A DNA stretch of 40,082 bases from a virus. A program made the position numbers and the translations under genes. The notes beneath the pieces were generated by a model, which was given only the letters and a program-made list of their open reading frames with translations, searched no databases and was not told the DNA's origin. The first letter of the stretch is position 1, and each line of letters starts with the position of its first letter. The stretch lies in the IMG/VR virus record IMGVR_UViG_3300036791_000419, positions 1 to 40,082 of that record, one strand, 5' to 3'. Below, piece after piece: positions 1 through 40,082 of the stretch.

Positions 1-127
1 AAAACGCTCACCGCGCTGCGCAAGATGCGGCGCATCGGGATGCAGCAGGGCGGGAGGATCGATGAACAGGGCGTGCTCTGGCGCCGCGCGCGCGCCGGGG
101 TGATCCGCGAGTCCTATCCGAATTTGG
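1..127. repeat. Left copy of 127-bp terminal direct repeat
   Basis: Bases 1-127 are identical to 39956-40082. The repeat lies inside the large terminase gene and keeps its frame across the join. A 127-base overlap equals a common maximum k-mer length of short-read assemblers, so it most likely marks a circular or circularly permuted molecule rather than a biological terminal repeat. Confidence 0.97.
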
Positions 128-1425
128 AGAAAAATACCCTGCCAAGCTGGTTTCGGATGCACCCGGAAACCGATGGCAAGTTCGTCTGGAAGGCGCCCTA
201 CACGCATCGGCTGATGTTGATCTTGAAGCGCGATCGCGACGGCAAGCCGATCGATGTCTGCGATTTCGAGATTGAATTTCGCGCGATCGGCGACCGCTCG
301 GTCGAGGAGGCCTGCCGCGGATGGGAGGTCAATTGCGTGATGATCGATGAGGCCGATTTGCAGCCGGCCGATCTGATCGCGTTTCTCTCGGGGCGCGTCG
401 GCCGCTTCTCCGAGCTCGATCCGTCGCTGGTCGTCGATCCGGCGATCATTATGGCGCTGAACGCCCCCTATATCGACAATTGGACCTATGCGTTTGCCTA
501 CGAACAGGAGCTCGGCGAGCTCGTCGAACCCGAATTGATCGAGGCGCTCGCCGGCCGGCCGCTGATCGAGGTGTTTATCCAGCCTGGCGGGCGCAGTCCG
601 CGCGCGGAAAATGTGCACAATCTGCCGAAGGGCTATTACGCGATTCAGGCCGGCTTGAACCGCCATCGGCCCGATTACGTCGCGCGGATGATCGACAACA
701 AACCTGTGCCCTTACAACACGGCCAACCCGTCAATCCCGGCTTCAACCATGAAAGCCACGTCGCGCCGCTCGAATGGGATCGGCGGCGGATGCTGATCGT
801 CGGTTTCGATCAGGGGCTTTTTGCCGCCGCCGTCGCCTGCCAGCGCCTCGAGGCGAACCAATTGCGGACCCTGGCCGAAGCCGTGTCATTTTTGAAGGCC
901 GGCGAAGTCTTGCGCAAGATCGGCGCCACCGCGTTCGGGCAGATGGTGCGCGCGATGCTCAACGAGCGGTTTTTCGACATTATGCCCGATCGCATCCGCT
1001 ATGTTGGCGATCCGGCGGCCTGGCGCGCGAAAGACAACGAGGACGAGGAGCGCGACTGGATCCGCATGTTCGAGGCCGCGCTCGGCGCGCGCGTGCACCG
1101 CGCCAAGACCAACCGGCAATCGCTCCGCCATGAAGCCGTGTGGAAGGCGATGAGCGAGATCGATGGCTACCAGGTCGATCCGGGGTGCAAACATCTGATC
1201 CGCGGCCACCTGGGCGGCTACCGCTATGCGACGGCCGATATGCGCGACGGCGAGACGCGCGGCCACCTCGAGGTTGCGAATACGATCTACACGCACGTTT
1301 GCGATGCCGAGCAATATGCGGCCGTCGAGGGCGAGCATGTGATTAGCGATCTGCGCGGCCACACGCGCCGGCCGGCCACCGTCCGCAATGACAGCGATTT
1401 CGACGTGTTTGGAGGAGTGTTTTGA
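1..1425 (+). CDS. terL: Terminase large subunit (C-terminal 474 of 509 residues; start is at 39851)
   Basis: This is the ATPase and nuclease motor that packages DNA into the prohead and cuts it. Joining the ends gives 509 aa beginning at the ATG at 39851. The P-loop (GPVGSAKT, residues 30-37) is encoded across the join, with Ala in place of the usual second Gly. Walker B is CVMIDEAD at about residues 147-154. The RNase H-like nuclease half shows VGFDQG near residue 305 and a later GDPAAW motif, both carrying candidate metal-binding Asp residues. The length fits podovirus terminases. The stop (1423-1425) is one base before the next gene's ATG. Only the reading across the terminal repeat gives the whole gene, so the window edge splits it artificially. 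Confidence 0.9.
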   Translation, partial: KTLTALRKMRRIGMQQGGRIDEQGVLWRRARAGVIRESYPNLEKNTLPSWFRMHPETDGKFVWKAPYTHRLMLILKRDRDGKPIDVCDFEIEFRAIGDRSVEEACRGWEVNCVMIDEADLQPADLIAFLSGRVGRFSELDPSLVVDPAIIMALNAPYIDNWTYAFAYEQELGELVEPELIEALAGRPLIEVFIQPGGRSPRAENVHNLPKGYYAIQAGLNRHRPDYVARMIDNKPVPLQHGQPVNPGFNHESHVAPLEWDRRRMLIVGFDQGLFAAAVACQRLEANQLRTLAEAVSFLKAGEVLRKIGATAFGQMVRAMLNERFFDIMPDRIRYVGDPAAWRAKDNEDEERDWIRMFEAALGARVHRAKTNRQSLRHEAVWKAMSEIDGYQVDPGCKHLIRGHLGGYRYATADMRDGETRGHLEVANTIYTHVCDAEQYAAVEGEHVISDLRGHTRRPATVRNDSDFDVFGGVF

Positions 1426-1426
1426 T

Positions 1427-1645
1427 ATGTCCAGCGTGTTCAAAGGGATCGGTTCATTGCTGTTCGGGGGCGCCTCGCCGCCGCCCGTGCCGCCGATGCC
1501 CACCTATCAGGATGCGGCCGCGCTCGCGCAGCAGCAGGAGGATGAACTGCGCCGCCGGCAAGGCGCGAGCGCGGATATCCTGACCGGGAGCATGGGCGCG
1601 CTGCCCGCCCCCGGATCGATCGGCCGGCTGATTGTCGGCAGCTAA
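1427..1645 (+). CDS. Small T7 gp7.3-like virion/tail-assembly protein
   Basis: 72 aa, started at ATG 1427 with a GGAGGA ribosome site at 1411-1416; the reading frame extends further upstream but lacks a site there. The protein has a Gly/Leu-rich start, a proline stretch (PPPVPP), a charged helix with RRR and then an ILTGS-type motif followed by a Gly-rich end. Small podovirus proteins next to the terminase or portal often have this build: a Pro segment, an RRR..ASxILT motif and a short tail. They are annotated as gp7.3-like tail assembly or virion proteins. The assignment rests on that motif pattern and position, between terminase and portal. It overlaps nothing and is clearly part of the virion operon. 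Confidence 0.6.
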   Translation: MSSVFKGIGSLLFGGASPPPVPPMPTYQDAAALAQQQEDELRRRQGASADILTGSMGALPAPGSIGRLIVGS

Positions 1646-1683
1646 CTTCGACGCACCACCCCCGCGCAAAGGAAACCCAAGCG

Positions 1684-2166
1684 ATGACCGAGAAAAAGCC
1701 CGACGAGCCCAAGGTTGAAACCCACAAGGAGGAGCACACGGCCGCGGCCGCGCCGCAACCGATCGCGCTGCGCAAAGTCAAACCGCTCGACATGGACGAC
1801 GACGAGGAGCGGATTTCGACGGCCGATCTGCGCGACGAGCTCAAGGCGGCGCTCGAGGCGGGCAAGACAATCGAGATCGTCCCGTCTGACGGCAAGCAGG
1901 AGATTGCCGGAACCGCGCTGGTTGTTAAGGGCGAGCATCCGTTTGAAACCGTGGCGCAAGGGCTCAAGTTCACCCCCGACAAGTTCGAGGTCTATGGCCC
2001 CGGCCAGGGCGATGCGGGGGCGGTAAGTTCGATCGTCGGCTATGGCCTGTTGATCGATGGCGAACAGGTCGCCTGGCAGCAACGGCCCGAGGAACTGCGG
2101 CTCGGCGCCGGTCAGACCTTTGATCTCAAAAACGATATTCTGTTTGAGAGCGCGCCCGCCGGATAA
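1684..2166 (+). CDS. Hypothetical virion-operon protein, 160 aa
   Basis: I do not recognise this family. The first 45 residues are highly charged (Lys/Glu/Asp rich, with DMDDDEER) and look disordered. From about residue 50 there is a compact region with alternating hydrophobic residues (TIEIVPS, TALVVKG, YGLLIDGEQVAWQQ) that suggests a small beta-rich domain. The start ATG is preceded by AAAGGAAA. It lies between the gp7.3-like gene and the portal, so a head or connector accessory role is likely from position only. Codon use matches its neighbours. Confidence 0.6.
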   Translation: MTEKKPDEPKVETHKEEHTAAAAPQPIALRKVKPLDMDDDEERISTADLRDELKAALEAGKTIEIVPSDGKQEIAGTALVVKGEHPFETVAQGLKFTPDKFEVYGPGQGDAGAVSSIVGYGLLIDGEQVAWQQRPEELRLGAGQTFDLKNDILFESAPAG

Positions 2167-2187
2167 AAATCCGGCGGCTCACAACCT

Positions 2188-2239
2188 GCCTGCCTGCCGG
2201 GAAATGCCCCTATACCCCTTGACCCCTCGGCGGGCAGGC
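2188..2239. other. 12-bp inverted repeat upstream of portal gene
   Basis: GCCTGCCTGCCG (2188-2199) pairs with CGGCGGGCAGGC (2228-2239) through 12 positions with one G-U pair, around a 28-base C-rich loop. It sits in the only gap between the 160-aa gene and the portal gene. There is no T-run after it, so it may be an mRNA-processing or attenuation hairpin rather than an intrinsic terminator. Confidence 0.4.
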
Positions 2240-2264
2240 CTGTTTCGCTCGCGCGAGGACACGG

Positions 2265-3911
2265 ATGATGCTCGACAAGATCCAAGACGAAGAACTGGCC
2301 AAAGAAGATATCCGCGATCACGAACGGCGCCTGGCCGAGCGGATGGTATGGGAATCGACGTGGCGCGCGGTCGATGATCGGTTCCCCGATGGCGCGGGTG
2401 GATTTCGCCAGGTCACGCCCGGCCGGATCCGCGGCGAACGCAATTATGACACGACGCATATTACCGCCAACGAACGCTTTGCTGCGGCCGGCGTCGCGAT
2501 CACCACCCCGGCGGAAAAGGATTACATTCATCCGCGTTTTAGCGACGACTTGATGAAGATCCGCGACGTGGCGCTGTGGTGCGAGACGGCCGGCAAGCGG
2601 CTCTATGCGATCCGCTATTCGTGGCGATCGGGCTTTGGCGTCGCCGCCAACGAGGATTGGGACCAACTCGGCCGCTACGGCACAAGTCCGATGTGGGTCG
2701 ATGTCAACGAGCAAACCAACTCCATGTTCTATCGCACATTGCACCTGTCCGAAGTGACGATAGACACCGACTATGCGGGCATGGTCGATACGGTCGATCG
2801 CAAGGTGACGAAAACCGCGCGCCAACTTGAGGGCTTCTATGGCTTCGATGCGCTGACCCCCAAAATGCAAAAGGCGCTCGACGACGACAAACCGCATACT
2901 GAATTCGAGATCCTGCATGTGGTCGAGCCCAACCGCCAATGGGACAAGGAAAAGCTCGACTGGCGGCGCTTCCCGGTCGCCTCGCGCTACCTGGCGCTCG
3001 ACGAAAAGATCTACATACGCCGCAAGGGCTATTTCACGTTTCCGCTGGCGGTTTCGCGCCACACGACCTCGCCCGGCGAAAAATACGGCCGTTCGCCGGG
3101 GATCAAGATGCTGCCTTCGATCAACGGCCTCAACGCCATGAAACACACGGTTTTGCGCGCCGGCCACAAGGCCGTCGATCCCGCGCTCTTGTTCGACAAC
3201 GAGGACGGGATCACCCGGCTTGCGACCAAGCCCGGCGGGCTCAATCCGGGGCTGATGCGCGACGGGAGGCCGATGGTCGGGCGGATGCCCGGCGGCGAGC
3301 AGGGAATTCCCTATGCGACCGAAATGATTCAAGACGAACGCAGCGAAATCAAGACGGCATTTCTTGAGGAATTCTATAAAATCCTGACCGATCCCAATAG
3401 CCGCATGACGACGACCGAAGTGCTCGAAGTCATGTCTAAACAGGGGATCTTGGTGCGGCCTTATGCCAGTCGCTATGAAACCGAAAAGCAATATCCGGTG
3501 TCGCAGCGCGAGCTCGATTGTGCGATCCGCTGGAAGCAATTGCCGCCGTTCCCGCCGGCAGTGCTCGAGGCCGGCCAGTGGCCGCGGATCGATTATGACA
3601 ATATGCTCGCGGCGATGGCGCGCGCCGAAGCGACGAGCAAGGGCCTCAGATTCATCGAAAGCCTGACGCCCTTGGCGCAGATCGACCAGGGGATTTACGA
3701 CTATCTCGATACCGATGTGATGGTGCCGGCGCTGGCCAACGATATCGGCGTCGATGCCAGCTGGATCCGCGATACCCAAGAGGTTCAGGCGCGGCGCGCC
3801 GCGCGCGCGCAGCAGCAGGCGATCCCCGACCAGGCCGCCGCGCTCAACCAGGGGAGCCAGGCCTATCTCAACCTCACCAAAGCCAACCAATTGCGCGAAA
3901 CGGTGCAGTGA
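2265..3911 (+). CDS. Portal (head-to-tail connector) protein, T7 gp8-like
   Basis: 548 aa, close to the length of T7 gp8 (536 aa). It would form the dodecameric ring at the capsid vertex through which DNA is packaged and ejected. Visible signatures of the head-to-tail connecting family are the WRAVDDRF region near the N-terminus, the NSMFYRTLHL segment, and KYGRSPGIKMLPSINGLN in the middle, followed by a long helical C-terminal half ending in a Gln/Ala-rich tail (ARAQQQAIPDQAAALNQG). Two ATG codons are adjacent (2265 and 2268); either could be used. The stop TGA (3909-3911) overlaps the next gene's ATG, which indicates coupled translation. Confidence 0.9.
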   Translation: MMLDKIQDEELAKEDIRDHERRLAERMVWESTWRAVDDRFPDGAGGFRQVTPGRIRGERNYDTTHITANERFAAAGVAITTPAEKDYIHPRFSDDLMKIRDVALWCETAGKRLYAIRYSWRSGFGVAANEDWDQLGRYGTSPMWVDVNEQTNSMFYRTLHLSEVTIDTDYAGMVDTVDRKVTKTARQLEGFYGFDALTPKMQKALDDDKPHTEFEILHVVEPNRQWDKEKLDWRRFPVASRYLALDEKIYIRRKGYFTFPLAVSRHTTSPGEKYGRSPGIKMLPSINGLNAMKHTVLRAGHKAVDPALLFDNEDGITRLATKPGGLNPGLMRDGRPMVGRMPGGEQGIPYATEMIQDERSEIKTAFLEEFYKILTDPNSRMTTTEVLEVMSKQGILVRPYASRYETEKQYPVSQRELDCAIRWKQLPPFPPAVLEAGQWPRIDYDNMLAAMARAEATSKGLRFIESLTPLAQIDQGIYDYLDTDVMVPALANDIGVDASWIRDTQEVQARRAARAQQQAIPDQAAALNQGSQAYLNLTKANQLRETVQ

Positions 3912-4261
3912 TGGCCGTGTCGGTCGAGGACAGGCAGCGCTACCGGGCGATTCTGATCGCCCGCGAGGTCAAGCATGTCTTGTGTGCGGTGCCCGAGATC
4001 TTCGGCACCGAACCCAGGCACCTGTGGCGCTGGCTGTTTCTCGGCCGCGATGGCAAGCCGCATCGCGCCGGCGAAATCATCCTTGCCGATCTGCGCGATT
4101 ACGCACGGCTCGATCGCTCGACGATCTTCGATGCCGATCCGGTCACGCTCGCCTATCGCGAGGGCAAGCGCGCGGCCGTGCTCCGAATCATCAATTATCT
4201 CAACTTGGACGAGCAAATCGTCCAGCAACTGATGGAGCTCGACGATGGCCTCGACACCTGA
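3911..4261 (+). CDS. Bbp19-like phage protein, 116 aa
   Basis: Started at ATG 3911, overlapping the portal stop (TGATG). The centre of the protein, WLFLGRDGKPHRAGEIILADL followed by a DADP motif and YREGKRAAVLRIINYL, matches the layout of the small domain named after Bordetella phage Bbp19: a GR-led strand, a 'dL' helix, a short 'dp' motif and an 'eGkR.v...I...L' helix. Such proteins sit between portal and scaffold in many podoviruses and their function is unknown. It overlaps the scaffold gene by 17 bases. Confidence 0.65.
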   Translation: MAVSVEDRQRYRAILIAREVKHVLCAVPEIFGTEPRHLWRWLFLGRDGKPHRAGEIILADLRDYARLDRSTIFDADPVTLAYREGKRAAVLRIINYLNLDEQIVQQLMELDDGLDT

Positions 4262-5231
4262 TCCTGCATTGAATGGCGGCGGCGCGCAGGGCGTCACGGC
4301 GCACGAATTGTTCGGCGGGGGCGCCCCGAACGAGCCGCCTGGCGAACCGGCCGGCAAGCCTGGCGAAGAGGCGCCAAGCGAACCGGCCGGCGAGTCCGGT
4401 GCAGATCCGGCCTGGTATGCCGAGGTGCCGGCCGAGCTCGGAGAGGGCGAGAAAACTAGCTTACGCGACTGGCTCAAGGCCGGCCACGTCAAGGACGTAG
4501 CGGCGCTGGCCAAGATCGCGCGCGACAACCAGGTCGCGCTGCGCGCCTCTGGCCAAATCAAGCTGCCCGGCGACAAGGCGACGGCCGAGGAAATCGCGAC
4601 GTTTCATCGCGCGATCGGCGTGCCCGAGGATGCCAAAGGCTACGAAACGCCGCATCCCAAGGACGCGGCCGGCAACGTCATCACCGGCGCCGATGGCAAG
4701 CCGGTCGCCTTGAACGACGCATTGCTCGAGCGCCTGGCCGGCGTCGCGCACAAGCACGGCGTGCCAAAAGGCGCCTATGAGGCGCTGATCGCCGACTATT
4801 TGCAGGCCGAAATGGAAGAAATGGCGATCGTCGATCACGGCGAGACGGCCGAAGCGGCGGCCAAGCTCAAGGAGTGGGGCGTCCACGGCAATGCCAAAAT
4901 GAGCGCGATCAATGCCGCGCTCGAGGCGCTTGGCCTCGATCGCCAGGAAGCGGTCAAATTGCGCCACGCGCTCGGCGCGGCGCGCGCGATGGATATGCTG
5001 GCAAAATTGGGCGACGGCATCGCCGAGGACGTGATGCTGACCGGCGGCGGCAAGGGCAAGTTCGGGATCACCGGCGGCCAGGCGCAGGAGGAAATCGACA
5101 AATTGCGCGCCGATCCACAAACCCGCGCCAAGATCTTCGTCAAAGGCACGCCCGAACGTGCGCGCTATGAGCGGCTGCAGGCGATCGTCGGCGAGGAAGC
5201 CGACCGCAAAATGGCAGCGGGGATCCAATAG
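4245..5231 (+). CDS. Scaffolding (capsid assembly) protein
   Basis: 328 aa, between portal and major capsid as in T7. The N-terminal 60 residues are Gly/Pro/Glu-rich and probably disordered (repeats of EPAGxxG type). From about residue 55 the protein is largely helical and acidic, with the IGVPEDAKGYETP motif seen in podovirus scaffolds (the 'vP.da.gY' signature), then long charged helices and a basic C-terminal end (AKIFVKGTPERARYERLQ) of the kind scaffolds use to touch the capsid. The ATG at 4245 lies inside the previous gene with GGAG just upstream. Function is assigned from motif, composition and order. Confidence 0.75.
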   Translation: MASTPDPALNGGGAQGVTAHELFGGGAPNEPPGEPAGKPGEEAPSEPAGESGADPAWYAEVPAELGEGEKTSLRDWLKAGHVKDVAALAKIARDNQVALRASGQIKLPGDKATAEEIATFHRAIGVPEDAKGYETPHPKDAAGNVITGADGKPVALNDALLERLAGVAHKHGVPKGAYEALIADYLQAEMEEMAIVDHGETAEAAAKLKEWGVHGNAKMSAINAALEALGLDRQEAVKLRHALGAARAMDMLAKLGDGIAEDVMLTGGGKGKFGITGGQAQEEIDKLRADPQTRAKIFVKGTPERARYERLQAIVGEEADRKMAAGIQ

Positions 5232-5481
5232 GGATTCTTGACAGGGTTAAGGTTGAGGCGCAATTTTCGCGCCGGGCCGGTGGGAATCTCGTCTCCCCCT
5301 GAGCACGCGAGAACCACCGGCCCGCAAGTCCTCGCCTAGCCAGGTCCGAAACCGGATGCGCGCCCGAGGCCCTGCTGCGGATGCAGCCGCCGATCGCGGG
5401 CGTGAAACGATAGAACGGCCGGTCGCATGACCCTTAGCCTTTCGCAAAGTGGTTCAACTCCATTTGTGAAAGGACAGGCAA
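5232..5481 (+). promoter_or_regulatory. Major capsid leader: candidate promoter and long hairpin
   Basis: This 250-base gap is one of the longest in the virion operon. TTGACA at 5238-5243 is a perfect -35 hexamer, but the -10 at 17-base spacing (5261-5266, CAATTT) is poor. Downstream, CGGGCCGGTGG (5273-5283) pairs perfectly with CCACCGGCCCG (5314-5324). Inside that loop TCTCG (5287-5291) pairs with CGAGA (5308-5312), giving one extended stem. There is no T-run. The leader likely boosts or stabilises capsid mRNA. Confidence 0.5.
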
Positions 5482-6417
5482 ATGTCCTCCTTCGTCCCCG
5501 CCAGTTTTCAATCCAAATATGAAAACAACGTCGAATCGATTTTGCAGCAAACGCAGTCGATGTTGCTCGATTGCGTCGAAACCACCGATGAAGAAGGCGC
5601 CGACAAGATCAAAGTCGTCGATCTGGTGGGCAATGCCGATCCGCAGGAAGCCACCGAACGCGCCGGCGATACCAAATATGCCAATACCGGGCATGATGGC
5701 ATCTGGCTGCCCAAGCGGCCCGAACTCTACTATGCCGAGCTCGTCGATAACGACGACCAATTGTCCACCGGGATCGAGCTCGAGGGCGCCTATACCAAGG
5801 AAGGCGCCAACGTGGTCAATCGCTCGCGCGATCGCCGAATTCTTGAAGGCATCTATGGCAATGTGATTTCGGGCAAAGATGGCACGATCGTCACCCCGTT
5901 TCCGGCTTCGCAAATCGTGCCGGTGACATGGGGCGGCGCCTCGGGCGTGCAGCGGATGAACGTCGCCAAGATCCGCGCGGCGAACATGATGTTGGCCAAG
6001 GCCTTCGTCGATATGGCGGAGCCGCGCTACATGGCGCTGACCGCCGAACAGAGCGACGATCTGCTCGCCGAAATCCCGGTCACGTCGAACGAATTCACCG
6101 AATCGTTCAAGGGCCAGGTTGACGACAACGGCCGGGTGACGCGGCTGTTGGGCTGGACTTTCGTGCCGATCGAATTGTCGAACCCCAGGCTCGGCACGAT
6201 ACCCGCGCTGTCGCTCGATCCCTCGGGCTACCGCAAGACGCCGTTTTGGGTGAAATCGGGGGTGCGCATCAATTTCTGGAATCGGCTGAGGACCGACGTG
6301 TCGCCGGTGCCGACCAAGCAGCTGACCAAGCAGGTTTGGGCCGGAACGACGCTGAACGCGACGCGCACCCAGGCCGGCAAGGTCGGCATCATCCTCAACA
6401 GCGAAGTGCCCGCCTAA
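5482..6417 (+). CDS. Major capsid protein
   Basis: 311 aa, directly after the scaffold gene and behind its own leader with promoter-like and hairpin elements, as expected for the most abundant virion protein. The N-terminal part (SFQSKYENNVESILQQTQS) is helical. The body has the strand-turn pattern of an HK97-fold capsid, including DLVGNADPQEATERAGDTKY, a GAYTKEGANVVNRSRDRRIL segment, the WTFVPIEL strand and a late GVRINFWNR strand. It is a little shorter than T7 gp10A (345 aa). The ribosome site is AAAGGAC upstream of ATG 5482. No frameshift extension is evident. Confidence 0.85.
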   Translation: MSSFVPASFQSKYENNVESILQQTQSMLLDCVETTDEEGADKIKVVDLVGNADPQEATERAGDTKYANTGHDGIWLPKRPELYYAELVDNDDQLSTGIELEGAYTKEGANVVNRSRDRRILEGIYGNVISGKDGTIVTPFPASQIVPVTWGGASGVQRMNVAKIRAANMMLAKAFVDMAEPRYMALTAEQSDDLLAEIPVTSNEFTESFKGQVDDNGRVTRLLGWTFVPIELSNPRLGTIPALSLDPSGYRKTPFWVKSGVRINFWNRLRTDVSPVPTKQLTKQVWAGTTLNATRTQAGKVGIILNSEVPA

Positions 6418-6442
6418 GCGCGCGGCGGGAAAGGACACGACC

Positions 6443-6880
6443 ATGACAACGCAATACGTTTCGCAGCAAGTCGGCGTCGCCGATGGCACGCTGAACCCGG
6501 CCGCGCGCGCCGATGGCCGCCAGGTCCATTCGCGCAAGCGCGCGTTCATCTGCTCGAAAGTCGCGGCGCAGGCCTGGTCGGCCGGCGACAAGATCTACCT
6601 GTGCCACAAGCCAGGCAACGAAATGGTCACGGAAATCCGGGTGACGAGCGACACCAGCCTGGCGACGGCGACGATCGATATCGGCACGCTCGCCACCCCG
6701 GCCGAATATTGCACGGGCAAGACGCTGACCGTGACCGATGTGCCAACGCTGATCGGGCCCAAGGCTTCGGGGCTCGCCGGCGGCCCGATCGCTGAGGAAG
6801 ATCTCTATGCGACGATCGGCGTCGCCGGCGTCGCGGCCGGGGTCAATGTCACGTTCGAGATTGCCACCTGCGGCGAATGA
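6443..6880 (+). CDS. Putative head decoration/stabilisation protein, 145 aa
   Basis: Starts at ATG 6443 after GGGAAAGGAC. The protein is beta-rich, with small residues and alternating hydrophobics (AGDKIYLCHKPGNEMVTEIRV, then Thr/Ala/Val strands), three Cys residues and no membrane segment. Small proteins of this kind immediately after the capsid gene are common in podoviruses and are usually virion head proteins. I infer decoration or stabilisation from size and position only. It is followed by a strong hairpin at 6916-6955. Confidence 0.55.
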   Translation: MTTQYVSQQVGVADGTLNPAARADGRQVHSRKRAFICSKVAAQAWSAGDKIYLCHKPGNEMVTEIRVTSDTSLATATIDIGTLATPAEYCTGKTLTVTDVPTLIGPKASGLAGGPIAEEDLYATIGVAGVAAGVNVTFEIATCGE

Positions 6881-6915
6881 ATTCGGCGCGCGGTGCGTAC
6901 AGGCGCCGCCGTCGA

Positions 6916-6955
6916 GGCCGGGGGGAATTTGCGTCGAAGCGTCCTCCCCCCGGCC
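6916..6955. terminator. Strong hairpin after capsid/decoration genes (possible leaky terminator)
   Basis: GGCCGGGGGGA (6916-6926) pairs perfectly with TCCCCCCGGCC (6945-6955) across an 18-base loop. It lies between the 145-aa gene and the start of the next gene, the position T7 uses for its T-phi terminator after gene 10. No U-tract follows, so it could instead be a stabilising or processing hairpin at the 3' end of the capsid mRNA. Confidence 0.45.
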
Positions 6956-6973
6956 GAACTAGGAGCGCAAACG

Positions 6974-7177
6974 ATGACGGTTTTCAAGGCCAAGCTCACA
7001 GTCCAGCGCGGCAAGCCCGAACTCAGGCAAATCATCGTCACCCCCGGCGCCGCCGAGGCGCAGAGCGACACGATGAGCCTCAATATCGACGCCACCCATA
7101 TCACCAAGGGCGACGCGCTGATGATGATCTGCGAGCTCGAGGAGAAGATTCAGGCGAGCAAGTGGCCGCTGCTGTGA
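6974..7177 (+). CDS. Hypothetical virion-operon protein, 67 aa
   Basis: I chose ATG 6974, which has AGGAG at 6961-6965, rather than the longer upstream reading that would run through the hairpin. The product starts MTVFKAKLTVQRGKPELRQI. It is mostly beta-like with a short amphipathic C-terminal helix (LEEKIQASKW) and has no membrane segment or cysteine cluster beyond one Cys. Position between the head genes and the tail tubular genes suggests a minor structural or assembly role, but no family is recognised. Confidence 0.6.
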   Translation: MTVFKAKLTVQRGKPELRQIIVTPGAAEAQSDTMSLNIDATHITKGDALMMICELEEKIQASKWPLL

Positions 7178-7190
7178 AAGGCGGCCTGCT

Positions 7191-7784
7191 ATGTCCAATT
7201 ACGTTGAAATTGCCAATTTGACGGCAACACTGATCGGCGGCCAGGCGCGGATCGTTTCGCCCGACGACAACCGCGTGCTGGCGCGCACGATCAAGGCCGT
7301 GTGGGATATGCAGCGCCGCGCAACGATCCGCGATGGCGAGTGGAATTTTGCCTGCCAGCGCGCGGGCCTGCCCGCGCTGGCGCAAGTGCCGCCCTATCCG
7401 TTCGGCTACGTCTATGCGCTGCCAAGCGAAGCGCTCAAATTTATCGAATTGATCGATGATCCGCGCGACGACTACCGGCTCGAGGGGCGACAGATTTTGT
7501 CCAACTCGGCGCCGCCGCTCAATATCCGCTACTGCGTCGATGTGCCGGCGCCCGAAGATTGGGATGAAATGTTCGCCGACGCTTTCGCCAAGCGCGTGGC
7601 CTGGACGATCGGCAAGCGCATCGCCGGCAGCGCCTACAACGAGATCAACGGCGAAACGATCTATCTCAAAGCGATCGCCGACGCCAAGGCCAGCGATGGC
7701 CGCGAGAATCCCCCGCTCGATCAGGAGGAAAGCGACTGGATCATCGCGCGGTGGGGTGATTACTCGATCCCAGGGCTCGGCTGA
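7191..7784 (+). CDS. Tail tubular protein A (gp11-like)
   Basis: 197 aa, matching T7 gp11 (196 aa). It forms the ring joining portal to nozzle. Family signs are the IRDGEWNFACQRAGLPAL segment (the 'R..W.FA.kra.L' motif), then PYPFGYVYALPSEALKFIEL, which matches the 'p.p..Y.Y.LP.d.lr' motif, and a helical C-terminal half with conserved acidic and aromatic residues. The ribosome site is AAAGG before ATG 7191. The stop overlaps the next ATG (TGATG), so it is coupled to tail tubular protein B, as these two subunits are in related phages. Confidence 0.87.
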   Translation: MSNYVEIANLTATLIGGQARIVSPDDNRVLARTIKAVWDMQRRATIRDGEWNFACQRAGLPALAQVPPYPFGYVYALPSEALKFIELIDDPRDDYRLEGRQILSNSAPPLNIRYCVDVPAPEDWDEMFADAFAKRVAWTIGKRIAGSAYNEINGETIYLKAIADAKASDGRENPPLDQEESDWIIARWGDYSIPGLG

Positions 7785-10060
7785 TGGTCACGCCGCGGGT
7801 TTCGCCATCGGGGATCCGCCAATTGCAATCGGGCTTCCTCGCCGGCGAGCTCGATCCGATGATGGTCGGCCGCGTCGAAACCGATCACCACGCTTACGGG
7901 CTGTCGCTGTGCGAAAACTTTATCGCGCTCGAGCTCGGGCCTTTGGTCAAGCGGATGGGGTTTCAATATGTCTGCCCGGCCGATCCGAGCTCGCAGGTTC
8001 TCTCGACGTTCAAGTTTTCCTCGACGCAGGAATATGTGCTCGAGTGGACCAACAACCGCGTGCGGTTTTACACGCAGGGCGGCCGCGTCGAAACCGCGCC
8101 CGGCGTCGCTTACGAGCTCGCGACGCCCTATGCGACCTCTGAGGTTTCCACCCTGGGCTTCCAGCAGAGCTTCGATCGGCTCTACATCGATCACCCGTCG
8201 CACCCGCCCGGCGCGATCGTGCGCACCGCCGCGACCACCTTCAATTACGAAGTCACGCTGTTAAAAAACGGGCCGTTCAAGGACGAGAACACCAACAAGA
8301 CGATCACGGTCACGGTCGATTACGTGACGACCGATGGCGTTTCGACGACGACGACCGTGCACGCGAGCTCGGCGATCTTCAATTCGGGCCATGTGGGTGC
8401 CTTGTTTCGCGTCGAAGCGGCCGATTTTTCCGAGCTCGTGGCCTGGGAACCAGGGCGAACCGGGATCAATATCGGCGAGGGCTACCGCAACGATGGCAAG
8501 GAATATGTCGCGCAGACGGCCGGGACGACGGGCTCGATCGGGCCGACACATACCGAAGGCATGGCCTGGGATGGTACGGGGAAAAACGATCTCGTCTCGG
8601 GCAAAGGTCCGTTTGGGATCAAGTGGAAATACCTGTCCGACCAATTTGGCATCGGCCAGATTACCGCCGTCGCCGGCGATGGCCTATCGGCGACGATCAT
8701 TGTCTTGCGCCAGATGCCCGATGGCACGACCTCGCCAACCTGGCGCTGGTCGCACAGCGAATTTTCCAACGCCGAAGGCTGGCCCTCGATCCCGGTGCTG
8801 TGGGCGGGGCGCATGGTGCACATCAAGGGCTTCGACGTCATCGGCTCGGTCTCGGGCGACTATGGCGGCGGCCAGTGCAACTTCCAGGCCTATACGAGCT
8901 CAGGCCTATTGGCCGCGGATCTCGCGTTTCGCCGGACCTTATCCACCGACGATCCGCCGCAATGGGCGCTGGCCGATATCAACAATCTGATCTTGGGCAC
9001 GGCCAGCAAGGAGCTCGCGGTCGGGCCCGTCAACAATTCGGCGGTGGTCGCTGGCGACAACATCGAAATGCAGCCGCAAAGCTATTACGGCTCGCAGCCG
9101 GTGCGGCCGGTGCAGATCGGCATCCAGACGATTTTTATCGAGGCCGGCGGCCGGCGCCTGCGCGCGGCGACGTTCGATTTGAACTCTGGCCGCTATGTCC
9201 TCACGGATCTGACGGCTTCGGCCTATCAGATCTCGCATAGCGGGCTGATCCAGCTGGCCCATCTGCGGCTCCCCTTCGCGACGCTCTTTGCGCTGCGCCT
9301 CGATGGCCAAATCGCGGTGCATTCGGACAGCAAGCTCGACGTGAAGGGCTTTTCGCGCATGGTCCTGGGCGGCAGCGCGCAAGTGCTGTCGATGGCCGTG
9401 GTCGCCAATCAATTGTGGCTGCTGGTTGAGCGCTCGGGGCCGGTCAATGGCACAACGCGCGAAGTCTGGCTGCAATCGCAATGGCGCGATATCGGCGATC
9501 CACCGCAAAACAGCTTCTACGTTGACGCCGGCGTCAAGATCCTCGCCGCGGCCAGCCAGGTGTTTTTTACCGGGCTCACCCATCTGGCCGGGCAAGCGGT
9601 GGCGGTGCTCGCCGATGGCGCGGTCGTGGCGAACATGACGGTTGCCAATGATGGCAGCTTGACACTGCCGAGCTCGGCCGCGCCGCCCTACAGCTATGTT
9701 CTCAATGTCGGGCTCGCCTATACGGCGACGGCGGTGACGCTGGCGCCCGAAATCAAGGTGCTCAGGGGCACCGTGCAAGGGCTGATGCGGCGCGTGCGCA
9801 CGGTCATGCTGCGCTTGATCGAGACGCTCGGGATCTCGGTGGGCGGCGACACCGATGGCGATCCGCTCGAGAACGTGATCGACCGTTCGGCCGCCGATCT
9901 CATGGATGAGGCGATGCCGCTGTTTACCGGCGACGTGGAGGGCCAGGTCGATACCGATTTTGACGCCTATGGGCGCGTCCAGTTTGTCTCCGATCAGCCG
10001 TTGCCGGCGACGATCGCCGCCGCGGCCTTTTCGATCGAAATGGATACGCTCGGTGCGTGA
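7784..10060 (+). CDS. Tail tubular protein B (gp12-like nozzle)
   Basis: 758 aa, close to T7 gp12 (794 aa). It forms the nozzle of the short tail. Features include the N-terminal QSGFLAGELDPMMVGRVETD region typical of this family (a stretch on measured 'grtD' residues), the LLKNGPF motif near residue 165, and the central block with ALRLDGQIAVHSDSK that corresponds to the 'R.DG.l' strand of nozzle proteins. The C-terminal part is beta-rich and ends in strands around AAAFSIEMDTLG. It starts inside the stop of protein A. Its own 3' end overlaps the next gene by eight bases. Confidence 0.82.
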   Translation: MVTPRVSPSGIRQLQSGFLAGELDPMMVGRVETDHHAYGLSLCENFIALELGPLVKRMGFQYVCPADPSSQVLSTFKFSSTQEYVLEWTNNRVRFYTQGGRVETAPGVAYELATPYATSEVSTLGFQQSFDRLYIDHPSHPPGAIVRTAATTFNYEVTLLKNGPFKDENTNKTITVTVDYVTTDGVSTTTTVHASSAIFNSGHVGALFRVEAADFSELVAWEPGRTGINIGEGYRNDGKEYVAQTAGTTGSIGPTHTEGMAWDGTGKNDLVSGKGPFGIKWKYLSDQFGIGQITAVAGDGLSATIIVLRQMPDGTTSPTWRWSHSEFSNAEGWPSIPVLWAGRMVHIKGFDVIGSVSGDYGGGQCNFQAYTSSGLLAADLAFRRTLSTDDPPQWALADINNLILGTASKELAVGPVNNSAVVAGDNIEMQPQSYYGSQPVRPVQIGIQTIFIEAGGRRLRAATFDLNSGRYVLTDLTASAYQISHSGLIQLAHLRLPFATLFALRLDGQIAVHSDSKLDVKGFSRMVLGGSAQVLSMAVVANQLWLLVERSGPVNGTTREVWLQSQWRDIGDPPQNSFYVDAGVKILAAASQVFFTGLTHLAGQAVAVLADGAVVANMTVANDGSLTLPSSAAPPYSYVLNVGLAYTATAVTLAPEIKVLRGTVQGLMRRVRTVMLRLIETLGISVGGDTDGDPLENVIDRSAADLMDEAMPLFTGDVEGQVDTDFDAYGRVQFVSDQPLPATIAAAAFSIEMDTLGA

Positions 10061-10595
10061 TCTGCGCTTTGCGCGCCTCGAGGCGGGCGATTTGCTGGAA
10101 ATCCAGCAGCAACGCCGTCCGCGCGTGCTATTCGGCATGCCGGCGACGACGAGCCTCGAGGACGCCGAAGTGATCGCGTCGCAGCGCGTCGCCTGGACCG
10201 CGCGCCACGCCGGCCGGCTGATCGCCTGCTTTGGGATTATCGAGCATTTTGCGCGCGTGCACGGCCTCGCCTGGGCGATGCTCGCCGATTCGATCGGCGC
10301 CGCGCATCTGCCGCTGACCCGGTTTGTCGCGGCGGCGATCGCGCGCTGCGGTCTGGCGCGGCTCGAGCTCCTGGCGCGCGCGCCCAACCTCGAGCGCGTG
10401 CTCGAGCTCAGGCCATGGCTCGATTCGGGGCAGATCGTCGCGCTCGCGCGCGCCTATCCGACGCCGGAAATGCGCTGGGCCCTGATGCTCGGCATGACGC
10501 CCGCGCATGTGCTGCGGTTTTATGGCGGCGCTGCGGAGAGCTTCTGCTTGTTCGAGCGGCTCGACCCGGCGGCTTTGTTGCGGGAGGCGGCCTGA
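10053..10595 (+). CDS. Internal virion protein A-like (gp13-like), 180 aa
   Basis: The best start is GTG 10053, overlapping the end of tail tubular protein B; anything longer would be a shadow of that gene. The product (VRDLRFARLEAGDLLEIQQQ) contains RHAGRLIACFGIIEHFARVHGLAWAML, cited here as positions about 49-75, which fits the 'a..g.....G......r..aW.l' pattern of T7 gp13-type internal proteins and their N-acetyltransferase-like fold. T7 gp13 is 138 aa. A role in assembling the internal core is inferred from this and from its place directly before the gp14-like gene. Confidence 0.55.
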   Translation: MRDLRFARLEAGDLLEIQQQRRPRVLFGMPATTSLEDAEVIASQRVAWTARHAGRLIACFGIIEHFARVHGLAWAMLADSIGAAHLPLTRFVAAAIARCGLARLELLARAPNLERVLELRPWLDSGQIVALARAYPTPEMRWALMLGMTPAHVLRFYGGAAESFCLFERLDPAALLREAA

Positions 10596-11035
10596 TGGCG
10601 GATCCGGTTTCGGCGGGGCTGACCGCGGGCTCATCGCTAATCAAAGGGATCGCCGGGCTCAATGCCGGCCTCGCGCAGCGACGCGCGCTCGCCAGCCAGG
10701 CGCAGCAGGAAGAAATCGCCGGCAATGCGCAGGCGCAGCGGATCGGCGACCAGGCGCGGGCCGCGATCGGCCAGCAGACGGCCGCGCTCAATGCCAGCGG
10801 CTTTCAGGGTGATAGCGGCACCGCGCTCGATGCTTTGACCGAAAGCCAGGTCAACCGCACGCTCGACATGATGCAAACGCGCCGCCAGGCGCAGGCCAAG
10901 GCGCAGGCCTTGCAGACGCAAGGCGATCTGGACGCGCAAAAGGGCGGGTTCGATTTGGCCAGCAACCTCATTGGCGGCGCCAGCAGCATCTACGGCCAGC
11001 AGAAAGGCTGGGGCGTCGCGCAGGCGCCGAGCTGA
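10595..11035 (+). CDS. Internal virion protein B-like (gp14-like), 146 aa
   Basis: Started at ATG 10595, which overlaps the previous stop (TGATG) and follows GGAGG. The protein begins with a Gly/Ala hydrophobic segment, then has a long Ala/Gln/Arg helix (ALASQAQQEEIAGNAQAQRI, and QTRRQAQAKAQALQTQGDLD further on) and ends with another Gly/Ala hydrophobic stretch. This hydrophobic-helix-hydrophobic plan is typical of gp14, the core protein ejected to form an outer-membrane channel; T7 gp14 is 196 aa. It is translationally linked to the genes on both sides. Confidence 0.68.
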   Translation: MADPVSAGLTAGSSLIKGIAGLNAGLAQRRALASQAQQEEIAGNAQAQRIGDQARAAIGQQTAALNASGFQGDSGTALDALTESQVNRTLDMMQTRRQAQAKAQALQTQGDLDAQKGGFDLASNLIGGASSIYGQQKGWGVAQAPS

Positions 11036-13059
11036 TGGCCGACGATATCTATCAACCCAGGGTCATGCCCGAAGCGCCGGCGGCGATGCCGCTGCCGACG
11101 CCCGAGGACTATGGCGCCGGGGTCGGCCAGGCGCTCGGCCAGGCCGGCGATGTGGTCAACGAGGCCGCGCTTAGGCAATTTACCCAGGAGCGCCAACTCA
11201 ACGAAAATCGCGAGCTCGCCAACTACGGGGTCCAGTCGGCGATCGCCAAGCAGAACATGGATGAAGTTGCGCGCCAGGCGCGGCTCGACAACACCGATCC
11301 CGACTATACCAACCACGTCGCCAACATGCAGGATTTCCTCGACCAGCAGGGCGCGGATCTCACCAGCGGGATCAAGGAGGGCGCGGTCCAGCGGCACGCG
11401 CAACAGGACTGGACCAATTTTTCGCAGCAATTTTTGGGCCGCGAAGGCGATTATGTCGCGGGCCAGCAGGCCGCGAACTTTGGGCTCAACAACACGCACG
11501 CGATCCAGGTCAAAGCGAACACGGTGCGCAATTCGCCCGATCCCGAGACCGCGCTCAATGAGGCGCTGACGAGCTCGGATGCGCAGATTCAGGCCGGCAA
11601 TGTCGATGTGCTGACCAAGAAGAAGCAGGCGCAGGAAGCCTATCAGCAGATTTACAGCGCCTACCTCGACCGGATCATTATGGGCACGGCCGGCGCCGAT
11701 GGGCAGCAATTGACGCCGCCCAATCCGGCGGCGGCGCTCAAGTCGATCGACAGCGGCGCGCTCGCCGGTTCGGGCCTGACCTCTGAACAACTCGAGGCCA
11801 AGCGCAATCTGGCGCTCACCGAATTTCGCCGGCAGCAGGAGGCGCTCCTGGCCGCAGACGCGCAGGCAAAGGCGAAGCTCGCCGATGACGTGCAGGCCTA
11901 TCGCGCCAAATTGAAAGGCGGCGATGCGGTCAACGATGCCGAAGGCATGGCGCTGCGCCAGCGTGCCTTGGGGCTTAAAATTCCCGACAATGGCCTCGCG
12001 CAAGAGCTCACCAACGATATCCGCGACAATCACTGGCACAACGCCAATCTGAACACGGCGCCGCCTGATTTGCAGGCCCGGCTCAACACGCTCAACGCCA
12101 AGCCCAACAAGACCGACGACGACCTCGCCGAGATCAAATATCTGAATGGATCCTTGCCAGGGCAATCGGCCGGGTTTGAGAACGACACCGCCGGGTGGAT
12201 CCAGAAGCATGGCACGCCCGGCGCGCTGCCGCCGCCGATCGATCCGGCCAATCTGACGCCGCAAGCGCTTAACGATCGCGCGGCCTGGCAGCGCGTGCAA
12301 TCGAATGTGTACAAGCGCGATGTGCCGATGTTCACCAGAACCGAGGCCGATCAGCTGAAATCCAATGCCGCGCAATCGCCGCTCGGCGAATATGCGCTCG
12401 CGCAACAGCTTTCGCAGCTTGACGGGCGTCTGGCCGAAAACACCGCCAAATACATCGAACCCGATAATCATTTCCTCGCGCAGCTGGTGCACGCGCCGAC
12501 CAGGGTTATCGGCATGGTTGGCGAGGGCCACGCGGCGCGCTCGGAATTTCCCGAGATCGTCGATGTTGGCCAAAACAAGCAGGACGCAAACGATGCGTTC
12601 GTGCAGCACATCGGCCGCGCGCTCGATCTTATGCCAACCGAGCAGAGCAAGGCCACGCTCGAAATCGCCAAAAGCCTCTATGCGCGGTGGGCCCGCCAGA
12701 ACGGCAATCCGGCGATGGACGCCGACAATTTCACGCCGTTCATCGACGCCGCGGCCGGTCGGCATTTTGCCGACTGGCCAACCGGCGCGCGCGTGGCGAT
12801 GCCGGCCGGCTTCGATGAGCCTTCGTTTATCAATAAGATCAACGCCTACACGCCAAGCCAGACCGCGCTGGCGCCCTATTTCCCGAATGGTCAGCCGATG
12901 ACTGGCGACCAATTGCGCCAATTCACGCCGCGGCTGCTGCCCGATGGCAATTATCGCTTCGTCGGGCCCGGCAATACCGCGGTGCTGCAAAAGGATCAGC
13001 GTCATTATTTTGAATGGGTGCCGGGATCGCCGCCGCCCAAACCGCAGGCGCGGCGATGA
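11035..13059 (+). CDS. Internal virion protein C-like (gp15-like) ejection protein
   Basis: 674 aa; T7 gp15 is 747 aa. It is overwhelmingly helical and rich in Gln, Ala and Asn, with heptad-like stretches around residues 50-120 and 190-300 and no signal peptide. The order gp13-like, gp14-like, then this protein and a very large lytic protein is the T7 internal core order, which is the main basis for the call. ATG 11035 overlaps the gp14-like stop, and its own stop overlaps the next ATG (ATGA at 13056-13059), so the whole core set appears to be translated as a coupled series. Confidence 0.65.
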   Translation: MADDIYQPRVMPEAPAAMPLPTPEDYGAGVGQALGQAGDVVNEAALRQFTQERQLNENRELANYGVQSAIAKQNMDEVARQARLDNTDPDYTNHVANMQDFLDQQGADLTSGIKEGAVQRHAQQDWTNFSQQFLGREGDYVAGQQAANFGLNNTHAIQVKANTVRNSPDPETALNEALTSSDAQIQAGNVDVLTKKKQAQEAYQQIYSAYLDRIIMGTAGADGQQLTPPNPAAALKSIDSGALAGSGLTSEQLEAKRNLALTEFRRQQEALLAADAQAKAKLADDVQAYRAKLKGGDAVNDAEGMALRQRALGLKIPDNGLAQELTNDIRDNHWHNANLNTAPPDLQARLNTLNAKPNKTDDDLAEIKYLNGSLPGQSAGFENDTAGWIQKHGTPGALPPPIDPANLTPQALNDRAAWQRVQSNVYKRDVPMFTRTEADQLKSNAAQSPLGEYALAQQLSQLDGRLAENTAKYIEPDNHFLAQLVHAPTRVIGMVGEGHAARSEFPEIVDVGQNKQDANDAFVQHIGRALDLMPTEQSKATLEIAKSLYARWARQNGNPAMDADNFTPFIDAAAGRHFADWPTGARVAMPAGFDEPSFINKINAYTPSQTALAPYFPNGQPMTGDQLRQFTPRLLPDGNYRFVGPGNTAVLQKDQRHYFEWVPGSPPPKPQARR

Positions 13060-16000
13060 GCGGGCCGCTGTTCAACGAGCAGCGCGGCGATGCGGCGGTG
13101 CCGTCGCAATCGGTGCCCGATCCGCCGCCAGGGCCATTTCATTTCGATTGGGGCGCCAATGTCGCGAGCGAGGAAGAATCGCATTCGATCGGGGTTGGGC
13201 AGACGCAACAGGAACGCGACGCGCGGCTCGCCGTTGCCGCGGCGCAAGTGGCCAAAGATACCGGGCAGAGGCCGGACGCCTACTACATTCCGCTCTATGG
13301 CGCGCCCACGGTGGGGGCGCCGCAGATCGACGAATATCATCTGCGGCAAGATATCGCGAAGATGCCCAAGGCGCAGCGCGATTCCTACGGGATCGGCGAT
13401 AGCGCGGCCGATTTCACCAACCAGCTGCAGACCGAATTTCAGACCGCGAAAGCGGCGCGCGCAGCGCAGATCGCCAAGGGCGGGACGGTCGCCAATATGC
13501 CCGGCACTGTGGTCGGCACTTTGCGCAGCCCGCTCAATCTGCTGACCATGGCCGTTCCCGGCTTTGGCGAATGGTGGGGGGCCAAGATCCTCTCCGAAGC
13601 CGCGATGCAGGCCGGCGCGCAGACGCTCGAGACGCCCGCCGAAATGGCCGAGGCGAAGGCGCAGGGCGGTGAAGAGTCCTGGGGCGAGGCCGGCAAGAAT
13701 ATCCTGGGCGCCGCGGTCGGTGGCGCGGTGCTCAAAGGCGCGCACCTGGCTGGCGGCGCGGCGGTCGATACCGCGCTCGACGCGAGTCGGCCGTGGCGCA
13801 TGGCGCAGGCGCTCAAGGGCGCGACGCCCGAGGGCAAGATCGTGCCGCCCGATGCGCTGGCGGCCAGCCATGTCCTCGAGCGCCAGGCCGAAGTCGATGC
13901 GACCAACCCGTTTCAACAAGACTACAACGGGATCGGCACGCACCGCGACAACCTCGACGCCGCGCAGCAGAATGTGGCGGCGATCCCGACGCCGGGCGCG
14001 CCTAACCTGATTGTCCCGGACAAAGATATTGGCGCGCTGGCGACAATTCCGGCGACGGCCGCACCCGGCGCCCCCATAGCGCCGCCGGCGATGGTCGCGC
14101 CTCGAGGCACCGGCGCCGGCTTTTTGAACCAAAGAATCGTCGAAGGGCTACGCCAGCGCGGGCTGTCCGAAGCGCAGGCGCGCGGGGTCGCGGCCGGGAT
14201 CCACGCCGAAACCGGCGGCAATATCAACGCGGTCAACCGCGCCGGCGGCGGGCAAGGCGCGCAATTCATCGGCCAGTGGCGCGGCGATCGTCTGGCCGAA
14301 CTGCAACGCCGCTATGGGCCGAACCCGAGCCTCGACCAGCAACTCGATTATCTGGCCTGGGAATTGCACGGCGGCGATCCGCGCGCCGCGCGCGTGCTGC
14401 AACAAAGCGACGAGGCTGGCGCGCTGCACTCGTATATCCACGACGCCATGCGGCCGGGTGCAGGCTTTGAAACCGATCGCGACCTCGCCGAAGGGATGCG
14501 CGCGCTCGGCCGCGAAGGCGAGCCCTTGCCCGCCGATGCGCCGGTGACGGAGCCAGAAGCGCCGACGCCGCCCGAAGTGCCGCCCGAAATGGCGGCCGAG
14601 CCCGAACCGGCGCCCCCGGCGGCGGCGCCCGAAACCGCGCAAGCGATGGCCGAAGCGCCGCCGGCCGGGGTGCTCGGCGAACTGCCGGCCGCGCCGGCAA
14701 AGCCCGAAGTCCAGGCCAGCGTTCCCGAACCGCTGGCGGTGCGCGATCAGGTGATGCGCGATGGCCTGGTGCCGGTGCTGCGGCAATTGGTCGGCGATCG
14801 CGCGCAATCGCTCAGAAACCTGCCGCGCCTGGCCGAAGATCTTGGGGTTTCGGTCGATCATGTCCGCAATGGGCTCGAGGAGCTCGTCAACAACGGCGAA
14901 CTGCTCTCCAACCGCGAGGATCTCGAGAAGCTCGCCAAGGCGCGCGCGCTCGAGGCCAACCGCCAGGCCGGCGCCAAGCGCAAGGGCTCGGTTTCGACCA
15001 AGATTCAGCCGGCGCCGGTCGCGGCCGAGGACGTGCTCTATCGCCGGATGGCGCAGCCGGCCAATCGCACCGGCGACAACCTGTTGCAATATATCGCGTC
15101 GAACGGCGGGATTTCGCCGGACGGGCTCAACGAGGCCGGCCGCGCGCTTGGCTCGAAAGGCCACGATCTTACAGAGACGCACCAAAAATTCGTGCCAGGC
15201 CGCGGGCCGCTGATCCGCAAGACCGGAATCTCGGTCGATGACATGGGCGAAAAACTGTGGGACGCCGGCTATTTCGGGCCGCCCGAAGTCTCGCCGCGGC
15301 CGAGCGAGGACGAGGTTTTGCAAAAGATCTCGCGCGCGATCGGCGGCGAGAAAACGCATAGCTTTTGGGAGGACGCGCCCAAGCCGCAGCCCAAGCCGGC
15401 CGATTTCGCGGCGCCGGCGCCCGAAAAAGTCTCGGCGAACCACGAGCTCGTTCAGACCTATGAGACGTGGGATAAGGTCGCGAACCATGTCGGGATGCCC
15501 GCGCAATTGTCGCTGCGCGAGATTGGCGAAACCCGCAAGATCATGGCGCACGGCACCGAGACTTTGCCGCCATTGACCGGCGACGAGGCCAGCTACACAC
15601 CCGAGGAGCTTGCGCCGTACCTGCTAGAAATGGCAAACCGCGAATTCGGCGATACCAGGGGCGCCGACGCTGAGGCGCTCCACGATACCGCCGTTGATTC
15701 CGGGGAAGAAACCTATGCCCACTACGCTGCCGCGACTGCCGAGCACCCCGCCGCCGACACCCGACCAAATCGACCAGATGAAGGCGATTCTGCCCGTGCT
15801 CGAGAAGGCGAGCCAGGACAGCCGGGTGACGCCGGAGACACGCGAGAAGGCGGCGCTGGCGCTGGTGCGCAGCAAGCGGGCGCTGCTCCTCGCGCAGATG
15901 AAGCTGCCCGAGGCGAAGCCGCCGGAGTCTCAGGCACCGCCCCAGGCGCCGCCCCAGGAACCGCCCCCGAGCGTGGCGCCGAGCGTGCCCCTGAGCGTGC

Positions 16001-17492
16001 CCCAGAGCACGCCCCCGGCAGCACAACCGGCCTCACCCCTGCCGAGCGCGATATCGCCGAATCCCATGGCAATTTCGGCCCCACAATCCTTGATACCGAA
16101 GCCCTAAAGCATTTCGACAACCCGGCCGGCGAGGGCGCGGCCAAAGTCGCAGACGACGCCTGGCATGATATCATGGCGTCCAAGCCCGGCGTTGAGCGCC
16201 AGGGCGTGGCGAAGATGCCCGAAGGCGACACGCGCGGCAAAGGCGTGCAATATCACGGTGCGCGCGGCGAGCTCCCCGATCTGACCGAGGGCTATGCCAA
16301 CCCGAATAATATCTACGGCGGTCACGATACGTTCTACACGACCGACGCGAGCGATATCGCCGGCGGCTACCAGCGCAAGAAACCGGCCGGCATGATCTAC
16401 CGCGCCGATGAGGTTAAGCCGGTCAAGACCTTCGATATGGAAGCGCGGCAAACGCCGGAGAAATTGGCGGCGCTGTTCGGCGAGAAGTGGGATCCGCACG
16501 AAACCGGATTTGAATTTGAGGCTATCGAGCGGGCGATGGCCGACGATGGCAAGGCGAACCTGCGCGAAGTCATGGACGAAATGCGCAATATTTCATCCGA
16601 GTATGGCTACTCGAAAGATGATGTTCAGGAGATTTTCGACACCGCGATCCACAATTTGCAGCAAGAGGGTTACGGCGCGATGCGCCATGTCGGCGGGCTC
16701 AAGACCGGCCGCGAACCGCACAATGTCAAAATCTACTTCAAGGCGCACGATCAACTTCGCCTGACGCCAGTTGAGAAGGCGCGAGAGATTCCCGCGGCCG
16801 GAGAAGCCGCACCGAAGGAGGCGGCCAAGCCGCCCGCAGAACCGCCGCCGGCCGAGGCGCCGGCGGCGCCAGCGCCAACAATCATCAGCAGGGAAACGCT
16901 CGGGATCGATAAGGGCGATTTTAACGTGCATGGCAATGAGCTTGCGCGACGGGTTTCTGACCAAGTGCAAGCGGCGCTCGAGCGTGGCGACAGGGTGATT
17001 TACCACGTCGAAAAGGGCAAGGACGTGCCAATCGTTCGCGTCGAAAATGGCCGAATGTTGGACGAAAAAGGTCAGTCCTGGGGAACTGCGCCGCTCCTGA
17101 TGCCGAGCCCCGACAAAGAGCATATCCGTATAGAGCCCGCGGAGGCGATGGCCAAGGAACCAGCGCCCGGCGGGCTCGACCTGGGCGAGAAAGTCGATCC
17201 CAACCTCGCGGCCAAGCAACGCCAGGAGCTCGACCTCGCCGCGCAGCAGCCTTTGCGCGGCGGCCGCAAGACCGGCGCGGCGCAAGAAGAAACGCTGCCC
17301 GAAGGCCTGTTCGGCGGGAAGATCGAACCCGAACTGCTCGACCAATTGAGCGCCAAGGGCCTCGCGATCGATATGGGCGACGGCAAAGGCGTGCGGCCAA
17401 TCGAGGAGATCCACGCCGAGCTCGAGGACGACGCCAAGGCCATCGATACGATCGAAAGCTGCCTGGTGCCAAAGATGGGAGGCGGCACATGA
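13056..17492 (+). CDS. Giant ejected virion protein: tail lysozyme plus putative ADP-ribosyltransferase-like domain
   Basis: 1,478 aa, in the place and size range of T7 gp16 (1,318 aa), started at ATG 13056 overlapping the gp15-like stop. Residues about 354-470 match the phage tail-lysozyme fold: GLSEAQARGVAAGIHAETGG with candidate catalytic Glu385, then the GGGQGAQFIGQWRGDR motif. Residues about 565-640 look like a winged helix. Residues about 1060-1230 carry YHG (1066-1068), FYTTD (from 1093) and a later Tyr1105, resembling H-Y-E type ADP-ribosyltransferase folds found in phage 'polyvalent' proteins; the third catalytic residue is not assigned. Pro/Ala-rich linkers separate the parts. The lysozyme would open the wall during DNA entry. 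A different reading frame carries the coding signal at about 15715-16030 (see the embedded gene). Confidence 0.8.
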   Translation: MSGPLFNEQRGDAAVPSQSVPDPPPGPFHFDWGANVASEEESHSIGVGQTQQERDARLAVAAAQVAKDTGQRPDAYYIPLYGAPTVGAPQIDEYHLRQDIAKMPKAQRDSYGIGDSAADFTNQLQTEFQTAKAARAAQIAKGGTVANMPGTVVGTLRSPLNLLTMAVPGFGEWWGAKILSEAAMQAGAQTLETPAEMAEAKAQGGEESWGEAGKNILGAAVGGAVLKGAHLAGGAAVDTALDASRPWRMAQALKGATPEGKIVPPDALAASHVLERQAEVDATNPFQQDYNGIGTHRDNLDAAQQNVAAIPTPGAPNLIVPDKDIGALATIPATAAPGAPIAPPAMVAPRGTGAGFLNQRIVEGLRQRGLSEAQARGVAAGIHAETGGNINAVNRAGGGQGAQFIGQWRGDRLAELQRRYGPNPSLDQQLDYLAWELHGGDPRAARVLQQSDEAGALHSYIHDAMRPGAGFETDRDLAEGMRALGREGEPLPADAPVTEPEAPTPPEVPPEMAAEPEPAPPAAAPETAQAMAEAPPAGVLGELPAAPAKPEVQASVPEPLAVRDQVMRDGLVPVLRQLVGDRAQSLRNLPRLAEDLGVSVDHVRNGLEELVNNGELLSNREDLEKLAKARALEANRQAGAKRKGSVSTKIQPAPVAAEDVLYRRMAQPANRTGDNLLQYIASNGGISPDGLNEAGRALGSKGHDLTETHQKFVPGRGPLIRKTGISVDDMGEKLWDAGYFGPPEVSPRPSEDEVLQKISRAIGGEKTHSFWEDAPKPQPKPADFAAPAPEKVSANHELVQTYETWDKVANHVGMPAQLSLREIGETRKIMAHGTETLPPLTGDEASYTPEELAPYLLEMANREFGDTRGADAEALHDTAVDSGEETYAHYAAATAEHPAADTRPNRPDEGDSARAREGEPGQPGDAGDTREGGAGAGAQQAGAAPRADEAARGEAAGVSGTAPGAAPGTAPERGAERAPERAPEHAPGSTTGLTPAERDIAESHGNFGPTILDTEALKHFDNPAGEGAAKVADDAWHDIMASKPGVERQGVAKMPEGDTRGKGVQYHGARGELPDLTEGYANPNNIYGGHDTFYTTDASDIAGGYQRKKPAGMIYRADEVKPVKTFDMEARQTPEKLAALFGEKWDPHETGFEFEAIERAMADDGKANLREVMDEMRNISSEYGYSKDDVQEIFDTAIHNLQQEGYGAMRHVGGLKTGREPHNVKIYFKAHDQLRLTPVEKAREIPAAGEAAPKEAAKPPAEPPPAEAPAAPAPTIISRETLGIDKGDFNVHGNELARRVSDQVQAALERGDRVIYHVEKGKDVPIVRVENGRMLDEKGQSWGTAPLLMPSPDKEHIRIEPAEAMAKEPAPGGLDLGEKVDPNLAAKQRQELDLAAQQPLRGGRKTGAAQEETLPEGLFGGKIEPELLDQLSAKGLAIDMGDGKGVRPIEEIHAELEDDAKAIDTIESCLVPKMGGGT
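15715..16107 (+). CDS. Embedded alternative-frame ORF, 130 aa
   Basis: Lies wholly inside the 1,478-aa gene, one frame over. ATG 15715 has a good ribosome site (GGGGAAG, 15702-15708). The product has a helical core (TPDQIDQMKAILPVLEKASQ, then ALALVRSKRALLLAQMKLPE) and a Pro/Ser/Gln-rich tail. In bases 15781-16020, third codon positions are G or C in 74 of 80 codons in this frame but only 44 of 80 in the long frame, whose product there is a low-complexity Gly/Ala/Glu/Arg stretch. That suggests this frame is or was the selected one. Alternatives are a programmed frameshift or a pair of compensating indels. No family is recognised. Confidence 0.55.
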   Translation: MPTTLPRLPSTPPPTPDQIDQMKAILPVLEKASQDSRVTPETREKAALALVRSKRALLLAQMKLPEAKPPESQAPPQAPPQEPPPSVAPSVPLSVPQSTPPAAQPASPLPSAISPNPMAISAPQSLIPKP

Positions 17493-19963
17493 GCATATCC
17501 GTCTGCGTGCAAGGCCTGGTTGACGAGGGCAAGATCACCAAGGGCCAGGCCGACGAGGCCGAGCGCGCCTACAACGCGCACTATCATGCGCTCAAAGGCC
17601 AGATGGGCTCGAGCGCGGCGGCGACGCTGGCGAGCGAGCGCGCGATCGCCGAAATGAAAGCCAAATTGACGCGCAAGAAATTGCTCGCGGCGCTGACGAT
17701 CCAGAAGCGCCAGGAGATCGCCGGCCACCTCGACAGCTATAACAAGGGCGCCGCGGCCAGGGACGGCAAGCCGATCGATCCGCGCAGCGGGCCGGCGCTG
17801 TTCAGCGGCGATGATCGCGCGACCTATTCCAATATCGCCGACCGGCGCGAAGCGATCGAGCGCCGCGCCTTTGCCGGGATGCATGCGCTGCTCGAGAAGT
17901 TCTCGAGCTCGACGCTCGGCTTTGCCCGCAACAAGGCGAAGCTCGATAATGTCGGGCGCGAGGCGTTTGGCCAGCACACCGGCGACAGGTCCGCGCAAGA
18001 GCTCAACGACGCCTGGCAGCAGTCTGCCGAATATCTGCGCCAGCGGCGCAACGCGGCCGGCGGCGATACCGGCAAGATCGAGCATTGGGGCCTGCCCGTC
18101 GATCACAACAGCCGCGCGATCCGCAACGCCGGGTTCGATGCCTGGAAGAAATCGATCAACGACAACGCCGATCGCGCGACGATGATCGATCGCAACACCG
18201 GCCAGCCGTTCACCGACGAAGCCTGGAATGCGATGCTCAAGACCGAATTCGACAAGATCCGCTCCGAAGGCTGGTCCGAGCGCGAACCAGGGAGCCAGGC
18301 CGGCAAGGGGATGCTGGCCAACCAGCGCGCCGAAGAACGGTTTTTCAAATGGAAGAGCTATGACCATTGGAAGGCCTACAACGACGAATTCGGCAGAGGC
18401 AACGCCTACGATGCGATGACCGCGCATGTCCGCGGCATGGCGCACGATATCGCGCAGATGGAGATCCTCGGGCCCAATCCCCCGGCCACGGTCCAGTGGA
18501 TCAAGGACACGCTCGAGAAATCCGCGCGCACCGACACGGCGCCGGGCTCCAAGGCCGTCGATCGTGCCAATGCGGCGAACGCCAAGATCGATCGGATTAT
18601 GAACGAATATACGGGCGCCTCGCGGCGCGTCGAAAACCGCGCGCTGGCCAATATCGGCTCGGGCGTGCGAAGCTGGCAGACCGCGGCCAAGCTCGGCGGC
18701 GCGACGCTGGCGACGCCGGCCGACCTTGCCTATCAGTTCTCGACGCGCAAGTTCAACGGCCTGCCGGCGGCGAATATGCTCTGGCAATATGCGCGGCTCC
18801 TCGCCTCGCGCGGCACGCAGCAGGAAAGGGTGCGCGCCGGCCTGATGGCGCGGCGCTGGATCAGCCATACCGGCGGCCAGTCGCGCTATCTCGATCATGC
18901 GTTTTCGGGCGAGTTCTCCAAGCGCCTGGCCGAAGGGGTGGTCCGCGGCTCGGCTTTGGCGCGCGTGACCGATGCCGGGCACCAGGCGTTTGGCGAATCG
19001 TTTTTGGGCGCCTTGACCGACAATTCGGTGCACACCTGGGACAAGCTCGATCCGGCGTTCCAGCGCATGTTTGAACGCTATGGCATGGGCGCAAAGGAAT
19101 GGGAGCAGATCCGCAAGACGCCGCTCGAGATGAACGGCGGCGTGCCGTGGATCTTCCCGACCAATGTGGAAAACCATGCGCTCGGCGATCGCTTGCTCGA
19201 GATGATCTCGCGCGAATCTATTCATGCGGTGCCCGAGCCCGACCTGGCGACCAAGGCGGCCCTCAGCAGTGTCGGCCGGCCGGGCACGGTCGCCGGCGAA
19301 ACGGTCAAGTCGGGAGTGCTGTTCAAGGGCTTCGGGGTTGGCGCCGCGGCGATGCAGGCGCACCGCATTGCCGTCGAGGCCGCGCGCTCGCCGACCAGCG
19401 CCGCCAAATATGCGGGCGGGCTCCTGATGGGCTCGACGCTGATGGGCGCGCTCAGTCTGATGCTCAACGATGTGATTAAGAGCGGCAAGGATCCGCGCGC
19501 GGCCGGCGCCAAACCGTTCACCGATCCCAAGACCGGCAAGCTCTCGCTCAACCCTGGCTTTTGGGGCGCGGCGATGGCGCAGGGTGGCGGGTTCGGCGCG
19601 CTCGGCGACCTGCTCAAGAGCGCCGAAGGGCGCGCTGGCAACTTTGCCGAATCGATCGCCGGGCCGATCATGGGCGACATTGGCCGCACGCTCGAGCTCT
19701 ATGGCTCGAAAAACCCGGCCGGCGATGCGCTCAGGCTCGCGCGCAGCGAAATTCCAGGGGGAACGCTGTGGTACACGCGGCTCGCGTTCGATCGGATGCT
19801 CGCCGATCAGATCCAGCAGCACATCGATCCGCATTACAACCGATCGTGGAAGCGGATGCAGAAAGCGGCGCGCGACGAGGGCACCGATTACTGGTGGCGG
19901 CCGGGTAAAACGGCGCCCGATCGCGCGCCCAAATTCAGCAATGTGACGCGGGGAGACCGCTAA
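17489..19963 (+). CDS. Large internal/ejection virion protein, 824 aa
   Basis: ATG 17489 overlaps the previous stop (ATGA), and there is strong GGAGG upstream. Mostly helical and charged in the first 600 residues. From about residue 620 there is a Gly/Ala hydrophobic block (YAGGLLMGSTLMGALSLMLN) followed by GKDPRAAG, then FWGAAMAQGGGFGALGDLL. This block recurs near the C-terminus of the last internal or polyvalent-type protein of many podoviruses and may insert into the host membrane. The gene sits between the lytic core protein and the tail fibre, so I infer an ejected protein sharing the gp16 role, split from it here. Confidence 0.65.
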   Translation: MSISVCVQGLVDEGKITKGQADEAERAYNAHYHALKGQMGSSAAATLASERAIAEMKAKLTRKKLLAALTIQKRQEIAGHLDSYNKGAAARDGKPIDPRSGPALFSGDDRATYSNIADRREAIERRAFAGMHALLEKFSSSTLGFARNKAKLDNVGREAFGQHTGDRSAQELNDAWQQSAEYLRQRRNAAGGDTGKIEHWGLPVDHNSRAIRNAGFDAWKKSINDNADRATMIDRNTGQPFTDEAWNAMLKTEFDKIRSEGWSEREPGSQAGKGMLANQRAEERFFKWKSYDHWKAYNDEFGRGNAYDAMTAHVRGMAHDIAQMEILGPNPPATVQWIKDTLEKSARTDTAPGSKAVDRANAANAKIDRIMNEYTGASRRVENRALANIGSGVRSWQTAAKLGGATLATPADLAYQFSTRKFNGLPAANMLWQYARLLASRGTQQERVRAGLMARRWISHTGGQSRYLDHAFSGEFSKRLAEGVVRGSALARVTDAGHQAFGESFLGALTDNSVHTWDKLDPAFQRMFERYGMGAKEWEQIRKTPLEMNGGVPWIFPTNVENHALGDRLLEMISRESIHAVPEPDLATKAALSSVGRPGTVAGETVKSGVLFKGFGVGAAAMQAHRIAVEAARSPTSAAKYAGGLLMGSTLMGALSLMLNDVIKSGKDPRAAGAKPFTDPKTGKLSLNPGFWGAAMAQGGGFGALGDLLKSAEGRAGNFAESIAGPIMGDIGRTLELYGSKNPAGDALRLARSEIPGGTLWYTRLAFDRMLADQIQQHIDPHYNRSWKRMQKAARDEGTDYWWRPGKTAPDRAPKFSNVTRGDR

Positions 19964-22278
19964 TGACCGTCGCCAGCCAACCCATATCCGTCAACTACAC
20001 CGAGGACGGGACGACGCTCGCGTTTCCGATCCCATTTCGGTTCTTGGCGCCGACCGACATTTGGGCCGATCGCATCACGCCGGCCGGCGCCCAAACCAAT
20101 CTCGTCTATGGCACCGACTACACGGTGAGCGGCGGCGGCGCGGCCGCCACCGGCACCTTGACGCTGGTGGCCACGGTCGCGGGTGACACACTGTCGATCT
20201 GGCGCTCGACGCCGCGCGTGCAGCCGGTTGATTATCAGACCAACGATCGCTTTCCGGCCGACACCGCCGAGACCGCGCTCGATCGCGACATGCTGATCGA
20301 GCAGGAACAGGACGAAGCGATTAATAAAGCGATCAACATTGGCGTCGGCCATGCCGACCATGCCGATACGGCCGACTATGCGACCAATGCCGGCACTGCG
20401 ACCAACGCCACCAATGCGACCAATGCCACCAATGCGACCAATGCCACCAATGCGACGAACGCCGGACACGCAAGCAATGCCGACACTGCGACCAATGCCG
20501 GGCACGCGACCAATGCGGACAAATGGACGAGCCCGCGCAACCTGACCTATACCGGCGATGTGACGGGCGCGATCAATGGGCTCGACGGCAGCGCCAACCA
20601 GACGACGCCGCTGGTGCTGGCCGTCGATCGGGTGCGGATCAGCGATACCAAGACAATCGGCGGCTCGGCCTCGGCGAACCTGTGGCCACGGCTTGCCGGC
20701 GACGGCCGGCTCGATGCCAGCCTGGTCAACATTCCGGCCGCGATCAACTATCACGGAACCATCGACGTGACGCAGCCGCCGCCGGCAAACGCCGTGGTCG
20801 GCGATATGTGGATTGCCGCAGCAACCGGCACGATGAACGCCGGATGGCAGGGGCTTGGCGGGCAGACCGCGCAGGCTGGCGATCGGCTGATTCTCTCGGC
20901 CTCGGGCATCTGGCAGCTCGTGCCGGGCACGACTGACACCTCGCAGTTCGTCAAGAAAACCGGCGACACGATGACGGGCGGCCTCAACGTGCCGAGTCTG
21001 CGTGGCGGCACAGGCAGCGCGATCGACATTTCGGCGGGCCTGACGTTCAGCACCGATGGCGCGGCGATCGCGCTGCGCCAGGTCGGCAATGCGTTCAACC
21101 CTTACGGTATGGAATTTTATACCGGCGGCGCCGAGCGGATGCGGATTGACACGACCGGCAACATCGGTGTGGGCACGACGACCCCGGTCGCGGGCTTCGA
21201 CATGCGGCACGGCTCGATCCACGTTTCGGACGCCGCCTATCTGTTGACGCGGATGAACGGCGCGAGCGACACCGCGACGATCCGCGCTGGCATCCAGTTC
21301 GACGGCACCGGGCAAACACTTCAGTTTGCGACGGCAAACGCGATCCGCATGAGCCTCGATAGCGCGGGCAATCTCGGCCTCGGGACCAATGCCCCGGTTG
21401 CGCATATCGACGTGCGCGGCGGCTCGATCCATGTCTCCGACGCCGCAACCTTGTTCACCCGGATGAACGGCGCGAGCGACACCGCGACGATCCGCGCCGG
21501 CATCAGCTTTGACGGCGCCGGCCAGACGCTCAATTTCTACACGGCGGCCACGCTGCGCGGGACATTTCAGGCCAATGGCAAATTTCGCTGCGTGAACACG
21601 ATCGACTGCATCCCATCTAGCGGCGGTGCCGTGCAGTTCGTTCCAGGCGACGCCACGCATACGGGTTATGTGAACTTTCTCGGAGCTGATCTCACCAACA
21701 AAGGTTATATCGGGTACTTAGATTTTACAGGGAGCGGATATAATATAGCCTATAACAACGACACGGCCGGCGGACACGTCTTTAATAATGGCGTGTATCT
21801 AGGCAACTATAATTCGACACTTACCGGACGCCTTACGGTCCTGGAGACTGCCGCTATCGCCGTGCAGACCTGGACGACGAACGGCGATTACAATGCCGGC
21901 GTGTTCAATCGACTAGGGACAACCGTAGGAACCATCTGGTGTACGGCGGCGGGGACGCAATATGGGTCGCTCTCCGATATTCGCCTCAAGACCAATATCG
22001 CCGATGCGCGCGCTTCGGGCGACGTGATCGACAAGCTGCGCGTGCGGCAATTCGACTGGAAGGATGGCGGCGAGCATGTCGCCTTCGGCCTGATCGCGCA
22101 AGAAGCGGCGGAGCATTTCCCTGATGCGGTGATACCGCCGAATCCACTCGACGACGATGACGACGCGAACGCGAATCCTTGGATGATTGACAATTCCAAG
22201 CTCGTTCCCCTGCTGTTGCAGGAAATCCAATCGCTGCGCGGCCGGCTCGCCAAGCTCGAAATGCGGCAAACCCCCTGA
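19963..22278 (+). CDS. Tail fibre with T7-type N-terminus and S74 chaperone C-terminus
   Basis: 771 aa. Residues 1-125 match the T7 gp17 attachment domain (IPFRFLAPTDIWADRI, YGTDYTVSGGG, then an R.TP..Q motif and FPADTAETALDRDM). Residues about 140-190 are a run of (A/N)ATN repeats that would form a shaft. Residues about 392-531 are two copies of a 70-residue unit. Near residue 670 the LSDIRLKTNI motif marks a peptidase S74 intramolecular chaperone, which trimerises the fibre and then cuts itself off at the Ser. The C-terminal helix SLRGRLAKLEMR fits a coiled coil. The part around 21660-21840 is much richer in A/T than the rest and looks acquired. Host recognition is the expected role. Confidence 0.87.
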   Translation: MTVASQPISVNYTEDGTTLAFPIPFRFLAPTDIWADRITPAGAQTNLVYGTDYTVSGGGAAATGTLTLVATVAGDTLSIWRSTPRVQPVDYQTNDRFPADTAETALDRDMLIEQEQDEAINKAINIGVGHADHADTADYATNAGTATNATNATNATNATNATNATNAGHASNADTATNAGHATNADKWTSPRNLTYTGDVTGAINGLDGSANQTTPLVLAVDRVRISDTKTIGGSASANLWPRLAGDGRLDASLVNIPAAINYHGTIDVTQPPPANAVVGDMWIAAATGTMNAGWQGLGGQTAQAGDRLILSASGIWQLVPGTTDTSQFVKKTGDTMTGGLNVPSLRGGTGSAIDISAGLTFSTDGAAIALRQVGNAFNPYGMEFYTGGAERMRIDTTGNIGVGTTTPVAGFDMRHGSIHVSDAAYLLTRMNGASDTATIRAGIQFDGTGQTLQFATANAIRMSLDSAGNLGLGTNAPVAHIDVRGGSIHVSDAATLFTRMNGASDTATIRAGISFDGAGQTLNFYTAATLRGTFQANGKFRCVNTIDCIPSSGGAVQFVPGDATHTGYVNFLGADLTNKGYIGYLDFTGSGYNIAYNNDTAGGHVFNNGVYLGNYNSTLTGRLTVLETAAIAVQTWTTNGDYNAGVFNRLGTTVGTIWCTAAGTQYGSLSDIRLKTNIADARASGDVIDKLRVRQFDWKDGGEHVAFGLIAQEAAEHFPDAVIPPNPLDDDDDANANPWMIDNSKLVPLLLQEIQSLRGRLAKLEMRQTP
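20380..20522 (+). repeat. Short tandem repeat (gcgaccaatgccaccaat units) in tail-fibre shaft
   Basis: Nine-base units of the type rCsAAyGCs encode successive Ala-Thr-Asn triplets, with occasional Gly-His or Asp. The 18-base unit gcgaccaatgccaccaat is repeated almost exactly three times at about 20416-20460. Such arrays change length by slippage and would lengthen or shorten the fibre shaft. Confidence 0.8.
21136..21555 (+). repeat. Tandem duplication of a 210-bp unit in the tail fibre
   Basis: Copy A (21136-21345) and copy B (21346-21555) are in frame and exactly 210 bases apart. Both encode a D..GN.G.GT..PV..D.R.GSIHVSDAA core followed by TRMNGASDTATIRAGI. The stretch around 21250-21287 is identical to 21460-21497, while flanking codons have diverged. 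This is an in-frame domain duplication in the fibre body. Confidence 0.88.
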
Positions 22279-22290
22279 AAGGAGACAATC

Positions 22291-22551
22291 ATGCCCGGTC
22301 CCCACTGGCCCGATAATTCGCTCGGCGCCGCCTTCCATGCGTTCGCGATCGTCCCATCGGACACCGTTGCCCTCGGCGTGCAAACCAAGGGGATCTATAT
22401 TGGCACCACCGGCGATCTGACGCTCAAGTGCCATGATTCGGCGGTCGACGTTGTGTTCAAGACCGTGCCGGCGGGCACGGTCCTGCATGTCAATGCGCAA
22501 TTCGTCCGCGCCGCCGGCACCACCGCGGCCAATCTCGTCGGGCTCGCGTGA
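22291..22551 (+). CDS. Spike base protein, Rcc01079-like family, 86 aa
   Basis: Starts at ATG 22291 behind GAAAGGAGAC. The product shows the family pattern of a 'PsDt.dl' start (AIVPSDTVALGVQTKGIYIG), a GDLTLK strand, and VPAGTVLHVNAQFVRAAGTT near the C-terminus, ending in a short hydrophobic strand. The namesake is the spike base protein of the Rhodobacter gene transfer agent; homologues are common in alphaproteobacterial phages and carry host-binding spikes or fibres. Here it lies between the tail fibre and a large propeller protein and is coupled to the latter (stop TGA overlaps ATG 22551), so it may seat that protein on the virion. Confidence 0.65.
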   Translation: MPGPHWPDNSLGAAFHAFAIVPSDTVALGVQTKGIYIGTTGDLTLKCHDSAVDVVFKTVPAGTVLHVNAQFVRAAGTTAANLVGLA

Positions 22552-24929
22552 TGGCGCAGACCTTCACCGTCGCCGCGATCACCTACGAAAACGGGGTGAT
22601 GACCGTCACGATCGAGGACGCGATTCCGCCTGATCCTGGGCCCGATCCCGGCCCCGATCCTGGCCCCGAGCCCGAACCCGGCGACGAGATCCAGGCGAAT
22701 CTGCCCGTCTATGGCGGCGGCTTTGTCACCGGCTTTAGCCAGGACAAGCTCGGCACGACGCGCACCGGCCATTGCGATACCTATGGCGGCTACGTCTGGC
22801 GGCCCGGCGACAGCGAACAGCAACAGATTCTCACTAGGAGCAAGCTCGGCCATCTGACCAGCGACGGGCGCTACGATGTCGAATTCGATGGCAGCGGTTT
22901 CTATGCTCTGGCTTGCGCGCCGAGCGATGGGCGGATCGGCTATGGCGTGGTTTGGGGGAAGATCTTCGGCACCCAGGGCAATTGGGAGCCCGGCAGCTTC
23001 TACGCCTGCCCGATGCCCGCGCAGGTCGCGCTCGCCCAGGGCGGCCGGCGGTGGCAGCCGCGCGCCGATGGCCGCGGGATCGCGCTCGCCAATACGGGCG
23101 CGCAACGGTTGTGGAACGACAAGATCGCGATCAGTCCTTTCGATCCGCTGCAAGCCTTGATCGGCTTTCAGGGCGGAAGCGGCGCCTATGCGACGCGCGA
23201 CGGGTTTAGGACCGAGCCTCAACGGATCGTCGGGGTTGCCGCGCCGCTGCCCTATGGCGGCACGGTGTCGCCGCTCTTGGTTGCGGCCGATCCGAGCAAT
23301 CCCGAGCGGTGGGCGATCCTCAGCCAAGGCGCCGGCGTCTATGTGTCAGAGAACGGCGTCGATGGCGATTACCAGCTGACCGACTGCCCGAACATGCCGA
23401 TGAACGGCGGCCACATGATGATCGATGCGGGCGGCCATGTGTTTGTCGTCGGCCTCGAATCCAGCCTCGACAATGTGCGGCGCTTTGAGGGCGGCGAGTG
23501 GATCAATGAGCAAACGGGCATCGCCAAGGCCTGGCATTGCATCGCGGTCAACCCGTCGAACCTGGCTGAAAAGATCCTGATGAGCCTCGAGAGCTTCACG
23601 ACGATGACGCCGGCCGGCTATGGCGGAGAGTGGCAGCACGACACGCAATTTCCCTGGTGGCCCTACACCTCGACCTATCGCGCCGAAGTGGTCAAATGGC
23701 TCGAGGGCGATGCGATCCAACTCTACGCCTCGAAACTCGCCTTCGACAATGCCGACAACACGCGGGTTATCCTCAGCCATGGTACCGGCATGGCCGGATC
23801 GGACATGACTGCGCTCGTTTCGTGGTTCGGGCCATGGTCGTGGCAAGACTGCTCGCAGGGCATTACGCAGATGGTCACGCAGCAAGGGCTATGGTGGCCG
23901 AGCAAGCGCCGGCTCGTCACCGCCTGGGATAAGGGATGGTATCAACTCGACGATCAGGTGAGCTCGCCGACAACCCATTACCCGCAAGGCGTCGGCTTCA
24001 CGGCCGGATGGGACTGCGACCGGAAGGATTCGTTCGGGGTCGTGCTCGCGAACTGGCAGGGGCAGGATTCGCGGCTGACCCATGACGAGGGAGATACCTG
24101 GGAAGCCTTGGCGCCGCACCCGGACGGCTATTCGATTGGTGGCTGCATCGCCGCGTTTGACGACAAGCAATTGCTGTGGACCCCGGCCAACAACGGGCGC
24201 GCCGTCTATTCGCTCGAGGGCGGTAAGTCGTGGGTGATCCTCGATCTCGGTGGCCTGTTGCCGCCGGCGGGCCAGGAATCGGGATGGAGCTTCGCCTACT
24301 ATTTCAAGAAACATATCGCGGCGGCCTCGCGGATGACGCCGGGCCTCGGCCTCCTCTGGAACTATGGGCCGAGCGCAATCCCCGAACTGCAAGGGCTATG
24401 GCGCACGCGCGCCGGTCCGGCCGGCCAATGGCAGCACTGTTTCCGCGGTGCGCCGCAGGACAACGGTGCGGGCACTTGGTGGGGGCAGTGGTCCTATCAT
24501 TGCCGGCTCGAGGAAGTGCCAGGACAAGCCGGCTATTGGCTGTTCTGCGCGGGCGCCGATCAGCCGGTGCCGCTCTGCGCCACGCGCGACGACGGCGATA
24601 GCTTCGGGCCGGTGGAAACGCGCGTCGATGGCGTGGCCGCGCAGATTTTCAATTGCGCCGCCTATGGTTTCGGCAAGAATCCGGCGAGCTTGGTCCTGCC
24701 CGCGATCCGCTATTGGGGCACGGTCAACGATGCGACCGGCCTGTTTGAAACGCTCGACGATTTCGCCAATAGCCGGCTCGTGACGAGCTGCATCGATGAC
24801 ACGCTCGATTCGATCACCAGCATCATGGGCAACCCGGCCGCGGTCGGCGAATGGATCTATGGGACGAGCGGCTCGGGATGGCGGTGCAGCCGATTGCCCG
24901 TTCCCGCGAGCCGGCCGCGCGGCCGATAG
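22551..24929 (+). CDS. Asp-box beta-propeller virion protein (putative receptor-binding or glycan-active spike)
   Basis: 792 aa from ATG 22551. The first 35 residues form a small strand region, then a linker of repeated Pro-Asp-Pro-Gly (PDPGPDPGPDPG) leads into a large beta domain. At least three Asp-box-like turns are visible: THDEGDTW, SLEGGKSW and TRDDGDSF, with related turns such as TRDGFRTE. Asp boxes sit on blade hairpins of sialidase-like and GH74-like propellers. The domain is rich in Trp and Gly (for example WWPYTSTYR and WNYGPSAIPELQGLW), as in sugar-binding propellers. Catalytic residues are not assigned. Location after the tail fibre and spike base supports a surface-attachment or capsule-degrading role. 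Confidence 0.68.
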   Translation: MAQTFTVAAITYENGVMTVTIEDAIPPDPGPDPGPDPGPEPEPGDEIQANLPVYGGGFVTGFSQDKLGTTRTGHCDTYGGYVWRPGDSEQQQILTRSKLGHLTSDGRYDVEFDGSGFYALACAPSDGRIGYGVVWGKIFGTQGNWEPGSFYACPMPAQVALAQGGRRWQPRADGRGIALANTGAQRLWNDKIAISPFDPLQALIGFQGGSGAYATRDGFRTEPQRIVGVAAPLPYGGTVSPLLVAADPSNPERWAILSQGAGVYVSENGVDGDYQLTDCPNMPMNGGHMMIDAGGHVFVVGLESSLDNVRRFEGGEWINEQTGIAKAWHCIAVNPSNLAEKILMSLESFTTMTPAGYGGEWQHDTQFPWWPYTSTYRAEVVKWLEGDAIQLYASKLAFDNADNTRVILSHGTGMAGSDMTALVSWFGPWSWQDCSQGITQMVTQQGLWWPSKRRLVTAWDKGWYQLDDQVSSPTTHYPQGVGFTAGWDCDRKDSFGVVLANWQGQDSRLTHDEGDTWEALAPHPDGYSIGGCIAAFDDKQLLWTPANNGRAVYSLEGGKSWVILDLGGLLPPAGQESGWSFAYYFKKHIAAASRMTPGLGLLWNYGPSAIPELQGLWRTRAGPAGQWQHCFRGAPQDNGAGTWWGQWSYHCRLEEVPGQAGYWLFCAGADQPVPLCATRDDGDSFGPVETRVDGVAAQIFNCAAYGFGKNPASLVLPAIRYWGTVNDATGLFETLDDFANSRLVTSCIDDTLDSITSIMGNPAAVGEWIYGTSGSGWRCSRLPVPASRPRGR

Positions 24930-24939
24930 GAGGAAAGCG

Positions 24940-25095
24940 ATGCTCGTTACCCTGCTTCTCGCGGTCGTGATCCTCGCGCTGATCCTCTACGTGCTGCAAT
25001 TGCTGCCGCTCGACGGAGCGATCACGCGCATCCTGCAAATCCTGGTGATTATCGTGGTCGCGTTCTATCTGCTCGAGCGCTTCGGGGCCGTGTGA
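24940..25095 (+). CDS. Small two-TM membrane protein, Thivi_2564-like (possible holin)
   Basis: 51 aa, ATG 24940 preceded by TAGGAGGAAAG. Two hydrophobic helices (about residues 2-21 and 29-45) flank a short turn with LLPLDGAITRIL, the motif of the small Thivi_2564-type membrane proteins. Its place after the virion genes and before a lipoprotein is the usual lysis-gene site, so it may act as a holin. Nothing in the sequence proves that. Its stop overlaps the next ATG. Confidence 0.6.
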   Translation: MLVTLLLAVVILALILYVLQLLPLDGAITRILQILVIIVVAFYLLERFGAV

Positions 25096-25370
25096 TGGAC
25101 AAGTGCGCGCTCGTGGCGCTCGCGCTCGAGCTCGCAGGCTGCACCTCGACGATCCAGATCCCCGGCGAACCGCGCGCGGCGCTTGTGCAACCGCGCTGCC
25201 TCCTGTTCTGCCGCTCGAGCGTCGCCGTCATCAATTACCCGCTGGCGGCCGGCGGCGCGCAAAGCGTGACGGCCAATCCGACGATCACGATCACGCAGGG
25301 CAAAGCCAACGCGCTAGCGGGCGGGAAGCAGGAGCGGCAGCGCGAGCGCCAGCGGGATCGCGGCCAATAG
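25095..25370 (+). CDS. Small lipoprotein, 91 aa (spanin-like position)
   Basis: ATG 25095 overlaps the previous stop. The N-terminal region is a short hydrophobic signal ending in a lipobox, LELAGC (Cys16), so the mature protein should be lipid-anchored in the envelope. The body is short, with two more Cys residues (RCLLFC) and a Thr/Ala-rich strand, and it ends in a basic Arg/Gln tail (KQERQRERQRDRGQ). It would suit an outer-membrane spanin or a superinfection-exclusion lipoprotein; neither can be decided. It overlaps the 3' end of the convergent 60-aa gene by 57 bases. Confidence 0.55.
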   Translation: MDKCALVALALELAGCTSTIQIPGEPRAALVQPRCLLFCRSSVAVINYPLAAGGAQSVTANPTITITQGKANALAGGKQERQRERQRDRGQ

Positions 25371-25496
25371 ACCGGCCTTCTGGATCCGCTGCGTCGCGTC
25401 GCACGACAGCCAAAGCCAGCGGTTTTGCACGAGGCGCGGCAGGCCGAACAGGCAGAACGGGAGCCAGAGCGCGCCGGCGATGTACAGCAGGGTCAT
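25314..25496 (-). CDS. Small membrane protein coupled to replication gene, 60 aa
   Basis: The ATG overlaps the stop of the RepL-like gene (ATGA), so the two are a translational pair. The product has an N-terminal hydrophobic helix (LLYIAGALWLPFCLFGL), a basic and Trp-rich centre (RLVQNRWLWLSC) and a C-terminal Leu/Ala/Pro hydrophobic helix: two membrane segments in 60 residues. Function is unknown. It may be a plasmid accessory membrane protein or take part in lysis or exclusion. It converges on the lipoprotein gene and overlaps its end. Confidence 0.6.
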   Translation of the reverse strand: MTLLYIAGALWLPFCLFGLPRLVQNRWLWLSCDATQRIQKAGLLAAIPLALALPLLLPAR

Positions 25497-26101
25497 TCGG
25501 AATTGTCTCCCTCGGGCAGCAGCGGCAGCTGCGCCTGGTCGGTCGGCAGTCGGCGCGCGCCTTTGCGGCGATAGGCTTTCATCACCACCATGCGATCGCC
25601 GTTGAACATGAAACGCACGTTGATGAAATACAGATCGGCCGCGGGCGAGCGGAACAGGAATTCTTTTTCGAGCAACTCGTTGAGGCCGCGATAAAATGTC
25701 GAGCGCGAGAGATCGGGCAGATGTTTCGTGGCGATATAGTGGTTGAGCATCACCGTATCGCGATCCTTGCCGGCGGCGCCGCTCATTTGATTGAACACAA
25801 ATTCAAACACGGTAAGCCCGGCCTTGGTCAACTGCCCATGCTGCTTGACCCCGGCGAAGTAGATCTTGACGAATTGCTCGCTATCCACCTCCTCCTCGGT
25901 GATAAAGCCGAACGTGCCTTCGGCGAGCACCTCGCCCGTATCGGGCGCGATCATCATCGCCTGCTTGCCGTTCGCCTTTGACGTTGAGCGCATGGCTACG
26001 GGGAAGCGCCCGACGATCGACGGGTTTTCGTCATAGATCGGAAAACCGCGCCGCTTCGGCAATTCGAGCACCTTCTCGGATTTTTGAGTCTTTCGTCCCA
26101 T
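25493..26101 (-). CDS. RepL-like plasmid replication initiator
   Basis: 202 aa from the ATG at 26101, with AGGGCAG upstream; a TTG at 26164 would add 21 residues without a ribosome site. The layout resembles RepL-type initiators. It has a TGEV motif near the N-terminus and a helical block starting FVKIYFAGVKQHGQLTKAG. A winged-helix core follows (LSRSTFYRGLNELLEKEF) with a YFINVRFMFNGDR motif, the 'Yf.Np..f.GdR' signature. A basic tail ends the protein. RepL proteins open or nick their origin and recruit host replication. Directly upstream lie 21-bp-spaced iterons, an A/T patch and DnaA-box-like repeats. The initiator is separate from the parA operon and is transcribed toward the structural genes. 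Confidence 0.7.
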   Translation of the reverse strand: MGRKTQKSEKVLELPKRRGFPIYDENPSIVGRFPVAMRSTSKANGKQAMMIAPDTGEVLAEGTFGFITEEEVDSEQFVKIYFAGVKQHGQLTKAGLTVFEFVFNQMSGAAGKDRDTVMLNHYIATKHLPDLSRSTFYRGLNELLEKEFLFRSPAADLYFINVRFMFNGDRMVVMKAYRRKGARRLPTDQAQLPLLPEGDNSE

Positions 26102-26170
26102 TTTCTGCCCTAAATCTTGGATCGAGCGTGTCAACTGGATGGAACTGCATTCCCAATTATGCAAGGATTT

Positions 26171-26233
26171 TTGGGAAACAAGTTTAAAAAGTTGGGACTC
26201 TCGTTTCAGATTCTGGGACTCGGTTTCCCGGTT
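26171..26233 (+). repeat. Three 21-bp iterons upstream of the initiator gene
   Basis: TTGGGA begins at 26171 and 26192, and CTGGGA at 26213, so the spacing is exactly 21 bp (two helical turns). The first two units share TTGGGA..C..GTTT; the third has GTTT one base earlier. Inverted GTTTCCC copies follow at 26223-26229 and 26252-26258. Iterons of about 20-22 bp next to a rep gene are the classic initiator-binding array. Confidence 0.65.
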
Positions 26234-26284
26234 TTCTGCGGGTTAGAGCATGTTTCCCTTCTTAATATAAAAAAGGGAGGGTTT

Positions 26285-26357
26285 TCCGAGGTTATCCACG
26301 CTTCGCCGGCGCGCTAATCCGAAAAGCTGGTGACGGCGAGGGGTGGATAACCTCGGA
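26285..26357. repeat. 15-bp inverted repeat with DnaA-box-like cores
   Basis: TCCGAGGTTATCCAC (26285-26299) and its exact reverse complement (26343-26357) are 43 bases apart. Each arm carries TTATCCAC(G), one base from the consensus DnaA box TTATCCACA. The A/T patch TTAATATAAAAAAG (26262-26275) is just to the left. It could load host DnaA at the origin, or be an operator or recombination core. Confidence 0.65.
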
Positions 26358-26405
26358 TTGCACCGAATCTCGCAAGAACGCAGCGGGCAAGAGGAGCGCC
26401 GCTGG

Positions 26406-26461
26406 TCGCGGCGCGTGCAAGGCCTGACGGCCCTAAAAGGAACGCGCCTCGCGGCGCGTGC
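26406..26461. repeat. 13-bp direct repeat with a 7-bp tetraloop hairpin
   Basis: TCGCGGCGCGTGC occurs at 26406-26418 and 26449-26461. ACGCGCC (26442-26448) pairs with GGCGCGT (26453-26459) around a TCGC tetraloop, overlapping the second copy. It lies between the origin-like repeats and the end of the recombinase operon, so it could be part of an attachment site, a regulatory RNA or an origin element. Confidence 0.4.
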
Positions 26462-26573
26462 GCATGATTGGTTCGGCGGCCTGGCGGCCGCATTGGCTTG
26501 GCAGAAAGGAGTCAGGCTCGGGCGGCGATCGCATTGCCGGAATTTGCCAGCCTCGAGCTCGCACAGCGCGCAA

Positions 26574-26611
26574 ACGCAAACGGCCGCCTCCTGATAGCCA
26601 GGAAGCGGCCG
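26574..26611 (-). terminator. Intrinsic terminator ending the parA-recombinase operon
   Basis: Read on the minus strand, CGGCCGC and TCCTG pair with CAGGA and GCGGCCG, with a one-base mismatch between the two stem parts and a five-base loop. TTTGCGTTTGCG follows. It lies 27 bases beyond the stop of the last gene of the operon and separates it from the origin and rep gene. Confidence 0.65.
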
Positions 26612-26638
26612 ATGCGCTGAGAGGGCTTCTATGGGCGT

Positions 26639-26827
26639 TTACTCGTCCGGCGGCGGTCCAATGAAGCGCGCGCGGGCCATCGCCATCAGAGCGCCGCCAT
26701 GCAGCACGATCAATTCCGGGCCTTTCATGCCCACGGCGATGCCGAAAGTTAGATCGTCGGCGACGAAAGCGAGCTTGCCGGCGCGGCGATAAGTGTCAAA
26801 GCCGGCGCGGAATTCATCCTCGGTCAT
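26639..26827 (-). CDS. Hypothetical protein downstream of recombinase, 62 aa
   Basis: The ATG overlaps the recombinase stop (ATGA), so it is coupled to it. The product is acidic at the N-terminus (MTEDEFRAGFDTYRRAGKLA) with a central beta-like stretch (LTFGIAVGMKGPELIVLHGG) and no membrane segment. Size and place could fit a recombination directionality factor, but it lacks a clear winged-helix or HTH and is not especially basic, so I leave it as unknown. It is the last gene before the terminator. Confidence 0.6.
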   Translation of the reverse strand: MTEDEFRAGFDTYRRAGKLAFVADDLTFGIAVGMKGPELIVLHGGALMAMARARFIGPPPDE

Positions 26828-28074
26828 GCTGCCTCCTCCAAGCTCGAGGCGAGCGCGGCCGCGGTCATGGTCGGATCGATCGGGCCGTAAACCTTGAGCA
26901 TCATGGCGATGCTTTCAGGGCTATGGCCGGTGATGCTGGCGATCGCGGCCGGGACCATACCGCGGCGGCGCAGGCGCACGACGCGCGTTCGGCGCAGATC
27001 GTGCCAGACGAGCTCGCGCATGTGCGCGCGGCCGGTCGCTGTGGCGGCGTGCGCGAGCACGGCCGACCAGGCGGCGATAAATGCGCGCTGCTTGAACGGC
27101 AGGCCGGTGCGATCGTCAACGATGACGTGCGTGAGCAGCCGGCGCGGCTCGGCGGCGCGATCGCGCGCGCGGTTGGCGGCGAGCGCGGCCTCGACCTTGC
27201 GGCGCAAGCTCGCCTCGAACGGGATTTCGAGGCGCACGCGCGCCTTGCCGGTTTCACCTTTCGACTGCGCCAGGTTCCAGCCCATGACCAGGCCGGCCGG
27301 ATCGGCGAAGCGCGCGCGCACCGCGGGATCGATCTCGAGCGCCTGGTACTGGCCTTCGGTGAAGCCGAGCAGATCGGCTTCGCGCTGCGCGGTGTAGAGG
27401 CCGAGCTCGAGCGCGAGCGCCAGGCTTGGCAGGCCCAGGTCATAGGCCGCGGCCGTAAACGCGGCTTCATCGTCGCCTTCCCATACGATCGCGCGCGGCG
27501 GCGGCGCGCCCAGGCCGAAGGCCGTGGCCGGGTTGGAATTCTTGGGAATGAGGTCGATCGCTTCGGCGAAGGCGAACAGCTGGCGCAGCTGCTTCAACAG
27601 ATTGAAGGCCGCGGCGTGGCCGATGCCGCCGCGCTCGGGTGGCGGCGCCATCTTGTCGCGCAAGGTGCCGATCCGCTTGGGCGTAACCCAGGCCAAACTC
27701 TTTTCGCCGGCCCAGGCCTCGATCCGCTTGAGGCTCGTCTCATAGGTCGCTTGGGTCTTGGCCTTGATTTTCGCGCGGTCGGTCGCGGCGCATTTGCCGC
27801 CGATCACCTGGCGCCGATAGAGCGCGACGAGCGCGCCGACTGTGCCTCCCGATCCCCGCTTCCCCGCACCGCCAGGCATAGCGGCGCCATTTTTCCAGGC
27901 TGCAACTTCGGCATTGCGCTTCTCGGCGGCGACGATCGCCTGGCCCTTGTCCTTGCCGAGCGCCATCGCCTGCCATCCGGCCGCGAGCAGCGTCTTGCTC
28001 GGGCGCCAGTACCAGCTGGTAATGCCGGCCTGGTTGGTCATGGGCCGCAGCCCGTTGATCTTCAAATTAGCCAT
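26824..28074 (-). CDS. int: Tyrosine recombinase / integrase
   Basis: 416 aa from ATG 28074, which overlaps the end of the HTH gene by eight bases; the longer reading upstream is a shadow of that gene. The catalytic set is visible: Arg231 (YTAQREADLL), His358 and Arg361 (WHDLRRT), His384 (ITGHSPESI) and the nucleophile Tyr396 (LKVYGP). The N-terminal 190 residues are basic and helical and include an arm/core-binding region (GGTVGALVALYRRQVI, then TYETSLKRIEAWAG). It would integrate and excise the phage at a host attachment site, or resolve plasmid multimers, as its linkage to parA suggests. Neither an attP core nor a tRNA fragment could be identified. Confidence 0.9.
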   Translation of the reverse strand: MANLKINGLRPMTNQAGITSWYWRPSKTLLAAGWQAMALGKDKGQAIVAAEKRNAEVAAWKNGAAMPGGAGKRGSGGTVGALVALYRRQVIGGKCAATDRAKIKAKTQATYETSLKRIEAWAGEKSLAWVTPKRIGTLRDKMAPPPERGGIGHAAAFNLLKQLRQLFAFAEAIDLIPKNSNPATAFGLGAPPPRAIVWEGDDEAAFTAAAYDLGLPSLALALELGLYTAQREADLLGFTEGQYQALEIDPAVRARFADPAGLVMGWNLAQSKGETGKARVRLEIPFEASLRRKVEAALAANRARDRAAEPRRLLTHVIVDDRTGLPFKQRAFIAAWSAVLAHAATATGRAHMRELVWHDLRRTRVVRLRRRGMVPAAIASITGHSPESIAMMLKVYGPIDPTMTAAALASSLEEAA

Positions 28075-28360
28075 GGCGTGAAGCCCCCTTGTAACGGCCA
28101 TCGGCGCGCGGCTGATCGGGCGCCAGGTTGTCGGAAAAGGCCGGATCGATCCGGCGCTCGAGAGCGCGGCAATCGGCGATGTGGCGGCGCAGAGCGGCGG
28201 CCATATCGCGCATAAAGCCATCATGGAGCGGCGTCTGGCCGGCCGCGAGGCGGACCATGGTGCGCTCGTTGATCTCGAGCATCCGCGCGGCCTCGCGCGT
28301 GCCACCGACAAGGCGGATGGCCTGGCGGAAGAGTTCGAGTTGGGTGTCGGGATCGGTCAT
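28067..28360 (-). CDS. Small helix-turn-helix DNA-binding protein, 97 aa
   Basis: ATG overlaps the stop of the ribbon-helix-helix gene (ATGA). Residues about 8-55 (LFRQAIRLVGGTREAARMLE, then INERTMVRLAAGQTPLHDGF) form a Cro/XRE-like HTH with the 'A.la..l.is...v...l.G' rhythm, followed by a helix RDMAAALRRHI. The C-terminal 35 residues are Asp/Arg-rich and probably disordered. Lying between the partition pair and the recombinase, it could regulate the recombinase or act as a directionality factor. This is an inference from order only. Confidence 0.7.
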   Translation of the reverse strand: MTDPDTQLELFRQAIRLVGGTREAARMLEINERTMVRLAAGQTPLHDGFMRDMAAALRRHIADCRALERRIDPAFSDNLAPDQPRADGRYKGASRHG

Positions 28361-28629
28361 AGGGTTTCGCCAAATCTTTCTTGCGTGCGGTACTTCTCGA
28401 CGATGAGCTCGAGCGCCTCGGCGAGCAGATCTTGCTGCGTGCGCCGCGAGCGCACGGCCAGGATCCGGAATTCCTCGGCGATCGGGTCGGTAGGATCGAA
28501 ATAGCCGCCGATGTGCGATCGGCCGGCGTTGGCTTGGCGGCGCTTGGGCGCCGGCGCGACAGCGGCGGCCTCGAGCTCGGCGCCGCGATCGGCCGGCGCA
28601 TCGGTAAGCAACAGGCTACGTTTTGCCAT
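28357..28629 (-). CDS. Ribbon-helix-helix partition partner (ParB/ParG-like), 90 aa
   Basis: ATG 28629 follows AAGGATTTCACA, 12 bases after the parA stop. The first 45 residues are flexible and basic (AVAPAPKRRQANAGRSH). The second half, GGYFDPTDPIAEEFRILAVR followed by SRRTQQDLLAEALELIVEKY, is a ribbon-helix-helix domain. Short basic-tail plus RHH proteins directly after a small ParA are the centromere-binding partners of type Ib partition systems (ParG, Omega), where the flexible tail stimulates the ParA ATPase. It likely binds a parS and represses the operon. Candidate sites are at 29319-29350 and the heptamer arrays near 38317-38581. Confidence 0.75.
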   Translation of the reverse strand: MAKRSLLLTDAPADRGAELEAAAVAPAPKRRQANAGRSHIGGYFDPTDPIAEEFRILAVRSRRTQQDLLAEALELIVEKYRTQERFGETL

Positions 28630-28640
28630 TGTGAAATCCT

Positions 28641-29321
28641 TCAAGGCTGAATGGTTGACGGTGTGATGGTTTGCATAGTTGCAAGCGTGAAGTTGTGCAG
28701 TGCTGCAATCTCCTGCATCGCCTTGCCGCCCGGCTCGAATTCGCCCACGGCCAAGCCATGCGGCCAGGCATGGCGGAACGCAGAGCGCTCGCGCACGACA
28801 ACCGGCGCGCAAGCCAGACCGGCGGCGCCGGCGAGCTCGCTGGCATCCTCGAGCAGCGCACGCGCCGAGACTGGCGCGGTATTGAGCACAACAAAGGCCT
28901 GCTTGGCCGCGGTCGCGATCAGGTGCGCGGTGCGGCGGATGGCATCGAGGTCGATCAGGCTTGGCCGGCAGGGGATGAGGACAAGATCGGACAGACGGAC
29001 GGCCTCGGCCGCCTCGTTGCTGGCCGCCGGCGGCGTGTCGAGGATCGCCAGGCCAAAGCCGGCGGCGCGCGCGGCGGTCAACCAGGCCGGCAGGCGCCGC
29101 GCGCTCAAGGGCTCGACGTGGGGCATATCGCCATCGACGGCATTGGGCAGGCGGTGTTCGTTGGCTAGGCGGCGTTCGTGCCAGGCGGTGGCGCTTTCCT
29201 GGCTATCGAGATCGGCGATCGCCGTGCGGATCCCCGCATATTCGGCGGTGACGGCGAGATTCACGGCGAGCGTGGTTTTGCCGACGCCTCCCTTTTGTGC
29301 TGCAATTGTGATAATGTGCAT
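28641..29321 (-). CDS. parA: ParA-type partition ATPase
   Basis: 226 aa from ATG 29321, with AAAGGA at 29331-29336. The deviant Walker A box KGGVGKTT is at residues 10-17, with the signature Lys10; LAILDTPPA is the Walker B region. There is no N-terminal HTH, so this is the short (type Ib) class that relies on its partner for DNA binding and autoregulation. It would segregate the plasmid-state prophage at cell division by forming dynamic gradients on the nucleoid. It is the first gene of parA-RHH-HTH-recombinase and is preceded by an 87-base gap with promoter- and operator-like elements. Confidence 0.9.
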   Translation of the reverse strand: MHIITIAAQKGGVGKTTLAVNLAVTAEYAGIRTAIADLDSQESATAWHERRLANEHRLPNAVDGDMPHVEPLSARRLPAWLTAARAAGFGLAILDTPPAASNEAAEAVRLSDLVLIPCRPSLIDLDAIRRTAHLIATAAKQAFVVLNTAPVSARALLEDASELAGAAGLACAPVVVRERSAFRHAWPHGLAVGEFEPGGKAMQEIAALHNFTLATMQTITPSTIQP

Positions 29322-29350
29322 TCGTGCATCCTTTCATGGTTGCACGAATG
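29319..29350. promoter_or_regulatory. 10-bp inverted repeat over the parA start codon (operator/parS candidate)
   Basis: CATTCGTGCA (29319-29328) and TGCACGAATG (29341-29350) are perfect complements around 12 bases. The left arm contains the parA ATG and the spacer contains its ribosome site (AAAGGA), so a bound protein or a folded RNA here would block parA translation or transcription. TGCA cores recur nearby. Confidence 0.6.
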
Positions 29351-29378
29351 GGATACTGCACAAACGCAGGCCTGACAA
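29350..29378 (-). promoter_or_regulatory. Candidate parA promoter
   Basis: On the minus strand TTGTCA (29378-29373), a 17-base spacer and TATCCC (29355-29350) give a moderate sigma70-like promoter. The -10 touches the right arm of the inverted repeat at 29319-29350, which would suit autorepression by the partition protein. Confidence 0.4.
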
Positions 29379-29385
29379 TATGAAG

Positions 29386-29403
29386 GCTTGCAAACCTGCA
29401 AGC
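29386..29403. other. GCTTGCA/TGCAAGC hairpin between the two halves of the maintenance operon
   Basis: Seven perfect pairs close a four-base AACC loop at 29386-29403, six bases beyond the stop of the 91-aa gene. The arms share the TTGCA/TGCAA core seen around parA. It may be a weak terminator for the upstream small-gene cluster or a binding site for the partition protein. Confidence 0.4.
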
Positions 29404-29408
29404 GCGGG

Positions 29409-29684
29409 TTAGCGCTGCTGGAACTGGCGGAAATAGGCCTCGAGCTCGTCGTTCAGCGCGGAAACTTTGGCCAGATCCGGGTCGGTCGGTTCGTCGCCCT
29501 CGTCCATTTGCATCAAGAACCAATTGAACAGGCACAAGCCGCCCGCATAGAACGCATTGCGCATTTCCTTGATCTGGATCGGCGGGGCGTTCGCCGGGAT
29601 CGTCTTGTCTTTGAACCCGTCCCACATTTCAGCCATGGTTTCGCCGCTAACGATCTTTTGGTTCGCGGTCTTGCCTGCACTCAT
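29409..29684 (-). CDS. Conserved-type phage hypothetical protein, 91 aa
   Basis: ATG overlaps the upstream gene's stop (ATGA). The product has a central amphipathic and aromatic block, IKEMRNAFYAGGLCLFNWFL, flanked by charged helices (TMAEMWDGFKDK and KVSALNDELEAYFRQFQQR). The 'mR.AFyaG.....wfl' motif is familiar from small uncharacterised phage proteins and its role is unknown. No membrane segment is strong enough to call, although LCLFNWFL is hydrophobic. It ends the cluster of small genes upstream of parA. Confidence 0.65.
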   Translation of the reverse strand: MSAGKTANQKIVSGETMAEMWDGFKDKTIPANAPPIQIKEMRNAFYAGGLCLFNWFLMQMDEGDEPTDPDLAKVSALNDELEAYFRQFQQR

Positions 29685-30256
29685 AGCTCGAGCTCCTCTT
29701 GCTGCGGCGGGTGACGCATAGCCTCAATCGTGGCCATGTGCGCCAACCATTCGCGCAGCGCGCGGTCCTCGGCTTTCGTGCGATCGTTGATCTTGGCGAG
29801 CGCCGGCCGCGCGCCGTTCGATGCGCGCCAGTCAAAGCCATCGTCATAGATCCATTCGAGCGCCTCGAGGCAGCGGATCCGATGGCGGCCGAGCGCTTCC
29901 TCGAGGCGGCCCTCGGCGATCCAGACCGGATAGAGCCGGCCGCGCAGCGCGAGCTCGTCGCGTAAGGCGTTGCGGCGATCGGCCCAGGTGAACGCATGGC
30001 CGGGCGGATCCCATGCCCGCGGCGCCGGCCACGGCGGGGAGAGGCGCGCCAGGTCGGCCAGCATCGCCGCAAACACGCCGATCCCATGCGCGGATTGCTC
30101 GGGCGTCTTGCGGCCCTTGCGCTCGAGCTCGGGATAGAGCGAGCGGCGCGCGGCGAGCTCGCGCTCGAGCTCGGCCCTAAGCGCCGCCCAGGTCACATCG
30201 GGGAAGGCATAGCACGGCGGCGTGCGCCATTGCTCCTCGAGCGCAATCTCGCTCAT
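29681..30256 (-). CDS. Hypothetical protein, 191 aa
   Basis: ATG overlaps the upstream stop (ATGA). The protein looks helical and contains many Arg, Glu, Leu and Trp residues, with two similar helical passages: ALRAELERELAARRSLYPEL and ALRDELALRGRLYPVW. Their resemblance suggests an internal duplication of a helical unit. The C-terminal end is acidic (PPQQEELEL). I recognise no family or catalytic motif. Codon use and coupling mark it as a real gene of the small-gene cluster. Confidence 0.65.
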   Translation of the reverse strand: MSEIALEEQWRTPPCYAFPDVTWAALRAELERELAARRSLYPELERKGRKTPEQSAHGIGVFAAMLADLARLSPPWPAPRAWDPPGHAFTWADRRNALRDELALRGRLYPVWIAEGRLEEALGRHRIRCLEALEWIYDDGFDWRASNGARPALAKINDRTKAEDRALREWLAHMATIEAMRHPPQQEELEL

Positions 30257-30528
30257 TCAGTGCTCGTCACCTCGGGATTGGCATCGCGCAGATAGCAGAG
30301 CGTATCAAACAGCGCCTTGGTCAGCGTCTCGAGCTCATCCATGTTGAATTCGACGTGCAGGCCGACAATCCCTTGGAGCATGACCAAGGTGGCGACGCCT
30401 TCGTATTTGTCGGCCAGCACGGTCATGTGATCGGCGGGGATCGCGTGCGAAGGCTTGCCATCGACCGTCAGGTCGAGAACGCCATGGCAGCGCGCGGTGA
30501 CAACCTCGATTCCGCGTTCGCCGCTCAC
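30253..30528 (-). CDS. Hypothetical protein, 91 aa, GTG start
   Basis: The start is GTG at 30528, overlapping the stop of the 48-aa gene (GTGA). The product has a beta-rich first half (IEVVTARCHGVLDLTV then HAIPADHMTVLADKYEG), a hydrophobic strand (VATLVMLQGIVGLHVEFN) and a C-terminal amphipathic helix (LETLTKALFDTLCYL). It does not resemble a membrane protein overall. No known family is recognised. Its stop overlaps the next ATG (ATGA). Confidence 0.6.
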   Translation of the reverse strand: MSGERGIEVVTARCHGVLDLTVDGKPSHAIPADHMTVLADKYEGVATLVMLQGIVGLHVEFNMDELETLTKALFDTLCYLRDANPEVTSTE

Positions 30529-30671
30529 TTCTTCTTGCCAGGCTTGGGCTTGGCTTTCGCGGCTCGGTTCAGCGAGGCGGCGACGGCTTGCTTTTGCGGA
30601 TAGCCGGCCTTGACCATTTCGCGAATATTACTGCTCACAGTTTTAGGACTGCTTCCCTTTTTCAGCGGCAT
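30525..30671 (-). CDS. Small basic phage protein (MPLKKG..KT family), 48 aa
   Basis: The product starts MPLKKGSSPKTVSSNIREM and continues with GYPQKQAVAASLNRA before a Lys/Pro tail. This is the layout of a widespread family of tiny basic phage proteins, with an N-terminal MPLKKG, a central helix and a 'p.KQAvA.al..a' motif. Function is unknown; DNA binding is plausible from charge. Its ATG at 30671 lies 29 bases inside the upstream gene, and its stop overlaps the next gene's GTG. Confidence 0.75.
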   Translation of the reverse strand: MPLKKGSSPKTVSSNIREMVKAGYPQKQAVAASLNRAAKAKPKPGKKK

Positions 30672-30930
30672 CGTCCGTCTCCACATAGCGCCCTTCGGCG
30701 CGGGCTATAAATTCTTTCATCATGGCCAAAGTATCGGTCCGCTCGGCATTGGAAATATAGTTCACGCGGCTGTCCTTGATATCGCCGAAGTGCGCGGTCA
30801 GCAGGACAAACGCGGTTTTCTTCTTGCCAATCTTGCCGTTGAACATTTCGTCGAGCGCCTTGGCGATCGCGCTCATTTGTGCATGGTAAGCCTCCTCGAT
30901 TGGCTGATCCCCCAGGTTCTTGCGCTTCAT
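30643..30930 (-). CDS. Conserved-type phage hypothetical protein, 95 aa
   Basis: I chose ATG 30930, which overlaps the preceding stop (ATGA), rather than the longer reading. The body includes KKTAFVLLTAHFGD and the motif VNYISNAERTDTLAMMKEFI followed by ARAEGRY. The 'YiSNa.R.d....l.e.i.r.eG' pattern is frequent in small uncharacterised phage proteins that lie near replication or lysogeny genes. Its biochemical role is unknown. It overlaps the 48-aa gene at its 3' end. Confidence 0.7.
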   Translation of the reverse strand: MKRKNLGDQPIEEAYHAQMSAIAKALDEMFNGKIGKKKTAFVLLTAHFGDIKDSRVNYISNAERTDTLAMMKEFIARAEGRYVETDDAAEKGKQS

Positions 30931-31028
30931 TGCAGGATCCAGACCAGGCCGGCGGCGAGCAGGATCCCACAGAGCAAGGCCAGCGCGATTGCCAGGCGCG
31001 GCCATGGCCGGCGCGGCGGCGGCGTCAG
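30927..31028 (-). CDS. Single-TM microprotein, 33 aa, probable CTG start
   Basis: No ATG, GTG or TTG is available in a sensible place in this frame. The most likely start is CTG at 31028, whose last two bases begin the upstream stop (cTGAcg). The product would be a Pro/Arg-rich head (TPPPRRPWPR) and one hydrophobic helix (LAIALALLCGILLAAGLVWI). This shape is common among phage micro-membrane proteins. Its stop overlaps the next ATG. The start codon is inferred. Confidence 0.5.
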   Translation of the reverse strand: MTPPPRRPWPRLAIALALLCGILLAAGLVWILQ

Positions 31029-31123
31029 CCCAGAACGGCGGAAATCGCCGCGATCACCCCAAACACAATCATCCAGAGCAAACAGCTGGCTCCAACGACG
31101 CCGGCCAGCTGGCCGCCGGTCAT
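31025..31123 (-). CDS. Single-TM microprotein, 32 aa
   Basis: ATG 31123 overlaps the stop of the 92-aa gene (ATGA), placing it in the coupled chain. The product starts MTGGQLAGVVGASCLLWMIV and is almost entirely one membrane helix with small residues at both ends. Function is unknown; candidate roles are holin-like or a regulator of an envelope process. Confidence 0.6.
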   Translation of the reverse strand: MTGGQLAGVVGASCLLWMIVFGVIAAISAVLG

Positions 31124-31398
31124 CGGCCATGGCCGGGCCCCCCGACGATCGCGGCCGGGCCGCTAGGCAGTAGTGCGGCCCGGCCACGCTCGGCCGGGCT
31201 CACCCCGGCGAGGGCGTTGGCGGCTTTGACCGGATCGCCGAACAGCGTCCAGGCGTTGAGCCAGGCGACCATGCCGGCGGGATCGGTGGCCGGGATCGGC
31301 ACCGGGCCAAAGCGGCGCGTTGGGGTATCGAGCGCGGCGAATTCGGCCTCCTCGCGGGTGACAAACCATTGCCCGGCATCGGTGCGCCAAAGGATCAT
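31120..31398 (-). CDS. Hypothetical protein with WLNAW motif, 92 aa
   Basis: ATG overlaps the upstream stop (ATGA). The product begins MILWRTDAGQWFVTREEAEF and contains PATDPAGMVAWLNAWTLFGD. The 107-aa gene at 35516-35839 has the matching passage VPTDKPGLLAWLNAWGD and also begins with a short strand followed by an 'eA' helix, so the two look like distant paralogues in different operons. The C-terminal part is Ala/Gly/Pro-rich. No function is known. Confidence 0.68.
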   Translation of the reverse strand: MILWRTDAGQWFVTREEAEFAALDTPTRRFGPVPIPATDPAGMVAWLNAWTLFGDPVKAANALAGVSPAERGRAALLPSGPAAIVGGPGHGR

Positions 31399-31703
31399 TG
31401 CAGCGTCTCCCCCAGGCTGATGGTGATTTCGCCGGGTTCGCTGCCGTCCTTGTCAGCCATGCGGTTCCAGTCGGCAAGCGCGCCGGCGATCGCGAACTCG
31501 AGCAGCTGCAAGCCGATGCCATAGGCGTTCGACCAGGCGTGCGCGCTGGCTCGGCCGCTCGTGAAATTGAACGCATCGAGCGCGCAGGTCGCCGCGCAGA
31601 ACGCGAGATCGATGCTTTCGTCGGCTTCGGCGGCGGGGATGCCGCCGGCGACGAGCTCGGTGCGGATCTTGCGGCGCATCGAAAGTTCATCGATTTGGCG
31701 CAT
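31395..31703 (-). CDS. Hypothetical protein, first gene of the maintenance operon, 102 aa
   Basis: ATG 31703 is preceded by GGAGG six bases upstream, the best ribosome site of the operon, fitting a promoter-proximal gene. The product has a charged N-terminus (MRQIDELSMRRKIRTELVAG), an Ala/Cys/Phe-rich central helix (ESIDLAFCAATCALDAFNF) and a second helix (GLQLLEFAIAGALADW). It is not a clear DNA-binding protein. Unknown family. Transcription would start in the divergent control region at 31704-31919. Confidence 0.65.
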   Translation of the reverse strand: MRQIDELSMRRKIRTELVAGGIPAAEADESIDLAFCAATCALDAFNFTSGRASAHAWSNAYGIGLQLLEFAIAGALADWNRMADKDGSEPGEITISLGETLQ

Positions 31704-31919
31704 TTTGGCCTCCGCTCGTCAGAAGTTCGTCAGAATTAAAGTTTACTTTTGAAAACTTCCAGAAATGCAAGTCGGGGAATCCCCGATAAGCCTAGTGTCA
31801 GCGCTCTGCTTACTTGCTGGCATGACAACAATCTTGGCGGAAATGTCGGCCGCGGAGATTCTGCATTTAGCCGATTTGCCGCTTGTCATGGGGTAAGCCC
31901 GAGTATTAACCAATGCAAT
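31704..31919. promoter_or_regulatory. Divergent control region between maintenance and early operons
   Basis: This 216-base gap separates the minus-strand maintenance operon from the plus-strand XRE regulator and has no convincing gene. It contains two direct TCGTCAGAA copies one helical turn apart (31716-31724, 31727-31735), an A/T-rich stretch, a near-perfect palindrome TCGGGGAATCCCCGA (31772-31786), and an inverted pair CATGACAA (31821-31828) and TTGTCATG (31883-31890). These are the kind of operators a lysogeny switch uses. Promoter hexamers are weak by eye apart from the one listed for the regulator. Confidence 0.6.
31883..31909 (+). promoter_or_regulatory. Candidate promoter for the XRE regulator (possibly leaderless)
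   Basis: TTGTCA (31883-31888), a 15-base spacer and TATTAA (31904-31909) precede ATG 31920 by ten bases. No Shine-Dalgarno sequence lies in between, so transcription may begin at or next to the start codon, as for lambda cI. The -35 lies within the right arm of an inverted repeat. The short spacer lowers confidence. Confidence 0.4.
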
Positions 31920-32141
31920 ATGGAACAACTGGCCGGCGATCATCCGCTGCGTGCCTGGCGGAAAGCGAAAGGCCTTAGCCTGGGACGATGTGCCGATGCG
32001 GTCGGCACCAGCAAACAGGTGTGGTCGGATTGGGAGCGCGGGCGGCGCCGGCCGGGCCATCATTACATGCCCAAAGTGCGCGAATTCACCGCCGGCGCGG
32101 TCAGCGCCGACGATTTCTTTCCTGCGGAGGATGATCGCTAA
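31920..32141 (+). CDS. XRE/Cro-type transcriptional regulator, 73 aa
   Basis: I chose ATG 31920; earlier codons in the frame encode no helix-turn-helix and cross the operator-like repeats. Residues about 9-40 (LRAWRKAKGLSLGRCADAV, then GTSKQVWSDWERGRRRP) are a classic HTH with the 'l...R...gls...lA...g.s......wE.G...P' pattern. There is no C-terminal dimerisation or cleavage domain, so it is Cro-like in size rather than a LexA/CI-type SOS-sensitive repressor. It probably controls the choice between plasmid maintenance and lytic growth. No ribosome site is visible. Confidence 0.78.
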   Translation: MEQLAGDHPLRAWRKAKGLSLGRCADAVGTSKQVWSDWERGRRRPGHHYMPKVREFTAGAVSADDFFPAEDDR

Positions 32142-32171
32142 CGGCGCGGGACAAGCGCGCGGGGAGGCGGT

Positions 32172-32381
32172 ATGGAAAAATTCGATGAACGGCCGGGGAT
32201 GCTCGAGGCGACGCGCGGGCTCGGTCCTACGGTTGTGCTCCTGCACGGCCAGCAAGCCCATACGCTGAACGTCTATCTCGTTTGCGACGGGATCATGGTG
32301 CGGCTGACGCCAAGCGAAGCGCGCCGGCTTGCCGAAGATCTGATGCGCGCGGCCGGTTGGGCGGAATCGACCGATGATTAG
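32172..32381 (+). CDS. Hypothetical early protein, 69 aa
   Basis: Starts at ATG 32172 with a strong GGGGAGG site. The product has a central beta-like stretch (TVVLLHGQQAHTLNVYLVCD then GIMVRLTPSEARRLAEDLMR) resembling a small strand-helix fold. No motif points to a function. It overlaps the primase gene by eight bases, so it is part of the early replication operon, perhaps as an accessory to replication or regulation. Confidence 0.62.
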   Translation: MEKFDERPGMLEATRGLGPTVVLLHGQQAHTLNVYLVCDGIMVRLTPSEARRLAEDLMRAAGWAESTDD

Positions 32382-33474
32382 CGTTTCGGATATCGAGGCG
32401 CGGTTGCGCGCGCGCGCCGAGGAGCTCGCGCACGAATTGCTGCCGGCCGCGCGCCGCGAGGGCGCCTATTGCAAGGCGGGCTCGATCGACGGCGAGGCCG
32501 GCAACAGCCTGGTGCTCTATCTGGCCGGCGAGCGCCGCGGCAAGTGGCGCGACTATGCGAGCGACGAGCATGGCGACATGCTCGATCTGATTGCGGCGAC
32601 GCAGCGGCTCGAGAGCAAGGCCGCGGCCGTGGCCTGGGCGAAAGCCTGGCTTGGGATCGAGGACACGCCGCGCAAGGCGCCGAGCTCGGCCGAGCGCCTC
32701 GAGGCGAGCGAGCGCCACCGGGCGCGCGTGCTCGCACAGCAAAAGCGCGAAGCCGAGGAGCGCGCGAGCAAGATCCAGAGCGCCAAAGCGCTTTACCTGG
32801 CGCCGGGATCGGTCGCGATCGCCGGAACGCCGGTCGAATGGTACTTGCGCCGCCGCTTGCTCGAGCCCGCCCGCGTCAAGCCTGGCGAACCTGCCACCTG
32901 GCCGAACGTGCTGCGCTACAACCGCGAGGTCTGGCACGGCCGCGAGCAACGCAAGTTTCCGGCGATGCTGGCCGCGGTGTATCTGGCCGATGGCACCCAG
33001 GTCGCGACGCACCGGACCTATCTGCAAAATTCGCCGCGGCATGGGTGGGTCAAGATTGATTGCCCCGATTGCCGGATGGTCCTGGGCCCATCGGGCGGCG
33101 GGTTCATCCCGATCAACAAGGGCGCTTCGGGCAAATCGATGCGGCTGATGCCGGCCGGCGAGCGCGTGTTCATCACCGAGGGGATAGAGGACGCGCTCGT
33201 TGTCCGCATGAAGATACCCGATGCGCGCGTGATCTGCGGGATTAGCCTGTCGAATATAGGCGCGATCGTGCTGCCGCCGGCGGCCAAGGAGATCGTGCTG
33301 GTTTGCGATCGCGACGAAAACGAGCGCGCGCAAGCCGAGCTCGAGCGCGCGATCGGCCGCCAGCAAGCGCGCGGGCTCAAGGTGTTCATCGCCATGCCGC
33401 CGCCCGGAATCAAGGATTACAACGATTGGCTGCGCGTGCTCGCGGCGGCCGGAAAACGGGGAGATCTCGCATGA
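32374..33474 (+). CDS. Toprim-domain DNA primase
   Basis: 366 aa. It would make RNA primers for phage or plasmid DNA synthesis. The N-terminal part has the primase-type passage GERRGKWRDYASDEHGDMLD. A basic helical linker at about residues 100-140 follows (HRARVLAQQKREAEERASK). The Toprim domain at about 255-350 shows the catalytic Glu in VFITEGIEDA (about residue 268), the conserved small-residue loop CGISLSN, and the metal-binding DxD in LVCDRDEN (about residue 310). The C-terminus has a PPGIKDYNDWL motif typical of such phage primases. The start ATG overlaps the upstream gene; the stop overlaps the next ATG (ATGA). No zinc-binding cysteine set is seen at the N-terminus. Confidence 0.85.
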   Translation: MISVSDIEARLRARAEELAHELLPAARREGAYCKAGSIDGEAGNSLVLYLAGERRGKWRDYASDEHGDMLDLIAATQRLESKAAAVAWAKAWLGIEDTPRKAPSSAERLEASERHRARVLAQQKREAEERASKIQSAKALYLAPGSVAIAGTPVEWYLRRRLLEPARVKPGEPATWPNVLRYNREVWHGREQRKFPAMLAAVYLADGTQVATHRTYLQNSPRHGWVKIDCPDCRMVLGPSGGGFIPINKGASGKSMRLMPAGERVFITEGIEDALVVRMKIPDARVICGISLSNIGAIVLPPAAKEIVLVCDRDENERAQAELERAIGRQQARGLKVFIAMPPPGIKDYNDWLRVLAAAGKRGDLA

Positions 33475-35438
33475 CCGATCCGCTCGGCCCCGACCCGCTT
33501 AGTGGTTCGCTCGAGGTTCCGCACGGTTCGCCCGAATTCGCCAACGATGGCGACGCCGGCCCCGAATTCAAACGCGGGCACAAGGACTATCCGCCCCTGC
33601 CGCCCGGCTGCCCGGTCAAGTGCCTGGGCTACAACGCCAGCATCGAAGGCTCGCAAAAGTGCTTCTATCTCGACGCGAACGGCCAGCTGGTCGGCCTCGA
33701 GGCGAACAACCGACACGGCAAGAACGCGCTCGCGTGCCTGTTCGGCAAGCAACTTGCCTGGCTCGAGGAGACTTACCCGCGTTGGTCGCCGCAACGCTTT
33801 GAAGGCCGCGGCGCCGATCGGGTGATGGTTAAGGACCATGAAATCATCGGGTTCGATCAGGCCGAAGCCAGCGAGGCGATGATTATCGAGTGCACGAAAA
33901 AGGGCATGTTCGATCCGGCTGGTCGGATGCGCGGGCGCGGCGCGCATCCGCTGGCGCACAATGGCTTGGTCATTCACCACGGCGACCAATTGTTGCACGC
34001 GCGGCAAAAGCCCGATGGATCGGTCAAAGGGTGGGAATGGATCGGTTGCGGGCTTTACGAGGGCTATGTCTATCCGGCGGCCGAGCCCACGCCCCGGCCG
34101 TGGCTCGATCCGATCAATGCGCGGCCGGCCGAAAAGCTGCTCGAGCTCTTGCGCTCGTGGCGGTGGAAGCGGCCGCTCTTGGATGCGCGGTTCCTGTTGG
34201 GCTGGATCGGCGCGGCCTCGATCGGCGGCGCGCTCAAGTGGCGGCCGAACGTCTGGATCACCGGCGGCTCGGGGAGCGGCAAATCGACGCTCAACGGCGA
34301 GCGCGGCGTGCTCGATCAATTGTTCGGCGCCGGGCTGTTGCGCACCGGCAACGCGAGCGCCGCGGCGATCCGCCAGCTGCTCAAGAATTCGACAGTGCCG
34401 GTCCTGTTCGACGAGATCGAGGCATCGGCCGACAATCGGCGGGTCAACGAGGTTGTCGAGCTCGCGCGCGTCTCGAGCTCGGGCGCGACGATCCACCGCG
34501 GCGGCGCGGATCACCAGGCGCACGAATTCACGTTGCGCTCTTGCTTCCAATTCTCGAGCGTCAACATTCCGCCCTTGCAGCCGCAGGATCGCAGCCGGCT
34601 CGGGATCCTCGAGCTCGAGCCCTTCGCGTCTGGCGCGGTTCCACCGATCCTCGAGGATTGGGCCCTGGCCGAAATCGGCCGCCAGCTGCAACGCCGGATG
34701 ATCGATGGTTGGCCGCGGTTCGATCGCACCTTGGCGGCGTTTCAGGCCGCGCTTTCGGCCAAGGGTCACAGCCGGCGCGCCTGCGATCAGTTCGGAACCT
34801 TGCTGGCCTGCGCGGATCTGCTGCTCAATGAACAGATGGCCGATCACGAGGAAATCGCCGAATGGGCGATGCTCTGCGCGCCCGATCACATGGCTGAGAT
34901 CGCCGAGGCGACGCCCGACCATGAGGCTTGTCTCAATCATCTGCTGACGGCGCCGGTTCAGGCGCACGGCGGCGACGAGCGCGTGGCGCTGGCCAGCTGG
35001 ATCGGCCGCACGGTCAGCCTGGCCGCGACAACGGCGCGCATGGGTGACGAGGAGGCCGCGCTCGAGAAGGCGAGCAACCGCTTGCAGCAATTGGGGCTCA
35101 AGCTGGTCAATGCGGCCTGGCATCCTGGCGCGCCTGGGCATTGGGGCGCAGCGGCGTTTGCGGCCGATCGGCCCGGCTTCCTGGCGGTCGCGGCTAGCCA
35201 TCAAGGCTTGGCAAGGATCTACCAGGGAACCACCTGGCAGGGCGGCGTGTGGCGCCAGTCATTGGCGCGCACGCCTGGCGCGCTGGAATCGGTCAAGATC
35301 AAGTTCGGCCGGCTTTCACTGCGCGCGGTGCTCGTCCCGCTGGCGGTCGTGCTCGACGAAAGCGAGCTCCCCGCGGCGAGCGCCCCGGCCGCGGCCGCGG
35401 CGTGGATGAGCGCGCAAGAAAAAGGGCCCGGCGCATGA
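33471..35438 (+). CDS. P-loop ATPase / replicative helicase partner of the primase
   Basis: 655 aa from ATG 33471, overlapping the primase stop; the upstream extension is a shadow of the primase. A Walker A box, ITGGSGSGKST, lies at about residues 262-272 and a Walker B box, VLFDEIEA, at about 311-318. An Arg/Ser-rich stretch (SSSGATIHRGGADHQAHEF) and the NIPPLQPQDRSRL passage fit later helicase motifs. The first 230 residues may be a substrate-binding region (PGCPVKCLGYNA and ECTKKGMFDPAGRMRGRG). It probably acts with the upstream primase as the phage replisome's motor. Exact superfamily (SF3-like or DUF927-like) cannot be fixed by eye. Confidence 0.75.
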   Translation: MTDPLGPDPLSGSLEVPHGSPEFANDGDAGPEFKRGHKDYPPLPPGCPVKCLGYNASIEGSQKCFYLDANGQLVGLEANNRHGKNALACLFGKQLAWLEETYPRWSPQRFEGRGADRVMVKDHEIIGFDQAEASEAMIIECTKKGMFDPAGRMRGRGAHPLAHNGLVIHHGDQLLHARQKPDGSVKGWEWIGCGLYEGYVYPAAEPTPRPWLDPINARPAEKLLELLRSWRWKRPLLDARFLLGWIGAASIGGALKWRPNVWITGGSGSGKSTLNGERGVLDQLFGAGLLRTGNASAAAIRQLLKNSTVPVLFDEIEASADNRRVNEVVELARVSSSGATIHRGGADHQAHEFTLRSCFQFSSVNIPPLQPQDRSRLGILELEPFASGAVPPILEDWALAEIGRQLQRRMIDGWPRFDRTLAAFQAALSAKGHSRRACDQFGTLLACADLLLNEQMADHEEIAEWAMLCAPDHMAEIAEATPDHEACLNHLLTAPVQAHGGDERVALASWIGRTVSLAATTARMGDEEAALEKASNRLQQLGLKLVNAAWHPGAPGHWGAAAFAADRPGFLAVAASHQGLARIYQGTTWQGGVWRQSLARTPGALESVKIKFGRLSLRAVLVPLAVVLDESELPAASAPAAAAAWMSAQEKGPGA

Positions 35439-35451
35439 AATCACCGGGCCC
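35417..35451 (-). terminator. Intrinsic terminator between convergent operons
   Basis: On the minus strand GGGCCCGG pairs perfectly with CCGGGCCC around a 12-base loop, followed by TTTTTC, a textbook Rho-independent terminator for the accessory operon. It overlaps the last codons and stop of the helicase gene on the plus strand, where it can also form a hairpin but without a U-tract. Confidence 0.75.
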
Positions 35452-35515
35452 GATCAGGGAAAAGGGAAATCGTTGGGCGCCCGTTAATGCCAGCGAGCGC
35501 CACGCCAACCCTGGG

Positions 35516-35839
35516 CTATTTGAGCTGCGCGCGGGCCTCCTCGAGCGCGAGCGCTGCCAGGTGGAGCTTGCGGGCCAGGGGCAGGCCTTCCCATGCATCA
35601 TCGATCGCGACGCTCTGCGCGGCGTAGCTCGAGCTCGGCGGCGCTGGCTCGACGATTGGAACCGGCGCCTTGTTTGCCGGCCTATCGCCCCAGGCGTTGA
35701 GCCAGGCCAGCAAGCCGGGTTTGTCGGTCGGCACCTCGACGAGCTCCCAACAGTTGCGCCCCCAAAGCCTGGCGGCCTCGTCCTGCGTGCCGGCCCATTG
35801 CACGGCCGCCATCATGTCGTCGCTGCGATACAACCGCAT
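35516..35839 (-). CDS. Hypothetical protein with WLNAW motif, 107 aa
   Basis: ATG 35839 has a strong GGAGGAAA site. The product begins MRLYRSDDMMAAVQWAGTQD and contains VPTDKPGLLAWLNAWGD, matching a passage in the 92-aa gene at 31120-31398. Its second half adds a helical C-terminal domain (DAWEGLPLARKLHLAALALE) absent from the shorter paralogue. Last gene of the accessory operon, after hairpin copy 1 and before the terminator. Function unknown. Confidence 0.68.
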   Translation of the reverse strand: MRLYRSDDMMAAVQWAGTQDEAARLWGRNCWELVEVPTDKPGLLAWLNAWGDRPANKAPVPIVEPAPPSSSYAAQSVAIDDAWEGLPLARKLHLAALALEEARAQLK

Positions 35840-35868
35840 TGCATTTCCTCCGTTGCGATCGGCCAGGC

Positions 35869-35923
35869 TGACCGCTCAAGTGGCCCCCCGGCCGATCGCG
35901 CCAGGGGGCGTCTTGAGCGGTCA
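35869..35923 (-). repeat. Intergenic hairpin module, copy 1
   Basis: TGACCGCTCAAG (35869-35880) pairs perfectly with CTTGAGCGGTCA (35912-35923), with a further GCCCCC/GGGGGC stem inside. The right arm includes the stop codon of ardA. Outer arms match copies 2 and 3, while the inner stem has a different sequence that still pairs, which argues for a conserved RNA structure. Confidence 0.8.
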
Positions 35924-36595
35924 GAATTCGGCGGCGTTGGTCACAAGGAAGCGCTCGCCGTCGAGCTCGGCCAAGTCCACATCGCCAGCCTGCAGAAGCT
36001 CGCGCCCGGCCGCGGTCCAGTCGATATGAAAAAACGGCCATTGCCCGCAGCGCTCGGCGAAATCCTCGATCGTGTCGGCCGCGAGCTCTTGCGCGTAGTC
36101 GGCGGCCAGGTCGAAAGCGTCGCCCTCATGGGCGCAAACCTCGTCGCAGCGCTCGAGCGCTTCGCTGATGGTGTAGCCGCGGTCTTGCACCAGCCAGAGC
36201 AGGCCGCGGCGCTTGTCGTCGTCCTCGAGCGCCTCGGCCGCCTGGCCGAGCTCGGCCAGGTCGGGCCATTCGCTCGAGATCAGGCCGCAAAAGCCTTCGT
36301 GATCGTGGATGGCGTATTCCTCGGCGCTCGCGAACGGCGCGGAGGCGTCGTCGCTGCCGCAGCGCGGGCAGTCGCGGCGCTCGGCGATGCTGCCAACGTC
36401 AAAGCGCTTGCCGCATGTGTTGCAGAGGCGGCGCAGCACGTTGGGTTCAGGCGAGCGCGCCAGCATCGCGTCTATTTCGTCGTGGAGCTCGTCGGCATCC
36501 TTGCCGGCAACATCGATCCAGATCCCGCGCAGGCGCCCGGAATTGTAGGCGGCGAGGTCGGCGGCGTAGATGCGGGGGCTTGTCGTCGTGGTCAT
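35921..36595 (-). CDS. ardA: Antirestriction protein ArdA with inserted zinc ribbon
   Basis: 224 aa; ordinary ArdA is about 165-170 aa. ArdA is an acidic DNA mimic that blocks type I restriction-modification enzymes when DNA enters a cell. Family signs: PRIYAADLAAYNSGRLRGIW at the N-terminus, YAIHDHEGFCGLISSEWPDL in the middle, and the acidic end with GRELLQAGDVDLAEL. Unusually, residues about 52-90 insert a Cys4 knuckle (C58xxC61, C76xxC79; CNTCGKRF and DCPRCG) between the first and second ArdA blocks. The start has AAAGGCC as ribosome site within the repeated leader module. It helps the phage-plasmid establish in a new host. Confidence 0.85.
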   Translation of the reverse strand: MTTTTSPRIYAADLAAYNSGRLRGIWIDVAGKDADELHDEIDAMLARSPEPNVLRRLCNTCGKRFDVGSIAERRDCPRCGSDDASAPFASAEEYAIHDHEGFCGLISSEWPDLAELGQAAEALEDDDKRRGLLWLVQDRGYTISEALERCDEVCAHEGDAFDLAADYAQELAADTIEDFAERCGQWPFFHIDWTAAGRELLQAGDVDLAELDGERFLVTNAAEF

Positions 36596-36703
36596 GGTCT
36601 AGGCCTTTCGTGCCTTGGTGCCGGCACCGTGCCGGCGGCCGTTGTCGAGCGGTGGCCGCTCAAGTGGCGGGCGGCGCGAGGCCGCCCGCGTCTTGAGGGG
36701 TCA
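36593..36703 (-). repeat. Intergenic leader/hairpin module, copy 2
   Basis: Extends from the ardA start codon through AAAGGCCTAGACC (ribosome site), a CCGGCACCGTGCCGG hairpin and a 50-base stem-loop (36654-36703) to the stop codon of the DUF6884-like gene. The 50-base part differs from copy 3 at only two positions. The inner stem is GCGGGCGGC/GCCGCCCGC. Confidence 0.85.
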
Positions 36704-37258
36704 GAGCAAAGCGGGCTGGATCTTGCTGCCAAACCCGCCGAGCTCGAGGCCGAATTGCGCCGGCGCGCGCTGCATCGCCTCGGCGACGATCGGCGCGGCC
36801 GGCTTGCGGCGCGCGTGGTAGGCTTCGGCGGCCTTGCGCGCGAGCCAGGCCTTTTGCTCGCCGAGACCCAGGCCTTGCATGGGAACGCTCACGGCATAGC
36901 GATCGAACATCGGCGAAGCGGTGAGCGCGTCGCGGTACAGCTGGCCAGCAAGAAAGACGATCGATCCACCGGCCGGCAGGAGGTTGTCGAGCTTCAAATC
37001 GAGCGCGACTTGATCGCCCCAGGCCTGGCGCTGCCAATCGTGCTCGAGCTCGCCCAAGGTGGCGTTGTAGGGCTCGAGCACTTGCTCGGGGTGCACCAGG
37101 CCGTGTTTTGCCGAGAGAATGCGCCAGGGCGCGCCGATCGTCTCGACGTAGGCGCGCGCCTTGCGGAACCAATCCGAGGTGTAGAGCTCGCAGGCCGGCG
37201 CCGGCCGATCGAGCTTGCCGGCAACGCAGGCGACGAGGTGAAGTGGTTGGGGGTTCAT
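36701..37258 (-). CDS. DUF6884-like protein, 185 aa
   Basis: Starts at ATG 37258 with AAGGAA upstream. The N-terminal half shows the pattern of DUF6884/YaaA-like phage proteins: LVACVAGKLDRPAPACELYT, then SDWFRKARAYVETIGAPW, RILSAKHGLVHPEQVLEPYN and a TLGEL helix. The conserved Cys-Lys-aPA-LYtSdwF and SAkHGLv..P elements look intact. The biochemical role of the family is not known to me; links to nucleic-acid modification have been suggested for relatives but I cannot support that here. It stands between the SANT-like gene and ardA. Confidence 0.7.
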   Translation of the reverse strand: MNPQPLHLVACVAGKLDRPAPACELYTSDWFRKARAYVETIGAPWRILSAKHGLVHPEQVLEPYNATLGELEHDWQRQAWGDQVALDLKLDNLLPAGGSIVFLAGQLYRDALTASPMFDRYAVSVPMQGLGLGEQKAWLARKAAEAYHARRKPAAPIVAEAMQRAPAQFGLELGGFGSKIQPALL

Positions 37259-37270
37259 GGGTCGGTTTCC

Positions 37271-37477
37271 TTAAATGAGGCGCGGCCGGGCGACGGCGCC
37301 GGCCTGGATCAGTTGCAAGCGGCGATCGGCGATTTCGCCGAACGGGCGATCGGGAAGGCCGATGTGCCAAAAGTCGCTAGCCAGGCCGCAAGCGACCATG
37401 CGGACGAGCTCGGCGTCTTCGGCCGCGGTGAAAGGGGAAGCCGGCGCGCGGCGCTTCCATTGAGCTTTGCCAGCCAT
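37271..37477 (-). CDS. SANT/Myb-like or GcrA-like small DNA-binding protein, 68 aa
   Basis: ATG 37477 lies three bases after the upstream stop with GGGGAG before it. After a basic head (MAGKAQWKRRAPASPF) comes TAAEDAELVRMVACGLAS, then WHIGLPDRPFGEIADRRLQL. This is the spacing of a SANT/Myb-like helix-turn-helix ('t.aED..l...v..G.....w...lp.Rs..ei..R'). Such proteins are frequent in alphaproteobacterial phages and probably regulate transcription. Target unknown. Confidence 0.62.
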   Translation of the reverse strand: MAGKAQWKRRAPASPFTAAEDAELVRMVACGLASDFWHIGLPDRPFGEIADRRLQLIQAGAVARPRLI

Positions 37478-37480
37478 CGC

Positions 37481-37723
37481 TCAGCACTCCCCGACGAAAT
37501 ACGAGCGCGCCGACCAGCAGGACGACGAGCGCGGCGCTTCGGCGAGCTCGACCGTAAAGTGCCCGCATCCGAGCGGCACGTAGCCATCCCAGGACACGGC
37601 AGCGTCGAAGTAGTCGCGCGCGAAGTCGGCGGCGTGCGCGTCGCAATCGATCGTTTCGCGGCGCGACAAAGTGCGCTGCATCAGGATTTCGCCGGATTGA
37701 TCGTCGGTGATGGTGAGAAACAT
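37481..37723 (-). CDS. Hypothetical protein, 80 aa
   Basis: ATG 37723 carries the same leader (AAAGGCCTAGACC) as ardA, part of repeated module 3. The product begins MFLTITDDQSGEILMQRTLS and has an acidic helix (DAHAADFARDYFDAAVSWDG), a strand (GHFTVELAEAP) and two late Cys residues. No family is recognised. The shared leader suggests co-regulation with ardA. Confidence 0.62.
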   Translation of the reverse strand: MFLTITDDQSGEILMQRTLSRRETIDCDAHAADFARDYFDAAVSWDGYVPLGCGHFTVELAEAPRSSSCWSARSYFVGEC

Positions 37724-37828
37724 GGTCTAGGCCTTTCTTGCCTTGGCGCCGGCCTGATGCCGGCGGGATTAGAGCGATGGCCGCTCAAGTGGCGGGCGGC
37801 GCCAGGCCGCCCGCGTCTTGAGAGGTCA
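37721..37828 (-). repeat. Intergenic leader/hairpin module, copy 3
   Basis: Runs from the start codon of the 80-aa gene through the AAAGGCCTAGACC ribosome site, a GCCGGCCTGATGCCGGC hairpin and a 50-base stem-loop (37779-37828) to the stop codon of the 45-aa gene. It is a close copy of the module at 36593-36703: 48 of 50 bases match in the stem-loop. Confidence 0.85.
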
Positions 37829-37963
37829 GCGCAAAATCTCGGCGCACTCGAGGAGCTCGACGAGCTTGCGGGCCCATTCGGCGGCCTCGCGGTCCTTGCC
37901 GCACTGTTTGAACGCGATGGCCTTGGCCAAAGCCTGGGCGGTGGCGCTGCGATCGATCGTCAT
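37826..37963 (-). CDS. Small helical protein, 45 aa
   Basis: ATG 37963 follows the upstream stop by three bases. The product begins MTIDRSATAQALAKAIAFKQ and continues with CGKDREAAEWARKLVELLEC: two amphipathic helices with Cys residues, ending in EILR. Third codon positions are mostly G or C, as in neighbours. Unknown function. Its stop codon is in the right arm of hairpin copy 3. Confidence 0.65.
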   Translation of the reverse strand: MTIDRSATAQALAKAIAFKQCGKDREAAEWARKLVELLECAEILR

Positions 37964-37966
37964 GGT

Positions 37967-38107
37967 TCAGGCGCCCTTTTCGTTGATGAGGAAGCCGGCG
38001 ATCGTCAGCGCGGCGGCGATGGTGAAGCAAATCACGTCTTCGCCGGTGATGGCGGAGGCGACCATGGCACCGAAGGCGCCGAACGAAAAATCGGTAAAAA
38101 GTGTCAT
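37967..38107 (-). CDS. Small membrane protein, 46 aa, first gene of accessory operon
   Basis: ATG 38107 has GAAAGGGC upstream. The product has a Phe/Gly/Ala-rich first segment (MTLFTDFSFGAFGAMVASAI) and a hydrophobic helix (VICFTIAAALTIAGFLI), with a short NEKGA end. One or two membrane passes are plausible. Function unknown. A candidate promoter with a perfect -35 lies about 50-80 bases upstream. Confidence 0.62.
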   Translation of the reverse strand: MTLFTDFSFGAFGAMVASAITGEDVICFTIAAALTIAGFLINEKGA

Positions 38108-38159
38108 GCGATAGCCCTTTCCGGCCCGGCGCGTCGGTCAATCCGGCGGCCTGATTTGT

Positions 38160-38189
38160 CCTTTACAGAGGGCATAGACCGACTGTCAA
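38160..38189 (-). promoter_or_regulatory. Candidate promoter of the accessory operon
   Basis: On the minus strand TTGACA (38189-38184) is a perfect -35, followed by 18 bases and TAAAGG (38165-38160), a partial -10. The first gene starts at 38107. The pairing of a strong -35 with a weak -10 would suit an activated promoter or one used briefly on DNA entry. Confidence 0.45.
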
Positions 38190-38253
38190 TCGCGTTAACC
38201 CTTTGCTTGTCCCCGGCCCGGTGGGAGCGTATCAAGTTGGAGCTCGACGCCAG

Positions 38254-38292
38254 GGTGATCGATCGGCGGCGCGTTCAGGCCGATCGATCACC
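38254..38292. repeat. 14-bp perfect inverted repeat
   Basis: GGTGATCGATCGGC (38254-38267) and GCCGATCGATCACC (38279-38292) pair exactly around 11 bases. Each arm also contains the self-complementary GATCGATC, with overlapping GATC methylation-type sites. It could be a protein operator or an extruded hairpin near an origin or packaging site. Confidence 0.65.
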
Positions 38293-38316
38293 GGGTGAGC
38301 TCGAGGCCCAGGCAGC

Positions 38317-38581
38317 GGTTCCAGCTGGAACCGCGCTGGAACTGCGGTGGAACCGCGATCTCATTGAAACATCGAGGCAATCCCGGCCGGTTCCAGGGTT
38401 CCAGCAAAATGCAGGGCCCCTAGATGCGCGCGCGCGAGTCTCCCCGGCTTTGTCATGGCCTCTTTTATGTGCGCGTGAGTCAGCTGGAACCGTGGAACCA
38501 CACTTCTTTCTGTATAGGGGTCATAGGGTTAGTGGTTCCAGCGCGGTTCCAGCGCGGTTCCAGCTGGAACCGGCCGGAACC
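38317..38581. repeat. Two arrays of GGTTCCA/TGGAACC heptamers (13 sites)
   Basis: Plus-orientation GGTTCCA begins at 38317, 38389, 38397, 38534, 38545 and 38556. The inverse TGGAACC begins at 38326, 38348, 38485, 38493 and 38565, with one-mismatch copies at 38337 and 38575. Three copies at 38326, 38337 and 38348 and three at 38534, 38545 and 38556 are spaced exactly 11 bases, one helical turn. Palindromic pairs (GGTTCCAGCTGGAACC) occur at 38317-38332 and 38556-38571. This is a protein-binding array: iterons, centromere or operators. Confidence 0.85.
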
Positions 38582-39101
38582 GGCGGCCTGCGATCGGCAC
38601 CAGGCGGCCGGATCTGCGGCGATCTGGCGCCGGCCTGGTCGGCGGCCGGCCTCGAGCTCGGCGAGCTCGTCGGACAAGGCCGGCCTAGCACCGTTTTGGA
38701 CGGGCGGCCGGCGCGAGGTTTTGGCGTTTCGGCCGGCCGGCCGCGGCGCCGGCCGATCGGCGGAAATCGGCCATTCTCGCGGCCGGAGGGCCGACTAGTG
38801 GCAAGGCCGATGTGGCAAGCTGGCGGGCAAGGCCTTGATTTTCCGCGCTTTTCCGGCCGGCCGCCTCTGCCTTCGAGGCTGACGGCCGCGGCCTTCGGCC
38901 GACCCTGGCGCCCCCATTCGCCGCGGCTCCGCTCCCGAGCATGGCGGCGCTCGCGCCTGGCCAGATTTGGAACGGCTGCGCCTCTTGCCTTTCGGGGGCG
39001 GGCAGGCGCCAAATTTGAAACGGCGCGATCGGGTCGGGGCGGCGTCCGGGCTCCCGCGAATCCGCGGCGATCTGCTGACACTAGGGCAAGGAGGTAAGCG
39101 C

Positions 39102-39665
39102 ATGTCAACCAATCACGGCGACTTGGCTGTGACGAAAGAGGCGCTCGAGCAGGCGAAGGCGCTGGTTGAGCAGGGCGCGGCCGAAGCCGAGCAAATGGAT
39201 CTGTTCGTCGAGAACCCGATTACGGCTGACGAGCTCGAGGACGCGCGCGAAGCGCTCGGCGGCCATGCCGGCGTCGTCTCGGTGCTCAGAGAGGCGCGCA
39301 AGCGGCGCGGCGGCCGCCAGCAGGGCGTGCGCAACCGCCGCACCAACGATTTCGCGCGCTACATCGCGCAATTTGGCCAGGATCCGGCCGTGACCATGAT
39401 GCAAATCCAATCGACGCCAACCGAGGAGCTCGTCGCGCGCTCGCGCCTGGTCGATACGCCCAAGCGCCAAATGTCCTATGCCGATGCCGCGAGCCTCAGA
39501 ATCCGCTGCGCCGAAGGGCTGATGGCCTATGTGCACAGCAAACAACCCATTGCAGTCGATGCCACGATCCGCGGGATTACCGTGGTCGAAGAGATCGGCG
39601 GCGCCGCGGTGATCGAGGCCGAGGTCGAGGAGCTCGAGGTCATGCGGGAGGATGGCGATGGCTGA
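39102..39665 (+). CDS. Putative terminase small subunit
   Basis: 187 aa from ATG 39102, with a strong AAGGAGGTAAG site; the earlier reading in this frame has no ribosome site and unusual composition. The protein is helical and acidic at both ends with a basic middle (REARKRRGGRQQGVRNRRTN) that could bind the packaging site, then DFARYIAQFGQDPAVTMMQI and a helix YADAASLRIRCAEGLMAYVH. Position one gene before terL, at the head of the virion operon, and the charge pattern suggest TerS. No definite HTH signature could be fixed, so the call is by context. Confidence 0.55.
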   Translation: MSTNHGDLAVTKEALEQAKALVEQGAAEAEQMDLFVENPITADELEDAREALGGHAGVVSVLREARKRRGGRQQGVRNRRTNDFARYIAQFGQDPAVTMMQIQSTPTEELVARSRLVDTPKRQMSYADAASLRIRCAEGLMAYVHSKQPIAVDATIRGITVVEEIGGAAVIEAEVEELEVMREDGDG

Positions 39666-39858
39666 TATAGCTGACGTTGTGCCAGGTGGCTTACTACCGA
39701 CCGATCACGTTCACGTCCGAACGAATGACGGGACTTGTTCACGCTGCCGGCGCGCGTGCGACGACGACGACGACAACATTCCGCTGCTGGTGTGGATCGG
39801 CGACGGCGAACGGATGCTGATTTTCTGTCAGGATTGTCTGGGAGGCGACGATGGCTGA
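39658..39858 (+). CDS. Small zinc-ribbon protein between TerS and TerL, 66 aa
   Basis: I prefer ATG 39658, six bases after GGGAGG, over ATG 39652, which sits on top of that site. Cys27, Cys30, Cys57 and Cys60 (CSRC and CQDC) form two knuckles likely to hold a zinc ion, with an Asp-rich loop (CDDDDDN) and a strand LLVWIGDGERMLIF between. It overlaps TerS at its start and TerL at its end, so it is tightly coupled to packaging. It may be an HNH-less accessory of DNA cutting or a small regulator; the role is unknown. Confidence 0.68.
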   Translation: MADIADVVPGGLLPTDHVHVRTNDGTCSRCRRACDDDDDNIPLLVWIGDGERMLIFCQDCLGGDDG

Positions 39859-40082
39859 CACGATCCGCCGGTTGAATTCGCCGGGCCCGATCGCCGATGC
39901 GTTCCTGGCCTCGCGGGCATTTCTGCAAATCCTGATCGGCCCGGTGGGCTCGGCAAAAACGCTCACCGCGCTGCGCAAGATGCGGCGCATCGGGATGCAG
40001 CAGGGCGGGAGGATCGATGAACAGGGCGTGCTCTGGCGCCGCGCGCGCGCCGGGGTGATCCGCGAGTCCTATCCGAATTTGG
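39851..40082 (+). CDS. terL: Terminase large subunit, N-terminal part (continues at window start)
   Basis: ATG 39851 with GGGAGG upstream opens the gene whose body is at 1-1425 in circular reading. This part encodes MADTIRRLNSPGPIADAFLA and the P-loop GPVGSAKT. Translation is in frame through 39956-40082, which duplicates 1-127. The window end truncates it only because the circle was opened here. Confidence 0.92.
   Translation, partial: MADTIRRLNSPGPIADAFLASRAFLQILIGPVGSAKTLTALRKMRRIGMQQGGRIDEQGVLWRRARAGVIRESYPNL
39956..40082. repeat. Right copy of 127-bp terminal direct repeat
   Basis: Exact repeat of bases 1-127. Removing one copy gives a 39,955-bp circle and an intact terminase gene. Confidence 0.97.

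Follow-up and report, generated by a model that had tools for sequence, protein, structure and literature searches.

What is a dense, phased array of short repeats for when it stands between the replication genes and the terminase genes of a tailed phage? The window (the whole stretch of viral DNA that was analyzed, 40,082 nucleotides) contains 13 heptamers within 265 bp (38317–38581). The original prediction had described eleven exact and two one-mismatch copies, two triplets spaced by 11 bases, and two 16-base palindromes, and a recount bore this out. The 11 exact copies of GGTTCCA or its complement TGGAACC lie within 38317–38571, and the two deviating ones are TGGAACT (38337) and CGGAACC (38575). 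The right triplet (38534/38545/38556) is exact at all three sites, that on the left (38326/38337/38348) has a degenerate middle copy, and the 16-bp palindrome GGTTCCAGCTGGAACC occurs at 38317–38332 and at 38556–38571. The whole window contains 15 exact heptamers versus 2.77 expected; its densest 265-bp stretch has 11, a number that did not exceed 2 in any of 300 Markov shuffles, and the GGTTCC core occurs 12 times where 0.25 occurrences are expected locally.

All 13 sites are part of one larger inverted repeat centered at 38444, the arms of which (38316–38367 and 38521–38572) are 85% complementary and the inner pairs of which (38389–38405 and 38483–38499) are 94% complementary. The left outer block (38317–38354) consists of four iterons (38317 on the plus strand; 38326, the degenerate 38337, and 38348 on the minus strand) and is followed by an inner pair on the plus strand (38389–38403; iterons at 38389 and 38397). 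Beyond a GC-rich spacer of ∼80 bp with alternating GCGC/GTGCGCG (38404–38484) lie a second inner pair, on the minus strand (38485–38499; iterons at 38485 and 38493), an AT-richer stretch (38500–38533), and the right outer block (38534–38581), again of four iterons (38534, 38545, and 38556 on the plus strand, 38565 on the minus strand) but with one extra degenerate site (38575, minus strand). Iterons are spaced by ∼11 bp, or by 8–9 bp within pairs. The dyad, the circularity of the contig, and the conservation in relatives are features beyond the initial description. An Rfam search of the array returned no match, comparison of its DNA with annotated phages and plasmids no meaningful one, and promoter and terminator scans at the array found neither, in particular no sigma-70-like promoter.

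A direct terminal repeat of 127 bp (1–127 and 39956–40082) closes the contig to a circle of 39,955 bp; the terminase genes span the join, with terL running across it. As the genome has its own putative terminase, a gene in the portal position, and a full late region on these 39,955 bp, it does not depend on a helper phage in the manner of a PICI satellite. Left of the array, on the plus strand, are the genes for a Toprim primase (DUF7146 and Toprim_3; 32374–33474) and its partner, an AAA+ helicase of 655 aa (33471–35438), which is the proposed initiator and iteron reader. Between helicase and array lie leftward accessory genes (35516–38107, minus strand; ArdA, DUF6884, and others), which are found there in the window and in relative L034 but are absent from this place in most relatives; the ArdA antirestriction protein is encoded at 35921–36595. 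The gene for the putative small terminase subunit (terS; 39102–39665, plus strand), assigned by position and conservation and belonging to no named family, starts 521 bp to the right of the array. A RepL-like winged-helix initiator (25493–26101; recognized by motifs, with no Pfam match), a ribbon-helix-helix (RHH) protein (28357–28629), ParA (28641–29321), and an XRE regulator (31749–32141) are encoded farther left. Pfam yielded nothing informative for the RepL-like protein, TerS, or the helicase. The RepL-like gene, ParA/RHH, and an integrase give the genome the appearance of a phage-plasmid with two replication systems, a trait shared among the relatives only with L034.

Relatives of the helicase were found in viral contigs and in genomes of Sphingomonadales (Altererythrobacter, Croceicoccus, Novosphingobium, and Erythrobacter). 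An array was present between helicase and terS in 10 of 10 relatives whose sequence covers that stretch (that of L062 ends too soon to judge); thus, the absence from close relatives that the original prediction had named as refutation was not seen. The layout is the same in 11 phages or prophages, the window and ten Sphingomonadales-type relatives: each half of the dyad has six GGTTNCA-type iterons, 12 in all, at fixed distances from the center (about −120+, −110−, −99−, −88−, −49+, −40+, +40−, +49−, +88+, +99+, +110+, and +120−, with small shifts in some members), of which between 7 and 12 per array have an exact core. Two more distant phages, MT835534 (helicase 45%) and MT835930 (helicase 34%), have recognizably the same layout as judged by eye from the sequence, with GGTTCT (L076) and GTTACC (L130) as their words. 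The distance of the array from the helicase gene varies, being 275–289 bp in L056 and L057, 496–866 bp in L058, L060, and L061, and 2.9–3.4 kb from the helicase stop in the window (2.9 kb) and L034. That to terS is steadier, 521–758 bp, with the array always upstream.

Geometry is conserved, but the word is not. The window, L005, L034 (where T, not A, follows), L056, L057, L058, and L061 have a GGTTCC core, L059, L060, and L064 have GGTTGC, and L063 has GGTACC; within one array, all sites change word together. Because the hosts, where known, belong to one order, this concerted change calls for a single reader that the phage itself must encode. Judged from these sequences, a single phage protein probably reads the iteron word, and the helicase is the most likely one. 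Within the phage family, no column convincingly separated the iteron classes in the helicase, the primase, TerS, TerL, XRE, or g29681; the C-terminal signal in the helicase was weak, and two weak regions (160–219 and 560–619) failed multiple testing. With covariation in the phage-family helicase weak or absent, the identity of the reader is best supported by plasmids (see below).

The multi-operator switch that had been offered as one explanation would have the XRE protein, or another phage regulator, control leftward and rightward operons from the array, which in the window does sit between divergent operons. In most relatives, however, the array lies 3′ of the helicase gene and not between large divergent operons; in L056, L057, and similar phages, the main flanking genes are co-directional. 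Moreover, tblastn did not find XRE in L057 and L058, L060 (GGTTGC) and the GGTTCC phages do not differ in the recognition-helix region of this protein, and no sigma-70-like promoter was found at the array. As a conserved function, such a switch is therefore not supported, and we consider it very unlikely. Initiators of the RepL type also bind repeats, and the phage encodes a RepL-like protein for which the heptamers might be the iterons. Yet, among nine relatives whose genomes or records were searched, this gene was found only in L034, whereas the array is present in all full-length relatives, which leaves this reading with hardly any probability.

The same kind of two-sided array, with concerted word changes and adjoining a helicase gene, occurs in a set of complete circular plasmids, mostly of 11–14 kb, from Escherichia, Enterobacter, and Citrobacter (L015 is a member; examples are OW969628, NZ_CP063501, and AP022423). 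Several of these (L073, L075, and L077–L081) are cryptic, mostly of 11–14 kb, and encode a helicase, an RHH protein, and a DNA invertase; they contain few known families and are annotated as hypothetical. Here, the array begins 35 bp 3′ of a gene for a 519-aa helicase, and the words also include GGTTAC and GGTTAA. They differ from the phages in that no terminase genes are recognized on them, in their AT-rich array center (69%), and in their helicases, which have no detectable sequence homology to the phage helicase. Between GGTTCC and GGTTAC plasmids, the helicase differs at 3 positions in residues 15–335 but at 26 or more in residues 336–519, and hardly any change is seen in the DNA between helicase gene and array or just past the array. 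The C-terminal part of the helicase, in which 25 columns at 384–501 separate the classes perfectly, is the best candidate for the reader on plasmids, as far as comparison of alleles can tell, with the caveat that the 3′ end of the gene adjoins the array, so a recombination tract could link both.

The plasmids also bear on the proposed centromere (parS) of the ParA/RHH pair. RHH proteins bind repeated short words, and both genes are present on this phage. On plasmids, in contrast, RHH proteins from either side of a word change share 98.8% identity, whereas identity drops to 34% for a pair of plasmids with a common word, so the protein does not track the word. Furthermore, ParA is absent from the ∼40-kb, near-complete records of L061 and L064, and from L015, all of which keep the array; the spacing of ∼11 bp (8–9 bp in pairs) is not that of the contiguous 7-bp heptads of Omega-type systems, and the array lies ∼9 kb from the two genes. 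This option of the original prediction thus found no support, and that the array is a centromere appears highly improbable.

The steady position of the array, always 521–758 bp upstream of terS, would instead fit a packaging site (cos or pac), with the heptamers bound by TerS and the cut made by TerL close to the dyad center, similar to the hexamer arrays of P1 pac. TerS rings wrap phased sites. Word and terminase do not go together, however: the TerL of L005, L057, and L058 is clearly distinct (35–41%, vs 54–83% for the others), yet these phages share the GGTTCC word, while the TerS proteins of L056 (GGTTCC) and L059 (GGTTGC) are nearest neighbors (58%). The plasmids have such arrays without a recognized terminase, and separate conserved blocks between array and terS, including TGTTGGAAGGGTGATGTTGGAAGGGTG in most relatives, are better candidates for packaging. 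A role of the array itself in packaging is accordingly rated as unlikely. The blocks (38582–39101; GAATATTCTGGCGGG, GAATGGCGGATTTCTGCGG, TGTTGGAAGGGTGATGTTGGAAGGGTG, and a repeated CGGGTCGGGGTG) are conserved in relatives and are candidates for a packaging site or for a region of late control. On the grounds given for each, centromere, RepL iterons, XRE operator, and packaging site were all rejected as the main function.

An AlphaFold2 model of the window helicase had a mean pLDDT of 69, with the first 104 residues poorly modeled. Its best Foldseek matches in the PDB were SCCmec Cch (5dgk), SaPI5 PriRep1 (7pds), and SaPIBov1 Rep (8tch), at E values of 5e-5 to 4e-4 and with low TM-scores for this moderate-confidence model; the C-terminal domain alone matched no solved structure in the PDB, and there was no sequence match. 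The model thus suggests kinship with Cch and SaPI Rep at the level of the fold, as for a self-loading helicase of the Rep type. SaPI Rep recognizes, via its C-terminal domain, iterons directly 3′ of its own gene, apparently as two hexamers (PMC7581432). PICI origins consist of an AT-rich region flanked by two iteron sets just 3′ of rep, and one that was functionally tested works (PMC6092414). The phage locus shares with these origins (PMC6092414, PMC7581432) the two sets of short iterons around a spacer, the location downstream of primase–helicase, and the related helicase fold; C-terminal recognition by two hexamers would be a further likeness if it extends to the phage helicase. It differs in that the window, which has terminase and portal, belongs to a tailed phage of full size, that its spacer is GC-rich, its AT-rich stretch off-center, and its geometry a fixed 4+2/2+4, and that 2.9 kb separate the array from the helicase stop, whereas SaPI/PICI origins are immediately 3′ of the helicase gene. 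In phage P4 (NC_001609), crr contains GGTGAACA repeats and starts beside the 3′ end of alpha. These type 1 repeats are close in form to the iterons, although the word of the window is GGTTCCA, and GGTTAACA occurs on plasmid L074; P4 also has spacings of 9–11 bp in ori and inverted sets around an AT-rich stretch in crr. Unlike the phage array, P4 has two 120-bp copies of crr and a distant ori, 8-bp words, and an alpha protein in which primase and helicase are fused.

The center of the array, at 29–39% AT, is similar to the genome, so the two iteron sets do not flank an AT-rich region. Most relatives have a fuller CCTCGCGT...ACGCGAGG version of the central spacer, and a palindromic GC-rich element, CCTCGCGT..GTGCGCG...CGCGCATATACGCGAGG, to which the window spacer (38404–38484) is related, is kept across the iteron classes. 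This conserved center may bind a second protein or serve as a structural element. The stretch at 38500–38533, by contrast, is 53% AT in the window and 59–81% in relatives, compared with 35% for the genome; it contains a conserved motif like CTATATATATCATAGGGTTAGT, sits off-center inside the right half of the array, and is a candidate melting element.

Similar words are found elsewhere. When 2.9 million viral contigs were scanned for three heptamer copies at 11-bp spacing, with two test words and two scrambled controls, 30 stretches were returned for GGTTCCA and 43 for GGTTACA; the scrambled controls, matched in composition, gave 4 and 3. More than half of the GGTTCCA stretches (16/30) lie in genes for DnaD-like helicase loaders, which form a single homologous family and also make up 13 of 40 array-side proteins when both searches are pooled; GGTTACA arrays adjoin primase/helicase genes. 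As the arrays are in or near loader, primase, and helicase genes, the word marks replication modules. The loader genes (L006, L011, L016, L029, L031, and others) share heptamer and 11-bp spacing with the window, within a replication gene, but their arrays are mostly tandem and intragenic, and the initiator in their case has no homology to the helicase. Repeated 5–6 bp TATCT/TAACCT-like words beside the GGTTCCA array of several loader genes (L006:6310, L016:7879, L029:10293, and similar) are possibly a melting element, and at one locus (L032), a DnaA-box-like TTATCCACA lies beside the array. It is tempting, if rather speculative, to regard GGTTNCA at a phase of ∼11 bp as a recognition vocabulary shared by unrelated phage initiators (Rep/alpha-like helicases and DnaD-like loaders), and the six-plus-six array as a rigid ruler for a double hexamer, in which the word can be swapped wholesale to yield mutually incompatible origins.

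Taken together, the fixed geometry in the replication module of the 11 phages, the concerted word change, the fold of the helicase, and the plasmid arrays strongly support the second of the options initially listed, an origin for primase and helicase: the array is very probably the replication origin of the phage, of the P4 crr or SaPI/PICI type, read by its own Rep/Cch-like helicase. The 2.9-kb gap between array and helicase in the window, the steadier distance to terS, and the GC-rich center, unlike that of PICI origins, speak against it. The helicase, similar to Rep, Cch, and P4 alpha, would bind the six iterons of each half via its C-terminal part and assemble as two hexamers face to face, with six subunits per half; the AT-rich stretch at 38500–38533 would then melt, and bidirectional lytic replication would start, primed by the Toprim primase. 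RepL (25493–26101) and ParA/RHH would constitute a separate system for plasmid maintenance. What is new is that such a putative origin, with a GC-rich center, an off-center AT-rich stretch, and orthogonal words, occurs in full-size tailed phages. The origin type would now extend to these phages of Sphingomonadales and to small enterobacterial plasmids. The natural words at unchanged geometry (GGTTCC, GGTTGC, GGTACC, GGTTCT, and GTTACC, and, on plasmids, GGTTAC and GGTTAA) make the residues with which the helicase would read them directly testable, and with the same set of variants, it can be tested whether the six sites in each half of the array stand for a single hexamer.
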